Shown piece by piece: positions 1 through 64,000 of a DNA stretch of 64,000 nt. Numbering within the stretch: the stretch's first letter is position 1; each line of letters begins with the position of its first letter. Source of the stretch: Nocardioides thalensis (GTDB taxonomy: Bacteria > Actinomycetota > Actinomycetes > Propionibacteriales > Nocardioidaceae); contig NZ_JACCFP010000001.1 in the NCBI RefSeq assembly GCF_013410655.1, positions 2,317,501-2,381,500 of the forward strand, in the 5' to 3' direction. The notes under the pieces were generated by a model, which saw only the letters and a list, made by a program, of their open reading frames with translations, was not told where the DNA came from and made no database searches. Made by a program: the position numbers and the translations under genes.

Positions 1-604
<604 letters not shown>

Positions 605-605
<1 letters not shown>

Positions 606-1750
606 CAGGCGCCGCCTCCCATGAGGTCGCAGAATCGGTCGAACAGGTAGGCCGCGTCGTGCGGTCCGGCCGCGGCCTCCGGGTGGTACTGGACGGAGAA
701 GCTCTTCAGGTTGCCGTCGGCGTCGCGCAGCTCGAGGCCCTCGACCACGTCGTCGTTGAGGCAGACGTGGCTCACCGAGGCCACGCCGTACGGCGTCTCC
801 GTCGGCTCGTCGAGCGGGGCGTCGACCGCGAAGCCGTGGTTGTGGGCGGTCACCTCGACCTTGCCGGTCGTGCGGTCCATGACCGGCTGGTTGATGCCGC
901 GGTGCCCGTACTTCAGCTTGTAGGTGCCGAAGCCGAGCGCCCGCCCGAACAGCTGGTTGCCGAAGCAGATGCCGAAGTAGGGCAGGCCCTGCTCCAGCGC
1001 CCCCTGGAGGACGCCGATCTGGTCCTTGGTCGCCGCCGGGTCCCCGGGGCCGTTGGAGTAGAACAGCCCGTCCGGCTGCACCGCGAGCACGTCGTCGAGC
1101 GTCGCGGTCGCTGGCAGCACGTGCACCTCGATGCCCCGCTCGCTCATGCGCTGCGGGGTCATCTCCTTGATGCCGAGGTCCAACGCGACGACCCGGAACC
1201 TCGGTGGTCGAGGAGGCGCCCCAGCGCCGTCACGAGACCACGCGGGCACGACGTACGCCTCCGTCGTGGAGACCTCCGAGGAGAGCTCGGAGCCCTTCAT
1301 CTCCGCCGACGCCTGCACCCGCTCGAGCAGCCGGGCCGGGTCGGTCTCGGTGGTGGAGATGCCGACGCGCATCGCGCCCCGCTCGCGCAGGTGGCGGGTC
1401 AGCGCGCGGGTGTCGATGCCGCTGATGCCGACGACGCCCTGCTCACGCAGCTCGTCGTCGAGGGAGCGCCGCGAGCGCCAGTTGCTCGGCACCCGCGCGG
1501 GGTCGCGGACGACGTAGCCGGCGACCCAGATCCTCCGGGACTCCGGGTCCTCGTCGTTGACGCCGGTGTTGCCGACGTGCGGCGCGGTCATCACGACGAC
1601 CTGGCGGTGGTACGACGGGTCGGTCAGCGTCTCCTGGTAGCCGGTCATGCCGGTGTTGAAGACCGCCTCGCCGAACGTCTCGCCCTCGGCGCCGTAGGCC
1701 TCGCCCCGGAAGGCACGCCCGTCCTCGAGGACCAACAGGGCAGGCTTCAT
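605..1750 (-). CDS. carA: Carbamoyl-phosphate synthase small (glutaminase) subunit
   Basis: 381 residues. It hydrolyses glutamine and passes ammonia to CarB for pyrimidine and arginine synthesis. An N-terminal small-subunit domain (about 1-160) is followed by a class I glutamine amidotransferase domain (about 186-378) with nucleophile Cys262 in GICFGNQ and the HPE motif near the end. Residues 171-184 ([14 protein letters not shown]), just before the glutaminase domain, are encoded by a dispersed repeat at 1203-1239 and look like an in-frame insertion in the interdomain linker. The gene overlaps pyrC by 4 bases upstream and carB by 1 base downstream. Confidence 0.96.
1203..1239. repeat. Dispersed palindromic repeat, copy 1 (inside carA)
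   Basis: The plus strand reads GGTGGTCGAGG, then GGCGCCCCAGCGCC, then CGAGACC. It shares the ends and core of the copy at 42711-42753 read in reverse complement (core GGCGCCCCAGCGCC) and the GGTGGT-GAGG end of the copy at 29841-29876. It is read in frame as carA residues 171-183, so the insertion left the gene open. Confidence 0.7.
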
Positions 1751-3054
1751 GCGAGTGCTCCTTCCAGCACGGTCGGCTTGCCACGCAGCAGCGTGGCGAC
1801 CACCGAACCGGTCAGCTTGCGGTCGTGCCAGGGGTTGTTGCGGGACAGCGACACCGACGCGGCGCGGTCGACGACGACCTGCGCGGCGGGGTCGACGAGC
1901 GTCAGGTTGGCGGGCTCGCCCACCGCGATCGGGCGGCCGTGGGCGCGGTCACCGTGGTCGAGCCCGGCGATCCGGGCAGGCCGCTCGCTCATCACCCGGG
2001 CGACGCCGGCCCAGTCGAGCAGTCCGCCCTCGACCATCACGGTCGACACGACCGGAAGTGCGGTCTCGAGGCCGAGCATGCCGAACGCCGCGTCGACGAA
2101 CGCGTGCTCCTTGTCGTGGCGCGCGTGCGGCGCGTGGTCGGTCGCGACCGCGTCGATCGTCCCGTCGGCGAGCGCGGTGCGCAGGGCCTCGACGTCCTCG
2201 GCCGGCCGCAGCGGCGGGTTGACCTTGTAGGTGGGGTCGTAGTCGGCGAGCAGGTCGGTGGTGAGCAGCAGGTGGTGCGGCGTGACCTCCGCGGTCACGT
2301 CGATCCCCTGCGCCTTCGCCCAGCGGACCACCTCGACGCTTCCGGCCGTCGAGACGTGCGCGACGTGCACCCGGCTGCCGGTGTGACGGGCGAGCATCAC
2401 GTCGCGGGCGACGATGACCTCCTCGGCGACGCCCGGCCAGCCCGGCAGGCCGAGGCGGCCGGAGAGCTCGCCCTCGTGGCAGCACGCGGTCGGGCCGGCG
2501 AGCTGCGGGTCCTGGCTGTGCTGGCTGACCACACCGCCGAACGCCCGGACGTACTCCAGCGCGCGCCGCATCACGCGGGCGTCGTGGACGCACTTTCCGT
2601 CGTCGGAGAACACCCGCACCTTCGCGCGGGAGCGGGCCATGAGGCCCAGCTCGGCGAGCTCCTCGCCGCCGAGGCCCTTGGTGACCGCGCCGACGGGCTG
2701 CACGTCGACAAGCCCGGCCTCGCGACCGAGGTCGAGCACCCGCTCCGCGGCCTCCGCGGTGTCGGTGACCGGGTTGGTGTTGGCCATCGCCAGCACCGCG
2801 GTGTAGCCGCCGACCGCGGCCGCGCGCGACCCGGTGAGGACGGTCTCGGCATCCTCCCTGCCCGGCTCGCGCAGGTGGGTGTGCAGGTCGACGAGGCCCG
2901 GCAGCAGCACCAGGCCGTCCGCGTCGACCACCCGGTCGGCCTTCGTCGTCGTGGTCCCGAGCTCGGCGATGACGCCGTCGGCGACGTACACGTCGGCCGC
3001 CTCGCCCCCGAGGATCCGCGCGCCCTTGATCAGGACGGTCTCGCTGTTGCTCAC
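1747..3054 (-). CDS. pyrC: Dihydroorotase, class I
   Basis: 435 residues. This zinc amidohydrolase cyclises carbamoyl-aspartate to dihydroorotate, step three of UMP synthesis. The metal-binding signature [10 protein letters not shown] lies at residues 56-65 (His58, His60). A second-half histidine ([11 protein letters not shown]) and the [13 protein letters not shown] region are in the expected order. The length fits class I bacterial dihydroorotases. It overlaps pyrB upstream and carA downstream by 4 bases each, so it sits in the middle of the pyr operon. Confidence 0.96.
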
Positions 3055-3989
3055 TGGGTCACTCCCTCTTCCTGCCCCGCCAGCAGGTGGTAGAGCACCG
3101 ACATCCGGACGGCGACGCCCGCCGACACCTGGTCGAGCACCAGCGACGACGCCGCGTCGGCGGCGTCGGCGGCGATCTCCAGGCCGCGGTTCATCGGGCC
3201 GGGGTGCAGGATCGGCGTGCCCTCGGGCAGCAGGTCGAGGCGGTCGCGGGTCAGGCCGTAGCCGACCGTGTACTCCCGCGCGGTCGGGAAGAACCCGCCG
3301 CTCATCCGCTCCCGCTGGACCCGCAGCATCATGACCGCGTCGGCGGTCGGCAGCACGTCGTCGAGATCGTAGGAGATCGCGAAGCCCGCGTCCTTCGACC
3401 AGCTGCCGATGCCCGCGGGCATCAGGGTCGGCGGGGCCACGACCGTGACCTCCGCCCCGAGCTTCACCAGGCTCTTGACGTTGCTGCGGAACACCCTGCT
3501 GTGGGTCAGGTCGCCGACGATCGCGACGTGGCGGCCCTCCAGGCTGCCGAGCGCGCGCTCGAGCGTGTAGGCGTCGAGGAGCGCCTGGGTCGGGTGCTCG
3601 TGGGTGCCGTCACCGGCGTTGACCACAGGTACGTCGATCCAGCGGCTCACCTGGTGGGCGGCGCCGCTCGCCGAGTGGCGCATGACCAGGCCGTCGATGC
3701 CCATCGCCGTCACCGTGAGCACGGTGTCGCGGAGGCTCTCCCCCTTGCTGGCGCTGCTGCCCTTGGCCGAGAGGTTGATGACGTCGGCCGAGAGCCACTT
3801 GCCGGCGATCTCGAAGGAGCTGCGCGTGCGGGTGGAGTCCTCGAAGAACAGGTTGATGACAGTACGGCCGCGCAGGGCGGGCAGCTTCTTGACCTGCCGG
3901 CGCTGCACGTCGTGCATCTCGGCGGCAGTGTCGAACAGCTGCCGGATGTCGTCGGAGGTGACGTCGTCGATCGAGAGCAGGTGCCTCAT
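3051..3989 (-). CDS. pyrB: Aspartate carbamoyltransferase catalytic subunit
   Basis: 312 residues. It condenses carbamoyl phosphate with aspartate. The carbamoyl-phosphate motif STRTR is at residues 52-56 ([12 protein letters not shown]), and HPTQALLD and HPGPMNRG are further family motifs. There is no pyrI regulatory gene next to it, as is usual for actinobacteria, where pyrB is followed by pyrC. It overlaps pyrR by 4 bases, so expression should follow the PyrR-controlled leader. Confidence 0.97.
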
Positions 3990-4558
3990 GCCGGCGCCCC
4001 CTCGATCAGCACCTCGTCGGCGCCGTCGACCTCGATGACGTGCACCTTGACCTTCTCGGTGCGCGCGGTCGGGAGGTTCTTGCCGACGTGGTCGGCGCGG
4101 ATCGGCAGCTCGCGGTGACCCCGGTCGACCAGCACCGCGAGGCGCACGGCGCCCGGCCTGCCGAGGTCGGAGACCGCGTCCAGGGCGGCGCGGATCGTGC
4201 GCCCGGAGTAGAGCACGTCGTCGACGAGCACCACGGTCTTGCCGTCGATGCCGTCGGCGGGGACCGCGGTCTTGTGGGGGCTGCGGGTCGGGTGCGAGCG
4301 CAGGTCGTCGCGATACATGGTGACGTCGAGCTCACCGACCGCGACCGCCGTGCCCTCGTTGGCCTCGATGTTGGCGGCGAGCCGCCTCGCGAGCGGGACA
4401 CCGCGCGTGTGGAGGCCCAGCAGCAGCAGGTCCGCAGGACCCTTGTTGTGCTCGAGGATCTCGTGGGAGATGCGGGTCAGAGCCCGCGAGATGTCTCCGG
4501 CGTCGAGGACCGTGCGGGCGACTCGGCCCTGGTCTTCAGCCTGTGGGACGGTAGGCAT
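3986..4558 (-). CDS. pyrR: Bifunctional pyr operon regulator / uracil phosphoribosyltransferase
   Basis: 190 residues from the ATG at 4558. PyrR binds pyr mRNA when UMP/UTP is high and has weak UPRTase activity. The PRPP-binding motif [17 protein letters not shown] is clear. The longer open frame back to 4624 adds an Arg-rich, non-conserved stretch. The start at 4558 (MPTVPQ) is preferred because AGGAGGT (4570-4576) precedes it, followed by the family N-terminus ending in [16 protein letters not shown]. It is the first gene of pyrR-pyrB-pyrC-carA-carB. Confidence 0.95.
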
Positions 4559-4581
4559 CGGCCTGCCTGACCTCCTTCTCC

Positions 4582-4593
4582 GCCTCACGGGAC
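4582..4593 (-). promoter_or_regulatory. PyrR-binding-loop-like element in the pyr leader
   Basis: On the minus strand the leader reads CGTCCCGTGAGGCGG just upstream of the pyrR ribosome-binding site. GTCCCGTGAGGC fits the known PyrR-binding loop consensus (A/G-UCC-N-G-N-GAGG-Y), with CCG/CGG flanks able to close the loop. Because it lies about 6-12 bases upstream of the Shine-Dalgarno sequence, PyrR binding would most likely block translation rather than act on a distant terminator. This mode has been described for mycobacterial PyrR. The match is visible; function is inferred. Confidence 0.65.
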
Positions 4594-4622
4594 GGCTCGT
4601 TAAAGGATGTCGAACGGTCCTC

Positions 4623-4628
4623 ACCCTA
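4623..4628 (-). promoter_or_regulatory. Candidate -10 of the pyr operon promoter
   Basis: TAGGGT on the minus strand lies about 65 bases upstream of the pyrR start. It would give a leader long enough to hold the PyrR-binding loop. No good -35 is visible, so the assignment rests on position and the TAnnnT pattern. Confidence 0.35.
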
Positions 4629-4671
4629 GCGCGTCACCGGCCGTCCGACCGACTCGGCACACGGACATGGA

Positions 4672-4698
4672 CAGGGACCCGGCGGGGCCGGGTCCCTG
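4672..4698 (-). terminator. Hairpin terminator after the csbD-like gene
   Basis: A perfect 11-bp inverted repeat (CAGGGACCCGG / CCGGGTCCCTG) with a 5-base loop lies 18 bases beyond the csbD-like stop and before the pyr promoter region. There is no U-tract, which is common for high-GC actinobacteria. Confidence 0.7.
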
Positions 4699-4715
4699 GT
4701 CGCGTCAGCCGGTGG

Positions 4716-4886
4716 CTACTTGAAGGCGTCCTTCACCTTCTCGCCCGCCTGCTTCAGGCTGCCCTTCATCTGGTCCGACTTCCCCTCAGCCTGCAGGTCC
4801 TCGTCGTCCGACGCCTTCCCCATGGCTTCCTTGGCCTCGCCGAGCTTCTCCTGGGCGGTGTTCTCGAGCTTGTCCTGGTTCCCCAC
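4716..4886 (-). CDS. CsbD-like small stress protein
   Basis: A 56-residue protein starting at GTG 4886 (VGNQDKLENTAQEKLGEAKE) and ending GEKVKDAFK. It is almost entirely charged and helix-forming, with no membrane segment. The pattern NxxDKLENTAQEKLGEAKEAMGKAS-D and the Lys-rich tail KQAGEKVKDAF are typical of the CsbD family, whose members are stress-induced in many bacteria but have no known biochemical role. An AAGGGAG ribosome-binding site precedes the GTG, and a strong hairpin follows the stop, so it is probably a single-gene unit between the oxidoreductase gene and the pyr operon. Confidence 0.85.
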   Translation of the reverse strand: MGNQDKLENTAQEKLGEAKEAMGKASDDEDLQAEGKSDQMKGSLKQAGEKVKDAFK

Positions 4887-4915
4887 GACCGGGCTCCCTT
4901 CTGCTCGTCTGATCC

Positions 4916-4932
4916 GGGCGGAGTCTCCGCCC
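4916..4932 (-). terminator. Short hairpin after the oxidoreductase gene
   Basis: GGGCGGA-GTC-TCCGCCC, a 7-bp perfect stem with a 3-base loop, lies between the stop of the F420-dependent oxidoreductase gene and the csbD-like start. It could end the upstream transcript; the stem is short and has no U-tract. Confidence 0.4.
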
Positions 4933-4985
4933 CGTCACAGACGTCGGTACCCGGGGAGCCGTCGGCGATCCGGGGCGCCGCTCGA

Positions 4986-5972
4986 TCAGCCGGCGGCCGA
5001 CCGGAGCTTGTCGAGCAGCGGCTCCGCGGCCTCGTCGAGGAACCGCTGCTGCAGGCGGTCGCCCACCTGCACCAGCGCGATGTCGGTGAAGCCGGCCTTC
5101 CAGTACGCCGACACCGCGTCGACGATCGCGTCGAGATCCGGCCCGCACGGGATCGAGGCCGCGACGTCCTCCGGCCGGACGAACTGGCTCGCCGCCGCGA
5201 AGCCGGCCGGAGTCGGCAGGTCGGCGTTGACCGACCAGCCGCCGCCGAACCACCGGAACTGCTCGTGGGCGAGCTCCCTGCCCTCCTCCTCGGTCGGCGC
5301 CCAGCACACCGGGATCTGCCCGATCGCGCGTGCCTTCTCGCCGACCCGGGGGGCGCCGGCGGTGCCGTTCCAGCGGTCGACCAGTCCGTCGTCGGGCTCC
5401 ACCGCCACGAGGTGGTCCGCGAGCGGAGCGAGGGCCTCGATCGCACGCTCACCCGCCACGGCGACGCCGATCTCGACCGGCGCGTCCGGCAGGTCCCAGA
5501 TCCGCGCGGACTCGACGTCGAAGTACTCACCCTGGTGGTCGACCAGCTCGCCGGTGTGGAGCTGCCGGATCACGCCGATCGCCTCGGTCAGCATCGCGTG
5601 CCTGCTCGCGACGCCGGGCCAGCCCTGGCCGACCACGTGCTCGTTCAGGCTCTCCCCCGCCCCCAGGCCGAGAGTGAAGCGGTCCTCGGAGAGAAGCGCG
5701 AGCGTCGCCGCCTTCTGCGCCACGACCGCCGGGTGGTAGCGCATGGTCGGGCACGTCACGTAGGTCATCAGGCCCATCCGCGAGGTCGCGTGCGCGACGG
5801 CGCCGAGCACGGTCCACGCATACGGACTGTGTCCCTGCTCGGTCAGCCAGGGCGAGTAGTGGTCGCTGCTCACCGCGAAGTCGAACCCGCGGCGCTCAGC
5901 CTCGACGGCGTACCCCACCAGCTCGCGGGGGCCGCTCTGCTCGGTCATGAGGGTGTAGCCGAATGCAGTCAT
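4986..5972 (-). CDS. F420-dependent LLM-class oxidoreductase, glucose-6-phosphate dehydrogenase-like
   Basis: 328 residues with the luciferase-like TIM-barrel pattern: MTAFGYTLMTEQ at the N-terminus, VSSDHYSPW around residues 35-45, and LGLGAGESLNEHVVGQGWP near residues 101-120. These match the actinobacterial F420-dependent subfamily related to Fgd (TIGR03557-like), which uses deazaflavin F420 as hydride carrier. The substrate cannot be told from sequence. It has no overlap with its neighbours. It implies that the organism makes F420. Confidence 0.82.
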   Translation of the reverse strand: MTAFGYTLMTEQSGPRELVGYAVEAERRGFDFAVSSDHYSPWLTEQGHSPYAWTVLGAVAHATSRMGLMTYVTCPTMRYHPAVVAQKAATLALLSEDRFTLGLGAGESLNEHVVGQGWPGVASRHAMLTEAIGVIRQLHTGELVDHQGEYFDVESARIWDLPDAPVEIGVAVAGERAIEALAPLADHLVAVEPDDGLVDRWNGTAGAPRVGEKARAIGQIPVCWAPTEEEGRELAHEQFRWFGGGWSVNADLPTPAGFAAASQFVRPEDVAASIPCGPDLDAIVDAVSAYWKAGFTDIALVQVGDRLQQRFLDEAAEPLLDKLRSAAG

Positions 5973-6016
5973 GCCGGAGCGGTACCCCGCCGGCGCCGGG
6001 CTCTACGGGCGGAGCG

Positions 6017-7483
6017 TCAGAGAGCGTCGGCCATCGCGGCGCAGGCGGCCAGCCACGAGCGGCGGGTGCCCTCCGACAGCTGGTGGTAGGGCACGACCGA
6101 CCCGGAGACCAGCGCCGGGTCGTAGGGCACCCGGTAGACGCCCCGGGTGCGCTGCTCGTAGACCGACACCAGGTCGCTCGCGAGGCGGCTGTCCACCTTG
6201 TCGCTCGGGTCGGACAGCACGGTCACCGTCTTGTGCTTGAGGTCGGTGTAGCCGGCGTCCTGGAGGGCGTCGAGCATCCACAGCCCGCTGTAGCCGGTGT
6301 CCTCGCGCACCGTGCTCGTCACGACCAGCAGGTCGGCGGCGTCGGCGGCGGCGAGCCAGTTCTCGGCGCGCATGTTGTTGCCGGTGTCGATCAGGATCAC
6401 CCGGTAGAACCGCTCGAGCAGCGCATGCACCTCGGCGAAGTCCTTGGCGTGGATGATGCCGGTGACGTCGGGCCGCTCGTCGGAGGCGAGTACGTCGAAG
6501 TGGGCGTCGCCCTGGGAGCGCACGAACGCCCCGAGGTCGCCGATGCGCGACTGGTAGACGTCCTTGAACCGGCCGAGGTCCTCGAGCAGCTCGCGCGTGG
6601 TGTTGCGGTGGCTGCTGCGGATGCCGCGGATCCCGAGGGTGCCGCGGGTCTCGTTGTTGTCCCACGCGACGACGCCGCCACCGCGGACGGTGCCGAAGGT
6701 GTAGCCGGCGGCGAGCACGCCGGTGGTCTTGGCCGCGCCGCCCTTCGGGTTGATGAACGCGATCGTGCGGGGGCCGTCGAAGTCCTTCTGGATCTGCTGG
6801 CGGTCCTGGTTCCAGGACAGCTCCTCACGGCCCATCTTCGGGCGGATCAGGCCGCCCGACAGCTTGCCGACCGCTCCCCGCCAGCCCCACGTCGCCGGCC
6901 CGAGCTCCTTCTCGTTGTCGCGGCGGTCGAGGAAGTCGGTGGCCGTCATGAAGCGGCGCGGCTCGGCCGGCGTGTCGACCGGAGCCGCGGGCGGGGCGGG
7001 CTGCGGTGCGACCTGGGCCGGGTGGCTCGGCGGAGCCGGCTGGGCGTGCTGGGTCGGCGGGGCGTAGCCCGGCGGGGGGCTGCTCGGCGGCGGGCCGAGC
7101 GGGGCGCCGAGAGCCCCCGGGGCCGGCGGCGCGGGTGGGGCAGGCGGTGCGGCGTGGGCCGCGGCCGGCGCCTCGGCGGTCGGCCCGCTCGACGGGACCT
7201 CGACGACCTGGAAGGCGACCGGACGCACGCCCGGACCTGCCGGGTCGGCCCCGGGATGACCGGGCTGACCGGGCTGACCGGGCTGACCAGGGTGACCGGC
7301 CTCGTCCGCCGTGTGCGCGCCGGAGCCGTTGCCGGCGCCGATCGGGTCACTCAGCGGGTCGACGGGGGCGCCGGAGCGCGCGGCGTCGAGCTGGCGCCGG
7401 GCGAACTCCTCGAGCTCCTCCGGCGTGTAGAGCTTGTCGCTGGTCGCGTCGTCCACCGAGGACGGGTGCGAAGGCTGGCTCAC
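6017..7483 (-). CDS. MinD/ParA-like ATPase with Pro-rich N-terminus
   Basis: 488 residues. The first ~220 are low-complexity Pro/Ala/Gly, including an HPGQPGQPGQPGQPGHPG run encoded by a 9-base tandem repeat near 7255-7300. The second half is a P-loop domain with deviant Walker A NPKGGAAKTTG, followed by DNNETRGTLGIRG and VILIDTGNNMRAEN (Walker B-like). The architecture resembles actinobacterial MinD-type ATPases associated with septum or type VII secretion functions (EspI-like), but no secretion genes are next to it. The start is a GTG preceded by GGGAGGT. Exact role unknown. Confidence 0.7.
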   Translation of the reverse strand: MSQPSHPSSVDDATSDKLYTPEELEEFARRQLDAARSGAPVDPLSDPIGAGNGSGAHTADEAGHPGQPGQPGQPGHPGADPAGPGVRPVAFQVVEVPSSGPTAEAPAAAHAAPPAPPAPPAPGALGAPLGPPPSSPPPGYAPPTQHAQPAPPSHPAQVAPQPAPPAAPVDTPAEPRRFMTATDFLDRRDNEKELGPATWGWRGAVGKLSGGLIRPKMGREELSWNQDRQQIQKDFDGPRTIAFINPKGGAAKTTGVLAAGYTFGTVRGGGVVAWDNNETRGTLGIRGIRSSHRNTTRELLEDLGRFKDVYQSRIGDLGAFVRSQGDAHFDVLASDERPDVTGIIHAKDFAEVHALLERFYRVILIDTGNNMRAENWLAAADAADLLVVTSTVREDTGYSGLWMLDALQDAGYTDLKHKTVTVLSDPSDKVDSRLASDLVSVYEQRTRGVYRVPYDPALVSGSVVPYHQLSEGTRRSWLAACAAMADAL

Positions 7484-7507
7484 GAGACCTCCCGAGATCG
7501 GACGTGC

Positions 7508-7544
7508 TTCGTCCGAAGACCATAACCGCTGGTCGTCGGACGAA
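7508..7544. promoter_or_regulatory. Inverted repeat flanking a -10 upstream of the MinD/ParA-like gene
   Basis: TTCGTCCGA (7508-7516) and its exact reverse complement TCGGACGAA (7536-7544) flank TATGGT on the minus strand (7519-7524), a plausible -10 for the gene starting at 7483. Perfect 9-base arms astride a promoter suggest an operator, but no cognate regulator is evident nearby. They could instead pair as an RNA stem. Confidence 0.45.
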
Positions 7545-7574
7545 ACACTCCCGGCGGGCCCCGGTGGACCGGCG

Positions 7575-8948
7575 TCAGAGGCCGAGGTCGCCCAGTGCGG
7601 TCTCGATGGTGCGGTGGAACGTCGGGTAGGCGAAGTGCATGCCGCGCAGGGTGGCGACGGGCACCTCGGCGTGCACCGCGGTCACCAGCATGCCGAGGAT
7701 CTCGCCGCCGGCCGGCCCGACCGTGGTGGCGCCCACGAGCACCCCGCGGCCGGCGTCGGCGACCACCTTGACCAGGCCCTCGTTGTCGACCTTGTGGATC
7801 CAGCCCCGGCTCGACTCCGGCAACGGCGCGACGGCGGTGGCGACGTCGAGGCCCGCGTCGCGCGCCTGCTTCTCGGTCATGCCGACCGACCCGACCTCGG
7901 GGTCGGTGAACGTCACCCGCGAGACCGCGCGGTAGTCGGCCCACGGCCCGTCCGCCCCGGTCAGGTCCCGGATGGCCACGTTGGCCTGGTACATCGAGAT
8001 GTGCGTGAACGCGCCCTTGCCGGTGATGTCGCCGACCGCCCAGAGCCCGTCAGAGGCGCGCATCCGCTCGTCGACCTCGATCGAGCGCGCCGACGGGTCG
8101 AGCCCGACCGTGTCCAGCCCGATGTCACCGAGGTTCATCCGGCGGCCGGCCGCGACCAGCAGCGACGACGCGCCGACCGTCGATCCGTCCGCGAGCCGCA
8201 GGGAGAACGCGCCGTCGTACGACACCTGCTCGGCGCCGACGCCCGCGCGGACCGTGATGCCCTCGGCCTCCAGTGCCTTGGTCACCACCTCACTCGCCTC
8301 AGGCTCCTCGGGCCCCAGGATCCGCTCCCCCGCTTCCACGATGGTCACGTCGACGCCGAACCGGGCGAGCGACTGGGCGAGCTCGCAGCCGATCGCGCCC
8401 CCGCCCAGGACCGCCAGGCTCGCGGGCAGCTCCGGCAGGCGCACCACGTCGCGGTTGGTCCAGTACGGCGTACCGGCGAGCCCGTCGATGGGCGGCACCG
8501 CGGGCTCGGTGCCGGTGTTGAGCACCACGCCGCGGCGTACCGACAGCTCCTGGGTGCCGTCGGCCGTCTGCACGGTGACGCGGCCGGGACCGGCGAGCCG
8601 GGCGTGGCCGCGCACGAACCGGGCACCGGCCTTCTCGAGCCGCTCGACGGCGACCTTGTCGTCCCAGTCGTCCGTCGCCTCGTCCCGGATCCGGCCGGCG
8701 ACGTCGTCCCAGTGCGGGTGGACGTCCGCGACGCCGGCGAGTCCCTCGACCCGTCGGGCCTCGGCGAGCGCGTCGGCCGCGCGGATCATCATCTTCGTCG
8801 GGATGCACCCGAAGTAGGGGCACTCACCCCCGACCAACCGGCGGTCGACCCCGACCACCGAGAGCCCCTCGCGCGCCAGGGACGCGGCGAGATGCTCACC
8901 TCCCGGACCGAGTCCGATGACGACGACGTCGACCTCTGCGGCAGCCAC
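7575..8948 (-). CDS. FAD-dependent pyridine nucleotide-disulfide oxidoreductase
   Basis: 457 residues, GTG start. N-terminal FAD fold (VVIGLGPGGEHLA), a CxxxxC redox pair in GGECPYFGCIPTKMM, an NAD(P) Rossmann motif (AVLGGGAIGCELAQ), the second FAD motif (GLWAVGDITGKGAFTH) and a C-terminal dimerisation domain ending HFAYPTFHRTIE. This is the dihydrolipoamide dehydrogenase / mercuric reductase family. The CPYFGC redox segment, rather than CLNVGC, and the lack of 2-oxoacid dehydrogenase genes nearby argue for a stand-alone reductase rather than a complex E3. Substrate unknown. Confidence 0.8.
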   Translation of the reverse strand: MAAAEVDVVVIGLGPGGEHLAASLAREGLSVVGVDRRLVGGECPYFGCIPTKMMIRAADALAEARRVEGLAGVADVHPHWDDVAGRIRDEATDDWDDKVAVERLEKAGARFVRGHARLAGPGRVTVQTADGTQELSVRRGVVLNTGTEPAVPPIDGLAGTPYWTNRDVVRLPELPASLAVLGGGAIGCELAQSLARFGVDVTIVEAGERILGPEEPEASEVVTKALEAEGITVRAGVGAEQVSYDGAFSLRLADGSTVGASSLLVAAGRRMNLGDIGLDTVGLDPSARSIEVDERMRASDGLWAVGDITGKGAFTHISMYQANVAIRDLTGADGPWADYRAVSRVTFTDPEVGSVGMTEKQARDAGLDVATAVAPLPESSRGWIHKVDNEGLVKVVADAGRGVLVGATTVGPAGGEILGMLVTAVHAEVPVATLRGMHFAYPTFHRTIETALGDLGL

Positions 8949-8975
8949 GCCGCAACACTGGCACGCGGCGAGGCG

Positions 8976-9392
8976 TCAGACCAGGGTTGACTTCGCGCGC
9001 TGGATCGCGCCGAGGACGCCGTTGACGAAGGACGGCGACTCGTCCGTCGACAGCTCGGTCACGAGAGCCATCGCCTCGGAGACCGCGACCGCGTCGGGCA
9101 CGTCGTCGCTGTAGAGCAGCTCGAACACGCCGATCCGCAGCACGTTGCGGTCGACCGCGGGCATCCGCGCGAGCGTCCAGCCTTCGGCGAACTGGCCGAG
9201 CACCTCGTCGATGCGCTGCTGGCGCTCCGAGACGCCGCGGATCAGCTCCGCGGTGTAGGGGTTGGTCGGCGCCGCGCCGTCGGCGATCAGCCGGTCGAGC
9301 GCGTCGACGGCCGACTCGCTGCGCAGGTCCGCCGCGAACAGGATGTCCAGGGCCCGCTTGCGGGCCTTGGACCGTGCACCACCAGAAGCCAT
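8976..9392 (-). CDS. nusB: Transcription antitermination factor NusB
   Basis: 138 residues from the ATG at 9392 ([20 protein letters not shown]). All-helical NusB fold with family motifs RxxALDILFAADLR at the start and NVLRIGVFELLY and SFVNGVLGAI in the second half. It binds boxA RNA with NusE in rRNA antitermination. The start shares one base with the efp stop (TGATG). The open frame continues upstream within efp, but that part has no NusB similarity. Confidence 0.95.
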   Translation of the reverse strand: MASGGARSKARKRALDILFAADLRSESAVDALDRLIADGAAPTNPYTAELIRGVSERQQRIDEVLGQFAEGWTLARMPAVDRNVLRIGVFELLYSDDVPDAVAVSEAMALVTELSTDESPSFVNGVLGAIQRAKSTLV

Positions 9393-9958
9393 CAGGACTT
9401 GACGCGGGACAGGTAGGAGCCGCCCTCGCGGGTGTCCACCTTGATCTTCTCGCCCTGCTCGATGAAGAGCGGCACCTGGATCTCGGCGCCGGTCTCGAGG
9501 GTGGCGGGCTTGGTGCGGCCGGTGGCGGAGTCGCCGACGACACCCGGCTCGGTGTAGGTGATGGTGAGCTCGACCGACGCGGGGAGCTCGATGAAGAGCA
9601 CGCGGCCCTCGTTGGTGGCGACGATCGCCTCCATGTTCTCGAGCATGAAGTTCTTCGCGTCGCCGACGATCTCCGGCGTGACCTCGATCTGGTCGTAGGT
9701 GCTCGTGTCCATGAAGACGTAGTTGGTGCCGTCGTTGTAGAGGTACTGCATCGTCCGCTTGTCGACGGTCGCGGTCTCGACCTTGGTGCCGGCGTTGAAC
9801 GTCTTGTCGACGTTCTTGCCCGACTCGACGTTGCGCAGCTTGGTGCGGACGAACGCGGGGCCCTTGCCCGGCTTCACGTGCTGGAACTCCACCACCTGCC
9901 ACAGCTGCTTCTCGATGAGCAGGACCATGCCGTTCTTGAGGTCGTTCGTGGTTGCCAT
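9392..9958 (-). CDS. efp: Elongation factor P
   Basis: 188 residues in the three-domain EF-P layout. It relieves ribosome stalling at proline runs. The domain I loop that approaches the peptidyl centre is [13 protein letters not shown] (residues ~29-41), and the C-terminus [17 protein letters not shown] is typical. No modification enzyme gene (epmA/B or earP) lies nearby, in keeping with actinobacterial EF-P acting unmodified. The neighbouring Pro-rich MinD/ParA-like protein and Rel are plausible clients (inference). Confidence 0.97.
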
Positions 9959-10040
9959 GCGATCCAGCCCAGCCTTCTCATAAAGATGTCAACGAGGTCG
10001 TACGGCGCCGCCGCCGCAGCGCGGGCACCAGCGGAGGAGT

Positions 10041-10481
10041 CTACCGATCGGAGCCGCTGGCGATGAATTCGAGCGCCTGCCGGTAGCCGTCGATGCCCTG
10101 CCCGCTGATCGTCGTCGCCGCGTGCGGCTCGACGTACGAGGTGTGCCGGAACTCCTCGGGTCGCTGCTTGGGGTCGGAGATGTGCACCTCGACCAGCGGC
10201 GCGGTCAGCTGGCCGCAGGCGTCGAAGATCGCCAGCGAGTAGTGGGTCCACGCCGCGGCGTTGAGGACGACGGGCGTCTCCTCGTCGGCCGCCGTGTTGA
10301 GCCAGTCGAGCAGCTCGCCCTCGTGGTTGGTCTGCCGGACCTCGACCTCCAGGCCCAGCTGCTCGCCCCAGCCGACGCACAGGTCGGCGAGCTCGCGGTG
10401 CGTGGTGTGGCCGTAGATCTCCGGCTGGCGCCGGCCGAGCCGGCCGAGGTTGGGCCCGTTGAGGACCAGCACGCGCGTCAT
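10041..10481 (-). CDS. aroQ: 3-dehydroquinate dehydratase, type II
   Basis: 146 residues from the ATG at 10481. It dehydrates 3-dehydroquinate to 3-dehydroshikimate. Type II signatures: LNGPNLGRLGRRQPEIYG at the N-terminus with the catalytic Arg/Tyr loop, NAAAWTHYS, and VEVHISDP with the active-site His. It overlaps the aroB stop by 4 bases and is the last gene of aroC-aroK-aroB-aroQ. An 82-base gap separates it from efp; no pepQ gene is present there. Confidence 0.96.
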   Translation of the reverse strand: MTRVLVLNGPNLGRLGRRQPEIYGHTTHRELADLCVGWGEQLGLEVEVRQTNHEGELLDWLNTAADEETPVVLNAAAWTHYSLAIFDACGQLTAPLVEVHISDPKQRPEEFRHTSYVEPHAATTISGQGIDGYRQALEFIASGSDR

Positions 10482-11578
10482 CGGCCGGCCCCCGTCATCA
10501 CGTCGTACGCCGCCCGCAGGTTCTCCTCGGACGGCCCGGCGAGCACCACCGGCTTGCCGATGTCGTCGAGCACCACGAAGCGCAGCGTGTTGCCGCGCGC
10601 CTTCTTGTCGACCCGCATGGCGGCGAGCAGCTCGTCGAACCCGGTGCCGTCGTAGGTGGTCGGCAGCCCGACCGCACCGAACGCCCGGGCGTGGCGCGCG
10701 GCGGTGGCGTCGTCGAGGTGCCCCTCCAGCCGGGCGAGCTCGGCGACGTAGCAGCAGCCGATCGCCACGGCCTCGCCGTGGCGCATGGTGTAGCCCTCGG
10801 CCCGCTCGATCGCGTGCGCCATGGTGTGGCCGTAGTTCAGGGTCTCCCGGCCGGGGTGCCCGTCGGAGCCCCCGGTCTCCTTGAGGTCGGCGACCACGAC
10901 GTCGATCTTCACCTTGATCGACCGCTCGACGAGCTCCGGCAGCACCGGGCCGGCCGGGTCGGTCGCCGCCTCGGGGTCCTTCTCGACCAGGTCGAGGATC
11001 ACCGGGTCGGCGATGAACCCGCACTTGACGACCTCGCCCATCCCGGCGACCAGCTCGTCGCGCGGGAGCGTCAGCAGGGTGTCGAGGTCGACGAGCACGC
11101 CCGCCGGCTCGTGGAACGAACCGACCAGGTTCTTGCCCGCACCGGTGTTGATGCCGGTCTTGCCGCCGACCGCCGCGTCGACCATCGCGAGCAGCGTGGT
11201 GGGCACGTGCACGACCTTGACGCCGCGCAGCCAGGTGGCCGCGACGAAGCCGCCGAGGTCGGTGGTCGCTCCCCCGCCGAACGTCACCACGGCGTCGGAG
11301 CGGGTGAAGCCCGCCTCGCCGAGCGCCTCCCAGCACTGGAACGCCACGTCGGCGCTCTTGGCCTGCTCCCCCGACGGCAGCCCGAGGGCGAGCACGTCGT
11401 ACGACGGCCGCAGCACCTCCAGCACCGATTGCACCAGCTCGCCGAGCTCGGCGGCGTGGAGCAGCGCGACCCGCTGCACGCCGTCGCCCAGGAGCGACGG
11501 CAACCGGTCGGCGAGGCCGCGCCCGATGACCACGTCGTAGGGCGACGCGCCGCCCACGTGCAGCACGGTGCCGCTCAT
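10478..11578 (-). CDS. aroB: 3-dehydroquinate synthase
   Basis: 366 residues from the ATG at 11578. It converts DAHP to 3-dehydroquinate using NAD and a divalent metal. Visible motifs: SGEQAKS, VTFGGGATTDLGGFVAATWLRG, PTTLLAMVDAAVGGKTGIN, KNLVGSFHEP and NYGHTMAHAIE (metal-binding His). It overlaps aroK and aroQ by 4 bases each, giving tight coupling of consecutive shikimate steps. Confidence 0.97.
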   Translation of the reverse strand: MSGTVLHVGGASPYDVVIGRGLADRLPSLLGDGVQRVALLHAAELGELVQSVLEVLRPSYDVLALGLPSGEQAKSADVAFQCWEALGEAGFTRSDAVVTFGGGATTDLGGFVAATWLRGVKVVHVPTTLLAMVDAAVGGKTGINTGAGKNLVGSFHEPAGVLVDLDTLLTLPRDELVAGMGEVVKCGFIADPVILDLVEKDPEAATDPAGPVLPELVERSIKVKIDVVVADLKETGGSDGHPGRETLNYGHTMAHAIERAEGYTMRHGEAVAIGCCYVAELARLEGHLDDATAARHARAFGAVGLPTTYDGTGFDELLAAMRVDKKARGNTLRFVVLDDIGKPVVLAGPSEENLRAAYDVMTGAGR

Positions 11579-12084
11579 GCGACTCCCTCCAGGGCGACGG
11601 CGATCTCCTCGGCCACATCCTCCGGAGATCGCCCGTCGGTGTCGACAGAGAACGTCGCGACCTGCTCGTAGATCGGGGTGCGCTCGTCGAGCAGCGCCTT
11701 CACCCGCGAGCGCACGTTCCCCAGCAGCAGCGGGCGGGAGGTGCCGAGCCCGACCCGCTTGACGGCGTCGGAGAGGCCCACGCGCAGGAAGACGACGGTG
11801 TGACCGGCGAGCCGCTCGCGGGTCGCGTCGGCGAGGACGGCGCCGCCTCCGAGGCTCAGCACCCCGTCGTGCGCGTCGAGCGCGGCGGCGACGGCGGCGC
11901 GCTCGAGCTCGCGGAAGCGGTCCTCGCCGTCGTCGACGAAGATCTCGCTGATCGTGCGGCCCTCGGCGCGCTCGATGTCCTCGTCGGTGTCGCGGACCGC
12001 CACGCCCCAGCGGTCGGCGAGCAGGCGACCGACGGTGGTCTTGCCCGACCCCATCGGGCCGACCAGGACGACCCGGGGGCTCAT
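11575..12084 (-). CDS. aroK: Shikimate kinase
   Basis: 169 residues. It phosphorylates shikimate at O3. Walker A is [11 protein letters not shown] near the N-terminus, DTDEDIE is the shikimate-binding DxD region, and LSLGGGAVL holds the Gly-Gly-Gly substrate motif. It overlaps aroC and aroB by 4 bases. Confidence 0.96.
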
Positions 12085-13259
12085 CGGTAGCGGAGCGTGT
12101 CGAGGTAGCTCTGCACGTTGCGCCGGGTCTCGGAGACGGAGTCGCCGCCGAACTTCTCCAGCACCGCGTCGGCGAGCACCAGCGCCACCATCGCCTCCGC
12201 GACGATGCCGGCCGCCGGCACCGCGCAGACGTCGGAGCGCTGGTGGTGGGCGACGGCCTCCTCGCCGGTCGCGACGTCGACCGTGCGCAGGGCACGCGGG
12301 ACGGTCGCGATCGGCTTCATGCCGGCGCGGACGCGCAGCACCTCACCGGTGCTCATGCCGCCCTCGGTGCCGCCGCTGCGTCCCGACGTACGGCGCAGCC
12401 CGTCGTCCGACGTGACGATCTCGTCGTGCGCCTGGGAGCCGGGGGTCGCCGCCAGCTCGAAGCCGTCGCCGACCTCGACGCCCTTGATCGCCTGGATGCC
12501 CATCAGCGCGCCGGCGAGCCGTGCGTCGAGGCGCCGGTCCCAGTGCACGTGCGAGCCCAGGCCCGGGGGCAGGCCGTGGACGACGACCTCGACGACGCCG
12601 CCGAGGGTGTCGCCGTCCTTGTGCGCCTGGTCGATCCGCTCGACCATCAGCTTGGAGCCGTCGGCGTCGAGGCAGCGCACCGGATCCTCGTCGAGCCGCG
12701 CGACGTCGTCGGGCACCGGCACCTCGGTGCCGGGGGTGCGCACGCCCCCGATCTCGAGGACGTGGGAGACGATCCTCGCGCCGGCCGCCTGCTCGAGGAA
12801 GTTGCTGGCGACCCGTCCGAGCGCGACCCGGGCCGCGGTCTCACGCGCGGACGCGCGCTCCAGGACGGGGCGGGCGTCGTCGAACGCGTACTTCTGCATG
12901 CCGACCAGGTCGGCGTGGCCGGGCCGGGGGCGGGTGAGCGGCGCGTTGCGCGCCTGTCCCTCGAGGACCTCGGGCGCGACCGGGTCGGCCGCCATCACCT
13001 TCTCCCACTTGGGCCACTCGGTGTTGCCGACCTCGATCGCGACGGGACCGCCCTGGGTCCGGCCGTGCCGGACGCCGCCGGTGATCGTGACCGCGTCCTG
13101 CTCGAACTTCATCCGGGCACCGCGGCCGTAGCCGAGGCGCCGACGGGCGAGCGAGTCGGAGATGTCGTCGGTCGTGACCTCGACGTGGGCCGGCAGCCCC
13201 TCGAGGATCGCGACCAGGGAGGGGCCGTGGGACTCCCCCGCGGTCAGCCAGCGCAACAT
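12081..13259 (-). CDS. aroC: Chorismate synthase
   Basis: 392 residues. It forms chorismate from EPSP with reduced FMN. Signatures [17 protein letters not shown] (residues 8-24), [14 protein letters not shown] and [19 protein letters not shown], plus [11 protein letters not shown], are all in order. It is the first gene of the aroCKBQ run, and a 138-base gap separates it from the prepilin peptidase gene, so a promoter just upstream is likely. GACAAT ends 5 bases before the ATG and is a weak -10 candidate. Confidence 0.97.
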
Positions 13260-13397
13260 GGGCTGATTGTCCCACGGGGGTCCCGGCGCGGGGTCTGCCG
13301 GAGGGTACGGCGAGACGCGGCCGGCCGGCTTGCGTTGCTCGCCGACCGCGCCCCCGGCAGTCGGTCGCCCACGGCAACCGATAGTGGTCAGTGAGTC

Positions 13398-14153
13398 CTA
13401 GCCGTAGATCGCGTCCGCCACCGTCTGCCCCCACACCAGCCCCACCAGCGCCCCCACCAGCAGGAACGGGCCGAACGGGTAGGCGCGCTTGAGCATCTTC
13501 AGGTCGCGGCGCGCGATCGCCAGCGCGAGCCCGGGCACCCCGAAGGCGAGGAATGCCGCGTAGATGCCGATCATCACCGGGCCCCAACCGGCGTACCCGA
13601 GCACCAGCCCGAGCAGCGCAGAGAGCCGGACGTCGCCGAAGCCCATGCCGGCCTGGCGGATGAACCACAGCAGCCAGAAGACCGAGCGCACCACGAGCAG
13701 CGCGATCACGCCGCGCACCAGCTCCTCCGGCTCCCCGGCTCCCAGCCACCGGCCGAGGCCGTAGAGCAGCGCGAGCGCGGTGGCGGGCAGCACGACGATC
13801 GAGGGCAGCAGCCGGGTGCGCCAGTCGACGATGCCGAGCAGCGCGCCGACCGGCGCCAGCGGCCAGGCGACGAGCAGCAGCCAGTCCCACCCCAGCACCA
13901 GCCCGAGCAGGCCTCCCGCGATCCCCGACACCGCGACCGACACGGGCAGCACCCACGTTCGGCGGCCGAGGTCGGCGTACAGCTCCTTCGACGGCTCCTC
14001 CAGGCGGGCCTGCTGTGCCGCCGTGAGCTCCACGCCCTCCTCTGGCTCCGGATCGGGCGGCGGCTCCGGCAGCCGCCGGATGACGTACGGCGCCAGCGCA
14101 CCGGCGAGGCCGCAGGCGACCACGCCGGTCAGCGCCGCCCCGAGGTCGGTCAC
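13398..14153 (-). CDS. Prepilin peptidase (A24 family), methylase domain absent
   Basis: 251 residues with about seven predicted membrane segments. It is a type IV prepilin-type aspartyl protease. The two catalytic aspartates are seen in GIVDWRTRLLPS and GMGFGDVRLS (the GxGD motif). The usual N-terminal methyltransferase domain with its zinc cysteines is missing, as in many short actinobacterial forms; instead there is an acidic loop after the first membrane helix. No pilin or pilus assembly genes are in the window, so its substrates lie elsewhere. It overlaps aroE by 4 bases. Confidence 0.88.
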   Translation of the reverse strand: MTDLGAALTGVVACGLAGALAPYVIRRLPEPPPDPEPEEGVELTAAQQARLEEPSKELYADLGRRTWVLPVSVAVSGIAGGLLGLVLGWDWLLLVAWPLAPVGALLGIVDWRTRLLPSIVVLPATALALLYGLGRWLGAGEPEELVRGVIALLVVRSVFWLLWFIRQAGMGFGDVRLSALLGLVLGYAGWGPVMIGIYAAFLAFGVPGLALAIARRDLKMLKRAYPFGPFLLVGALVGLVWGQTVADAIYG

Positions 14154-14965
14154 CCCTGGCTCCGCGTCCTGAGCTCGGCCTCACCGGCGGCGCGCATCGC
14201 GTCGAGCGGCGCGGGGACGCCGGTGAAGGCCGTGAACTGGAGAGCCGCCTGGTGGACCAGGAGGTCGAGCCCGCCCACGACCACCTGTCCTCGCGACGCG
14301 GCGGCGGCTGCGAGCGGCGTGGGCCACGGGTCGTAGAGGACCTCGAACACGACCCCGGCATCGGCGCACAGGCCCACCACCGCGTCGCTCTGGGCCTCGG
14401 CCGGGACTGTCGAGACGACGACCTCGCCGGTGACCGTGCCTCCGTCGAGCGGCAGCACCTCCACCTCGGCACCCGACGGGTGCCGGCGGATGGCCTCGAC
14501 CGTCTCGGACGCCCGCGAGGGATCCCGTGCCAGCAGTCGCACGTGCGACGCGCCGAGCTCGCACAGCGCCAGCCCGGTGGACGCGGCCGTGGCGCCGGCG
14601 CCGAGGATCGTGCCCGCGGAGACAGTGCCGTCGTAGCGCTCCCGCACCGCCGCCACCGCACCAGGGAGGTCGGTGTTGTCGGCGTGCCACTCCTCGTCGA
14701 CGCGCACCAGCGTGTTGGCCGAGCCGGCGAGGACCGCGCGCTCCGAGACCGCGTCCGCCAGCGCGAGCGCCTCCCTCTTGAGCGGAGCCGTCACCGACAG
14801 GCCCCGCCACTCGTCACCGAGCGAGGCGAGGAACGCCTCGACCTCACCGGCGGGCACGCGGACCGCGCCGTACCACCAGTCGAGGCCGACGGCGGCGTAC
14901 CCGGCGCCGTGCAGCGCCGGGGACAGCGAGTGGGCGACCGGGTCGCCGAGAACCGCGCAGCGCAT
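14150..14965 (-). CDS. aroE: Shikimate dehydrogenase
   Basis: 271 residues. It reduces 3-dehydroshikimate to shikimate with NADPH. The substrate-binding half has GDPVAHSLSPALHGAGYAAV and SVTAPLKREAL (catalytic Lys). The Rossmann half has the Gly-rich loop TILGAGATAAS and the C-terminal VFEVLYDPWPTPLA. It starts at the base where mltG ends, so the genes are coupled. With aroC, K, B and Q it brings most of the shikimate pathway into this cluster; aroA and a DAHP synthase gene are not in the window. Confidence 0.95.
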   Translation of the reverse strand: MRCAVLGDPVAHSLSPALHGAGYAAVGLDWWYGAVRVPAGEVEAFLASLGDEWRGLSVTAPLKREALALADAVSERAVLAGSANTLVRVDEEWHADNTDLPGAVAAVRERYDGTVSAGTILGAGATAASTGLALCELGASHVRLLARDPSRASETVEAIRRHPSGAEVEVLPLDGGTVTGEVVVSTVPAEAQSDAVVGLCADAGVVFEVLYDPWPTPLAAAAASRGQVVVGGLDLLVHQAALQFTAFTGVPAPLDAMRAAGEAELRTRSQG

Positions 14966-16119
14966 CAGCAGGCGTCGGAGCTCTCGCAGTACTCGGTCAG
15001 CTCCGCCTTGTACTGGAGGAACTCGTCGTGGGTGTCGGCGAACTTGGTCTCACCGGTCTTCAGGTTCACCGTCACCCAGTAGAGCCAGTCGCCGTCGGCC
15101 GGGTTGAGCGCCGCCTCGATCGAGTCGAGGCTCGGGGACTCGATCGGCCCCGGCGGCAGGCCCTTGTTCTGGCGGGTGTTGTACGGCGAGTCGACCTCGA
15201 GCTGCTCCTGGGTCAGGGCGACGCCCGGGTTGAAGCCGAGGGCGTAGGCGATCGTCGCGTCGATCTGCAGGAAGCCCGCGGTCTCGGCGGTCGGGTTCTC
15301 GAGCCGGTTGTAGATGACGCGCGCGATGCGTGCCTTGTCGGCGTCGCTCACCGTGCTGCCCTCGGCCTCGACGAGGCTGGCGATCGTCAGCATCTCGTGC
15401 GGGTCGTAGCCGAGCCGCTCCGCGCGGCGAGCGAAGTCGAGCTCCTCGGTCTCCGCGTGCCACCGGTCGACCATGGCCGCCAGGATCGTGCGCGGGGTGT
15501 CCTTGCGCTCCACCTCGTAGGAGCCCGGGTAGAGGTAGCCCTCGGCGTTCCCGCCGGCCTCGGGCGGCAGCCCGAGCGACGCCGGGTCGTCGAGCACCCT
15601 GTTGTAGGCGGCCTTCGAGAACTCGGTGTTCTTCGCGAGCAGCGCGACGATGTCGTCGACGGTCTTGCCGGGGAGGAACGTCAGCTCGGAGACGCAGCCG
15701 TCGTTCTTGAGGTCCGCCAGGACGTCGACGGCTCCGGCGGCGTCCATCTTCCGCTTCAGCGCGAAGCTCCCGGGGAAGATCGATGCCCCCTCCGCCTCGG
15801 CGGCGTCGGCGAAGGCCTCCGACGAGGCGACCACGCCCTCGTCCTCGAGCCGGTCGCCCACGCTCGACACGCTGTCGCCCGACATCACCTGGAAGCAGAC
15901 GTTGCCCTCGCCGGGACCCGCGAAGTCCTCGGGGTCGCCGAAGAAGTCGTCGATGGTCGGCTTCAGCAGGTAGACGTAGCCCGCGACGCCCAGGCCCGCG
16001 ACGACCAGGAGCACCAGCAGCATCGGGAGGCAGCCCGAGCGCCTCTTCGTCCGTGCCGCTCGGTGTCCGGCCGGTCGGCCGGCGTGGGGGTCACCGGGTA
16101 GGACGGAAGGTTCAGTCAT
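14965..16119 (-). CDS. mltG: Endolytic peptidoglycan transglycosylase MltG
   Basis: 384 residues from the ATG at 16119 (MTEPSVLPGD), chosen because AGGAGAGG lies just upstream. The frame stays open to 16179 without a better site. A short cytoplasmic tail, a membrane helix (residues ~31-51) and then a LysM-like and YceG domain outside. The catalytic region is MLTIASLVEAEGSTVSD with the essential Glu, followed by IYNRLE and PYNTRQNKGLPPGPIESPS. It cuts nascent glycan strands. It overlaps the ruvX end by 8 bases and ends with paired Cys residues (CESSDAC). Confidence 0.93.
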   Translation of the reverse strand: MTEPSVLPGDPHAGRPAGHRAARTKRRSGCLPMLLVLLVVAGLGVAGYVYLLKPTIDDFFGDPEDFAGPGEGNVCFQVMSGDSVSSVGDRLEDEGVVASSEAFADAAEAEGASIFPGSFALKRKMDAAGAVDVLADLKNDGCVSELTFLPGKTVDDIVALLAKNTEFSKAAYNRVLDDPASLGLPPEAGGNAEGYLYPGSYEVERKDTPRTILAAMVDRWHAETEELDFARRAERLGYDPHEMLTIASLVEAEGSTVSDADKARIARVIYNRLENPTAETAGFLQIDATIAYALGFNPGVALTQEQLEVDSPYNTRQNKGLPPGPIESPSLDSIEAALNPADGDWLYWVTVNLKTGETKFADTHDEFLQYKAELTEYCESSDAC

Positions 16120-16609
16120 GCCTCTCCTCGACGCCCTCGGGCGGAGCCGTCCCTGCCTCGTCGACGGGGACCAGCTCACCCGGAGGGCGACCTGTTGCGC
16201 GCTCGCTGTCGAGCGCCTGTTGGAGGATGACGACGGCCGCGACCTGGTCGACCACGGCTCGCCGCTTCGCTCCCTTGCGTTGGTCGCGCAGCATAGTCTC
16301 CGCCGTCACGGTGCTGAGCCGCTCGTCGGTCAGCCGCACCGGCACGGGCGCGACCTTCGCCGCGAGCCGCTGCGCGAACTCGCGGGCCTTGCCCGCTGCC
16401 GGCCCCTCTCCGCCGGACAGCGATCGCGGGAGGCCGACGACGACCTCGACCGCCTCCTCGTCGGCGACGATCCGCCGCAGCCGGCGCAGGTCGCCCTTGC
16501 CGCGCGGCACCGTCTCCACCGGCGTGGCGAGCACGCCGGACGGGTCGCTCCGAGCGACGCCGATCCGGGCATCGCCCGGGTCGACCCCGATCCGGACACC
16601 GAACCGCAC
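16112..16609 (-). CDS. ruvX: Holliday junction resolvase-like YqgF/RuvX
   Basis: 165 residues, GTG start. RNase H-like fold with GVDPGDARIGVARSD at the N-terminus, VVGLPRSLSG in the middle and LTDERLSTVTAE then DQVAAVVILQQ near the end, all conserved in the YqgF family. Proposed roles are pre-16S rRNA 5' processing or recombination. The alaS-ruvX-mltG-aroE order is a standard actinobacterial block. The start overlaps the alaS stop by 1 base. Confidence 0.93.
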   Translation of the reverse strand: MRFGVRIGVDPGDARIGVARSDPSGVLATPVETVPRGKGDLRRLRRIVADEEAVEVVVGLPRSLSGGEGPAAGKAREFAQRLAAKVAPVPVRLTDERLSTVTAETMLRDQRKGAKRRAVVDQVAAVVILQQALDSERATGRPPGELVPVDEAGTAPPEGVEERHD

Positions 16610-19326
16610 TAGGCGTTCGCCACCGCGGCGGTCACGGCGGCCAGCGCCTCGTCGATGCGGGTGACGTCGGTGCCGCCGCCCTGGGCGACGTCGGCCTTGC
16701 CGCCACCGCGGCCGTCGACGTACGGCGCGACCGCGCGCACCATGTCGTTGGCCGACAGGCCGCGGTCCTGGGCGGCCTGGTTGAGCGCCGCGACCACGGA
16801 CACCTTGCCCTCGGCCGCGCCGATCACGACGACGACGCCAGGGGTGTCGCCGGGCAGCCGCCCGCGCACGTCGAGTGCCAGCGTTCGTACGTCGCCCGCG
16901 GCGGCGCCGTCGACGCGGTGCGCGACGACCTTCACTCCGCCGATGTCGGCGGCGCCCGCGGCCAGGTCGCCGCCGGCGGCCAGCAGCTGACCCATCCGGA
17001 GCTTGTCGAGCTCCTTCTCGGTCTGCTTGAGCCGCTCGACGAGGTCGCCGACGCGACCGACCAGGTCGTCGGGCTGGGTCTTGAGGAGGCCGGTCAGCTC
17101 GGCGACGACGTCCCGCTCGCGGGCGAGGTAGGCGAAGCCCTCCACGCCCGTGAACGCCTCGATGCGCCGGTTGCCGGAGCCCACGCTGGACTCACCGGTG
17201 ACGACGATGGTGCCGATCTGGCTCGAGTGCTCGACGTGGGTGCCGCCGCACAGCTCGCGCGACCACGGGCCGCCGATCTCGACGACGCGGACCTTCGTGT
17301 TGTCGTAGGTCTCGCCGAACAGCGCGAGCGCGCCCCATTCCTTGGCCTCGGACAGCGTCATGTACTGCCAGCCGACCGGCAGGTCGGCCCGCAGCGCGTT
17401 GTTGGCCACCTGCTCGATGTCCTTCAGCTGCTCGGGCGCGAGCGCGGTGAGCCACCCGAAGTCGAGCCGCAGGTAGCCGGGCCGGTTGTAGGAGCCCGAC
17501 TGGAGCGCGGTGGGGCCGAGCACCTCCCGCAGCGCCGCGTGCACCACGTGCGTGCCGGAGTGCGCCTGTCGGGCGCCGGTGCGCCACTCGGGGTCGACCT
17601 TCGCGTGCAGCAGGCGGGCGTCCGCCGGCAGCTCGCCGTCGACGACCCGCACCTGGTGGACAACAAGTCCGCGCACCGGGCGCTGCACGTCGAGGACCTC
17701 GAGCTTGCCGCCCTCGAACTCGATGACGCCCGCGTCGGCGGCCTGGCCGCCGGACTCGGCGTAGAACGGCGTGCGGTCGAGCACCAGCTCGCCGACCTCG
17801 CCGTCGGTCAGGACGGAGACCCCCGCGCCCTCCTTCAGGAGCGCCAGCGGGCGGGACTCGGTCTCGAGCGTCTCGTAGGCGAGCCACTCCGTCGGGCCGT
17901 TGTCGTCGAGGATCCCCCGGTAGACCGACAGGTCGGCGTGCTGGCCCTTCTTGGCCTTCGCGTCGGCCTTGGCGCGCTCGCGCTGCTCGGCCATCAGCTG
18001 CCGGAACCCGCCCTCGTCGACGGTCAGGCCGGCCTCGGCCGCCATCTCGAGGGTGAGGTCGATCGGGAACCCGTAGGTGTCGTGGAGCTTGAACGCCTGG
18101 GCGCCGGGAAGGACGGGCGAGCCACCGTCCTCGATCTTGGCTTTCACGTCACCGGCGGCCAGGTCGAAGATCTGGGTGCCGGCCTCGAGCGTCTTGCGGA
18201 ACGCGTCCTCCTCGGCGAACGCGACCTGGGAGATCCGGTCCCAGTCGGTGACCAGCTCGGTGTAGGTCTCCCCCATCTTGTCGCGGGAGATCGGCATCAG
18301 CTCGGGCAGCGCTGGGTCCTGGTAGCCGAGCAGCCGCAGGTTGCGCACCGCCCTCCGGAGCAGCCGGCGGAGCACGTAGCCGCGGCCCTCGTTGCCGGGC
18401 TTCACCCCGTCGCTGATGAGCATGAGTGAGCTGCGGACGTGGTCGGCCACGACCCGGAACCGCACGTCGTCGTCGCGGTCGGCGCCGTACTTCTTGCCGG
18501 TCAGCAGCTCGGCGCGCTCGATCACCGGGAACATGACGTCGATCTCGTACATGTTCTCGCGGCCCTGGAGCAGGAACGCCACGCGCTCCAGGCCCATGCC
18601 GGTGTCGATGTTCTTGGCCGGGAGCGACCCCGCGATGTCGAAGTCCTCCTTGCTGCGGACGGCGCTGAGCTCGTCCTGCATGAAGACCAGGTTCCAGATC
18701 TCCAGCAGCCGGTCCTCCAGGGGCACCGGCATGTCCGGGCCGAGGCTCGCGGCGTCGAAGTCGGGGCCGTACGCCGCACCGCGGTCGTAGAGGATCTCCG
18801 AGCACGGGCCGCCGGGGCCCGGCACGCCCATCGACCAGTAGTTCTCGCGCTTGCCGAGGCGCAGGATCCGCTCCTCGGGCAGGCCGGTGACCTTCCTCCA
18901 GAGCGCCAGCGCCTCCGCGTCGTCGGCGTAGACGCTCGGGTAGAGCCTGCTCTCCTCGAGGCCCCAGCCGCCGTCGGCGAGCGGCTTGGTGACCAGGTCC
19001 CACGCCAGCTCGATGGCGCCTTCCTTGAAGTAGTCACCGAAGCTGAAGTTGCCGCACATCTCGAAGAACGTGCCGTGGCGGGTGGTCTTGCCGACGTCCT
19101 CGATGTCCGGCGTGCGGATGCACTTCTGCACGCTCGCCGCCCGCGGGTAGGGCGGGGTCTCCTGACCGAGGAAGAACGGCTTGAACGGCACCATCCCCGC
19201 GTTGACGAACAGCAGGTTCGGGTCGTCGAGGAGCAGCGATGCCGACGGCACGGCCGTGTGCCCGCCGATGCTGGTGTTCTTCTCGAAGTGCGCCACGAAC
19301 CGCCGGCGGATCTCCGCGGTGTCCAC
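16609..19326 (-). CDS. alaS: Alanyl-tRNA synthetase
   Basis: 905 residues, GTG start. N-terminal class II catalytic core (FVNAGMVPFKPFFLG; GNFSFGDYFKEGAI), a tRNA-recognition domain, an editing domain with zinc ligands HSGTHVVH and CGGTHVEHS, and a C-terminal DHHA1-like domain (GRGGGKADVAQGGG). All expected modules are present. The start touches the DUF6167-type gene stop (TAGTG). Confidence 0.97.
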   Translation of the reverse strand: MDTAEIRRRFVAHFEKNTSIGGHTAVPSASLLLDDPNLLFVNAGMVPFKPFFLGQETPPYPRAASVQKCIRTPDIEDVGKTTRHGTFFEMCGNFSFGDYFKEGAIELAWDLVTKPLADGGWGLEESRLYPSVYADDAEALALWRKVTGLPEERILRLGKRENYWSMGVPGPGGPCSEILYDRGAAYGPDFDAASLGPDMPVPLEDRLLEIWNLVFMQDELSAVRSKEDFDIAGSLPAKNIDTGMGLERVAFLLQGRENMYEIDVMFPVIERAELLTGKKYGADRDDDVRFRVVADHVRSSLMLISDGVKPGNEGRGYVLRRLLRRAVRNLRLLGYQDPALPELMPISRDKMGETYTELVTDWDRISQVAFAEEDAFRKTLEAGTQIFDLAAGDVKAKIEDGGSPVLPGAQAFKLHDTYGFPIDLTLEMAAEAGLTVDEGGFRQLMAEQRERAKADAKAKKGQHADLSVYRGILDDNGPTEWLAYETLETESRPLALLKEGAGVSVLTDGEVGELVLDRTPFYAESGGQAADAGVIEFEGGKLEVLDVQRPVRGLVVHQVRVVDGELPADARLLHAKVDPEWRTGARQAHSGTHVVHAALREVLGPTALQSGSYNRPGYLRLDFGWLTALAPEQLKDIEQVANNALRADLPVGWQYMTLSEAKEWGALALFGETYDNTKVRVVEIGGPWSRELCGGTHVEHSSQIGTIVVTGESSVGSGNRRIEAFTGVEGFAYLARERDVVAELTGLLKTQPDDLVGRVGDLVERLKQTEKELDKLRMGQLLAAGGDLAAGAADIGGVKVVAHRVDGAAAGDVRTLALDVRGRLPGDTPGVVVVIGAAEGKVSVVAALNQAAQDRGLSANDMVRAVAPYVDGRGGGKADVAQGGGTDVTRIDEALAAVTAAVANA

Positions 19327-19601
19327 TACTCGATGCCTCGCTTCTGTTCGGATTGTCCGAGCTGCTTGTGCTGCGTTGCCTGCTGGGCCGCCACCAGGTC
19401 GTACCTCTCCCGCAGGTCGGTCTCCGCCTCTGCGGCGCCGTGCAGGAACTCCGCCCGCATCATCCGGGCGCCGACGCCGACCGCGCTGATCCGGTCGCGG
19501 ATCCCGTCCGGGGTGAACGCCTCCATCGCGCGCCGCACCCTGACCGTCGCGTAGACGCCGGCCGCCGCTCCGGCGGCGAACGCCACTCCCTTGCCGATCA
19601 T
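19326..19601 (-). CDS. Small membrane-associated protein (DUF6167-like)
   Basis: 91 residues from the ATG at 19601. One N-terminal hydrophobic segment (MIGKGVAFAAGAAAGVYATV), then RVRRAMEAFTPDGIRDRISAVG and a hydrophilic, Gln-rich tail. Proteins of this type sit between DUF948 and alaS genes in many actinobacteria; no function is known. It overlaps the upstream DUF948 gene by 4 bases. A much longer frame runs upstream but is antisense to nothing conserved and overlaps the DUF948 gene. Confidence 0.75.
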   Translation of the reverse strand: MIGKGVAFAAGAAAGVYATVRVRRAMEAFTPDGIRDRISAVGVGARMMRAEFLHGAAEAETDLRERYDLVAAQQATQHKQLGQSEQKRGIE

Positions 19602-20167
19602 GCCGGGTCGATCTCCGCTCGCTGGCGCGCGTGCAGCTCGCGGCGCGCCACCCGCAGCCGCAGCCGGCGCTGCTTCCGCGACCGCTTGACCTCGCGCCTC
19701 ATCTCGAACCGCACCCGGTTGCGCACCTCGGGGGCCAGCGCACGGCGTACGCCGGCCGCGAGCGAGGCGGTGCGGATCAGGCTCTCGCGCAGCATCGCGT
19801 CGACCACCGGCTGGCCGGGGACGGTGGGCAGCGGCAGCACGCCGAGCGGTCCGCGAGCGGGCTTGCGCTCGCCGAGCTGGGTGATGACGTACTCGCGGTC
19901 GTCGACCACCGTCACCGCGGGGACGCGCGCCGCCTCCTCCATCCGGGCGGCCTGCTCGCGCAGCTGCTGGTCGAGCTCGTCGAGCTGCTCGCGCAGCGCC
20001 TCGGCGTCGGCCGCGGCGTCCGCGGCGGCGCGGGCGAGCACCGCCTCCGCGTCCTCGCGGGTACGCCGCAAGGCACCCGCGAGCAGCACCACGGCCGCCG
20101 TGAGCGCGGCCAGGACGAGGAGGGTCAGCACCACCACCAGGGAGGGGACCGCAAGCGCACTCGTCAT
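19598..20167 (-). CDS. DUF948-like membrane-anchored coiled-coil protein
   Basis: 189 residues. An N-terminal membrane helix (about 8-31) is followed by a coiled coil (about 34-78, REDAEAVLARAAADAAADAE...), a conserved middle (VVDDREYVITQLGE) and a strongly basic C-terminus (KRSRKQRRLRLRVARREL). It leads the transcription unit DUF948-DUF6167-alaS-ruvX-mltG-aroE. Its function is unknown; the anchored helix and basic tail suggest binding to membrane or nucleic acid. Confidence 0.75.
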   Translation of the reverse strand: MTSALAVPSLVVVLTLLVLAALTAAVVLLAGALRRTREDAEAVLARAAADAAADAEALREQLDELDQQLREQAARMEEAARVPAVTVVDDREYVITQLGERKPARGPLGVLPLPTVPGQPVVDAMLRESLIRTASLAAGVRRALAPEVRNRVRFEMRREVKRSRKQRRLRLRVARRELHARQRAEIDPA

Positions 20168-20175
20168 GGGAGGAG

Positions 20176-20181
20176 AGCCTA
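20176..20181 (-). promoter_or_regulatory. -10 hexamer, leaderless-type promoter of the DUF948-alaS unit
   Basis: TAGGCT on the minus strand ends 8 bases before the ATG at 20167. That spacing puts the expected transcription start at or next to the start codon. Confidence 0.5.
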
Positions 20182-20197
20182 TCGGCAGCCCCCTCGG

Positions 20198-21598
20198 TCA
20201 CTCACCCCGGATTAACCGCCGGATCCGCTCCCACCGCTGCTTCACCGCGGCCTCCGCGCCCAGCTCGGTCGGCTGGTAGTAGGCCGCGTCGGCGACGACG
20301 TCGGGCGCGTACTGCTGCGCGGCCACGCCGTACGGGGCGTCGTGGCTGTAGACGTAGCCGGCCCCGTGTCCGAGCTTCTTCGCCCCCGGGTAGTGGGCGT
20401 CGCGCAGGTGGGCGGGCACGCTGCCGATCTTGCCGGCGCGCACGTCGCCGATCGCGGCCCCGATCGCCGTGGTCACCGCGTTGGACTTGGGTGCGACGGC
20501 AAGCGCGATCGTCGCGTGCGCGAGCGTGAGCTGCGCCTCCGGCATCCCGATGAGCTGCACCGTCTGGGCGGCCGCGACGGCGGTGGGCAGCGCGGTCGGG
20601 TCCGCGAGCCCGATGTCCTCGCTGGCGAGGATCATCAGCCGGCGTGCGATGAACCGGGGGTCCTCCCCCGCCTCGATCATCCGGGCCAGGTAGTGCAGCG
20701 CGGCGTCGGCGTCGGAGCCCCGGACCGACTTGATGAACGCGCTGATCACGTCGTAGTGCTGGTCGCCGTCGCGGTCGTAGCGCACCGCGGCCTGGTCGGC
20801 CGCGGTCTCGGCCGTCTCCAGGTCGATCACCAGGCTGGTCGAGTAGTCCGAGCCGCTAGGCGAGGACGTATCGAGACCCCGCGACGGCACTGCCCCCGCC
20901 GCCGCCTCCAGATAGGTGAGCGCCCGCCGCGCGTCTCCTCCGGCCAGCCGCACGATGTGGTCGCGGGCGTCGTCATCGAGCGTGTACGCCCCGCCCAGCC
21001 CGCGCTCGTCGACGACCGCGCGCTCCACCACCTCGCGGATGTCGTCGTCGGTGAGCGACTGGAGCCGCAGCAGCAGGCTGCGGGACAGCAGCGGCGAGAT
21101 GACGCTGAACGACGGGTTCTCGGTGGTCGCGGCGACCAGCGTCACCCACCTGTTCTCGACCCCGGGGAGCAGCGCGTCCTGCTGGGCCTTGCTGAACCGG
21201 TGCACCTCGTCGACGAACAGCACCGTCTCGCGGCCCGTGGACACCAGCGTGGAGCGCGCCGCCTCGATCGCGGCCCGCACGTCCTTGACGCCGGCGGACA
21301 CCGCCGAGACCTCCACGAAGCGTCGTCCGGTCTGGCCGCTGAGGATCGACGCGATCGTCGTCTTGCCCGTGCCGGGCGGCCCCCACAGCAGCAGCGACAT
21401 CGCCTTGTCGCCCTCGATCAGCTGGTGCAGCGGTGATCCGGGCGCGCGCAGCTGCGGCTGCCCGACGAGCTCGTCGAGCGACCGCGGCCGCATCCGCACC
21501 GCCAGCGGCGCCGCCGCGTGCGCCGCGTCGGCCAGGCTGCCGCCGGCCCGCGGCGTCGCGGCGCCGTCGGGCGCGTCGAACAGGCCGGGCTCACTCAT
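20198..21598 (-). CDS. rarA: Replication-associated recombination protein A (AAA+ ATPase)
   Basis: 466 residues of the RarA/MgsA/WRNIP1 family, acting at stalled replication forks. Walker [19 protein letters not shown], Walker [14 protein letters not shown], sensor 1 [11 protein letters not shown] and a C-terminal tetramerisation domain ([21 protein letters not shown]). Residues ~241-256 ([15 protein letters not shown]) interrupt the usual text just before VIDLETAE and come from a dispersed repeat. The start at 21598 fits a TAGGCT hexamer 6 bases upstream. Confidence 0.95.
20835..20878. repeat. Dispersed palindromic repeat, second subtype (inside rarA)
   Basis: The minus strand reads GGTCTCGATACG, then TCGCCTAGCGGCTCG, then ACTCGACCAGCC. 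The outer ends (GGTCTCGA / TCGACCAnCC) match the ends of the carA copy, while the inner arm differs. It is read in frame as rarA residues ~241-256. Confidence 0.6.
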
Positions 21599-21604
21599 GG
21601 AGCG

Positions 21605-21610
21605 AGCCTA
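21605..21610 (-). promoter_or_regulatory. -10 hexamer, leaderless-type promoter of rarA
   Basis: TAGGCT on the minus strand ends 6 bases before the rarA ATG at 21598. It lies in the 13-base gap after the peptide ABC operon, giving rarA its own promoter. Confidence 0.5.
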
Positions 21611-21611
21611 G

Positions 21612-22889
21612 TCAGGCGCGCCCGATGGTCTTCGCGTCGAGGTCGAACCAGGTGTCGGCGTACCCGGGCTGCTCGACGAGGTCGTTGACCGGGCTGGCAC
21701 CGGGGTCGGGCTGACCCTGAGCGTCCACACCGAGCAGGCGCGCCGTCAGCGGCTCGCGCGGGTGCTCGCCCAGCCGGCCCGGGAAGTGGCACGCGACCTT
21801 GTGCCGCTTGCCGATCTGGAGCAGCGGCGGCTCGTGCCGGGCGCAGATCTCCTGGGCGAGCGGGCAGCGGGTGCGGAACCGGCAGCCGGACGGCGGGTCG
21901 ATCGGGCTCGGCACCTCGCCGGTGAGCCGGATCCGCTCGCGGCGCCCACCCGTGGCGGCCTGCTTGATATCGGGCACCGCCGACAGCAGGGCCTGGGTGT
22001 AGGGGTGGTGCGCGTTGGCATAGATGCTCTCCCGATCGCCGATCTCGATGATCTTGCCGAGGTACATCACCGCGACCTCGGGGCAGAAGTGCCGGACCAC
22101 CGCGAGGTCGTGGGCAATGAACAGGAACGCGATGTCGAATTCCTTCTGCAGGTCCTGCAGGAGGTTGACGACCTGTGCCTGGATCGACACGTCGAGCGCG
22201 GAGACCGGCTCGTCGGCGACCATCACCTTCGGCTGGAGCGCCAGCGCCCGGGCGATCCCGATGCGCTGCCGCTGGCCACCGGAGAACTCGTTGGGATAGC
22301 GGTTGTAGTGCTCCGGGTTGAGGCCGACGACCTCGAGCAGCTCCTGGACCCGCTTGAGGACCTGGTTCTTCGGCACCACGTTGTGCACCCGCATCGGCTC
22401 GCCGACGATCGCGCCGACCGTGTGGCGCGGGTTCAGCGAGCTGTAGGGGTCCTGGAAGATCATCTGGATCTCGCGCCGCAGCGGCTTGAGCTCCTTCTCC
22501 TTCAGCTGCGCGAGGTCCTTGCCCTCGAACATCATCGACCCGCCGGTCGGTTCGTAGAGCCGGGTGATGAGCTGACCGGTCGTGGACTTGCCACAGCCGG
22601 ACTCGCCCACCAGACCGAGCGAGCCGCCCTTCGGGAGCTGGAAGGAGACCCCGTCGACGGCTTGGACGTGGGCAACCGTACGCCGCATCAGCGGCGTCTT
22701 GATCGGGAAGTACATCCGGAGGTTCTCGACCGTCAGCACCGGCTCGGCGTTCGGGTCAAGCTCGGCGGCCGTGTGGGTCTCCCCCACGATCTCCTCGAAG
22801 GACGGCGGGGCGTACTCCGCGAGGTCCGCCTGGCGGTCCTCCATGTCCTGCTCGGTGGTCGGCTCCGCCTCGCGCGGCACCTCGTTCAT
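21612..22889 (-). CDS. Peptide ABC transporter ATP-binding protein (DppF/OppF type)
   Basis: 425 residues from the ATG at 22889 ([10 protein letters not shown]). An unusually long acidic N-terminus (~60 residues) precedes the ABC domain: Walker [15 protein letters not shown], signature [16 protein letters not shown], Walker [13 protein letters not shown], and the oligopeptide C-terminal region with [14 protein letters not shown], whose cysteines can bind an Fe-S cluster in related proteins. It pairs with the upstream ATPase to drive import. Last gene of the five-gene operon. Confidence 0.93.
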
Positions 22890-23956
22890 CAACGCTCCTC
22901 TACGAGGCTCGGGGCGATCTCCGGCAGCACCTCGGCCGCATAGATCGCGTCGGGGTCGGCCAGGTGGCACCGCTTGACGTGGCCGGCGCCGCGGCCACCC
23001 GGCAGCAGGTCGGGCAGCGTCGTGCTGCACAGGTCCCCGGGGACCTTGTGTCGGTGCAGGCACCGCGGGTGGAACGAGCAGCCCGACGGCGGGTTGAGGA
23101 GGCTCGGCGGGTTGCCGGGGATCGGGATCATCCGGGCGTCGGTGTCGGACGTGACGTCGGGGACGCTCGACAGCAGGCCCCACGTGTAGGGCATCTCCGG
23201 GTGGGTCAGCACCTCCTTGCAGGCGCCGTACTCGACGGCCCGGCCGCCGTACATCACCAGCACGTCGTCGGCCATCTCCGCGACCACCCCGAGGTCGTGG
23301 GTGATGATGATGATCGCCGAGTTGAACTCGCGCTGGAGGTCCTGGAGCAGGTCGAGGATCTGCGCCTGGACGGTCACGTCGAGGGCCGTCGTCGGCTCGT
23401 CGGCGATCAGCAGCGACGGGTCGTTGATGAGGCCCATCGCGATCATCGCGCGCTGCCGCATGCCGCCGGAGAACTGGTGCGGGTACTGGTCGACGCGGCG
23501 GTCCGGCTGCGGGATACCGACCCGGTCGAGCATCTCGATGGCGCGCTGCTTGGCGTCGCGCCGCGACACCTCCGGGTGGTGCACCCGGTAGGCCTCCGCG
23601 AGCTGGGCGCCGACCTTGTAGAAGGGGTGCAGCGCCGCGAGGGCGTCCTGGAAAATCATCGCGACCGAGTTGCCACGCAGCTTGCGCAGCCCGTCCTCGC
23701 TCAGGCCGACGACCTCGGTGCCGCCGACCTTGATCGAGCCGTCGATCTGGGCCGAGCGCCGGTCGTGCAGGCCGAGCACCGCCATGCTCGAGACCGACTT
23801 GCCCGATCCCGACTCACCCACGATGCCGAGGGTCTTGCCGAGCTCCACGCTGTAGCTCAGGTCGGTGACCGCCTGGACGAGACCGTCTGCGGTCGGGAAC
23901 CTGACGGTCAGGTTCTCGACCTCCAGGTAGGGGCCGGAGGTCTCCGGGCCGGTCAT
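22889..23956 (-). CDS. Peptide ABC transporter ATP-binding protein (DppD/OppD type)
   Basis: 355 residues from the ATG at 23956. Walker [12 protein letters not shown], signature [16 protein letters not shown], Walker [13 protein letters not shown], and C-terminal oligopeptide motif [18 protein letters not shown]. It overlaps the permease gene by 4 bases and the next ATPase gene by 1 base. The two different ATPases probably form a heterodimer, as in Dpp/Opp importers. Confidence 0.93.
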
Positions 23957-24960
23957 GAAAGCCTCACTCTCGGGTCGAGCACGCTGTAGAGGATGTCGAC
24001 CACCATGGTCGAGATCACGACGAAGATGGCGAGCACCAGCGACGTTGCCTGCACCACCGGTAGGTCCATGATGTTGACCGCGTCGACGCCCCACTTGCCG
24101 ATGCCCTCGAGGCTGAAGATCTGCTCGGTGAACACGGTGCCGGACATGAGGAACGCGACGTCGAGGCCGAAGATCGTGACGACGGGCACGAGTGCGGAGC
24201 GCAGTGCGTGCTTGGCGACGACCGACCGGGCCTTCAGGCCCTTCGCCTTCGCGGTGCGCACGTAGTCCTCGTTGAGAGACTCGACCATCGCGCCGCGGGA
24301 GTAACGGGTGTAGGAGGTTGCTCCGTAGAGGCCCATCACGAGCCACACCAGGAGCAACCCGGTCGCCCATTTCGCGGGATTGTCGAAGAAGGGTGTGTAG
24401 CCGACGTCCGGGAACACCGAGGTGTCGAGCGTCAGGAACAGGAAGCTCATGAGCGCGACCAGGTAGTACGGGATCGAGCTGAGCACGAGTGTCGACGACA
24501 CCAGCGCCTTGTCGGCGAACGTGCCCCGTCTTCGGGCCGCGAGGACGCCGACGGTGACGCCGATCGCGAGATAGAGGAACGAGGCGCCGATCGCCAGGCT
24601 GAGGGTCACGGGGAACCGCTTCTTCATCTGGTCGGTGACCAGGGAGCGGTCGCGGTAGGAGAGGCCCAGGCAGGGAGCCGGGCACTCGTAGACGGTCTGC
24701 CCCACGTGGATGTCACGGCCGGCGACGAGACCCTTCGCCCACTTGCCGTACTCCTCGTGGACAGGGTTGTTGTAGCCGAGCCGGTCCTCGTACTCGACCA
24801 GCTTCGCCGAGTCCGGGCCACACCGGTTGTTGGTGTCGCGGCGGCACAGCTCGAGGGCGGGGCTCTCAGGGCCGAAGAAGAAGAGCGTGTACACGATCAT
24901 CGAGACCAGCACGATGATCAGCGATCCGGAGAGGATCCGCTTGACCAGGAACGAGAACAT
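23953..24960 (-). CDS. Peptide ABC transporter permease (DppB type)
   Basis: 335 residues, about six membrane helices, with the BPD permease EAA-like loop GLKARSVVAKHALRSALVPV and the C-terminal [17 protein letters not shown] large extracytoplasmic loop after helix 1 contains four cysteines (LELCRRDTNNRCG; YECPAPCLG) that could form disulfides. It lies downstream of a strong hairpin that separates it from the binding-protein gene. Confidence 0.92.
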   Translation of the reverse strand: MFSFLVKRILSGSLIIVLVSMIVYTLFFFGPESPALELCRRDTNNRCGPDSAKLVEYEDRLGYNNPVHEEYGKWAKGLVAGRDIHVGQTVYECPAPCLGLSYRDRSLVTDQMKKRFPVTLSLAIGASFLYLAIGVTVGVLAARRRGTFADKALVSSTLVLSSIPYYLVALMSFLFLTLDTSVFPDVGYTPFFDNPAKWATGLLLVWLVMGLYGATSYTRYSRGAMVESLNEDYVRTAKAKGLKARSVVAKHALRSALVPVVTIFGLDVAFLMSGTVFTEQIFSLEGIGKWGVDAVNIMDLPVVQATSLVLAIFVVISTMVVDILYSVLDPRVRLS

Positions 24961-24992
24961 CTGCTTCCTCTACGACGACGCGGGACAGGTGG

Positions 24993-25028
24993 GAGGTCGG
25001 GTGGGGCCGTGAGACCCCACCCGACCTC
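24993..25028 (-). terminator. Intercistronic hairpin between binding-protein and permease genes
   Basis: A perfect 14-bp stem (GAGGTCGGGTGGGG / CCCCACCCGACCTC) with an 8-base loop lies 30 bases after the binding-protein stop and before the permease gene. It could be a partial terminator or a 3' RNA-stabilising structure that keeps binding-protein mRNA in excess over the membrane components, as known for other ABC importer operons. Confidence 0.75.
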
Positions 25029-25058
25029 GCAATCGGTGCTACCTAGCGATCAGGTCGC

Positions 25059-26867
25059 TCACTCAGCGATGTAGATCGTGCGGTAGTCAGGCGCGCCACC
25101 GACGGAGGTGTCGTTGGCGAGACCCTCGACGTTGCTGCCGATGCCGAAGATCACCTGGTAGTAACCGGTGTTGATCACGGGCTGGAAGTCCGTCATCACG
25201 GTCTGCTCCAGCTCGCCCCAGGCCTCCGCCTGCTCCTCGACCGGCAGACCCTGGATCCGCTCGATCTCGGCGTTGACCGAGTCCTCGCTGAACGCGCCGG
25301 TGTTGTAGGGACCGGGCTCCGGGTCCGCGCCCACGATCACGGGCAGGAACGTCGAGGCCGACGGCCAGTCCTGGCACCACGCGGTGCCGAGCAGGTTGAT
25401 CTTCTTGTACAGCTTGTTGTTCGGGTCGGTCCACACGTCGTACAGCGAGCCGCCGGTGTAGGGGAACATCTCGACCTTGAAGCCGGACTCCTCGTAACCG
25501 CGCTTGCGCTGCTCGGCGCTCGCCTCGCCCTCGGGGGTCGACGCGTCGTAGACGAACTGCACCTCGTACTCACCGGGCTCGAAGCCAGCCGCCTTCAGCA
25601 GCTCCTTCGACTTCTCCGGGTCGAACGTGATGCCCTCCCCGTCCGGGCCCTCCCAGACCTGGCGACCGGCCATGCCCGGGGGCAGCAGGCCGAAGCCCAG
25701 AGACTCGTCGGTGACGCCGTTGGCCCGGGTGATACCCGGGACCTCGCCGCCGGCGGCCCAGATGTTCTCGTAGTCGTAGGCGTAGGCCAGGGCCTGCCGG
25801 ACCTCGAGCTCCGGGATCTCGCTGTACTTCGGCATCACGAAGCTGGTGCACGGCTGGGGGCCGACGAGCATCTTGTCCTCGAGGCCGTCCTGGGTCGCCT
25901 TGGTGTAGTCGGTGCCCTGCAGCGCGGTGACGATGGTCGTCGCGCCGGCCTCGTCGCTGAACACGGTCTCGGCCGCGACCTTCGGGTTCACGTCGAACTC
26001 GAAGGTGTAGGAGTCGACGAGCTGACGACGAGCCGGGTCGGTCTCGGGGTCCCACTGGTCGTTCTGGACGAGGACCAGCTTCTGGTTCGGGACGAACTCC
26101 TGGACCTTGTAGGGGCCGGTGGCCAGCGGCTTGAGGCCGTAGTCCTGCTCGGAGGCGTCGAGCGGCACCGGGCCGATCGCCGGGAAGACCGAGTAGTAGT
26201 CCATCTCCGGGAACGGGGTGCTGAAGTGCATGATGATGTCGTTGCCCTGGACCTCGATGCCCGGGAACTCGTCACCGTCCTTGTAGGGACCGTTGTACTT
26301 GTCGCCACCCTCGAAGTACGGCTTGGAGTACGCCGTGCCGGGGCCGGTGGCGAACGTGTCGGCGTCGAAGCTGCGCTTGATGCCGAACGCGACCTCCTCC
26401 GCGGTGACGGGGTCACCCGTCTCCCACTTGATGCCCTCCTTCAGCGTGAACGTCCACTCCGTGAAGTCCTCGTTGGGCGTACCGAGGTCGGTCGCGAGGT
26501 CCGGGACGAGCTCGTAGCTGCCGTCCTCGGACTGGCGGAACGTGGTGAGCGAGCGGAACAGGAGGCTCTGCGCGATGCCGTTGTCGGTCACGGACCAGAG
26601 GCCGGCCGGGTCGAGCGAGTCCGCACCGTCGTCGGGGTCGGGGGCGAGAACGGTCAGGTCGCCACCCTCCTGGGCACCCTCGAGCTCCGGCGCCGGGCCC
26701 TCGGCCTCGGCGTTCTTCCCGCCCGAGCTGGTCGAGCCCTTGGCGAGGTCCTCGTCGCCGGCGGAGCCGGGACCGTCGCCGTCACTGTCCCCGCCGCCGC
26801 AGGCGGCGAGGGCGAGGGTCATCACCGACGCGCTGAGCGCGGCGGCGAATGCCTTCTTCCGATTCAT
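25059..26867 (-). CDS. Peptide ABC transporter substrate-binding lipoprotein (SBP family 5)
   Basis: 602 residues from the ATG at 26867. Lipoprotein signal with lipobox LALAAC|GGG (Cys at ~23), then an acidic, Ser/Gly-rich linker of ~45 residues and a family 5 binding protein (DGADSLDPAGLWSVTDNGI; FTLKEGIKWETGDPVTAEEV; VRQALAYAYDYENIW). It captures peptides or similar solutes outside the membrane. GAAAGG precedes the start. It lies between the two permease genes, dppC-like upstream and dppB-like downstream. Confidence 0.94.
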   Translation of the reverse strand: MNRKKAFAAALSASVMTLALAACGGGDSDGDGPGSAGDEDLAKGSTSSGGKNAEAEGPAPELEGAQEGGDLTVLAPDPDDGADSLDPAGLWSVTDNGIAQSLLFRSLTTFRQSEDGSYELVPDLATDLGTPNEDFTEWTFTLKEGIKWETGDPVTAEEVAFGIKRSFDADTFATGPGTAYSKPYFEGGDKYNGPYKDGDEFPGIEVQGNDIIMHFSTPFPEMDYYSVFPAIGPVPLDASEQDYGLKPLATGPYKVQEFVPNQKLVLVQNDQWDPETDPARRQLVDSYTFEFDVNPKVAAETVFSDEAGATTIVTALQGTDYTKATQDGLEDKMLVGPQPCTSFVMPKYSEIPELEVRQALAYAYDYENIWAAGGEVPGITRANGVTDESLGFGLLPPGMAGRQVWEGPDGEGITFDPEKSKELLKAAGFEPGEYEVQFVYDASTPEGEASAEQRKRGYEESGFKVEMFPYTGGSLYDVWTDPNNKLYKKINLLGTAWCQDWPSASTFLPVIVGADPEPGPYNTGAFSEDSVNAEIERIQGLPVEEQAEAWGELEQTVMTDFQPVINTGYYQVIFGIGSNVEGLANDTSVGGAPDYRTIYIAE

Positions 26868-26922
26868 GTATCCAGCCTTTCTTGTGCGTTGACCGAGGCG
26901 CTCGGCCGACGATTGGGGTGGG

Positions 26923-27933
26923 TCAGCGTCGGGTCTTCGGGTCGAACGCGTCGCGGATGGCGTCGCCGAGCAAGTTGAGCGCGACGCACAGGACCGCGAC
27001 ACCGATGACCGGCGCGAGGAGGTACTGCGGGTAGAGGTCCCACCAGTCCGTGGCAGCCACGATGGTGCGGCCCCACGACTCGCGGCCGATGATGCCGATG
27101 CCGAGGTAGGAGAGGCCGGCCTCGGCCGCCACGAACGCCGGCAGGCCGAGGGAGAACGACACGACGATCGGAGCGATCAGGTTGGGCAGCATCTCGCGCA
27201 CCATGATCCGCCAGGTCGGCACGCCGATGACGCGCGCCGCCTTGACGAACTCGCGCTCCCGCAGCGACAGCACCTCGCCGCGCACCAGCCGCGCCACGCT
27301 CATCCAGCTGAAGAACACGAGGATCAGCATCAGCGCCACGAAGCTGTAGGTCTTCATCTTCTCGGGCTGGTCGCCCCACCGCTCGTTGACGATCGGCGCC
27401 ACCATCAGCGCGCCGAGCAGGAACGGGAAGGTGAGGAAAAGGTTCGTCGTGAACGAGATCAGGGTGTCGAAGACGCCGCCCTTGAAGCCCGCGATCAGGC
27501 CCAGGGTCACGCCGATGATGGTCGACAGGACCGCCGCGAGCGACGCGAGCATGAGCGACGTCCGGCAACCCTCGATCCAGATCGCGAGCAGGTCGGTCCC
27601 GTCACCGGGCTTGACGCCGAACGGGTGCTCCATCGTGAACCCGTGGTTGGGCGGGCCGACGGTCGGCAGACCGGTCGTGAGGTCGACGTAGTCGCTCGCG
27701 CGCACCGTGTCGGTCGAGACGTTGAACAGGTTCAGCCACACGTCGGCGAGCACCGCGACCATCACGAAGAACAGCACGACCAGGAAGCAGATGACCGCGA
27801 TCGGGTCCTTGCGGAGCCGGTCGATGGCGATCCGGGTCGGCGAGCGTCCGGCGATCTCCTTGCGCGAGGCCTCATCGGCCACCGGCTCGGTGGCCTCCTC
27901 GTGCACTGCGAGGTCGGTCGCAGGCAGCGTCAT
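26923..27933 (-). CDS. Peptide ABC transporter permease (DppC type)
   Basis: 336 residues. A ~45-residue cytoplasmic N-terminus, then about six membrane helices with the OppC N-terminal region and the BPD loop EFVKAARVIGVPTWRIMVREMLPNLI. The end LGDAIRDAFDPKTRR is typical of DppC proteins. GAAAGGGA lies upstream of the ATG. It is the first gene of the importer operon; the 119-base gap upstream must hold the promoter. Confidence 0.93.
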   Translation of the reverse strand: MTLPATDLAVHEEATEPVADEASRKEIAGRSPTRIAIDRLRKDPIAVICFLVVLFFVMVAVLADVWLNLFNVSTDTVRASDYVDLTTGLPTVGPPNHGFTMEHPFGVKPGDGTDLLAIWIEGCRTSLMLASLAAVLSTIIGVTLGLIAGFKGGVFDTLISFTTNLFLTFPFLLGALMVAPIVNERWGDQPEKMKTYSFVALMLILVFFSWMSVARLVRGEVLSLREREFVKAARVIGVPTWRIMVREMLPNLIAPIVVSFSLGLPAFVAAEAGLSYLGIGIIGRESWGRTIVAATDWWDLYPQYLLAPVIGVAVLCVALNLLGDAIRDAFDPKTRR

Positions 27934-28052
27934 GCGATCCCTTTCAAGTTCCCGAAATGGGCGACTCAGCGCACTCGCGCCGAGCGAGACTCTAAGGGAG
28001 GTGAGCCACGTAACAGATCACCGACCGGTAACGATCTGGTCTCGGTGGCCGG
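27934..28052. promoter_or_regulatory. Upstream region of the peptide importer operon
   Basis: 119 bases between aspS and the importer operon, both on the minus strand. It holds a ribosome-binding site near 27940 and two direct GTAAC-(A)GATC copies 18 bases apart (28010-28019, 28028-28037), a possible activator or repressor site. I see no convincing -35/-10 pair and only a weak palindrome at the aspS stop (CCGGTTTAACCGG-like). Confidence 0.3.
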
Positions 28053-29819
28053 TTAAACCGGGAGATCCTTCTGTGGCGACGCGTCGACACCGGCTTCCTT
28101 GCGCTGCTCCGGGGTGATCGGCGCGGGTGCCGCGGTCAGCGGGTCGAAGCCACCGCCGGACTTCGGGAAGGCGATGACCTCGCGGATCGAGTCCGTGCCT
28201 GCCAGGAGCGCGGTGATGCGGTCCCAGCCGAACGCGATGCCGCCGTGCGGCGGCGCGCCGTACTTGAACGCCTCCAGGAGGAAACCGAACTTCTCCTCGG
28301 CCTCGGCCTCGCCGATGCCCATGAGCGCGAAGACGCGCTTCTGGACGTCCTCGCGGTGGATACGGATCGAGCCACCGCCGATCTCGTTGCCGTTGCAGAC
28401 GATGTCGTAGGCCCAGGCCACGGCGTTGCCGGGGTCCTGGTCGAAGCCGTCGGGGTCCTGCGGGCTGGTGAACGCGTGGTGGACCGCGGTCCAGGCACCT
28501 GAGCCCACCGCGACGTCACCGGAGGCGACCGCGTCGGAGGCCGGCTCGAGCAGCGGGGCGTCGACGATCCAGACGAACGCCCAGGCGTCCTCGTCGATCA
28601 GGCCACACCGGCGGCCGATCTCCAGGCGGGCGGCGCCGAGGAGCGCGCGGCTGGACTTGGTGGCGCCGGCCGCGAAGAAGATGCAGTCGCCGGGCTGGGC
28701 ACCGACGTGGGCGGCGATCCCGGCCTTCTCCTCCTCGGAGAGGTTCTTGGCGACCGGGCCGCCGAGCTCGCCGTCCTCCTGGACGAGCACGTAGGCGAGG
28801 CCCCGGGCACCGCGCTGCTTGGCCCACTCCTGCCAGGCGTCGAGCTGCTTGCGGGGCTGGCTCGCTCCGCCGGGCATGACGACCGCGCCGACGTACTCCG
28901 CCTGGAAGACGCGGAACGGGGTGTCCTTGAAGTAGTCGGTGCACTCGACGAGCTCCTGGCCCATCCGCAGGTCGGGCTTGTCGGACCCGAACCGGGCCAT
29001 CGCGTCGGCGAAGGTCATCCGCGGGATCGGCAGCGGGATCTCGTAGCCCACGAGCTTCCACAGCGCGCTGAGGATCTCCTCGGACAGCGCGATCACGTCG
29101 TCCTGGTCGACGAAGCTCATCTCGACGTCGAGCTGGGTGAACTCCGGCTGGCGGTCGGCGCGGAAGTCCTCGTCGCGGTAGCAGCGCGCGATCTGGAAGT
29201 AGCGCTCCATGCCGGCGACCATCAGCAGCTGCTTGAAGAGCTGCGGGCTCTGCGGCAGGGCGTACCAGCTGCCGGGCTGCAGGCGGGCCGGCACCAGGAA
29301 GTCACGGGCGCCCTCGGGCGTGCTCCGCGTCAGCGTGGGGGTCTCGACCTCGACGAAGCCGTGCGTGTCGAGCACGTCGCGGGCCGCCTTGTTGACCTTG
29401 CTGCGCAGCCGCAGGGCGTTGCCCGGCGCCGTACGCCGCAGGTCGAGGTAGCGGTGCTTGAGCCGGGTCTCCTCCCCCACGTCGACGTGGTCGGAGATCG
29501 GGAACGGCAGGGGCGCGGCGGCCGACAGCACCTCGACGTCGCTGGCGACGACCTCGACCGCGCCGGTCGCGAGGTTGGGGTTCTCCATGCCCTCCTTGCG
29601 GGCGACGACCTCGCCGGTCACCTTGAGGCAGTACTCCGCGCGGAGAGCGTGGGCGACCGACTCGTCGCGGATGACGACCTGGACGACACCGCTGGCCTCG
29701 CGCAGGTCGATGAAGGCGACACCACCGTGATCGCGCCGGTTGGCCACCCACCCGGCGAGGGTGACGGTCTGGCCGACGTGCTCGGCGCGCAGGGTGCCGG
29801 CGTCATGGGTGCGGATCAC
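28053..29819 (-). CDS. aspS: Aspartyl-tRNA synthetase, probably non-discriminating (Asp/Asn)
   Basis: 588 residues from the GTG at 29819 ([16 protein letters not shown]), with AAGGAG upstream. Bacterial-type class IIb enzyme: OB-fold anticodon domain, catalytic core with [18 protein letters not shown], a GAD insertion and the C-terminal [10 protein letters not shown]. The anticodon domain reads RRDHGG and [10 protein letters not shown]. His and Gly at these two positions mark non-discriminating AspRS enzymes in the literature, whereas E. coli has Leu and Lys, so it may also make Asp-tRNA(Asn) for GatCAB. The longer upstream frame overlaps hisS and is not conserved. Confidence 0.94.
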
Positions 29820-31201
29820 GGGTTGGTCTCCTTGTTCATCGGTGGTTGAGGTGCGAGCGAAGCGAGCCTCGAAACCGTGGGTCGCAGGTCGTGGGTCGGA
29901 GGCTGCCACGTCGCCGGGTCGGCGGCGACCTGGTTTCCGGTGCGGATGTCCTTGACCTCGCCGGTGCCCTCCGGCGAGGTGAACCAGACGAAGGGGATGC
30001 CGCGCCGCTCGGCGTGGCGGATCTGCTTGCCGAACTTCGCGGCGGTCGGCGCCACCTCGCAGGGCACGCCGTTGGCGCGGAGCGCCGTGGCGATCGCGTC
30101 GGCGTCGCCGCGCGACTCCTCGTCGGTCACGGCGACGAGCACCACGCTCGGCACCGAGCGGTCGGCGGTGACCAGCCCGCGCTGGAGCAGGGGCACCAGC
30201 ACCCGGCTGACGCCGAGCGAGATGCCGACGCCCGGGTACGTCGTACGACCGTCGCTCGCGAGCGCGTCGTAGCGCCCGCCGGAGCAGATCGACCCGAGCG
30301 ACTCGTAGCCGTCGAGGCGGGTCTCGAAGACGGTGCCGGTGTAGTAGTCGAGGCCGCGGGCGATCGACAGGTCGGCCTCGATGCGGACCGCCTCTGTGGC
30401 CAGCGGGGCACACGCGCGGACCAGCGTCGACAGCTCGTCGAGCCCCTCGTCGAGCAGCGGGTGGTCCACACCGAGCTCGCGGACGCGGGCGACGAACGAG
30501 TCGTCGACGGACCGGATCGCTGCCAGAGCGAGACAGCGCTCCGCCTGCTCGTCGGTGATGCCCGCGTCACTCACGAGCAGCTCGCGGACCTTGTCGCTGG
30601 GCAGCTTGTCGAGCTTGTCGACCAGCCGCATGACCTCGTCGATGCCCTCGTCGCTCACGCCGAGCCCGGCGTAGAAGCCCTGGATCAGCTTGCGGTTGTT
30701 GACCTGGAGGCGGAAGCCGGGGAGGAAGTCGAGCCGCGCGAGGGCGTCGAGCATCACGCGCGCGACCTCGACGTCGTGGTGGAACGGCAGGGTGTCGCGG
30801 CCGACCACGTCGATGTCGGCCTGCGTGAACTCGCGGAACCGGCCCTCCTGGGGCCGCTCGCCCCGCCAAACCTTCTGGATCTGGTAGCGCCGGAACGGGA
30901 ACTCGAGCCTGCCGGCGTTCTCGAGCACGTAGCGCGCGAACGGCACCGTCAGGTCGAAGTGCAGGCCCATCCCGGCGTGACCCTCGGCCGACTCCTCGTG
31001 CAGCCGGCGCAGGAGGTAGACCTCCTTGGACGTGTCGCCCTTGCGCAGCAGCTGGTCGAGCGGCTCCACGGCACGGGTCTCGATGCTGCCGAAGCCGTGC
31101 AGCTCGAACGTCGACGCCAGGGTCGCCAGGACCTGCTGCTCGACCTGGCGCTGGGCAGGGAGCAGCTCGGGGAACCCGCTGAGCGGGGTGGGCTTCGCCA
31201 T
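29816..31201 (-). CDS. hisS: Histidyl-tRNA synthetase with repeat-derived C-terminal tail
   Basis: 461 residues. Class II core with the histidine-specific motifs ([34 protein letters not shown]) and a C-terminal anticodon-binding domain ending around [19 protein letters not shown]. The last ~20 residues (from [14 protein letters not shown]) are translated from a dispersed repeat at 29841-29876, so the natural end was probably shorter. The stop overlaps the aspS GTG by 4 bases. Confidence 0.95.
29841..29876. repeat. Dispersed palindromic repeat, copy at the hisS 3' end
   Basis: The plus strand reads GGTGGTTGAGG, TGCGAGCGAAGCGAG, CCTCGAAACC; the outer arms pair as GGTT/AACC plus GAGG/CCTC. Its reverse complement shares GGTTTCGAGGCTCG at one end and CTCGCACCTCAACCACC at the other with the copy at 42711-42753. 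It is read in frame as the last codons of hisS and ends ~20 bases upstream of the aspS start. Confidence 0.8.
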
Positions 31202-31204
31202 CTT

Positions 31205-31915
31205 CTACAGACCTCGGGTGACGCGGTCGGCGCTCCCCTGCTGGAGCAGGTCGAGCAGGAACGGGTTCGTGGCGCGCTCGCGGCCGATGGACGTCTGGTC
31301 GCCATGACCGGGCAGCACCACGATGTCGTCGGCGAGCGGCAGCACCTTCTCGGTGAGGCTGCGCAGCATCGTGGGGTGGTCGCCGCCGGGCAGGTCGGTG
31401 CGGCCGATCGAGCCCTGGAAGAGCAGGTCGCCGGAGAACATGACCTCGCTGATGTCGGCGGCGTCGTACGGGGTTCGGAACGTCACCGACCCCTCGGTGT
31501 GGCCGGGGGTGTGGTCGACGAGGAAGCGAAGGCCGGCCAGCTCCAGCTCGGCGCCGTCGCCCAGCTCCTTCACGTCGTCGGGCTCGGTGAACTCGTACTT
31601 CCCGCCCAGGAGCATCCCGGCGGACTCGGCCGAGATGCCGGCCATCGGGTCGGCGAGCAGGTGCCGGTCGCCCGGGTGGATCCAGGCGGTCGCGTCGTAG
31701 GTGCCGGAGACCGGGGTCACCGAGAACATGTGGTCGACGTGGCCGTGGGTCAGCAGGACTGCCACGGGCTTGAGCCGGTGCTCGCGCACGACCTCGGCGA
31801 TGCCGTCCGCGGCGTCCATGCCGGGGTCGATGACCACGCACTCGTTGCCCGCCGCGGTGGCCGCGACGTAGCAATTGGTGCCCCACGGTCCGGCGGGGAA
31901 GGCGGCAATCAGCAC
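31205..31915 (-). CDS. MBL-fold hydrolase (glyoxalase II-like)
   Basis: 236 residues from the GTG at 31915 (a TTG one codon upstream is also possible). Metallo-beta-lactamase fold with LLTHGHVDHMFS (HxHxDH), VDHTPGHTEGSV and VLPGHGDQTS, the dinuclear metal ligands of hydroxyacylglutathione hydrolase-like enzymes. The natural substrate is unknown; actinobacteria lack glutathione, so mycothiol or other thioesters are possible. It lies 3 bases upstream of hisS and is probably cotranscribed with hisS and aspS. Confidence 0.85.
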   Translation of the reverse strand: MLIAAFPAGPWGTNCYVAATAAGNECVVIDPGMDAADGIAEVVREHRLKPVAVLLTHGHVDHMFSVTPVSGTYDATAWIHPGDRHLLADPMAGISAESAGMLLGGKYEFTEPDDVKELGDGAELELAGLRFLVDHTPGHTEGSVTFRTPYDAADISEVMFSGDLLFQGSIGRTDLPGGDHPTMLRSLTEKVLPLADDIVVLPGHGDQTSIGRERATNPFLLDLLQQGSADRVTRGL

Positions 31916-31921
31916 CAACCC

Positions 31922-31927
31922 ACCCTA
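31922..31927 (-). promoter_or_regulatory. -10 hexamer, leaderless-type promoter of the MBL-hisS-aspS unit
   Basis: TAGGGT on the minus strand ends 6 bases before the GTG at 31915, which supports that start over the TTG. It is back-to-back with the promoter of the divergent DUF349 gene. Confidence 0.5.
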
Positions 31928-31947
31928 TCGGCCGGGCTTCCTTCGCC

Positions 31948-31953
31948 TAGCAT
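31948..31953 (+). promoter_or_regulatory. -10 hexamer, leaderless-type promoter of the DUF349 gene
   Basis: TAGCAT ends 8 bases before the GTG at 31962. No Shine-Dalgarno sequence is present, so a leaderless mRNA is likely. Confidence 0.5.
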
Positions 31954-31961
31954 GGCCCATT

Positions 31962-33188
31962 GTGACTGCGAGTGAGTGGGGACGCGTCGGCGACGACGGC
32001 ACCGTCTATGTGAAGACCGCTGACGGCGAGAGGGCTGTCGGGCAGGTGCCCGACGTCTCTCCGGAGGAGGCGTTGAGCTTCTACACGAAGCGGTACGACG
32101 CGCTCGCGGTCGAGGTCGACCTGCTCCACCGACGGGTCACCTCCGGCGTCCTCTCCCCCGACGAGGCGCTCTCCACGATCAAGACCGTGCGCGGTTCGCT
32201 GCCCGAGGCCAACGCGGTCGGCGACCTGCCCGCGCTCTGCGCGAAGCTCGACGAGCTGCTGCCCGTGATCGCGGCGCAGCGGGAGAACCGACGCGCGGAG
32301 AAGGCGAAGCGGCAGGACGAGGCCCGCGCCCAGAAGGAGCAGCTCGCCGCGGAGGCGGAGAAGATCGCCGGCGGCCGCGACTGGAAGAACGGCGCCAATC
32401 GGCTCCGCGAGCTGCTCGAGCAGTGGAAGCAGCTCCCCCGCATCGACAAGGCCGCCGACGACGCGCTCTGGAAGCGCTTCTCCTCGGCGCGGTCGGCGTA
32501 CACGAAGGCGCGCAAGGCCCACTTCGCCGAGCAGGACGAGAAGCGCGAGGCCGCCCGGATCATCAAGGAGCGGCTCGCCACTGAGGCCGAGGTCCTCGCC
32601 GACTCCACCGACTGGGGCCCGACCGCCAGCCGCTACCGCGACCTGATGCGTGACTGGAAGGCGGCTGGCCCGGCGCCCAAGGCGGTCGACGACGAGCTGT
32701 GGCAGCGGTTCCGCGGCGCCCAGGACAAGTTCTTCGGTGCCCGCGACGCCGCCAACGCGGCGCTCGACGCCGAGTTCGCCGCCAACGCCGAGGTGAAGGA
32801 GGCGATCCTGGTCGAGGCCGAGGCGCTGCTCCCCGTCACCGACCTGGCCGCCGCGAAGGCCGCCTTCCGCGAGCTCGCCGACCGCTGGGACGAGGCGGGC
32901 AAGGTGCCACGCGACCGCATCAAGGAGCTCGAGGGCCGGATGCGCACCGTCGAGCAGGCCATCCGCAAGCTCGAGGACGAGCAGTGGAAGAAGTCCGACC
33001 CGGAGAAGTCCGCCCGCGCCGACGACATGGTCTCCAAGCTGGAGACCGCGATCGCCGACGCCGAGGCCAAGCTCGAGAAGGCCCGCGCCGCCGGCGACCA
33101 GCGCAAGATCAAGGAGCTCGAGGAGAACCTCGAGGGCCGGCGGAGCTTCCTGGAGATGGCCAAGCGCGCTTCAGCCGACTTCAGCTGA
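31962..33188 (+). CDS. DUF349 coiled-coil protein
   Basis: 408 residues from the GTG at 31962 (VTASEWGRVGDDGTVYVKTA). After a ~50-residue N-terminal domain it is nearly all charged helix, with repeated DUF349 units (DWKNGANRLRELLEQWKQLPRIDKAADDALW and two related copies, each with a W-K-x-[LA]-x-x-[AP] core) and a long C-terminal coiled coil. No membrane segment. The family is widespread in actinobacteria and of unclear role. The frame continues to 31875, but those residues are not conserved and would overlap the divergent gene. Confidence 0.85.
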   Translation: MTASEWGRVGDDGTVYVKTADGERAVGQVPDVSPEEALSFYTKRYDALAVEVDLLHRRVTSGVLSPDEALSTIKTVRGSLPEANAVGDLPALCAKLDELLPVIAAQRENRRAEKAKRQDEARAQKEQLAAEAEKIAGGRDWKNGANRLRELLEQWKQLPRIDKAADDALWKRFSSARSAYTKARKAHFAEQDEKREAARIIKERLATEAEVLADSTDWGPTASRYRDLMRDWKAAGPAPKAVDDELWQRFRGAQDKFFGARDAANAALDAEFAANAEVKEAILVEAEALLPVTDLAAAKAAFRELADRWDEAGKVPRDRIKELEGRMRTVEQAIRKLEDEQWKKSDPEKSARADDMVSKLETAIADAEAKLEKARAAGDQRKIKELEENLEGRRSFLEMAKRASADFS

Positions 33189-35534
33189 CTACTGGGTCAC
33201 CCGGTAGACGTCGAAGACACCCGGGACGGTCCGCACGGATTTCAGCACCGTGTCGAGGTGCTTGGCGTCGCCCATCTCGAACGTGAAGCGGATCTTGGCG
33301 ACCCGGTCGCGGGTGGTGGTCAGGTTCGCCGACAGCAGGTTGAGGTGGGCGTCGGACAGCACCATCGTGATGTCCGACAGCAGGCGGGAGCGGTCGAGCG
33401 CCTCGACCTGGATGTTGACCAGGAACGTCGACTGGCCCGACGGCGCCCACTCGACCTCGAGCACCTTCTCGGGCTGGCTCATCAGGCTCGCGGCGTTGGT
33501 GCAGTCCTTGCGGTGGACCGACACGCCACCGCCCTTGGTGACGAAGCCGAGGATGTCGTCGGGCGGCACCGGGGTGCAGCACTTGGCGAGCTTCACCCAG
33601 ACGTCGGGAGCGCCCTTGACGATCACGCCGGAGTCGCTGCCGGAGCTGATCCGCGGGCGGCGGGAGCGGCCGGTGATGGTGACGGCCTCCGCCAGGTCCT
33701 CCTGTGCGCCCTCGTCGCCGCCGTGGAGCTCGATGACCTTGCGGACCACGGTCGGAGCGCCGAGGTTGCCCTCGCCCACGGCGGCGTAGAGCGCCGACAC
33801 GTCGGCGAGGCGGAACTGCTCCGCCGCCCGGGTGAGCGAGTCGTGGCTGAGCAGCCGCTGGAGGGGCAGGCCCTCCTTGCGCATCAGCTTGGCGATCTCG
33901 TCCTTGCCGTGCTCGATCGCCTCCTCGCGACGCTCCTTGGTGAACCACTGGCGGATCTTCGAGCGCGCCCGTTGGGACTTCACGAAGTTGAGCCAGTCGC
34001 GCGAGGGACCCGCGGTCGCGGCCTTGGAGGTGAACACCTCGACGACGTCGCCGTTCTCGAGCGTCGACTCGAGCGGAACCAGGCGGCCGTTGACCCGGGC
34101 GCCGATCGTGTGGTGGCCCACCTCGGTGTGCACCGCATAGGCGAAGTCGACCGGCGTCGAGCCCGACGGCAGGGCGATCACGTCGCCGCGCGGCGTGAAG
34201 ACGTAGGTCTCGGTCTGGTTGATCTCGAACCGCAGGGACTCGAGGAACTCCCCCGGGTCCTCGACCTCGCTCTGCCAGTCGAGCAGCTGGCGGACCCAGG
34301 ACATGTCGTCCATGTCGCCGCGCTTCTCGGTGTCCTGGCCGGTGCGCCCGTCCTCCTTGTACTTCCAGTGCGCGGCGACGCCGTACTCGGCCCGACGGTG
34401 CTGGGCGAACGTGCGGATCTGCATCTCGACGGGCTTGCCCTGCGGGCCGATCACCGTCGTGTGCAGCGACTGGTACATGTTGAACTTCGGCATCGCGACG
34501 TAGTCCTTGAACCGGCCGAGGACCGGGTTCCATCGCGAGTGGAGGACACCCAGCACGCCGTAGCAGTCGCGGTCCTCCTCGACGAGGATGCGGATGCCGA
34601 CCAGGTCGTAGATGTCGGAGAAGTCGCGGCCGCCGACGATCATCTTCTGGTAGATCGAGTAGTAGTGCTTCGGCCGCCCGGTGACCGTCGCCTTGATCTT
34701 CGCCTCGCGCAGATCCTTCTCGACCTGGCTGATCACCTCGGCGAGGAACGAGTCGCGCGACGGCGCACGCTCGGCGACCATCCGCACGATCTCGTCGTAG
34801 ATCTTCGGGTGCAGCGTCGCGAACGCGAGGTCCTCGAGCTCCCACTTGATGGTGTTCATGCCCAGCCGGTGGGCCAGCGGCGCATAGATGTCCAGCGTCT
34901 CGCGGGCGGTGCGCTCCTGCGACTTCGGAGGAACGTAGCGCAGCGTCCGCATGTTGTGGAGACGGTCGGCGAGCTTGATGACGAGCACCCGGATGTCGCG
35001 CGACATCGCGACGATCATCTTGCGGATCGTCTCGGCCTTCGCGTTGTCGCCGTAGACGACCTTGTCGAGCTTGGTGACGCCGTCGACGAGCTGCGCGACC
35101 TCGTCGCCGAAGTCCTTGCGGCACTGCTCGAGGGTGTACGGCGTGTCCTCGACCGTGTCGTGCAGGAGCGCCGCCACCAGCGTCGGCTCGGTCATGCCGA
35201 TGCCGGCCAGGATCGTGGTCACGGCGAGCGGGTGCGTGATGTAGGGGTCGCCGCTCTTGCGCATCTGGTCGCCGTGCAGGCGCTCGGCCGTGACGTAGGC
35301 GCGCTCCAGGAGAGCGAGGTCGGCCTTCGGGTGGTTGGTGCGGACCGCGCGGAAGAGCGGCTCCAGCACCGGGTTGGTCGTCTGGCCGCGGGTGCCCATC
35401 CGGGCGAGCCGGGCGCGCATGCCACGGCCGCCACTGGTCGCGTCGCTGGAGACAGCCGGGGCCGGCGACGGGCGCGCGGGAACGGGGCGGGCGGGCGCCT
35501 CTTCCCCCGCCACGGAGGCCCGTTCCTCTGTCAT
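33189..35534 (-). CDS. relA: Bifunctional (p)ppGpp synthetase/hydrolase Rel
   Basis: 781 residues of the long RSH type. A Pro/Ala-rich N-terminus (~45), an HD hydrolase domain (about 70-235) with intact LLHDTVEDT and DRLHNMRTL, and a RelA/SpoT synthetase domain (about 285-430) with [21 protein letters not shown]. The RxKD form is typical of bifunctional enzymes. Then come TGS ([17 protein letters not shown]), a helical/zinc-finger region ([14 protein letters not shown]) and ACT (about 710-781). It sets the stringent response level. Context apt-rel downstream of secDF is standard for actinobacteria. Confidence 0.97.
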
Positions 35535-35540
35535 TCCACC

Positions 35541-35546
35541 AGTCTA
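35541..35546 (-). promoter_or_regulatory. -10 hexamer, leaderless-type promoter of relA
   Basis: TAGACT on the minus strand ends 6 bases before the relA ATG at 35534, within the 19-base gap after apt. It would give relA a promoter separate from the sec-apt unit. GGTGGA overlaps the spacer and could alternatively serve as a ribosome-binding site on read-through mRNA. Confidence 0.45.
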
Positions 35547-35553
35547 GGGGCCG

Positions 35554-36096
35554 TCAGACCTGGGCGAGCGCGGTGAACGGAAGGTCCCCGATCGCGGACC
35601 GCCCGGGGAGGAACGTCAGCTCGATGAGGACCGTCATCGCAGCGACCGTCGCGCCGCAGCGCTCGACCAGCTCCCGGGTGGCGCGCGCGGTGCCGCCCGT
35701 CGCGAGCACGTCGTCGACGACGAGCACCCGGTCACCGGGAGCGACTCCGTCGCGGTGCAGCTCGAGCACGGCCTCGCCGTACTCGAGCTCGTAGGAGACG
35801 GAGTGGATCTCGCCCGGCAGCTTGCCCGCCTTCCGGACCGGCACGAAGCCGACACCGAGCGCGAGCGCCACGGGGGCGGCGAGGATGAACCCGCGCGCCT
35901 CCATGCCGACGACCTTGTCGACGACGACCTCGCCGGCCGGGCCACGGCCGGCGGCAGCGAGCCCGTCGACGACGGCGCCGAAGCCGTCGGGGTCGGCCAG
36001 CAGCGGGGTGATGTCCTTGAAGACGATCCCGGGCTGCGGGAAGTCCGGGATGTCGCGGACCAGCCGCTCGATCGCCTCCGCCGCCGGCTGGGTCAC
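35554..36096 (-). CDS. apt: Adenine phosphoribosyltransferase
   Basis: 180 residues from the GTG at 36096 (VTQPAAEAIERLVRDIPDFP). It salvages adenine to AMP with PRPP. IPDFPQPGIVFKDITPLL, GMEARGFILAAPVA and the PRPP loop VLVVDDVLATGGTARA are all present. The start overlaps the secF stop by 4 bases, so the gene is coupled to the Sec genes. Confidence 0.96.
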   Translation of the reverse strand: MTQPAAEAIERLVRDIPDFPQPGIVFKDITPLLADPDGFGAVVDGLAAAGRGPAGEVVVDKVVGMEARGFILAAPVALALGVGFVPVRKAGKLPGEIHSVSYELEYGEAVLELHRDGVAPGDRVLVVDDVLATGGTARATRELVERCGATVAAMTVLIELTFLPGRSAIGDLPFTALAQV

Positions 36097-37352
36097 TTCT
36101 TGCCGCGCTTGGACCGCGGCTGGCGGACCGGCTGCTGGCGCCCTGCGGCGTCGCTCTTGCCGACGGGCCGGTGCTGCTCGGGCACCGTGCGCCCACGCCC
36201 CGCGGCCGCGGTCCGGCTCGTCGCCGCCTCGGTGTCCTCGTCGTCCTCGACGTCCGCGCGGAACGAGTCGTCGTCCTCGATCTCCACGGCCTCGGCGCCC
36301 TGGTCGCGCACCGGCATGTCGTCGGCGAACGCCGGGACCGCTGCGTAGCGGTCGGCGGCGATGCGCTTCTGCTTCGCGGCAGCGCGACGGGCCTGCTCCT
36401 GGACCTCGGACTCGCCGGACTTCAGGTGGACGAGCACCCGGGGAGCCAGCATGACCGAGGAGTAGACGCCGGCGGCCATGCCGACGAACTGAGCCAGTGC
36501 CAGGTCCTGCAGCGAGCTCGCACCGAGCTGGACGGCGCTGACGTAGAGGATCGCGCCGATCGGGATCAGGGCCACGATGCTGGTGTTGATCGACCGCACC
36601 AGGGTCTGGTTGACCGCGAGGTTGGCGGCGTCGGCGTACGACTCGGTGCTCTTGCGCAGCGTGGTGGTGTTCTCGCGGATCTTGTCGAACACGACGACCG
36701 TGTCGTAGAGCGAGAACCCGAGGATCGCGAGCAGGCCGGTGACCGCTGCCGGCGTCACCTGGAAGCCGGACAGGGCGTAGACGCCGACCGTCAGCGCGAC
36801 GTCGTGGAGCAGGGCGACGAGCGCGGCGACCGACATCTTCCACTCGCGGAAGTAGGCCCAGATGAAGAGCACGACCAGGATCAGGAAGATGATCACGCCG
36901 ATGATCGCTCGCTCGGCGACCTCCTCGCCCCAGCTCGGGCCGATGTCGGACTGCGAGACGTCGTCGTCGGTGATGTCCGGGAACTCTTCGAAGATCAGCT
37001 CGCGGACCGCGTCGCTCTGCTCCGGCGACAGGTTCTCGGTCTGCATCGTGAGTGCCTGGTCGCCCGCGGTCGTCACGGTCGGGTTCTCGGCGTTCTCGAT
37101 GGCCGCGTCGCCCACCGCCTCGCGCAGCCCGTCGGCGGCCTCCTGGGTGGCCTCGCCGGCGCCGACGGTGATGTTGTACTCCGTGCCGCCGGTGAACTCG
37201 ACGCCGAAGTTGAGGCCCTTGATCGCGACCACGGCGACCGCGAGGCCGATCAGCACGGCGGAGATGGCGTAGAACAGCCAGCGCTTGCCGATGAAGTCGA
37301 TCGACTTGCGTCCCTGGTAGAGCTCGTTGCCGAGCCGCGACATCTTGCCCAT
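36093..37352 (-). CDS. secF: Protein translocase subunit SecF
   Basis: 419 residues from the ATG at 37352. Six membrane helices with a large first periplasmic-type loop; signature GLNFGVEFTGGTEYNI and C-terminal GFSLYDTVVVFDKIREN. A long basic/acidic Ala-rich cytoplasmic tail (~110 residues, ending RSKRGKK) is usual for actinobacteria. With SecD it uses the proton gradient to help late export steps. It overlaps the secD stop by 1 base. Confidence 0.96.
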   Translation of the reverse strand: MGKMSRLGNELYQGRKSIDFIGKRWLFYAISAVLIGLAVAVVAIKGLNFGVEFTGGTEYNITVGAGEATQEAADGLREAVGDAAIENAENPTVTTAGDQALTMQTENLSPEQSDAVRELIFEEFPDITDDDVSQSDIGPSWGEEVAERAIIGVIIFLILVVLFIWAYFREWKMSVAALVALLHDVALTVGVYALSGFQVTPAAVTGLLAILGFSLYDTVVVFDKIRENTTTLRKSTESYADAANLAVNQTLVRSINTSIVALIPIGAILYVSAVQLGASSLQDLALAQFVGMAAGVYSSVMLAPRVLVHLKSGESEVQEQARRAAAKQKRIAADRYAAVPAFADDMPVRDQGAEAVEIEDDDSFRADVEDDEDTEAATSRTAAAGRGRTVPEQHRPVGKSDAAGRQQPVRQPRSKRGKK

Positions 37353-39133
37353 CAGGCGTTCCCTCCCGCGGTCGCGGCCTTCCGCGCGACCGGTGCGTCG
37401 ATGCCGAGCGTCTCCGGGCTGAGGCCGGAGAAGCGGTGGCCGGAGTTGAAGATCCGGAACTGGCCGAGCCACGACAGCGCGGGCTTGGTGAACCAGAACA
37501 GCACGGCGAGGTCGATCAGGGTCGACAGGCCGAGCGCGAAGCCGAAGCCCTTCACCGCGCCGGTCGCGAAGATGTAGAGCACCAGCGCCGACAGGATCGA
37601 GACCGTGTTGGCCGCGATCCGCGTGACGCGGGCGCGTGCCCAACCCGTCTCGACAGCGACCCGCATCGACTTGCCCTCGCGCATCTCGTCACGGATCCGC
37701 TCGAAGTAGATGACGAAGGAGTCGGCGGTGATGCCGACCGCGATGATCAGGCCCGCGATGCCGGGCAGCGTCAGCGTGAAGCCCGCGGTCTCCCCGAGCA
37801 GCAGCACCATGCCGTAGGTGATGCCCGCCGCCACGAACAGCGACGCGACGACGACCGTGCCGAGCATCCGGTAGTAGAGGAGGCAGTAGAGCATGACCAG
37901 CCCCAGGCCGATGCCGCCCGCGAGCAGGCCGGCGCTGAGCTGGTTGCCGGCGAGCGACGGGCCGATCTCCTCGACCAGCGGGTCGTCCTCGAAGTCGATC
38001 GGCAGGGCGCCGAACTTCAGGCTGTTGGCGAGGTTGGTCGCCTCGGTCTCGGTGAAGTCGCCGGTGATCTGGGACCGGCCGTCGTAGATCACGTCGTTCA
38101 TCGTCGGCGGGGACAGGATCTTGCCGTCGAGGACGATCGCGAACTGCTTGGAGTCGTCGCCGGCGAACGCGGCGGACACGGTCTCGAAGTCGTCCTCGGC
38201 GCCCGTCGACCCCGGGGGCATCGCCTTGTCGGGGTCGTTGCCCATCTCGATGTTGACGACCCACTGGACGTCGTTCTGCGGGATGCCGGCGGAGGCGTCG
38301 GTGAGCTCGGTGCCCTCGATGACCGACGGCGACAGCAGGAACTTGGCGACCTGGCCGTCGCGCTCCCAGCACGCCACGAGCGGCTCGGACGGGACGTCGG
38401 TGACGTAGGGCTGGAGCTTCGGGTCCTTGGTCTCGACCGCGGGCTCGCCCTTCTTGGTGACGAGATCACCCTGCTGGTCGCAGGTGACCGCGTTGTAGGC
38501 GGCGATCGACTCGGGCGAGGCGGTGTTGATCCACTGGATCGTCTCCTCGGTGGTCATCCACTTGCCGTCGCCCGACTCTTCCTCGGCTCCGTCGGTCGGC
38601 TCGTCGGTCGGCGTGCCGCTCGGCTCGTCGCTGGTCTCGCCGTTGCCCGGCTTCTTCGAGGGCTTCTCGGACGGGCTCTCCGACGGGTCGGTGTTGTCGG
38701 CGGCGAACGGCGCCGGGCGCAGGGCAGGGACGCCGCCGGAGGCACACGGTCCGGTGCCATCAGCCTCGGAGCACGCGACCAGGCGGAACCGCAGCTGGGC
38801 AGTCCGCTTGACGGTCTCCTCGAGCTCGCGGCGGTTCTCGGTGTCGCCGGGGACCTCGACGACGATCCGGTTGCCGCCCTGGGTGGTGACCTCGGCCTCG
38901 GTGACACCGCCGCCGTTGACGCGCTGCTCGATGATCCGGCGCGCCTCCTCGAGGTTCTCCTCGGAGGGGTCCTCGCCTTCCTCGGCCGCCAGGGAGATCC
39001 GGGTGCCGCCCTGGAGGTCGAGGCCCAGCTGCGGCTTCCAGCTGCCGGCGAGTGCGACGAGGCCGAACAGCACCGCGACGCCCAGGAAGAAGATGACGAG
39101 GGTCCGGCCGGGCCGGAGACGTCGGGCCGCCAT
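37352..39133 (-). CDS. secD: Protein translocase subunit SecD
   Basis: 593 residues. First helix (LVIFFLGVAVLFGLVAL), the signature LGLDLQGGTRISL, a long extracytoplasmic domain with a Thr/Glu/Pro/Ser-rich insertion (about 140-185, PSESPSEKPSKKPGNGETSD), and the C-terminal five helices with GIAGLIIAVGITADSFVIYFERIRDE. The insertion is probably a flexible linker. It lies 2 bases after yajC. Confidence 0.96.
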   Translation of the reverse strand: MAARRLRPGRTLVIFFLGVAVLFGLVALAGSWKPQLGLDLQGGTRISLAAEEGEDPSEENLEEARRIIEQRVNGGGVTEAEVTTQGGNRIVVEVPGDTENRRELEETVKRTAQLRFRLVACSEADGTGPCASGGVPALRPAPFAADNTDPSESPSEKPSKKPGNGETSDEPSGTPTDEPTDGAEEESGDGKWMTTEETIQWINTASPESIAAYNAVTCDQQGDLVTKKGEPAVETKDPKLQPYVTDVPSEPLVACWERDGQVAKFLLSPSVIEGTELTDASAGIPQNDVQWVVNIEMGNDPDKAMPPGSTGAEDDFETVSAAFAGDDSKQFAIVLDGKILSPPTMNDVIYDGRSQITGDFTETEATNLANSLKFGALPIDFEDDPLVEEIGPSLAGNQLSAGLLAGGIGLGLVMLYCLLYYRMLGTVVVASLFVAAGITYGMVLLLGETAGFTLTLPGIAGLIIAVGITADSFVIYFERIRDEMREGKSMRVAVETGWARARVTRIAANTVSILSALVLYIFATGAVKGFGFALGLSTLIDLAVLFWFTKPALSWLGQFRIFNSGHRFSGLSPETLGIDAPVARKAATAGGNA

Positions 39134-39135
39134 GC

Positions 39136-39471
39136 TCAGCGCTCCTCGGTGTCGGTGTCGGGAGCGTCGGTGGCCTCAGCGTCGCGCTGCTCGCCGAGCT
39201 CCGGGGCCGGCTCGTCACGCAGGATCTGCGCGACCGCGCCGCGCGCGACCTTGATCTCGACGCCCGGGGCGATCGTCACCATCAGGTGCGTGTCCTCGAT
39301 CGCCGCGATGGTGCCGAAGACTCCCGAGCTCAGGAGCACCTCGTCACCCGCGGAGATCGCGGACTGCATCTGGACGAGCTCGCGCTGACGTCGCATCTGG
39401 GGGCGGATGATGAGCAGCCAGAAGACGAGCGCGATCGCGATGATCGGCAGCAGGCCGACGAGGGTATCCAA
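39136..39471 (-). CDS. yajC: Preprotein translocase auxiliary subunit YajC
   Basis: 111 residues from a proposed TTG at 39471 (LDTLVGLLPIIAIALVFWLL), preferred because GAGAGG lies ~9 bases upstream and the membrane helix then begins at once, as in the family. GTG at 39489 or an ATG at 39513 are alternatives that add 6-14 non-conserved residues. One membrane helix, then IRPQMRRQRELVQMQSAISAGDEV and an acidic tail. It heads yajC-secD-secF-apt. Confidence 0.9.
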   Translation of the reverse strand: MDTLVGLLPIIAIALVFWLLIIRPQMRRQRELVQMQSAISAGDEVLLSSGVFGTIAAIEDTHLMVTIAPGVEIKVARGAVAQILRDEPAPELGEQRDAEATDAPDTDTEER

Positions 39472-39561
39472 GGGAACGTTGCCTCTCACAGGTGTGCAGT
39501 ACGGCGTGGGCACGCCGCAGCGTCCGAGCAGGACGAAGCAGCGGCCGCGGGCCGACTGCGA

Positions 39562-39567
39562 AGTGTA
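39562..39567 (-). promoter_or_regulatory. Candidate -10 of the yajC-secDF-apt promoter
   Basis: TACACT on the minus strand lies ~90 bases upstream of yajC in the 142-base gap after ruvB. No clear -35 is visible. The leader contains CG-rich inverted segments but no obvious riboswitch. Confidence 0.35.
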
Positions 39568-39613
39568 GCCCCGGGCTGGATGCTCGGCGGCATTCCCCCG
39601 AACTCGCCCGCTG

Positions 39614-40702
39614 CTACTGCTCGGGGACGTCCTCGAAGAGCGTGGCGTCGCCGGCCTCGGTCGTCGGCGGAGCGGTCAGGCCGAGGTGCCGCCAGGCCGC
39701 GGGTGTCGCGATCCGGCCGCGTGGGGTCCGCGCGAGGAACCCGTTGCGCACGAGGAACGGCTCCGCCACCTCCTCGACCGTCTCGCGCTCCTCCCCGACG
39801 GCGACCGCGAGGGTCGAGACCCCGACGGGGCCGCCGCCGAAGCGGCTGCACAGGACGTCGAGGACCGCGCGGTCGAGACGGTCGAGGCCGAGCTCGTCGA
39901 CCTCGTAGAGGTCGAGCGCGGACCGGGCGACCTCGACGGTGACCACGCCGTCGGCACGCACCTGGGCGTAGTCGCGCACCCGGCGCAGCAGCCGGTTGGC
40001 GATGCGGGGCGTGCCGCGAGAGCGCGAGGCGATCTCGGCAGACCCCTCGTCGGTGAGGTCGACGCCGAGCAGCCCCGCCGAGCGGTGCAGGATCCGGTCG
40101 AGGTCGGCGGGCTCGTAGAACTCGAGGTGGGCGGTGAAGCCGAACCGGTCGCGGAGCGGGCCCGGGAGCAGCCCGGCCCGAGTGGTCGCGCCGACCAGCG
40201 TGAACGGCGGAATCTCGAGCGGGATCGCGGTCGCGCCAGGCCCCTTGCCGATGACGACGTCGACCCGGAAGTCCTCCATCGCCATGTAGAGCATCTCCTC
40301 GGCGGGCCGCGACATCCGGTGGATCTCGTCGACGAAGAGGACCTCGCCCTCGTTGAGGCCGGAGAGGATGGCGGCCAGGTCGCCGGCGTGGGTGATCGCC
40401 GGTCCGCTCGTGAGGCGCAGCGGCGACTGCATCTCGTGGGCGATGATCATCGCCAGGGTCGTCTTGCCCAGCCCGGGCGGGCCGGAGAGCAGCACGTGGT
40501 CGGGGGCCCTCCCCCGCTGCCGGGCCGCCTCGAGCACCAGGCCGAGCTGGTCGCGCACCCGCGACTGTCCGACGACCTCGTCGAGGCTGCGCGGGCGGAG
40601 CGCCGCCTCGACGGCGCGCTCGTCGCCCTCCGCCTCGGCGGCGGTCAGGGACCGCAGGTGGGTCCCCTCGGCCGCCTCGAGCTCCTCTTCGTGGAAGGGC
40701 AT
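39614..40702 (-). CDS. ruvB: Holliday junction branch migration helicase RuvB
   Basis: 362 residues. AAA+ motor with Walker [21 protein letters not shown], Walker [12 protein letters not shown], sensor 1 [12 protein letters not shown] and a C-terminal winged helix ([13 protein letters not shown]). It drives branch migration on RuvA-bound junctions. A SD-like GAGGAA precedes the start; the gap to ruvA is 14 bases. Confidence 0.97.
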
Positions 40703-40716
40703 GTGGTCAGTGTTCC

Positions 40717-41313
40717 TCAGGCCTTCGACAGGGTCTGCAGGGCCGCGCGCAGCAGCGCACCGACGTCAGGAGCCGCACCGGCCTGGTCGGCCACGGCATC
40801 CACCGCCTTGTCGGCGTCCTTGGCGTTGTAGCCGAGACCCACGAGGCCCTGGGCGACCTGGTCGCGCCACGGGGCCTGCGGCGCGACTGCCGCGGCGCCC
40901 GCGGTCCCGGTCGGCGCGCCGATGCGGTCCTTGAGCTCGAGGATGATGCGTTGGGCGCCCTTCTGGCCGATGCCAGGCACCTTCGTCAACGTCTTGACGT
41001 CGTCGGCCGCGATGGCGACGCGGATGCCGTCGGGCGAGAGCACCGCCAGCATCGCCTGCGCCAGCTTCGGCCCCACGCCGGAGGCGGTCTGCACCAGCTC
41101 GAACGTGGACTTCTCGTCGTCGTCGGTGAAGCCGAACAGGGTCAGCGAGTCCTCGCGGACGACCATGCTCGTCGGCAGCGTCGCCTCGTGCCCCGGCCGC
41201 AGCCCGGCGAGGGTGGCGGGGGTGCACATGAGCTCGAGCCCGACTCCGCCGACCTCGAGCACGGCGCTCGAGAGCGTGACGGCCGAGACCCGGCCTCGGA
41301 CGAACGCGATCAT
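40717..41313 (-). CDS. ruvA: Holliday junction branch migration protein RuvA
   Basis: 198 residues from the ATG at 41313 ([20 protein letters not shown]). N-terminal OB fold, helix-hairpin-helix pair ([37 protein letters not shown]), a flexible Ala/Pro linker and the small C-terminal domain that contacts RuvB. It overlaps ruvC by 4 bases. Confidence 0.96.
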
Positions 41314-41840
41314 CGGTGACCTCTTCTTCCTGCGGCGGCGGCCAGCGCGGCGTCGATGCGGGCCTGCGCGCCGCCGCGCCAGATGTGCGTGATGGCCAGT
41401 GCCAGCGCGTCGGCGGCGTCGGCGGGCTTGGGGGTCGCCTCGAGACGCAGGATGCGCGTGACCATCGCCCCCACCTGGGTCTTGTCGGCGCGGCCGTTGC
41501 CGGAGACGGCGGCCTTCACTTCGCTCGGCGTGTGGAGCGCGATCGGCAGCCCGCGGCGCGCGGCACAGACCATCGCGACCCCTGCCGCCTGCGCCGTACC
41601 CATGATCGTGCTGACGTCGGAGCGGGCGAAGATCCGCTCGATCGCGACCGCGTCGGGGCGGTAGTCGTCGAGGCGCGCCTCGATGCCCGCCTCGATCGTG
41701 ACCAGGCGGTCGGGCACCGCGAGGTCGGAGGAGGTGCGGATGACGCTGACGTCGACGAGGCTCAGCGGTCGCCCGACCGTCCCCTCGACGACTCCCGTCC
41801 CGCACCGGGTCAGGCCGGGATCGATCCCCAGCACCCGCAT
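41310..41840 (-). CDS. ruvC: Crossover junction endodeoxyribonuclease RuvC
   Basis: 176 residues. RNase H-like resolvase with catalytic acidic residues in [28 protein letters not shown] and the C-terminal [17 protein letters not shown] precedes the ATG. First gene of the ruvCAB run. Confidence 0.96.
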
Positions 41841-41921
41841 CGCACGCTCCTCATCCTGTCGAACAGATGTTCGCAGGCTATCCCGCCCGGCCGGATGAGA
41901 TCGTCAGGACACGCGGGCGCG

Positions 41922-42689
41922 TCAGACCTCGACCGACTCCATGACGTCGTCGGGGACGTCGGCGTTGGAGAAGACGTTCTGGACGTCGTCGAGGTCGTCG
42001 ACGGCGTCGATGAGGCGGAAGACCTTGCCGGCGGCGTCGGGGTCGGCGACCGGGATGTCCATCGAGGCGACGAACTGCACCTCGGCGGAGTCGTAGTCGA
42101 TGCCGGCGGCCTGGAGCGCCGTACGGACCGCGACGACGTCGGTCGCCTCGGACTGCACCTCGAAGCTGTCGCCCAGGTCACTGACCTCCTCGGCCCCGGC
42201 GTCGAGGGTGGCCTCGAGGACGTCGTCCTCCGTGACCTCCTTGCCCTCCTGGGCCTTCGGTACGACGACGACGCCCTTGCGGTTGAACAGCCGCGACACC
42301 GAGCCGGGGTCGGCCATGCTGCCGCCGTTGCGGGTGACCGCGGTGCGGACCTCCATGGCGGCCCGGTTGCGGTTGTCGGTGAGGCACTCCACGAGCAGCG
42401 CGACGCCCTGCGGCCCGTAGACCTCGTACATGATCGTCTCGTAGTCGACGCCGCCGCCCTCGAGGCCGCCGCCGCGCTTGACCGCGGAGTCGATGTTCTT
42501 GTTGGGGACCGACTGCTTCTTCGCCTTCTGGATGGCGTCGTAGAGCGTGGGGTTGCCGGCGGGGTCGGGACCACCCATCTTCGCCGCGATCTCGATGTTC
42601 TTGATCAGCTTGGCGAAGAGCTTGCCGCGCTTGGCGTCGATCGCGGCCTTCTTGTGCTTGGTGGTCGCCCACTTGGAGTGGCCAGACAT
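41922..42689 (-). CDS. YebC/PmpR-family regulatory protein
   Basis: 255 residues beginning [23 protein letters not shown], the family hallmark, with the RFFN-like region [12 protein letters not shown] in the middle. YebC proteins are DNA-binding regulators in some species and, for some members, relieve ribosome stalling. The yebC-ruvCAB linkage is widely conserved. A dispersed repeat lies 22 bases upstream of its start. Confidence 0.94.
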
Positions 42690-42710
42690 GCGTCCCTACT
42701 TCCGCTCTAT

Positions 42711-42753
42711 GGTTTCGAGGCTCGGCGCTGGGGCGCCTCGCACCTCAACCACC
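42711..42753. repeat. Dispersed palindromic repeat, intergenic copy upstream of yebC
   Basis: The plus strand reads GGTTTCGAGGCTCG, GCGCTGGGGCGC, CTCGCACCTCAACCACC. The ends are identical to the hisS copy in reverse complement; the central GGCGCTGGGGCGCC is shared with the carA copy. It fills most of the 77 bases between pdxT and yebC, and could act there as a transcript-end hairpin. Confidence 0.8.
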
Positions 42754-42766
42754 GGGTCAAGGGATT

Positions 42767-43342
42767 CTATCGACCGACCAGTTCGAGGAAGAGACGGTGC
42801 ACCCGTCCGTCCCCGTCGACCTCGGGATGGAACGACGTGGCCAGCAGGTGTCCCTGCCGTACGGCGACCGGGTGCCCTTCGGCCGAGGCGAGCACCTCGA
42901 CGCCGGGCCCGACCTCCTCGACCCACGGCGCCCGGATGAAGACGGCATGCACCGGGTCGTCGAGGCCGGTGAACGGGAGGTCCGCCTCGAACGAGTCGAC
43001 CTGGCGCCCGAACGCGTTGCGCCGCACGGTGACGTCGAGCCCGCCGATGGTCTCCTGGCCCTCGATCCCGTCGCGGATCCGGTCGGCGAGCAGGATCATC
43101 CCGGCGCACGTGCCGAACGTCGGCATCCCGTCCTTGACCCGCTGCCGCAGCGGGTCGAGCAGGTCGAAGGTGCGCGCCAGCTTGGCCATGGTCGTGGACT
43201 CGCCGCCCGGCAGCACCAGCCCGTCGCAGCGCTCGAGCTCGCTCGGTCGGCGGACGGTGAACGCGTCGGCACCGAGCGCGCTGAGCGTCGCGACGTGCTC
43301 GCGGACGTCGCCCTGCAAGGCGAAGACTCCGATGGCTGGCAC
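42767..43342 (-). CDS. pdxT: Pyridoxal 5'-phosphate synthase glutaminase subunit
   Basis: 191 residues from the GTG at 43342. Class I glutaminase that feeds ammonia to Pdx[25 protein letters not shown], the nucleophile [10 protein letters not shown] (Cys ~80) and the catalytic SFHPEVDGD are all present. In related genomes pdxS lies next to or near pdxT; here the partner is 5 kb away beyond an inserted cassette. Confidence 0.96.
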
Positions 43343-43348
43343 GAACGC

Positions 43349-43354
43349 AGGCTA
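43349..43354 (-). promoter_or_regulatory. -10 hexamer, leaderless-type promoter of pdxT
   Basis: TAGCCT on the minus strand ends 6 bases before the GTG at 43342. It lets pdxT be expressed apart from the cassette upstream. Confidence 0.5.
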
Positions 43355-43379
43355 ATCGGCGACGGGATCCGGGTCGGCG

Positions 43380-44339
43380 TCAGGCCCACCCGCATCGCAT
43401 CGCGGCGCCGATGATGAGGATGCTGGCGCGGCGAATGGGAGTCGATGTCGTGGTCGCTGCGACCCACGACGTCGTGGCCGTCAATCGGGCCCTGATGATG
43501 ACGGTGTAGTTGGCGTTGATGCCGACCAGACCGGTGCCGATGTCCAGGGTCACGGTCGCTCCTGTCGCGGTGCCGTTGCCCACTACGCCGCTGGCGACTG
43601 CCGCTCCCCCGGTCGTCTGCACCTCCCAGACGTATTCGTATCGACTATCGACCTGGGTCCAAGTGAGTCGTGCGATGTTTCCGAGGATGAGCACACCGTC
43701 GACGTTCTGACACTGGGGCTGGGCTTGGGAGGCGACGGTGTGCGCAGCTAGGGCGCCACCGGTCGCCGCCGAGGTGTCGGTGAACGCGGCGGCGGTGCCG
43801 GTCGTCGCCGCAACCGTCACGGCGGCCGCCGCGCCGGCAGCAGCCAGGCCCGTCGCCCTCCGCTTCCCGCCCGCGGGCCGCCGGCGGAAGATCACGACGA
43901 GCATCGCGAGGACGAAGCCGCCCATCAGGCACATCCCCAGCGGCGTGCCGATCCAGGAGACGACGTATCCCGCCACCGGCACCGACCAGAAGACCCGGTC
44001 CGTCTCGCCGACCGGGTAGGTCTCGACGTCGGGCGCGGCGTTCGCGTCGCCCTGCAGGGTGAGGACCCGGACCTCCCCCTCGCCGGCGATGCCGACGATG
44101 CGGTGCGTCACTCGCGTGCCGTCGCTCGTGACCACGCTGACGACATCGCCCACGGCGAGGTCGTCAGCGGCGACCGGGCGGGAGAGGCCCAGGGCGCCGG
44201 CCGGGATCTCGGGGCCCATCGAGCCGGACCGGAAGACCAGCGGCTTCACCCCGGCGACCAGCCCCGCGAGGGCGAGCAGGAGGCAGAGCGAGCCGACGAT
44301 CGCGCCGATCGTCAGCAGCCCGCTCCGCACCCGGGTCAC
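43380..44339 (-). CDS. ER-type signal peptidase I fused to a SipW-type signal and FnIII-like domain
   Basis: 319 residues from the GTG at 44339, overlapping the previous gene by 4 bases. Residues 1-130: S26B signal peptidase with an N-terminal helix (8-30), Ser40 in RSGSMGPEI, His79 in VTHRIVGI and Asp98 in LQGDAN, the Ser/His form seen in SipW and Sec11. Residues 133-151: second helix, then a basic turn (RRRPAGGKRR). Residues 163-188: third hydrophobic segment ending GTAAAFTD, like the signal motif of the two neighbouring substrates. Residues ~210-303: a beta-rich FnIII-like domain (ARLTWTQVDSRYEYVWEVQT ... YTVIIRARLTATTSWVA). The fusion is one intact frame; function inferred. Confidence 0.75.
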   Translation of the reverse strand: MTRVRSGLLTIGAIVGSLCLLLALAGLVAGVKPLVFRSGSMGPEIPAGALGLSRPVAADDLAVGDVVSVVTSDGTRVTHRIVGIAGEGEVRVLTLQGDANAAPDVETYPVGETDRVFWSVPVAGYVVSWIGTPLGMCLMGGFVLAMLVVIFRRRPAGGKRRATGLAAAGAAAAVTVAATTGTAAAFTDTSAATGGALAAHTVASQAQPQCQNVDGVLILGNIARLTWTQVDSRYEYVWEVQTTGGAAVASGVVGNGTATGATVTLDIGTGLVGINANYTVIIRARLTATTSWVAATTTSTPIRRASILIIGAAMRCGWA

Positions 44340-44986
44340 GACGTCACCTGGGTCGCCGAGAGGTCGAAGCGGAGCTGGCCCTGCCTGCCCTGGTTGGCGT
44401 TGTCGGCGGTCGAGACCATCGACACCAGGACGCAGAGCTGGGCGTCCGTCGCGCCGGCGTCGACGCGTCGCGCGGCGCTGGTCACGATGGTGCTCCCGGC
44501 GGTGACGGTCACCGGCGACGCCGTCAGGGCCGTGCCTCCACAGGTCTGCTGGACGGGATAGGTCGTGTCGACGGTCACCGGGCTGCCGGCATACAGCTGC
44601 ACCTGGATGGGGGTGCCGACGAACGTCCAGGCGGGCGATCCGCCCTGCGTGACGGTGGCGGTGTAGGTGAAGTCGGCCTGGCCGACGTTCCTGACCGCGA
44701 GCGGGAAGGCGTAGGCCTCCGACGGCGTCAGGTTGGGCACCGTGACGTGGGAGGCGGAGAACGCCGTACCCGTGCCCACGGCGCCCCACGGACCGGCCGT
44801 GGTCTGCGCGACCTGGAGGTCCATGGCGCCGGACGTGACGGGGCCGGTGCTGACCGCCGCGGTGTCGGTCCAGTACGCCGTCGTGCCCGCGACGCCCAGC
44901 GCCAGCACGACCCCGAGGGACAAGACGGCCCGGGTCCGACCGCTGCCGAACCACACGCGCCGCCGCGGCGCGGCGTGCCTAGCCAT
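44336..44986 (-). CDS. SipW-dependent-type secreted protein 2
   Basis: 216 residues from the ATG at 44986 (MARHAAPRRRVWFGSGRTRA). A basic N-terminus, a hydrophobic segment and the motif GTTAYWTD at residues 34-41, as in TasA/camelysin-type signal peptides that SipW-like enzymes cut. The mature part (~175 residues) is Thr/Val-rich, beta-type, with one cysteine in QQTCGGTA and one in AQLCVLVSM that may pair. Probably a surface or fibre-forming protein; the exact role is unknown. It overlaps its neighbours by 8 and 4 bases. Confidence 0.75.
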   Translation of the reverse strand: MARHAAPRRRVWFGSGRTRAVLSLGVVLALGVAGTTAYWTDTAAVSTGPVTSGAMDLQVAQTTAGPWGAVGTGTAFSASHVTVPNLTPSEAYAFPLAVRNVGQADFTYTATVTQGGSPAWTFVGTPIQVQLYAGSPVTVDTTYPVQQTCGGTALTASPVTVTAGSTIVTSAARRVDAGATDAQLCVLVSMVSTADNANQGRQGQLRFDLSATQVTS

Positions 44987-45608
44987 CGGCCCGCTCCTGT
45001 CGTCTCCGGCCAGCCACGAGCGCGACGCCGCTGCCCAGCAGCGCCGCGCCGAGGAGGACGAGCCACCGGCTGACGCCGCTGCCGGCATCCGGCAGGTGTC
45101 CGCCGGGGTCGGTGCCGCGCTGGGCAAGGGTGACGACGAGGTCGAGCGGCAGCAGATCGGTCATCGACTGATTCGTCGACTCCCACAGGAAGTCGACCCG
45201 CACGTCGACCCGGGCCACCTCCCCTCGCTCGACGTCGCGCCGAACCAACGGGCTGAGGTCGGCGCCGTTGCGCAGCGGGATCCATTCCCCCCGTGACACC
45301 CGCGCCGCGATCTCGATGTCGTCGTCGGGGAGCAGGTCCGCCGGGTCGCGCGTCGTGACGGCGACCGTCATCGTCGCGTCGGTCGGTCCGTCGTCGCGAA
45401 CGTAGAACTTCTCGACCTCACTGTCGCCCGGCACCCAGCGAAAGCCCCGGTCGAACAACGGTTGCCGGAGGTCGTTGCGCCAGTGTCGGCCGTCGGAGCT
45501 CAGCGCGAGATCGTCCGCGTGCGCCGACGGCACGTCCGCGGCCGCGAGGGCAAGCGCCGCCGACAGTGCGAGGGGGAGCATCCGAGCCTGCGTCCACGGG
45601 GATGTCAT
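44979..45608 (-). CDS. Secreted protein with LPDAG wall-sorting-like C-terminus
   Basis: 209 residues. Standard signal peptide (about 1-31, ending PSAHA), a beta-rich extracellular region, then LPDAG at 172-176, a hydrophobic helix (about 181-199) and a basic end (GRRRQERADG). This is the layout of a sortase substrate; LPxAG/LAxTG-like sites are used by class E sortases of actinobacteria. No sortase gene is in the window. If it is not sorted it would simply be a type I membrane protein. It shares one base with the upstream peptidase gene. Confidence 0.7.
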   Translation of the reverse strand: MTSPWTQARMLPLALSAALALAAADVPSAHADDLALSSDGRHWRNDLRQPLFDRGFRWVPGDSEVEKFYVRDDGPTDATMTVAVTTRDPADLLPDDDIEIAARVSRGEWIPLRNGADLSPLVRRDVERGEVARVDVRVDFLWESTNQSMTDLLPLDLVVTLAQRGTDPGGHLPDAGSGVSRWLVLLGAALLGSGVALVAGRRRQERADG

Positions 45609-46150
45609 CAGGCCGGCTCCCCCCGGAGGCGGCGCCCGCGGAGCGCGCCGGTGAACATGTAGGCGGCGTAGCCGAGGAGACCACCGGCAGCCAGGTAGAC
45701 GGTCGTTCGGCGCTGTCGACCGGTGAGCAGCTGGTTGACACGCCCCACGTGGGGAACGGCGTACCAGAGCCTGCCTCTGACCTGCACCGCTCGCACCGGA
45801 TCCGGATCGACCGCGTCGTTGGCGTCACCTTGCGTCGTGAAGGTGACCTCTCCGGTGAGGCTGGTCGACACCGTCACCACGCGGTGCGTGACGACCGTCG
45901 AGCTGCCCGACTCCCGCTGGTAGGTGATCACGTCGCCGCTCCGGACGTCCTCGGGAGCGACCGGCCTCACCACCACGAGGGTGCCGGGCGGATAGTCGGG
46001 TCGCATCGAGCCGGTGAGCACGCTGTAGGGAGTCCCGCCCGCAACTCGTGGGACCAGCACTGCGACCGTCACCGCAGCGACCACCCCGAGGATCAGCGAC
46101 CAGGCCACGACCTGGCCGACCCACCGCAGGGCGGGTCGCCCGCCCGCCAT
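45608..46150 (-). CDS. ER-type signal peptidase I (SipW-like)
   Basis: 180 residues. N-terminal helix (about 12-34), then Ser48 in LTGSMRPDYPPG, His89 in VVTHRVVTV and Asp109 in TQGDAND, forming the Ser/His/Asp set of S26B enzymes, in place of the Ser/Lys dyad of the usual LepB. A second helix (about 150-168) and a basic tail RGRRLRGEPA close the protein. It follows the first SipW-type substrate gene by 8 bases. Its likely substrates are the proteins with GTxA-type motifs in this cassette. Confidence 0.88.
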   Translation of the reverse strand: MAGGRPALRWVGQVVAWSLILGVVAAVTVAVLVPRVAGGTPYSVLTGSMRPDYPPGTLVVVRPVAPEDVRSGDVITYQRESGSSTVVTHRVVTVSTSLTGEVTFTTQGDANDAVDPDPVRAVQVRGRLWYAVPHVGRVNQLLTGRQRRTTVYLAAGGLLGYAAYMFTGALRGRRLRGEPA

Positions 46151-46158
46151 CGGATGGC

Positions 46159-46689
46159 CTAGGGGTGCGGGTCGGCCTGGACAGCGGTGACGACGAGGCC
46201 GTTGAGCGCACTCGTCGAGACGCCCTGGGACTCGTTGTCCGCGGACGCTCCGTACGGCCAGTCGACCGTGATCGTGAGGGAGACCGCTCCCGACGTCGTG
46301 ACGGTACCGCCTCCGGTGAGGTCCGCGGTGATGTCGACGGCGTCGACGTTGACGGCATCAGGGGCCGCATCGTTGAAGGCCGCCTCGGCCGTGGCCACCG
46401 ACGAGTCGTCGAGCGCCACCGTCGCCGCGATGTGGTCACCGGTCATGGTGATCGTCCCGGTGCACGCCTTGGTGACCGTGTCACCTGGGACGAGCAGCTG
46501 GACGTCGGTGTCCGCGCCCTCGGTCCAGGTGTCGGCGCAATCGAGGTCGGACAGCGTCAGCGTGCCGGCCGCGATCGTGCCACCGTCGACGGTCCCATCG
46601 TCGCTCCAGAACGCGACGGTGCCGGCGCCACCGAGGAGCAGCACCGCGGCGCCGCTCGCGGCCAGTGCGCCCTTGGTCGTTCTTCTCAT
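46159..46689 (-). CDS. SipW-dependent-type secreted protein 1 (alternate-type signal peptide)
   Basis: 176 residues from the ATG at 46689, with GGGGAGG upstream. Signal peptide MRRTTKGALAASGAAVLLLG followed by the motif GTVAFWSD at residues 23-30, which matches the alternate-type signal peptide of SipW-processed proteins. The mature part is acidic, Thr-rich and beta-type, with two cysteines (DLDCADTW, TKACTGT). First gene of the cassette; its promoter must lie in the 126 bases shared with the divergent lipoprotein gene. An upstream-extended frame to 46785 would disrupt the signal peptide. Confidence 0.78.
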   Translation of the reverse strand: MRRTTKGALAASGAAVLLLGGAGTVAFWSDDGTVDGGTIAAGTLTLSDLDCADTWTEGADTDVQLLVPGDTVTKACTGTITMTGDHIAATVALDDSSVATAEAAFNDAAPDAVNVDAVDITADLTGGGTVTTSGAVSLTITVDWPYGASADNESQGVSTSALNGLVVTAVQADPHP

Positions 46690-46815
46690 AGCATCCTCCC
46701 CAGCGATCGCGGGGCCCGGGACCGGGTCCCGATCCATCGACGGTAGGTACGGTGTTCGCCCGGTCATAGGGCTTCGACCGAACACTGGCCGACCGGACAG
46801 GAGAGCTGGCTAACA

Positions 46816-47622
46816 ATGACTAGGCGCGGAGCGACGATCGTCGTCGCCCTCAGCGTCACGTTGGCTGCTGGTCTGTCGGCGTGCGGTGGCGACGACCGGG
46901 TTGACCCGACGCCGCGCACCGTCCTCTCCAGTACTGCGCCGTCGCCGGCGCGCACGTCGGCTGCCGCAACAGAGGGGCCCGCGGGCGAGCCCACCACCGC
47001 CTACGCGGCGTGGCTCACCGCACTGGCCCGGCACGACGCCGCCACCGCGTGTGCGTTGCAGGCACCGGAGCTCACCATCGAGCTGCGGATGGAGGCGATC
47101 CTCGTGGACCGGGCCGAGCTCGGTGACCCGTGCGTCGGCTTCGTAGCACTGCTGTGGGAGGACCCGGCATTCGAGTCCGAGATCGTCGACGTCAGCGTCA
47201 CCCAGCTGACCGAGGAGGACGCGCTCCTCGCGGTGCACCTGGGCCAGGGCGAGGACCTCACCCAGCAGACCGTGCGGATGGTCTACCACCGCGCCAAGTG
47301 GCGGGTCTTTTCCACCGAGGAGCGGACGGGCGAGGACGAGTCCGTACCCGGCGACGCAGCTCGCTGGGTCGAGGCGTGGTGCGACCTCGACCCGTCGATG
47401 ACCCGCGAGGAGCTGGTCGATGCCATGGGCGCGCCGTCGGGCGAGTACACCGTCAGTGACGGCGGCGAGCCGCAGCTCTGGTGGGCGCAGGACCAGTACG
47501 ACTTCCGTGCCTACCTCGACCCCAGCAGCACGGACGGCTCGGTGCTCGAGCTGGTCGGCGACTACGACGCGTTGTCCGAGAACGACCGGGCGCTGCTCCC
47601 CTGTCCCGAGCTGCGGAGCTGA
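46816..47622 (+). CDS. Lipoprotein of unknown function
   Basis: 268 residues. Lipoprotein signal with lipobox GLSAC|GGD (Cys 23), a Ser/Thr/Pro/Ala linker, then a helix-beta region (AYAAWLTALARHDAATACAL) that resembles NTF2/DUF4878-like folds, and a C-terminal segment (MTREELVDAMGAPSGEYT ... QDQYDFRAYLD) similar in pattern to the SmpA/OmlA-type fold. AGGAGAG lies upstream. Divergent from the signal-peptidase cassette and possibly inserted with it. Confidence 0.65.
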   Translation: MTRRGATIVVALSVTLAAGLSACGGDDRVDPTPRTVLSSTAPSPARTSAAATEGPAGEPTTAYAAWLTALARHDAATACALQAPELTIELRMEAILVDRAELGDPCVGFVALLWEDPAFESEIVDVSVTQLTEEDALLAVHLGQGEDLTQQTVRMVYHRAKWRVFSTEERTGEDESVPGDAARWVEAWCDLDPSMTREELVDAMGAPSGEYTVSDGGEPQLWWAQDQYDFRAYLDPSSTDGSVLELVGDYDALSENDRALLPCPELRS

Positions 47623-47629
47623 GCGTCGC

Positions 47630-48250
47630 TCAAGCCATCTCCGGCACCCGCAGGTGCGCGATCACGAGGTCGTACTCCCCCGCGTCGACGACGTCGACAC
47701 CGGCCTCGCGGGCACCGGAGTCACGGATCGCCCAGGCCTCGTCGCGGCTCTCCTCCAGCGCCCGCCAGGTGTCGTAGGAGACCGTCGAGCACGCGCGCTT
47801 CGTCTCCCGGTTGACCATCAGGCTCGCGCTGCAGAATCCGTCGACCTGCTCGAGCCGCGGCATGATCGCGGAGCGGTAGAGCTCGATCCCCCGGTCCACG
47901 TTGGCGTGATCGGTGCGGAACCAGGTGACCCGGCAGCACGCGCCCTGGGGCGTGGCGTGACCGCGGTGCATCGCCGCGATCTCCCACTCCTCCACGCGCG
48001 GGACAGAGTCGAGGATGCTGCCCAGCCGGTCGCGGGCGCTCGTCAGCCGCTCGTTGCTGTCGTGCATCGCGTCGGCGCTCTGCCACGCGGTCGTGGCGAT
48101 GCAGTCGCCGGACTCGCGGTCGACCATCATCGACAGCCCGACGCAGCCCGACAGCTCGTTCAGCATGGGCATGACCTCGCCGTCGACGTACGAGATGCCG
48201 CCATCGAGGGCGGTGGGGTCACCGGAGAAGGTGGAGGAGCGCGCGAACAT
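47630..48250 (-). CDS. Tandem ABM-like (dimeric alpha/beta barrel) protein
   Basis: 206 residues from the ATG at 48250 (MFARSSTFSGDPTALDGGIS). Two similar halves: GCVGLSMMVDRESGDCIATTAWQS and GFCSASLMVNRETKRACSTVSYDT, each in the strand-helix pattern of the antibiotic biosynthesis monooxygenase fold, joined by a linker (HRGHATPQGACCRVTWFRTDH). Such folds bind heme, quinones or small aromatics, or are structural; no catalytic claim can be made. It ends 7 bases from the convergent lipoprotein gene. Confidence 0.65.
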   Translation of the reverse strand: MFARSSTFSGDPTALDGGISYVDGEVMPMLNELSGCVGLSMMVDRESGDCIATTAWQSADAMHDSNERLTSARDRLGSILDSVPRVEEWEIAAMHRGHATPQGACCRVTWFRTDHANVDRGIELYRSAIMPRLEQVDGFCSASLMVNRETKRACSTVSYDTWRALEESRDEAWAIRDSGAREAGVDVVDAGEYDLVIAHLRVPEMA

Positions 48251-48354
48251 CACAGGGTTTCCCGTCCGTCGGGGCAGCGCCCCAGCGACGCCGCCGGTCA
48301 GGACCCACGTTCCTCGTGACCCGTCAGTAGCGCAACGGGTCGCGGCAGGCTTTA

Positions 48355-49248
48355 CTACCAGCCGCGCTCGGCGAGCCGGTGCGGCTGCGGGATCTCCTCG
48401 ACGTTGATGCCGACCATCGCCTCGCCCAGGCCGCGGGAGACCTTGGCGACCACGTCGGGGTCGTCGTAGAACGTGGTGGCCTTCACGATCGCCTCGGCGC
48501 GCTGGGCGGGGTTGCCGGACTTGAAGATGCCGGAGCCGACGAACACGCCCTCGGCGCCGAGCTGCATCATCATCGCCGCGTCGGCCGGGGTCGCGATGCC
48601 GCCGGCGGTGAACAGCACGACCGGGAGCTTGCCGGTGCGCGCGACCTCGACGACCAGGTCGTACGGCGCCTGGAGCTCCTTCGCTGCGACGTACAGTTCG
48701 TCGTCGGCGAGCGAGCCCAGTCGGCGGATCTCGCCGCGGATCGTGCGCATGTGGGTGACGGCGTTGGACACGTCGCCCGTGCCGGCCTCGCCCTTGGAGC
48801 GGATCATCGCCGCGCCCTCGGTGATGCGGCGCAGCGCCTCGCCCAGGTTGGTCGCACCGCACACGAACGGCACCGTGAACGCCCACTTGTCGATGTGGTT
48901 GGCGTAGTCGGCCGGGGTCAGTACCTCGGACTCGTCGATGTAGTCCACCCCGAGGGACTGCAGCACCTGTGCCTCGGCGAAGTGACCGATCCGGGCCTTG
49001 GCCATCACCGGGATCGAGACGGCCTCGATGATGCCGTCGATCATGTCGGGGTCGCTCATCCGGGAGACGCCGCCCTGGGCGCGGATGTCGGCGGGGACCC
49101 GCTCGAGCGCCATCACGGCGACCGCGCCGGCGTCCTCGGCGATCTTGGCCTGCTCGGGGGTGACCACGTCCATGATCACGCCGCCCTTGAGCATCTCGGC
49201 CATGCCGCGCTTGACCCGGGTAGTGCCGATCTCGTGCTGCTCGCTCAT
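48355..49248 (-). CDS. pdxS: Pyridoxal 5'-phosphate synthase lyase subunit
   Basis: 297 residues from the ATG at 49248 ([20 protein letters not shown]). TIM-barrel enzyme making PLP from ribose 5-phosphate, glyceraldehyde 3-phosphate and ammonia. Visible: [40 protein letters not shown], the Lys of [12 protein letters not shown], and the C-terminal [16 protein letters not shown] and RLAERGW. The 13 extra residues of the longer frame overlap its promoter hexamer and are not conserved. Confidence 0.97.
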
Positions 49249-49255
49249 ACCGGTG

Positions 49256-49261
49256 ATTCTA
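49256..49261 (-). promoter_or_regulatory. -10 hexamer, leaderless-type promoter of pdxS
   Basis: TAGAAT on the minus strand ends 7 bases before the ATG at 49248, inside the 10-base gap after pgsA. Confidence 0.5.
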
Positions 49262-49927
49262 GGTCGCAGCGGGCTCGTCGCCCGCATCGGGACCGGCGCT
49301 GGACGCCGGGCCTGATCCCGCGTCCAGCGCGACCGCCTGCCGGTAGACCTTCAGCACCCGGAAGCCCACCGTGTAGGTGCTCGCCGCCGCCAGCGCCCAG
49401 AGGGTGACGTACATCAGGATCGGCAGGTCGAACAGTGCTCCGAGCCCGGTCATCACCAGGATCGAGACGAGCCGGTCGGCACGCTCCGCGATCCCGCCCT
49501 TGGCGTCGAGGCCCAGCGACTCGGCCTTGGCGCGGGCGTAAGACGTCACGTTGCCCATGACCAGGCACCACACCGTCACGCACAGGTAGAGGTAGCTGTC
49601 GCCGGGGCCCGCGAAGTACAGCGCCAGCCCGCCGAAGATCGCCGCGTCACCGATCCGGTCGAGGGTGGAGTCCCAGAACGACCCGAACGTCGACGTCTTG
49701 CCCGTGAGCCGGGCCATGTAGCCGTCCATCAGGTCGCTGAAGACGAACGCCGTGATGACCAGGACACCCGTCAGCAGGTAGCCGCGCGGGAAGAACACCA
49801 GCGCCCCGGCGGACACGCCGACCGTCCCGAAGAACGTGACCATGTTGGGGGTGACCCCCATCTTGATCAGCAGGTGGGCGACGGGCGACCAGATCTTCAC
49901 CCAGAAGGCGCGGAAGCGTTCGAGCAC
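49259..49927 (-). CDS. pgsA: CDP-alcohol phosphatidyltransferase (phosphatidylinositol-phosphate synthase type)
   Basis: 222 residues from the GTG at 49927 ([20 protein letters not shown]). Six membrane helices with the CDP-alcohol motif DGx2ARx8Gx3Dx3[14 protein letters not shown], then [14 protein letters not shown]. Position next to the HIT gene and near thrS matches the mycobacterial pgsA1 locus, whose enzyme makes phosphatidylinositol phosphate. A Ser/Ala/Gly-rich tail ends the protein. The start lies 11 bases after the HIT stop; ATC codons upstream are not usable starts. Confidence 0.85.
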
Positions 49928-49938
49928 GAGGCGGGAGA

Positions 49939-50478
49939 TTACCCGTCCCAGGCGTCGGCCAGGAGGTCGCGGGTGTCGCCGAGCAGCTGCGGCAGCGTCT
50001 TGGTGCCGGCGATCACCGTCATGAAGTTGGCGTCGCCCGACCACCGCGGCACCACGTGCTGGTGCAGGTGCCCCGACAGCGAGCCGCCAGCGACGCCCCC
50101 AAGGTTGAGGCCGACGTTGAACGCGTGCGGCCGCGCGACCCGCCGTACAGCGGAGATCGCGCGCTTGGTCAGCTCGAGGACCTCGGCGGTCTCGTCGTGG
50201 TCGAGCTCGGTCAGGTCGGCGACGTGCCGGTAGGGCAGCACCATCAGGTGACCGGGGTTGTAGGGATACAGGTTCAGCACGGCGTACGACGTGACGCCGC
50301 GGGCGACCACGAGGTCGTCGTCGTACGACGTCTCCGGGTCGCGCGTGATCCGGCAGAACGGGCACTCCGGCAGGTCGCTGGGACGCTCGGCGCCGTCGCG
50401 GTCGAGGTTCTGCGGCGTCTTGACGTACGCCATCCGGTGAGGGGTCCAGAGGCGCTCCAGACCGTCGGGATCGGTCAC
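49939..50478 (-). CDS. HIT-domain nucleotide phosphorylase/hydrolase
   Basis: 179 residues from the GTG at 50478. Histidine triad GHLHQHVVPRW near residue 135, with a zinc-type CPFCRI (about 42-47) and LYPYNPGHLMVLPYRHV. It is like the mycobacterial protein at the same locus, which cleaves Ap4A. It overlaps the tetR stop by 4 bases; tetR-HIT-pgsA appear to form one unit. Confidence 0.88.
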   Translation of the reverse strand: MTDPDGLERLWTPHRMAYVKTPQNLDRDGAERPSDLPECPFCRITRDPETSYDDDLVVARGVTSYAVLNLYPYNPGHLMVLPYRHVADLTELDHDETAEVLELTKRAISAVRRVARPHAFNVGLNLGGVAGGSLSGHLHQHVVPRWSGDANFMTVIAGTKTLPQLLGDTRDLLADAWDG

Positions 50479-51233
50479 GCCCCGGTGGCCTGGCTCGGCT
50501 CGACTGCTCCCGGCTCGGTGCCCATCGAGTGGAGGAGGTCGACGATGCGACCGTCCGGCAGCGTGATGCCGCGGGAGAGCGCCATGCCGTTGATCTGCAG
50601 CCAGATCGACTCGGACATGATGTCGATGAACTGTTGGATGTCGGGCACACGCGGGTCGCGGCTGGCCCAGCGCCGGATGCCGGTGAACGCGGCGCCGATC
50701 AGGGCGAACACCCACGGGTCGATGCCGTCGCGGTCGTCCTGGCTGAGCTCGACGCCGACGTAGGCGACGACGGTGTCCATGATCGCCTCTATCGCCTCCG
50801 CGATCTTCTCGAACGCCTCCTGCAGCGGGGTGGGGCCCCAGCCGGAGAGGTCGCGCTCGGCGAACCAGAAGAGGCTCGGGTTGTCGACCGACCACAGCAC
50901 GAAGCCCTCGATCACCCGGTGGATGATCTCCTCGGGCGTGCCGTCGTGGGCCAGCGCCGGGATGAGCACCTCGCCGAGGCGGTTGCAGATCTCGCGCTGG
51001 ACCGCGCGGTCGAGGTCGGCCTTGTCGGCGAAGTGGCGGTACATCACGGTGCGCGCGACGCCGGACTCCTCGGAGATCGCCTGGATCTGTACCTCCTCGC
51101 CGGGACTCTGCCGGCCGAGGACGGTGATCGCCGCGTCGATGATCTTCTGACGTCGCGCCTGGTTGTGCTTGCGCCAGCGCAGGCTGCGTCCGTCGGGCAC
51201 AGCAACTTCTTCCGCTGCGTCGTCGGGAGCCAT
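50475..51233 (-). CDS. TetR-family transcriptional regulator
   Basis: 252 residues from the ATG at 51233. N-terminal helix-turn-helix (about 25-75: QKIIDAAITVLGRQ ... EESGVARTVMYRHFADKADLDRAV) and a larger C-terminal ligand domain with WFAERDLSGWGP. GTGA overlap with the HIT gene suggests it controls its own operon, including the phospholipid gene pgsA; the ligand is unknown. Confidence 0.88.
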   Translation of the reverse strand: MAPDDAAEEVAVPDGRSLRWRKHNQARRQKIIDAAITVLGRQSPGEEVQIQAISEESGVARTVMYRHFADKADLDRAVQREICNRLGEVLIPALAHDGTPEEIIHRVIEGFVLWSVDNPSLFWFAERDLSGWGPTPLQEAFEKIAEAIEAIMDTVVAYVGVELSQDDRDGIDPWVFALIGAAFTGIRRWASRDPRVPDIQQFIDIMSESIWLQINGMALSRGITLPDGRIVDLLHSMGTEPGAVEPSQATGA

Positions 51234-51239
51234 GCCCGC

Positions 51240-51245
51240 AGAGTA
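51240..51245 (-). promoter_or_regulatory. -10 hexamer, leaderless-type promoter of the tetR-HIT-pgsA unit
   Basis: TACTCT on the minus strand ends 6 bases before the ATG at 51233. Confidence 0.45.
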
Positions 51246-51268
51246 CCCGGCAGTGGAACTGGTTCTCC

Positions 51269-52216
51269 TCAATATTGGTGGAACCAACGGCCGAGGTCGG
51301 CGGCCACGCCGGGGCAGGTGATGTTCTGGTCCCGGGAGTCCTGGACCCACTGGCCGAGGATGCCCTTGCCGCCCTGGATCGACCAGTCGTCGCCGCACCG
51401 GTTCAGCGCCTCCTCCGACGACGTCTCCCCCGCCGCGCGCCACTCCGGCACACCGAGCGAGAGGTCGCCGACCACCTCGTCCCAGAGGTACGGCGTGGAG
51501 TAGACGCCGATCTCATAGCCCGCGTCGGTGTAGGCGCGCGCAGCGCCCACGACGACCGCCGCGTTGGCCCGCACGTCGGCGCTCCACTCGAAGTCCGGGA
51601 CCGGCTCGACGTCGATCCAGACGATGGGCGTCTGGAGGCCGGCGTCGGCCATCGACCCGATGTTGTAGCGGGCCTGCTGGTAGCCGACGTTGCGCAACCG
51701 GCCGAGGTCGCTGCCCGCGTCGAAGGGGCCGTCGCCGCCGTACTCGTCGAGCGTCGGCTCGTCGGGATAGCTCGCGACGGCGTAGGCCGAGATCATCAGG
51801 CCCCGCTCCTCGACCCAGGCGACCTGGTCGGCGAGGCACGGGTTGGGGGTGAATCCGGGCCCGTTGGTGAGCCCGACGACGACGTACTCGGCCTGCGGGA
51901 TCGGCATCGGCATGCCCTGGCTGCGCTTCTCGGGGATGCCCATCCCCTTGGGGCACTGCGGCCAGCTGATGTCAGCGCCGAGGACCGGCTCGTCGCGCCG
52001 CTCGATCGTGCCCGAGCCGCCCTCGTTGGAGAGGCGCTCGGCCTCCTCGGCGAGATCCTCCACCTGGTCGCCGGGAACCTTGCCGTCCTTGCCGTCCTTG
52101 CCGGCGCCGCGGGACTGCTTGCCGCTCGACGCGTCCGGCTCGCCGGGCGGCGTCGTCGTACCGCCGCACCCTCCGAGGAGGAGGAGTACGGCGACCGCGG
52201 CGACCCCCCGGCGCAT
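51269..52216 (-). CDS. Lipoprotein with glycoside-hydrolase-like (DUF1906/GH25-type) domain
   Basis: 315 residues from the ATG at 52216. Lipobox LLLLGGC|GG (Cys ~17), a charged linker with GKDGKDGK, then a TIM-barrel-like domain beginning GADISWPQCPKGMG and including YVVVGLTNGPGFTPNPCLADQVAW, IVWIDVEPVPDFEW and YEIGVYSTPYLWDEV. The acidic pairs on predicted strands (D in GADIS, DVE) are where GH25-like enzymes carry catalytic residues, so cell-wall hydrolysis is possible but unproven. It ends WFHQY. Confidence 0.75.
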   Translation of the reverse strand: MRRGVAAVAVLLLLGGCGGTTTPPGEPDASSGKQSRGAGKDGKDGKVPGDQVEDLAEEAERLSNEGGSGTIERRDEPVLGADISWPQCPKGMGIPEKRSQGMPMPIPQAEYVVVGLTNGPGFTPNPCLADQVAWVEERGLMISAYAVASYPDEPTLDEYGGDGPFDAGSDLGRLRNVGYQQARYNIGSMADAGLQTPIVWIDVEPVPDFEWSADVRANAAVVVGAARAYTDAGYEIGVYSTPYLWDEVVGDLSLGVPEWRAAGETSSEEALNRCGDDWSIQGGKGILGQWVQDSRDQNITCPGVAADLGRWFHQY

Positions 52217-52251
52217 GAGCTGTGTGTCTCTCTGCCTTCGACCGGCCCGCG

Positions 52252-54237
52252 TCAGACCTGGGTGCGGTTCTCGACCGCGTCGACCACGCGCTGGATCGCC
52301 TCCGCGATCGGCACGCCGTTGTCCTGGCGGCCGTCGCGGTAGCGGAAGCTGACCGCGCCCTTCTCGACGTCGTCGGCGCCGGCGATGAGCATGAAGGGCA
52401 CCTTCTGGAGTTGGGCGTTGCGGATCTTCTTCTGCATGCGGTCGTCGGAGTCGTCGACCTCGACCCGGATCCCGCGCGCCTGCATCTGCCGCGCGACGTC
52501 GTACAGGTAGTCGGCGAAGGCGTCGGCCACCGGGATCCCCTGCACCTGCACCGGCGCCAGCCACGGAGGGAAGGCACCGGCGTAGTGCTCGACGAGCACG
52601 CCGAAGAACCGCTCGAGCGAGCCGAACTTGGCGGAGTGGATCATCACGGGCTGCTGGCGGGTGCCGTCGGCGGCCTGGAACTCCAGCCCGAAGCCCTTGG
52701 GCTGGTTGAAGTCGTACTGGATGGTCGACATCTGCCAGGTGCGGCCGATGGCGTCGCGCGCCTGGACCGAGATCTTCGGACCGTAGAAGGCGGCGCCACC
52801 CGGGTCGGGCACGAGTTCGAGCCCGGTCTCGGCAGCGACGTCCTCGAGCACCTTGGTGGCGACGGCCCAGTCCTCGTCGGTGCCGACGAACTTGTCCTTC
52901 TTCTTGTCGTCGCGAGTCGAGAGCTCGAGGTAGAAGTCGTCGAGACCGAAGTCCTTCAGCAGGCCGAGCACGAAGTCGAGCAGGTGCTTGATCTCGTCGG
53001 GCGCCTGCTCCGGGGTGACGTAGGAGTGGCTGTCGTCCTGGGTGAGGCCGCGGACGCGGGTGAGCCCGTGCACCACGCCGGACTTCTCGTAGCGGTAGAC
53101 CGAGCCGAACTCGAACAGCCGCAGCGGCAGCTCGCGGTAGGACCGCCCGCGCGACCTGTAGATCAGGTTGTGCATCGGGCAGTTCATCGCCTTGAGGTAG
53201 TAGTTCTCGCCCTCGAACTCCATGGGCGGGAACATCGTGTCGGCGTAGTACGGCAGGTGCCCGGAGGTGTGGAACAGCCCCTCCTTGGTGATGTGGGGGG
53301 TGCCGACGTACTGGAACCCCTCCTCGATGTGGCGCTGCCGGACGTAGTCCTCCATCACCCGCTTGATCACGCCGCCCTTGGGGTGGAACACCGCCAGGCC
53401 GGAGCCGATCTCGTCGGGGAAGCTGAACAGGTCGAGGTCGCGGCCGAGCTTGCGGTGGTCGCGCTTCTCGGCCTCCTCGAGCCGGTGGAGGTAGTCGTCG
53501 AGCGCCTCCTTGGACGGCCACGCGGTGCCGTAGACGCGCTGGAGCTGCTGGTTGGCCTGGTCGCCGCGCCAGTACGCCGCAGCGGACCGCATCAGCTTGA
53601 ACGCCGGGATCCGCTTGGTGGTGGGCAGGTGCGGACCGCGGCACAGGTCCTTCCACGCGACCTCGCCGTTGCGGTCGAGGTTGTCGTAGATGGTGAGCTC
53701 GCCGCCGCCCACCTCGACGCTGGCACCCTCCGCGTCGTCGGCCGCGCTGGACCCCTTGATGCCGATCAGCTCGAGCTTGTAGGGCTCGTCCTTCAGCTCC
53801 TCGCGCGCGTCGTCGTCGTTGGTCACCCGCCGGGAGAACCGCTGGTTCTCCTTGACGATCTTGCGCATCCGGGTCTCGATCTTGGCGAGGTCGTCGGGGG
53901 TGAACGGGACCGCGACGTCGAAGTCGTAGTAGAACCCGTCCTTGATCGGCGGCCCGATGCCGAGCTTGGCGTCCGGGAACAGGTCCTGCACCGCCTGGGC
54001 CATCACGTGCGCGGTCGAGTGCCGCAGGATGTCGAGGCCGTCGGGGCTGTCGATCGCGACGCTCTCGACCTCGTCGCCGTCGGCGAGCTCGTAGGAGAGG
54101 TCCTTGAGCTGGTCACCCACCCGGGCGGCGATCACGTCGGAGTCGTCGCGGAAGAGCTCCCAGGCCTTGGTGCCCGTCGTGGTGGTCTGCTCCAGCCGTT
54201 CACCGGCATGGATGCGGACGACCTTGATGTCGGACAC
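52252..54237 (-). CDS. thrS: Threonyl-tRNA synthetase
   Basis: 661 residues, GTG start with AAGGGAG upstream. TGS-like N-terminus (about 1-62), the editing domain with [11 protein letters not shown] (zinc HxxxH), the catalytic core ([26 protein letters not shown] with the zinc Cys; [18 protein letters not shown]) and the anticodon-binding domain. Complete and of family length. The order thrS-HIT-pgsA-pdxS matches mycobacteria, with tetR and a lipoprotein added. Confidence 0.97.
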
Positions 54238-54328
54238 TGAGACTCCCTTGGAGGTTGGGTGGAACGGCCGCTCGACCGTCCCCCGATCCTATCGAGGCAC
54301 CCACCGGCCGTCCGACCGGATAACGACT

Positions 54329-54359
54329 GGAGGTCCCGGCCGTGACGGCCGGGACCTCC
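54329..54359 (-). terminator. Strong hairpin terminator after tRNA-Val(CAC)
   Basis: A perfect 14-bp stem (GGAGGTCCCGGCCG / CGGCCGGGACCTCC) with a TGA/TCA loop lies 9 bases beyond the 3' end of the minus-strand tRNA. No U-tract. Confidence 0.8.
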
Positions 54360-54367
54360 TGGTGCGG

Positions 54368-54439
54368 TGGGCGATACTGGGTTCGAACCAGTGACCTCTT
54401 CGGTGTGAACGAAGCGCGCTACCACTGCGCCAATCGCCC
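54368..54439 (-). tRNA. tRNA-Val (anticodon CAC)
   Basis: 72 bases that fold as a full cloverleaf: acceptor GGGCGAT/ATCGCCC, D-arm GGCGCAGTGGTAGCGC, anticodon stem CTTCG/CGAAG with loop TTCACAC (CAC), T-arm ACTGG-TTCGAAC-CCAGT, discriminator A. CCA is not encoded. It reads GUG codons. Confidence 0.95.
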
Positions 54440-54498
54440 TCTGCGGTGGATGACTGTAGCCCAACCACCACGGCGATCCCACATCGGGACCGGTGGCG

Positions 54499-55320
54499 TC
54501 ATCGACCGAGCAGCTCCGGTTCGTGCTCGCGCCAGGCGGCCATCGCCTCCTGGGTGACCGGCCCCGGCGCAGGCAGCTCGCGGTCGTCCCACCGACCCAC
54601 GGCCTGCACGTCGCGGGTGGTGGAGACGAGGAAGACCTCGTCGGCCCCCTGGGCGACCTCGATCGGCTCGTCGACCTCGCGGGCGCCGTACCACTCGATC
54701 AGGAGGTCGCGGGTCACGCCGGCGAGGCACCCGCTGGCCAGCGTCGGTGTGCGGAGCTCGCCGTCCACGACGTAGAAGACGTTGGAGCCGGTGCCCTCGC
54801 AGAGGTTGCCGGCGAGGTTCGGGAAGACCGCCTCGCTCGCCCCGGCCTCACCGGCACGGGCGAGCGCCAGCACGTTCTCGGCGTACGACGTGGTCTTCAG
54901 GCCGGCGAGCGGGCTGCGCTCGTTGCGCGGCCAGGGAACCGTGATGATCGACGTGGTGGTCGGCATCGCGTTCATGGGCGCCGCGACCACGATCGTCGTC
55001 GGTCCGTCACTCCCCCGGCCCGATCCCAGCGGCGCCGGCCCGGCGGTCACCGTGATCCGAAGCCGGCCCAGCGGCATCGCCTCGCCGTCGAGCACTGCGT
55101 CGATGCCGGCACGGACCGCCCCGGTGTCGACGCCCGTGAGGCCGAGGCCGGCGGCCGACCGCTCCAGCCGGTCGAGGTGGCGCTGCAGCGCGAACGGCTC
55201 GCCGTCGACGACCTTGACCGCCTCGAAGACCGCATCCCCCACGGTCAGGCCGTGATCGGTCACCGGGATGGCCGGCGAGGTGGGGTCGGCGAGCAGCTCT
55301 CCGTCGATCCAGGCGCGCAT
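54499..55320 (-). CDS. Class IV aminotransferase, likely aminodeoxychorismate lyase
   Basis: 273 residues. PLP fold type IV with VTDHGLTVGDAVFEAVKVVDG at the N-terminus, catalytic Lys in LKTTSYAENVLAL and ASEAVFPNLAGNLCEGTGSNVF. It resembles PabC (folate pathway) more than IlvE or D-amino acid aminotransferases by length and by GDAVFEAV, but the three are hard to tell apart. It lies alone between two tRNA-Val genes of opposite orientation. Confidence 0.8.
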   Translation of the reverse strand: MRAWIDGELLADPTSPAIPVTDHGLTVGDAVFEAVKVVDGEPFALQRHLDRLERSAAGLGLTGVDTGAVRAGIDAVLDGEAMPLGRLRITVTAGPAPLGSGRGSDGPTTIVVAAPMNAMPTTTSIITVPWPRNERSPLAGLKTTSYAENVLALARAGEAGASEAVFPNLAGNLCEGTGSNVFYVVDGELRTPTLASGCLAGVTRDLLIEWYGAREVDEPIEVAQGADEVFLVSTTRDVQAVGRWDDRELPAPGPVTQEAMAAWREHEPELLGR

Positions 55321-55326
55321 GCGGCA

Positions 55327-55332
55327 ACCCTA
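55327..55332 (-). promoter_or_regulatory. -10 hexamer, leaderless-type promoter of the pabC-like gene
   Basis: TAGGGT on the minus strand ends 6 bases before the ATG at 55320. Confidence 0.5.
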
Positions 55333-55367
55333 GACACGCCCCGGACACACGGAAGTAGCCCCCGGTT

Positions 55368-55396
55368 TTGGTGCCCGTGTGGCGATCGGTTAATGT
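55368..55396 (+). promoter_or_regulatory. Promoter of the Gly-Cys-Val tRNA cluster
   Basis: TTGGTG (55368-55373), a 17-base spacer and TAATGT (55391-55396) make the best sigma-70-type promoter in the window, ~35 bases upstream of tRNA-Gly. Confidence 0.75.
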
Positions 55397-55430
55397 TCTC
55401 ACCGCGCCGCAGCCCAGTGCTGAAGCGCAG

Positions 55431-55503
55431 GCGGACGTAGCTCAGTTGGTAGAGCGCAACCTTGCCAAGGTTGAGGTCGCGAGTTCGAGCCTCGTCGTCC
55501 GCT
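55431..55503 (+). tRNA. tRNA-Gly (anticodon GCC)
   Basis: 73 bases. Acceptor GCGGACG/CGTCCGC, D-arm GCTCAGTTGGTAGAGC, anticodon stem CAACC/GGTTG with loop TTGCCAA (GCC), T-loop TTCGAGC, discriminator T. First of a three-tRNA cluster. Confidence 0.96.
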
Positions 55504-55552
55504 CGGAGAGGTCAGACCCACTGGCTGACCAGGTCAGTGTGAGGGCCTCCGC

Positions 55553-55623
55553 GGTGGGTTGGCCGAGAGGCGAGGCAACGGACTGCAAATCCGTGTACAC
55601 GGGTTCAAATCCCGTACCCACCT
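55553..55623 (+). tRNA. tRNA-Cys (anticodon GCA)
   Basis: 71 bases. Acceptor GGTGGGT/ACCCACC, anticodon stem ACGGA/TCCGT with loop CTGCAAA (GCA), T-arm ACGGG-TTCAAAT-CCCGT, discriminator T (U in RNA), which is the tRNA-Cys identity base. Confidence 0.96.
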
Positions 55624-55642
55624 CGACACAACTCAAGAACCC

Positions 55643-55714
55643 GGGCGATTGGCGCAGCGGTAGCGCGCTTCCTTGACACGGAAGAGGTCACTGGTTCAAA
55701 CCCAGTATCGCCCA
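55643..55714 (+). tRNA. tRNA-Val (anticodon GAC)
   Basis: 72 bases, acceptor GGGCGAT/ATCGCCC, anticodon stem CTTCC/GGAAG with loop TTGACAC (GAC). Nearly identical to tRNA-Val(CAC) at 54368-54439 outside the anticodon arm, but in the opposite orientation. Confidence 0.96.
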
Positions 55715-55720
55715 CCACCC

Positions 55721-55757
55721 AGATCGGCCGTTGATCCCGAGGATCAGCGGCCGATCT
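55721..55757. terminator. Bidirectional hairpin terminator between tRNA cluster and csoR
   Basis: A 16-bp stem with one T-G wobble (AGATCGGCCGTTGATC / GATCAGCGGCCGATCT) and a 5-base loop. It lies 6 bases after tRNA-Val(GAC) and 26 bases after the convergent csoR stop, so it can serve both. Confidence 0.85.
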
Positions 55758-55783
55758 GCATTTCTGACTTCGCCCGTCGCTCA

Positions 55784-56107
55784 CTAGGAGCGGACGAGCC
55801 GGGCGATCGCGTCGGACGCCTCCTTCAGCTTGATCTGCCCCTCCTCGCCGCCCGCGGCGACCGCATCGACCACGCAGTGCGCCATGTGCTCGTCGAGCAG
55901 GCCGAGGGCCACCACCTCGAGCGCCTTCGTCATCGCCGAGATCTGGGTGAGGATGTCGATGCAGTACTGCTCCTCCTCGACCATGCGCTGCAGCCCGCGG
56001 GCCTGGCCCTCGATGCGGCGAAGCCGCTTGAGGTAGTCGCCCTTCGTGTTGTTGGCGATGTAGCTGTGCTGGTGGCCGGCGTGCGCGTCACCCGTGGTCT
56101 TTGCCAT
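55784..56107 (-). CDS. csoR: CsoR-type copper-sensing repressor
   Basis: 107 residues, all helical, with DYLKRLRRIEGQARGLQRMVEEEQYC at the start of the core. The Cu(I) ligand set Cys-His-Cys is complete: Cys in EEQYCIDIL, then His and Cys in DEHMAHCVVDA. An N-terminal His-rich stretch (HAGHQHSY) is extra. GAGAGAGA precedes the ATG. It sits divergently to a DHA2 MFS gene with two CsoR-type operator sequences between them. Confidence 0.92.
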   Translation of the reverse strand: MAKTTGDAHAGHQHSYIANNTKGDYLKRLRRIEGQARGLQRMVEEEQYCIDILTQISAMTKALEVVALGLLDEHMAHCVVDAVAAGGEEGQIKLKEASDAIARLVRS

Positions 56108-56145
56108 GCGCTGTCTCTCTCGTTCGTGGTCGATGTGTCTCCAGG

Positions 56146-56162
56146 GTACCCCCCACCGGTAT
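56146..56162. promoter_or_regulatory. CsoR-type operator 1 (csoR side)
   Basis: GTACCCCCCACCGGTAT fits the known TACCCC-GGGGTA-like CsoR/RcnR operator. It overlaps TACCCT on the minus strand (56143-56148), a likely -10 for csoR, as expected for autorepression. Confidence 0.65.
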
Positions 56163-56194
56163 TTGGTGCTACGGTCCGTCTTCGCGGATTACCT

Positions 56195-56209
56195 TACCCC
56201 CCCAGGGTA
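56195..56209. promoter_or_regulatory. CsoR-type operator 2 (MFS side)
   Basis: TACCCCCCCAGGGTA, a near palindrome of the same type as operator 1 and 49 bases further on, lies ~55 bases upstream of the MFS start. It suggests that CsoR also controls the transporter. Confidence 0.65.
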
Positions 56210-56262
56210 TTGATCACCGTTCGACGGCACCTGCAGCGGTGCCCCGTTTGAAGGAGGCTCAG

Positions 56263-57699
56263 ATGTCAGGCACAACCTCGCCGGCGAACCGTCGCTGGCT
56301 CGGGCTCGGCGTGATCGCCGCAGCCCAGTTCATGGTCATCATGGACACCTCGATCATCGGCGTCGCGCTCCCGCGCATGCAGGCCGAGCTCGGGTTCACC
56401 CAGGAGAACCTCTCCTGGGTCTTCAACGCGTACGTCGTCGCGCTCGGTGGCTTGCTGCTTCTGGGCGGCAAGCTCTCCGACGTCCTCGGGGCGCGCCGTG
56501 TCTTCTCGGCCGGCTGGGCGGTGCTCCTGGTCGGCTCGCTCGTCGCCGGGCTGGCGGGCAACGTCGGGACCGAGCTCGTGGGCCGCGCGGTCCAGGGCGC
56601 CGGATCCGCGCTCATCGCACCGTCGGCCCTGACCCTGTTGTTCATGCTGTTCGGCGCCAGCCCGAAGGAGCTGCCGAAGGCGCTCGCCCTGTACGGCGCC
56701 GCGGCCCCCGCTGGTGGCACGGCCGGTGTGTTCCTGGGCGGCGTCATCACGGAGTACCTGACGTGGCCCTGGGTGTTCTACATCAACGTCCCGATCGCCG
56801 TGGTGATCCTCGCGCTCGTGCCGGGTGTCATGCCGGCCGGCGGCGCCGGGTCGTCCCGCCGCGTCGACCTGCTCGGCGCGCTCACGGTCACCACCGGCCT
56901 CGGCGCCGCGGTCTACGCGGTCGTGCAGGCGCCGGAGGTCGGCTGGGACGCGGCGCAGACGTGGTGGGTCCTCGGTGGCGGCGTGGCGTTGATCGCCGGC
57001 TTCGTCGCACTCCAGGCGAAGGGCCGGGAGCCGCTGGTGCGGCTCGGCATCTTCCGCTCCCCCAACCTGGCCGCAGCCAACATCGCGCAGCTGCTGCTCG
57101 GTGCGGCATGGATCCCGATGTGGTTCTTCCTGAACCTCTACCTCCAGCAGGTGCTCGGCTACAGCGCCTTCCCGAGCGGCGCGGCACTGCTGCCGATGAC
57201 GCTGCTGATCATGATCGGGATGATCCTGCTCGCGCCGCGGCTCCTCGCCGCCATCGGACCGAAGGCCGCCACTGTGGCCGGCATGACCCTGTTGACCGGC
57301 GGCATGGCCTGGCTCGCGCTCATCGACCCCGACGGCAGCTACGCCGCGGACGTCCTGCCGGCGTCCCTGGTCGCCGCACTCGGCATGTCGCTGGCGTTCA
57401 TCCCGACGCTCGGCACGGCGATCTCGGCGGCCCGGCCTGAGGAGGGCGGTCTGGCCTCGGGGATCGTCAACACGAGCTACCAGATCGGCTCCGCCCTGGG
57501 GCTCGCGGTCATGACGGCCGTCGCGGCTGCCAACGGTGCCGACCGGCTCGGCGACAAGGCAGCCCTGACCGAGGGCTACTCCGCGGCGTTCGTCGGCGCG
57601 GCCATCGTCGCCGGCGCTGGGGCGCTCGCCACGATCGCGCTGTTCCGGCGGCCGACCACCGTCGCCGCGGACGAGGACGCCGGACAGCTCGTCGCGTGA
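56263..57699 (+). CDS. DHA2-family MFS exporter (14 helices)
   Basis: 478 residues from the ATG at 56263, with AAGGAGG 5 bases upstream. About 14 hydrophobic segments; MDTSIIGVALPRMQAELG in helix 1 (motif D1-like), GGKLSDVLGARRVF (motif A) and GRAVQGAGSALIAPSAL (motif B) mark a proton-driven drug exporter of the EmrB/QacA type. The frame is open back to 56101 but that part covers the CsoR operators. A perfect hairpin follows. Copper-linked control is inferred from the operators. Confidence 0.9.
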   Translation: MSGTTSPANRRWLGLGVIAAAQFMVIMDTSIIGVALPRMQAELGFTQENLSWVFNAYVVALGGLLLLGGKLSDVLGARRVFSAGWAVLLVGSLVAGLAGNVGTELVGRAVQGAGSALIAPSALTLLFMLFGASPKELPKALALYGAAAPAGGTAGVFLGGVITEYLTWPWVFYINVPIAVVILALVPGVMPAGGAGSSRRVDLLGALTVTTGLGAAVYAVVQAPEVGWDAAQTWWVLGGGVALIAGFVALQAKGREPLVRLGIFRSPNLAAANIAQLLLGAAWIPMWFFLNLYLQQVLGYSAFPSGAALLPMTLLIMIGMILLAPRLLAAIGPKAATVAGMTLLTGGMAWLALIDPDGSYAADVLPASLVAALGMSLAFIPTLGTAISAARPEEGGLASGIVNTSYQIGSALGLAVMTAVAAANGADRLGDKAALTEGYSAAFVGAAIVAGAGALATIALFRRPTTVAADEDAGQLVA

Positions 57700-57706
57700 C
57701 ACCCGA

Positions 57707-57736
57707 CCGGGGGCGCGCTCCTTGGCGCGCCCCCGG
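57707..57736 (+). terminator. Hairpin terminator after the MFS gene
   Basis: A perfect 12-bp stem (CCGGGGGCGCGC / GCGCGCCCCCGG) with a 6-base loop, 8 bases after the MFS stop and before the VanZ-like gene. Confidence 0.8.
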
Positions 57737-57749
57737 ATACTCGGGAGCG

Positions 57750-58205
57750 ATGCTCCACCGACACCCGTTCCTGAGCCTGCTGACCGGCGCGTACCTCGTG
57801 TTCCTCGGTTGGCTCACGCTCACGCCGCAGGCCGACCACTACGACGAGGCGGCCTTCGTGCAGCGGGTGCTCGACGCGCTGCACCGACGCGGCTATGCCG
57901 AGTCGATCGACTACGCACGATTCGAGTTCCTCGCCAACATCGCGCTGTTCGTGCCCGCGGGCATCTTCCTGCTGCTGCTCTTCGGGGCGGGCAACTGGTG
58001 GCTCGCCCTGGCGGCTGCCGTCGCGATGACCGTCGGCATCGAGTCGCTGCAGACCCAGATCCCCGGTCGCGTGCCCGACGACCGCGACATCTTCGCCAAC
58101 GGCCTCGGCGCGGCGATCGGGATCGCCGTGGCCCTGGTGCTCACCCTTCCCGCCACCCTGCGCCGACGACGCAGGCGTTCAACGCTGGCGGCGGGCAGCT
58201 ACTGA
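57750..58205 (+). CDS. VanZ-like membrane protein
   Basis: 151 residues from the ATG at 57750 (MLHRHPFLSLLTGAYLVFLG), with GGGAG just upstream. About four membrane helices; the VanZ pattern is seen in LGWLTLTPQ, FLANIALFVPAGIF, IESLQTQIPGRVPDDRDIFANGLGAAIG, and an Arg-rich end. VanZ-family proteins are linked to glycopeptide or lipid-related envelope functions; the role here is unknown. A start at GTG 57696 would read through the MFS terminator hairpin. Confidence 0.82.
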   Translation: MLHRHPFLSLLTGAYLVFLGWLTLTPQADHYDEAAFVQRVLDALHRRGYAESIDYARFEFLANIALFVPAGIFLLLLFGAGNWWLALAAAVAMTVGIESLQTQIPGRVPDDRDIFANGLGAAIGIAVALVLTLPATLRRRRRRSTLAAGSY

Positions 58206-58212
58206 CCGCCCC

Positions 58213-58848
58213 TCACGCGAGGAACGTGCGGAACTTGTCGGCCAACCAAGCGGCATACCTCTCGCCCGACCAGCCGTAGTCGTCGACCAAGCGGAGGTAG
58301 GTCTCGGGACCGGCGAGCACGCACCACTCGTCGACGATGTCGTCGAAAGCCTGGGAGCCCCGCACGAGGCCCCGGTCAGCGAAGTGCGTGAACACTCCAG
58401 CCCATTGCTCGCGGACGTTGGCGACCATGGCGCGCTGGTAGTCCCGCAGTGCCGGGTCGTTGGCCGCTCCCCCGACCAGGGCGCGCGTCACGCCGGCCAC
58501 TGCCTCGTGCAGGGCGCGCAGGTAGGCGGCGACCGCGGCGGGCATCTCGTCCGCGCTCAGTGCCAGCAGCGCCCGTGCGGCCTCGTCTTGCTGCGGCGCG
58601 TCGTCGAGCCCCTCCGTACCGAACCCGGCCACCTCGATCGCGGCGCGCAGCAGCGCGGCCTTGGGACCGTGGGCCTGGACGGTCTCGGGCGAGACGCCGG
58701 CCTCGGCGGCAATCTTGGCGAGCGTGGTGCCGGCGTACCCGTGCTCGGAGAAGAGAGAGCCGGCAGCCTCCACGATCCGCCGACGCGTCTCGCCCGCCTG
58801 GCGCGCTCGCAGGGCGGAGCGATAGGTCCGCTTCGTGGTGGCGACCAT
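58213..58848 (-). CDS. TetR-family transcriptional regulator
   Basis: 211 residues, with AGGAG 6 bases before the ATG. The N-terminal helix-turn-helix (about 20-65) reads TRRRIVEAAGSLFSEHGYAGTTLAKIAAEAGVSPETVQ; the C-terminal domain is helical and variable. Divergent from the glycosyltransferase gene, 77 bases apart, so it probably controls that gene and itself. Confidence 0.88.
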   Translation of the reverse strand: MVATTKRTYRSALRARQAGETRRRIVEAAGSLFSEHGYAGTTLAKIAAEAGVSPETVQAHGPKAALLRAAIEVAGFGTEGLDDAPQQDEAARALLALSADEMPAAVAAYLRALHEAVAGVTRALVGGAANDPALRDYQRAMVANVREQWAGVFTHFADRGLVRGSQAFDDIVDEWCVLAGPETYLRLVDDYGWSGERYAAWLADKFRTFLA

Positions 58849-58925
58849 ATTGACTCCTGTCTCGCCGTGGTGAATCCTATGGTACCGGAATCAATTGATC
58901 TCGGGCGAGCACACCGGAGCTCTCC
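58849..58925. promoter_or_regulatory. Divergent promoter region tetR / glycosyltransferase
   Basis: 77 bases. It holds ATCAATTGAT, a perfect 10-base palindrome near 58889-58898, and a partly symmetric GGTACC-centred stretch just before it. Its lower GC content against its surroundings and its place suggest a TetR operator. The exact operator cannot be fixed by eye. Confidence 0.4.
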
Positions 58926-60227
58926 ATGGCATCGATCATCATCGGCAGCGTCCCGATCCACGGGCACGTCACTCCCCTCCTCGGTGTGGCCCGGCACTTC
59001 GCCGCCCGCGGCGACGACGTCCGGTTCCTGACCGGTGCCCGGTTCGCATCGGCAGTCGAGGCGGCAGGTGCCGAGCACCTGCCGCTTCCCCCGGAGGCGG
59101 ACTACGACGACCGGCAGGACTGGAGCCGGGTGTTCCCCGAGCGCGCGCGGCTCAAGGGCACGAAGGCGATCGCGTTCGATCTCGAGAACGTGTTCATCCG
59201 CCCGGGTCGGGGTCAGTACGACGCCCTCCTGGCCGCGCACGCCGCCCGGGCCGCGGACGTCGTCCTGGTCGACCCCGGATTCAGCGGCGGGGCCTACTTC
59301 GCCAGCCTGGAGCGACGGCCGCCGATCGTGGTCTGCGGGGTGGTCCCTCTTCCTGTCGGAAGCCGCGACACCGCGCCGTTCGGCATGGGACTGCCTCCGG
59401 CGCGCATCCTCAACCGCGCCCGCAACCGGATCCTCGCAGCGCTCGCCGACAGGATCATGGCTGGGCCGGAGGCCGTGGCGCAGCAGGCACACCAGGAGCT
59501 GCACGGCCGGCCGCTGCCGGGGTCGGTCATGGACTGGATGGGCCGCGCCGAGGCTATTGCCCAATTCACCGTGCCCGCCTTCGAGTACCCGCGCTCCGAC
59601 GCGCCGCCGAACCTGCACTTCGTCGGGCCGCAACAGGTCTCGGCGTCGTCGATCCCCACGCCGGACTGGTGGCACGAGCTCGACGGGTCGCGCCCCGTCG
59701 TGCACCTCACCCAGGGGACCATCGCCAATCGGGATTGGACGCAGGTCGTCGAGCCGTCACTCACGGCGCTCGCCGACGAGGACGTGCTCGTCGTCGTGGC
59801 CACCGGAGGACGGCCGCTCGACACGTTGCCGCCGCTACCGGCCAACGCGCGCGCCGCGGAGATGCTGCCGTACGACGAGCTCCTCCCCCGGACCGACGTC
59901 TTCGTCACGAACGGCGGCTACGGCGGGGTGCAGGAGGCGCTCCGGCACGGGGTCCCGGTCGTGGCGACGGGCGGGAAGGAGGACAAGCCGGAGGTGGGCG
60001 CCCGGGTCGCTTGGTCCGGCATCGGGCGACGGATCCGGTCGGACCGACCGTCGCCGCGCCAGATGCGCCGGGCAATCCGCGCCGTGCTCAGCGTGGAGCG
60101 CTACCGCGCCCGCGCACGCGAGCTGGCCGAGGAGGTCGCCGCCGCACCTGGTCTGGCCGGCGTCGAGCAGATCGTCGTGGGCCTCGCCTCCGGCGGTCGG
60201 GGCGACCGCGCTACAGGAGCAGATTGA
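58926..60227 (+). CDS. MGT-family glycosyltransferase (GT1)
   Basis: 433 residues, GT-B fold. N-terminus IIIGSVPIHGHVTPLLGVARHF has the GT1 acceptor-side motif with its catalytic-type His; the C-terminal half has VVHLTQGTIANRDW, and VTNGGYGGVQEALRHGVPVVATGGKEDKPEVG, the nucleotide-sugar motif of macrolide and UDP-glycosyltransferases. It would glycosylate a small lipophilic molecule, perhaps to inactivate it. Control by the divergent TetR gene is likely. Confidence 0.87.
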   Translation: MASIIIGSVPIHGHVTPLLGVARHFAARGDDVRFLTGARFASAVEAAGAEHLPLPPEADYDDRQDWSRVFPERARLKGTKAIAFDLENVFIRPGRGQYDALLAAHAARAADVVLVDPGFSGGAYFASLERRPPIVVCGVVPLPVGSRDTAPFGMGLPPARILNRARNRILAALADRIMAGPEAVAQQAHQELHGRPLPGSVMDWMGRAEAIAQFTVPAFEYPRSDAPPNLHFVGPQQVSASSIPTPDWWHELDGSRPVVHLTQGTIANRDWTQVVEPSLTALADEDVLVVVATGGRPLDTLPPLPANARAAEMLPYDELLPRTDVFVTNGGYGGVQEALRHGVPVVATGGKEDKPEVGARVAWSGIGRRIRSDRPSPRQMRRAIRAVLSVERYRARARELAEEVAAAPGLAGVEQIVVGLASGGRGDRATGAD

Positions 60228-60321
60228 GCACCACGGTCAGCAACACCGACAGGACGATCGAGACCAGGATCATCACCAGGCAGCCGACGGCCCCGCCGAG
60301 AGGGCGGATCTGGACGTTCAT
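60211..60321 (-). CDS. Very small single-helix membrane protein
   Basis: 36 residues: MNVQIRPLGGAVGCLVMILV, then a hydrophobic stretch to the end (LNLLL). One membrane helix with a short basic N-terminus. Similar tiny RPLGGxxGCLxMI proteins occur in actinobacteria, as far as I recall, without known function. It overlaps the end of the convergent glycosyltransferase gene by 17 bases. No clear ribosome-binding site. Confidence 0.5.
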   Translation of the reverse strand: MNVQIRPLGGAVGCLVMILVSIVLSVLLTVVLNLLL

Positions 60322-60426
60322 GGGCGGCGCGATACCCGGGGCGGGCGATCCGACACCCGGACGTTGATCTCCTCGCGACAAGGCCTGCCGAACGTTGGTC
60401 GGGGCGGGTTCGGGTACCTGGGAACC

Positions 60427-60885
60427 ATGACCGAAACCACCGCGCGACCGATGACGGCCACGCCTCTCCAGAAGGCGGCGACCGTGGTTGCTGCCACCTT
60501 CCTGCTCGTCGGCGTGCTCGGCTTCATCCCCGGGATCACCACCGACTACGACCGCATGGAGTTCGCCGGCCACCACTCCGGCGCTGAGCTACTCGGCCTG
60601 TTCGACGTCTCCGTGCTCCACAACATCGTGCACCTGCTCTTCGGCGTCGCCGGCCTCGCTCTCGCGCGCTCGTGGCAGGGCGCGCGGGCGTTCCTCATCG
60701 GCGGCGGCGCGATCTATCTGGTCCTGACGGTCTACGGCTGGCTGGTCGACCGCCACGACCAGGCGAACTTCGTGCCGCTCGACATGGCGGACAACTGGCT
60801 GCACCTGGTGCTCGGCATCGGCATGATCGCGCTCGGGCTCGCCCTGGGGCGCGGCCGGGACGCGACGACGGTCCGCCATCACTGA
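60427..60885 (+). CDS. DUF4383-like four-helix membrane protein
   Basis: 152 residues from the ATG at 60427. Four membrane helices; the pattern FLLVGVLGFIPGITTDY, LLGLFDVSVLHNIVHLLFGVAGL and DNWLHLVLGIGMIALGL is that of the DUF4383 family, which is common in actinobacteria and uncharacterised. The long frame upstream runs inside the glycosyltransferase gene and is not real. Confidence 0.82.
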   Translation: MTETTARPMTATPLQKAATVVAATFLLVGVLGFIPGITTDYDRMEFAGHHSGAELLGLFDVSVLHNIVHLLFGVAGLALARSWQGARAFLIGGGAIYLVLTVYGWLVDRHDQANFVPLDMADNWLHLVLGIGMIALGLALGRGRDATTVRHH

Positions 60886-60937
60886 CGATGTCGCGACGGG
60901 CCGGACAGGGCGCTCCGGCACCGTCGCGCTCACGCGC

Positions 60938-61216
60938 TTGATCATCGACGCCCTCGCCTGCTACCGCCTGGTCAAGCTCGTCCGGGACGACCGGATCACT
61001 CAGCCGGTGCGGCAGGCGGTGATCGACCGCCAGGGCCCGCCCGAGAAGTCGAAGGTGTCCTACCTGCTGGACTGCCCGTGGTGCCTGTCCGTCTACTTCG
61101 GGGCCGTCCTCACCCTGGGCCGTCGCAGGTGGCGCACCGGCGTCGACGCGCTCGCGCGCACCCTCGCGCTGTCCGCCGCCGCCGGACTCGCGACGCAGTA
61201 CCTCGACCAGGACTGA
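60938..61216 (+). CDS. DUF1360-like protein
   Basis: 92 residues from a TTG at 60938 (LIIDALACYRLVKLVRDDRI). There are one or two membrane segments and the DCPWCLSVY motif typical of DUF1360 proteins. Function unknown. No ATG or GTG lies in frame nearby upstream, so TTG is the best start. It is followed 15 bases later by the alcohol dehydrogenase gene, probably in one unit. Confidence 0.75.
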   Translation: MIIDALACYRLVKLVRDDRITQPVRQAVIDRQGPPEKSKVSYLLDCPWCLSVYFGAVLTLGRRRWRTGVDALARTLALSAAAGLATQYLDQD

Positions 61217-61231
61217 CGAAGGGAAGAACCT

Positions 61232-62380
61232 GTGAAGGCGATGGTCTATCGAGGTCCGTACCGGATCCGCGTCGAAGAGAAGGAACGTCCCCGGATCGAG
61301 CACCCCAACGACGCCATCGTGCGTGTCACGCTGGCCGCGATCTGCGGGTCCGACCTCCACCTGTACCACGGGATGATGCCCGACACCCGGGTCGGCACCA
61401 CGTTCGGTCACGAGTTCATCGGCGTGGTCGACGAGGTCGGACCGTCGGTGCAGAACCTCTCCCCCGGCGACCGGGTGATGGTGCCGTTCAACGTCTTCTG
61501 CGGGACCTGCTACTTCTGCGAGCGCGGCCTCTACTCCAACTGTCACAACGTCAACCCGAACGCCACGGCGGTGGGCGGAATCTACGGCTACTCCCACACC
61601 TCCGGCGGCTACGACGGCGGACAGGCCGAGCTCGTCCGAGTCCCGTTCGCCGACGTCGGCCCGACGAAGATCCCGGACTGGATGGGCTCCGAGGACGCCC
61701 TGATGTGCACCGACGCGCTGCCGACGGGCTACTTCGGGGCGCAGCTCGGCGAGATCAGCGAAGGTGACGTCGTCGTGGTCCTCGGCGCCGGACCGGTCGG
61801 GTTGTACGCCGCGAAGTCGGCCTGGCTGATGGGTGCCGGAAGGGTGATCGTCGTCGATCATCTCGACGACAGGCTCGAGCTCGCCGCCCGGTTCGCTCAC
61901 GCCGAGACGTGCAACTTCGCGCAGGTCGACGACGTCGTCGTGCACCTCAAGCGAACCACCGATCACCTCGGGGCCGACGTCGTGATCGACGCCGTCGGTG
62001 CCGAGGCCGACGGGAGCCTCCTCCAGCATGTGACCGGCACGAAGCTGAAGCTTCAGGGCGGATCACCCATCGCGCTCAACTGGGCGATCGACTCGGTCCG
62101 CAAGGGTGGCACGGTGTCGGTCATGGGGGCCTACGGACCCATGTTCAGTGCCGTGAAGTTCGGAGATGCCATGAACAAGGGCCTCACCATCCGCGCCAAC
62201 CAGTGCCCGGTGAAGCGCCAGTGGCCACGCCTGTTCGAGCACATTCGCGCGGGCTACCTCAAGCCGAGTGAGATCATCACCCACCGCATCCCGCTCGACG
62301 ACATCACGGAGGGCTATCACCTGTTCTCCAGGAAGCTCGACGGCTGCGTCAAGCCGATCGTCGTGCCGACGGCAGCGTGA
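61232..62380 (+). CDS. Zinc-dependent alcohol dehydrogenase (formaldehyde dehydrogenase-like)
   Basis: 382 residues, GTG start with AAGGGAAG upstream. Medium-chain dehydrogenase: catalytic zinc site in ICGSDLHLYHG and FGHEFIGVV, structural zinc cysteines in NVFCGTCYFCERGLYSNC, and a Rossmann motif VVLGAGPVGLYAAKSA. It resembles the glutathione-independent formaldehyde dehydrogenase group by length and by the insertion around residues 265-285. Substrate not certain. Confidence 0.88.
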   Translation: MKAMVYRGPYRIRVEEKERPRIEHPNDAIVRVTLAAICGSDLHLYHGMMPDTRVGTTFGHEFIGVVDEVGPSVQNLSPGDRVMVPFNVFCGTCYFCERGLYSNCHNVNPNATAVGGIYGYSHTSGGYDGGQAELVRVPFADVGPTKIPDWMGSEDALMCTDALPTGYFGAQLGEISEGDVVVVLGAGPVGLYAAKSAWLMGAGRVIVVDHLDDRLELAARFAHAETCNFAQVDDVVVHLKRTTDHLGADVVIDAVGAEADGSLLQHVTGTKLKLQGGSPIALNWAIDSVRKGGTVSVMGAYGPMFSAVKFGDAMNKGLTIRANQCPVKRQWPRLFEHIRAGYLKPSEIITHRIPLDDITEGYHLFSRKLDGCVKPIVVPTAA

Positions 62381-62390
62381 GGAGCACACG

Positions 62391-62789
62391 ATGACGAACA
62401 TCCCGTACGCCGGAGGCCACCGGGCGGGCATCCCGTCAGCTGACGACCTCCGAGCGCGGATCCCAGGATGGGGCGCCGACCTCGACCCCGCCGACCGACC
62501 GTCGCACCCGCGCGAGGTCCCGGGCGCGATCCGGTCCGGCAGCGCAGGGGAGGTTCCGGAGAACCAGCCCGAGCGGTGGCCGCGGGAGCGGTCGATCGAG
62601 CACGCCAGGCTCACGCCGGTGTTCGGTTCCACGCTGCCCCCGCGTGGGGTCTCTGGGGCGATCCGCCGACTGGCCTACCGCCGGTACAGCGAGGCCCGTG
62701 CCGCCCATTGGCTGCTGCTCCTCGCTGCGGACCGCGTCGAGAGCAAGGGCCAGGCCCTACGGTCTCTCCTGAGCCGACGTACGCCGTGA
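62391..62789 (+). CDS. Conserved hypothetical protein in the dehydrogenase operon
   Basis: 132 residues from the ATG at 62391, with GAGGAG 6-10 bases upstream. No signal or membrane helix. The first half (MTNIPYAGGHRAGIPSADDL; IPGWGADLDPADRPS) is Pro/Gly-rich with a pattern suggesting an extended binding segment, and the second half is helical and Arg-rich (GAIRRLAYRRYSEARAAHWLLLLAADRVES). I do not recognise a family with a known role. It lies 10 bases after the dehydrogenase and overlaps the next gene by 4 bases. Confidence 0.7.
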   Translation: MTNIPYAGGHRAGIPSADDLRARIPGWGADLDPADRPSHPREVPGAIRSGSAGEVPENQPERWPRERSIEHARLTPVFGSTLPPRGVSGAIRRLAYRRYSEARAAHWLLLLAADRVESKGQALRSLLSRRTP

Positions 62790-63610
62790 ACGAACCTGCG
62801 GAAGCTCCTGGGCCGGGCACGGACACCCTCACGTTCGTCGGCACCGCGACGACCGTCCTCCGCCTGGGCAGGTTCACCCTGCTCACCGACCCGAACTTCC
62901 TGCACCGCGGCCAACGCGCCTATCTCGGCAAGGGCCTGTGGTCACGACGCCTCACCGATCCCGCGCTCGGGCCGTCCGACCTGCCACCGCTGGACGCGAT
63001 CGTCCTCTCGCACCTGCACGGTGACCACTTCGACCGCGTCGCGCGCCGCGAGCTGGTCCGGGACCAGCCCGTCCTCACCACGCCCCAGGCCGCCGACAAG
63101 CTGCGCCGCTGGGGCTTCGACGCCGAGGGGCTGCGCGACTGGGAGCGCACGAAGCTCACCAAAGGCGAGGAGACCCTGTTCGTAGAGGCGGTGCCGGGCA
63201 TCCACGCCCGTGGCGTGCTCGGCCGGATGCTGCCGCCGGTCATGGGCTCCGTTCTCGAGCACCGGGTGCGGGGTGAGGTACGACGCCGCGTGTACATCAG
63301 CGGCGACACGCTGACCGGCGAGCACGTCTCCCACATCGCGGAGCGTCACCCCGACCTCGACACCGCCGTGGTGCACCTGGGCGGCACCAAGGTGCTGTTC
63401 CACACCGTCACGATGGACGCGGACCAGGGCGTCGACTTCCTCCGACGGACCCGTCCGGGGCAGGCCATCCCCGTGCACTACGACGACTACACCGTGTTCA
63501 AGTCCCAGCTCAGCACGTTCCTCGAGCGCGCCCGGACCGCCGGCCTGCGCCCTGCCATCAGCGTGGTAGAGCGCGGGGAGTCGGTCGCTCTCGGCCCTCC
63601 GGCGAGCTAG
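62786..63610 (+). CDS. MBL-fold metal-dependent hydrolase (UlaG/NAPE-PLD-like)
   Basis: 274 residues from the GTG at 62786 (VNEPAEAPGPGTDTLTFVGT). It has VGTATTVLRLGRFTLLTDPNF, the metal motif LSHLHGDHFDRV, YISGDTLTGEHV and the late His in AIPVHYDDYTVF, the order seen in the UlaG-like branch. Substrate unknown. Coupled to the upstream gene by a GTGA overlap, so it probably works in the same pathway as the dehydrogenase. Confidence 0.83.
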   Translation: MNEPAEAPGPGTDTLTFVGTATTVLRLGRFTLLTDPNFLHRGQRAYLGKGLWSRRLTDPALGPSDLPPLDAIVLSHLHGDHFDRVARRELVRDQPVLTTPQAADKLRRWGFDAEGLRDWERTKLTKGEETLFVEAVPGIHARGVLGRMLPPVMGSVLEHRVRGEVRRRVYISGDTLTGEHVSHIAERHPDLDTAVVHLGGTKVLFHTVTMDADQGVDFLRRTRPGQAIPVHYDDYTVFKSQLSTFLERARTAGLRPAISVVERGESVALGPPAS

Positions 63611-63619
63611 TGCTTGGGG

Positions 63620-64000
63620 TCAGCTCGTCGGCGCGCCCCTGAGGTCCTTGCGCAGGATCTTCCCGGAGGCTGACTTCGGCACGGCGTCGATGAAGTCGAC
63701 CATCCGCACCTTCTTGTGCGGGGCGACCTTCTCGGCGACGTAGGCCATCACGTCGTCGGCGGAGAGCTCCTGGCCCGGCTGGAGCACGACGAACGCGCGC
63801 GGGATCTCGCCGCCCTCCTCGTCGGGGTGGGCCACGACGGCCGCGTCGGCGATCGCCGGATGCGTCAGCAGCACGGCCTCGAGCTCGGCCGGCGGCACCT
63901 GGTAGCCCTTGTACTTGATGAGCTCCTTGAGCCGGTCAACGACGAAGATCTCGCCCTGCTCCCCCACCTCGACGATGTCGCCGGTGTGCAGGAAGCCGTC
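63620..64000 (-). CDS. Acyl-CoA synthetase / 4-coumarate-CoA ligase-like, C-terminal part
   Basis: The last ~126 residues of an ANL-superfamily adenylating enzyme; the rest lies beyond the right edge. It reads [20 protein letters not shown], then [20 protein letters not shown] (hinge and A8 motif) and [15 protein letters not shown] (A10 with the catalytic Lys). These fit fatty-acid- or 4-coumarate-CoA ligases, with [10 protein letters not shown] as in the 4CL group. It ends 10 bases from the convergent MBL gene. Confidence 0.9.

Follow-up and report, generated by a model that had tools for sequence, protein, structure and literature searches.

A signal peptidase fused to a SipW-type substrate in Nocardioides thalensis and other actinobacteria: a candidate for self-processing

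The window, by which is meant the whole 64,000-nucleotide stretch of Nocardioides thalensis DNA that was analyzed, includes five adjoining minus-strand genes that make up a SipW-type system. The first specifies an exported protein of the TIGR04089 kind and is followed by genes for a stand-alone SipW, an LPXTG-anchored protein, a secreted protein of the TIGR04088 kind and, in fifth and final place, a fusion protein in which a signal peptidase is continued by a SipW-type signal and cleavage site and by a further domain (Table 1). A preliminary description of this DNA, made from its letters, had proposed an intact frame of 319 codons without giving its strand; the frame lies on the minus strand, is free of stops from its GTG at 44339, and its start overlaps the stop codon of the preceding gene (44336...). 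The motifs GTVAFWSD and GTTAYWTD, which the same description had picked out in two neighboring secreted proteins, are present in the products of the first and fourth genes, and these proteins score above the cut-offs of TIGR04089 and TIGR04088. The WVPGD motif of the anchored protein recurs in a loose form at 35 of the 66 longer fusion loci. The next gene on the minus strand after the fusion (42767-43342) is presumably PdxT-like, a name taken from its sequence.

Table 1. Genes of the SipW-type row and parts of the fusion protein, in window coordinates
Feature	Position	Strand	Basis and remarks
SipW-type exported protein (GTVAFWSD)	46159..46689	-	TIGR04089, 124.6 bits against a cut-off of 60; start chosen at MRRTTKG
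Stand-alone SipW-type signal peptidase	45608..46150	-	TIGR02228, 85.6 bits
Surface protein with LPXTG-type C-terminal anchor and WVPGD motif	44979..45608	-	TIGR01167 above cut-off; sequence
SipW-type secreted protein (GTTAYWTD)	44336..44986	-	TIGR04088 above cut-off; start chosen at MARHAAP
Fusion gene: ER-type signal peptidase, SipW-type signal/cleavage site and FnIII-fold domain	43380..44339	-	319 aa, GTG start
First TM helix, residues 3-29, predicted N-in	44253..44333	-	AlphaFold2 model
S26B catalytic domain, residues 30-131, with S40, H79 and D98	43947..44252	-	TIGR02228; invariant residues; signal peptidase fold
Second TM helix, residues 133-151	43887..43943	-	AlphaFold2 model
Basic turn RRRPAGGKRR, residues 152-161, predicted cytoplasmic, like a signal-peptide n-region	43857..43886	-	Sequence; charge pattern in 103 of 108 fusions
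Third hydrophobic segment, residues 162-179, like a signal-peptide h-region	43803..43856	-	Sequence and model (helix 164-179)
GTAAAFTD, residues 181-188, predicted cut after Ala184	43776..43799	-	P1 Ala 31/31, aromatic P2' 31/31, P4' Asp 29/31; motif count
FnIII-fold domain, residues 209-316, with conserved Cys210 and Cys316	43392..43715	-	Alignment, model, structure comparison

The N-terminal part of the fusion protein is an ER-type signal peptidase, as had been proposed from its Ser40, His79 and Asp98. TIGR02228 matches residues 10-131 with an E value of 2.2e-15 and 56.9 bits, above the curated cut-off of 51.85; the family for SipW of Bacillus, NF046067, gives 47.9 bits against a cut-off of 190, so that the fusion protein is a relative of that family and not a member. 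An AlphaFold2 model built from 31 sequences (mean pLDDT 80.3, pTM 0.49) consists of a helix at 3-29, a beta catalytic domain, helices at 133-151 and 164-179, and strands from 209 to 316. The model and the sequence together bear out the second helix, basic turn, third hydrophobic segment and GTAAAFTD of the preliminary description, with the site itself in a stretch (179-197) of pLDDT below 50, which gives it no confident place. The model of a second Nocardioides fusion (L071) has a like layout, with a mean pLDDT of 75.1 and values below 50 at 175-202. In structure comparison of the predicted model, residues 1-134 match 7p2q chain A of the human signal peptidase complex paralog C (Z 10.2, rmsd 5.5), a chain that we take to be Sec11.

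The C-terminal part had been called FnIII-like, which holds for its fold but not for its assignment by sequence profile. For this part of the predicted model VIA-align places a fibronectin fragment first (Z 10.3, rmsd 2.3, 88 residues aligned). Foldseek itself ranks glucuronidases and cytokine receptors highest, at E values around 1e-3 and low TM-scores, and lists an FnIII module at rank 29. Pfam fn3 (PF00041) has no match in the fusion protein of the window at E up to 1, and it matches 2 of 31 fusions at E up to 0.01. The TasA/camelysin family PF12389, searched up to E 1, does not match the window protein either. TIGR04088 matches 34 of 107 junction segments of fusions at E up to 1, the segment of the window not being among those matched at that threshold, and is absent from the 25 families listed for 31 full-length fusions.

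The fusion is widespread. In the family to which the window belongs, 192 of 294 genomes match the fusion protein at E 1e-3 or better; such a match can be to the peptidase part alone, and many of the listed places span most of its length. From these 192 genomes, 30 places came as loci and 20 were added, and a collection with one genome per species contributed 80 loci, kept from 96 relatives. The genera represented among these 80 include Nocardioides, Aeromicrobium, Rhodococcus, Gordonia, Williamsia, Arthrobacter, Frigoribacterium, Curtobacterium and Phytoactinopolyspora, along with others. The 134 loci yielded 232 unique peptidase frames, of which 113 were called fusions; with the exclusion of 5 that scored 140 or less, and with three ambiguous frames (L111, L127 and a SipW of L068) also set aside, there are 108 distinct full-frame fusions of the window's subfamily from many actinobacterial genera, a set chosen by likeness to the gene of the window and not a random sample. 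The search for homologs with the same domain order, suggested with the original proposal, thus found many, and the possibility that the fusion is a frame artefact or a local oddity is ruled out by these 108 intact relatives. Ser40, His79 and Asp98 are invariant in alignments of 19, 31 and 40 fusions and in all 108. The alignment of 31, termed A3, consists of the window protein plus 30 fusions from the species-collection loci, where 32 fusions are no longer than 420 residues (L067 and L128 were left out), and has a mean column identity of 33%. A larger alignment, A5, holds 107 of the 108 (L067 was left out), with the segment of the window shifted by one codon.

Beyond the family, the profile matches 58 of 198 genomes searched across the phylum. 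In six of these the match is free of stops and extends past profile position 200, namely in the genome of the window and in G383, G485, G466, G368 and G517. All five of the foreign fusions have the third hydrophobic segment and a further domain. The motif A.[FWY].D is found in three of them (L234, L235 and L237); the corresponding sequences of the other two are AAFFSG (L236) and GAALTA (L238).

It is extremely unlikely that the fusion is a relic, that is, a dead end or frame artefact with a functionless joint. Broken or trimmed cases do exist, at L127 and L186, but the many intact proteins all keep their catalytic residues, and the codon differences between the window gene and its relatives at L006, L007, L008 and L009 are commonest at position 3 in the catalytic part, the joint and the FnIII part alike. 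On a tree of 238 peptidase domains, 121 of them fused, the fused label requires only 8 changes as against 79.9 in shuffles, and at least two changes are forced by well-supported branches; this was a quick tree that carried a long-branch warning and left out peptidases scoring below 45, domains shorter than 110 residues, ambiguous ones and four duplicates. The fusion design is thus clustered and mostly inherited, rather than a matter of chance in a single genome.

The L127 case comes from the complete genome of Frondihabitans sucicola, where the peptidase half and the signal/FnIII-like half lie in different frames. Conserved read-through from a peptidase into a substrate was also considered: the examined cases with stops inside (including L028, L029, L031, L038, L041 and L044) are stand-alone peptidases followed by no in-frame SipW-type protein. 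In two more distant actinobacteria (L241 of G348 and L245 of G335), a SipW-type substrate follows the stop of the peptidase in the same frame. This arrangement is likely a forerunner of the fusion and suggests how one could arise, but it is no sign of read-through.

The part that follows the peptidase also occurs on its own. Unfused copies are found as separate secreted proteins in four genomes (G106, G138, G013 and G261). In G106 and G138 the copy begins at a start codon of its own, has a basic n-region (that of G106 reads MRRRWKLATAG...) and is 36-38% identical to the module of the window. Its gene row also includes a stand-alone SipW and a SipW-type substrate; no fused peptidase was found in the stretch examined around either copy. 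The copies in G013 and G261 are more distant and have putative starts. At P2', the unfused modules have Trp in G106, G138 and G261 and Tyr in G013. A profile of the module matches 37 of the 294 family genomes at E 1e-8. Judged by its sequence, the module is a genuine secretory protein.

The joined domain varies. LamG-like domains replace FnIII in the window genome and in Microbacteriaceae, and other domains do so in further actinobacterial families; the names LamG and LPXTG for these variants are our own assignments from sequence. The LamG-like case of the window genome is a second peptidase fusion (L003, at G000:C1:690410-691003 and onward), and its site, AVATFTG, resembles the ASYAAFTG of the frame before it. 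Pairs of a SipW-type peptidase and a substrate are also carried on a Curtobacterium plasmid (L246) and a Pseudarthrobacter plasmid (L247), and the peptidase of the latter, annotated just as "signal peptidase I", is joined to a domain with an LPXTG-like end. Another kind of S26B protein in Microbacteriaceae (L172, L175, L176, L181 and L185) has a C-terminal part with a TM-like end, and no SipW-type site was seen in it.

The junction itself is conserved. In A3, which was aligned without reference to the motif, Ala184, the expected P1 residue, is the sole invariant column outside the catalytic domain, and Asp188, Cys210 and Cys316 are conserved at 90% or more. The P3 column has Thr, Ala, Ser or Gly in 27 of the 31 fusions, and P2' is Phe in 17, Trp in 12 and Tyr in 2. 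Over the 42 residues from the third segment on, A.[FWY].D occurs in 84 of the 108 fusions, as against a mean of 1.75 and a maximum of 6 in 500 shuffles, and in only 4 of 379 control windows placed downstream of this region in each fusion. When all 108 fusions are called, P2' is Phe in 42, Trp in 40, Leu in 17, Tyr in 6, Gly in 2 and Gln in 1, and P4' is Asp in 98, with the limit that the caller demands Ala and favors an aromatic P2', a small P3 and Asp at P4'; the A3 counts are independent of the caller. Asp at P4' is lost in four Rhodococcus fusions (L114, L117, L118 and L125). The window site has T182 at P3, A184 at P1 and F186 at P2' and follows a charged n-region and a hydrophobic h-region, as is characteristic of a SipW-type site. 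The small residues at P3 and P1 fit the -3,-1 rule. By these sequence comparisons, the fused site is conserved in the manner of a cleavage site.

The protease and the site had been proposed to face the outside together, and the predicted topology agrees. The net charge before the third segment exceeds that after the site in 103 of the 108 fusions (means +3.33 and -0.88), and therefore the basic turn is predicted to lie inside and the site outside. Taken together, these features suggest that the fusion is probably a SipW-like ER-type peptidase that bears a complete SipW-type substrate, and that its catalytic domain frees the FnIII-fold domain by a cut after Ala184, made either within one chain or between sister chains. 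Insertion with helix 1 N-in, as charge and model indicate, would put the catalytic domain and the site outside, where the catalytic domain could cut the same chain or a sister copy. The released secreted domain would have 135 residues and start AFTDTSAAT, and the enzyme would remain in the membrane with three TM helices and could cut other SipW-type substrates as well. The released domain would join the secreted and surface proteins of the row, probably in a TasA-like extracellular structure.

Conservation around the junction could have another source. The fusion could be uncut or rarely cut, such that the FnIII-fold domain stays tethered to the membrane and the segment after helix 3 serves as a donor strand at the base of a TasA-like fiber. 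In the TasA fiber, according to the available text of PMC9674648, the donor strand consists of residues 28-38 and includes F29, and TapA may give the first one. If mature TasA starts at residue 28, F29 is its P2' residue, and a donor strand would also conserve P2' and P4', so these two positions may be kept for fiber assembly. A donor strand leaves P1 and P3 unexplained, however: the invariant Ala at P1 and the small residue at P3 precede it and fit a peptidase. The FnIII-like fold is also unlike the jelly roll of TasA, as that available text describes it (PMC9674648). A tethered, uncut domain is accordingly rated as improbable.

If the site is cut, it could instead be cut in trans by the stand-alone SipW of the row, with the fused protease serving other substrates. 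A stand-alone SipW is indeed present at 61 of the 66 longer fusion loci, and the unfused modules of G106 and G138 sit beside one where no fused peptidase was seen in the stretch examined. SipW cuts TasA, whose P2' residue is Phe, but E. coli LepB does so poorly; this poor cutting is due in part to the aromatic P2' and in part to other residues close to the cut (PMC10269814). Among stand-alone substrates in the present collection, P2' is Trp in 155 of 163, compared with 40 of 108 fused sites (Fisher p 2e-26, uncorrected for kinship); the stand-alone count is pattern-based, taking same-strand hits with set residues only, and some of these may be spurious. When only loci with a stand-alone SipW in view are counted, 127 of 131 separate substrates carry Trp at P2' and not one carries Phe or Tyr, irrespective of the residue at the fused site. 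The contrast in Trp between stand-alone and fused sites recurs in Aeromicrobium, Arthrobacter, Gordonia, Nocardioides, Rhodococcus and Williamsia.

Where a substrate is present and no stand-alone SipW lies beside the fusion, the substrate and the fused site share their P2' class at six of seven loci, equivalent to four of five lineages. The matching loci are those of three Frigoribacterium genomes (F/F), Phytoactinopolyspora (F/F), Curtobacterium (W/W) and the second fusion of the window genome (AVATFTG / ASYAAFTG). In two of these Frigoribacterium genomes, substrates that sit beside a separate SipW have Trp (GSYALWSS and GTFAVWNS; L168 and L182). The exception is Frondihabitans (L127), with a W substrate and an F site, in which the two halves are in different frames. 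Because the flanks seen at L001-L034 are each about 1.5 kb long and several other loci stop at a contig end, the absence of a SipW from such loci is uninformative. One locus with short flanks, outside the count of seven (L011 of G088), has an F-type substrate, TTLAVFTD, between two F-type fusions.

Some genomes appear to manage with the fusion alone. In Phytoactinopolyspora alkaliphila (L123, G296), the fusion is the sole TIGR02228 match of the genome at E 0.01, and, apart from one match at E 5.2, a search with the stand-alone SipW recovers nothing but the fusion (E 2.9e-11). Read by eye, the row in this organism runs from a substrate (VTLAQFTD) through the fusion to a protein whose end is LPXTG-like. 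Barring a second enzyme in an assembly gap, both sites have the fused domain as their candidate peptidase. In Curtobacterium Leaf261 (G298), all five TIGR02228 matches are in proteins of 285 residues or more, as are the four examined of five matches in Frigoribacterium PhB116 (G295), where the fifth is weak; neither set includes a short stand-alone peptidase. Some of these long proteins belong to another S26B kind, which might also be able to cut. A relative of P. alkaliphila, G322 (L186), has a fusion without helix 3 and the site, yet retains an F-type substrate, so the joint can be lost. Among 22 searched genomes of the family of P. alkaliphila, only G296 and G322 have matches above the cut-off.

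The P2' contrast, the matching of P2' classes and the lone fusion of P. alkaliphila make it likelier that the fused domain does the cutting, whether in cis or between sister copies, and render trans cutting by the stand-alone SipW rather unlikely. The self-processing reading first put forward for the fusion is in this way partly supported, to the extent that comparison of genes can speak to it. It is quite conceivable, at a little under even chances, that the fusions form an actinobacteria-wide class of self-releasing signal peptidases, each translated with its own substrate and each with a P2' preference that matches its built-in site and is unlike that of the neighboring, Trp-preferring SipW. 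Members of such a class would replace SipW in some genomes, and their joined domain would be exchangeable (FnIII, LamG-like or others), providing a general means of export and release in a fixed ratio with the protease.

The fusion has parts in common with several known systems. Like SipW of Bacillus (TIGR02228 / NF046067), it has a catalytic domain of the Ser-His kind with a TM helix on each side and is encoded in a row with SipW-type exported proteins. SipW stops after its second TM helix, whereas the fusion goes on to a basic turn and third helix, then to a cleavage site and finally to the FnIII-fold domain. With TasA, TapA and the SipW-dependent proteins of TIGR04088 and TIGR04089 it shares a basic n-region, an h-region and the pattern small-x-Ala|x-aromatic-x-Asp, but those are all separate polypeptides, while the signal part of the fusion is internal, after the peptidase, and its mature domain is FnIII-like. 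The fold of residues 1-134 is shared with Sec11 of the human signal peptidase complex, which to our knowledge has no fused substrate. Self-cleavage has been reported for P-type signal peptidases, where the cut harms the enzyme; cutting of the fusion, by contrast, would liberate a dedicated secreted domain. A fused or self-processing SipW-type peptidase was not found in the open-licence literature, as searched by title or the start of the abstract.

If the proposed processing occurs, a single polypeptide with both peptidase and substrate would offer a simple test of cis cutting by ER-type enzymes and of what determines P2' preference. It would also mean that two neighboring enzymes with seemingly different site preferences are encoded in one gene row. 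Finally, it would suggest that actinobacteria have a large set of TasA-like surface systems, possibly hidden by the names given to their genes, as with the Pseudarthrobacter plasmid fusion.
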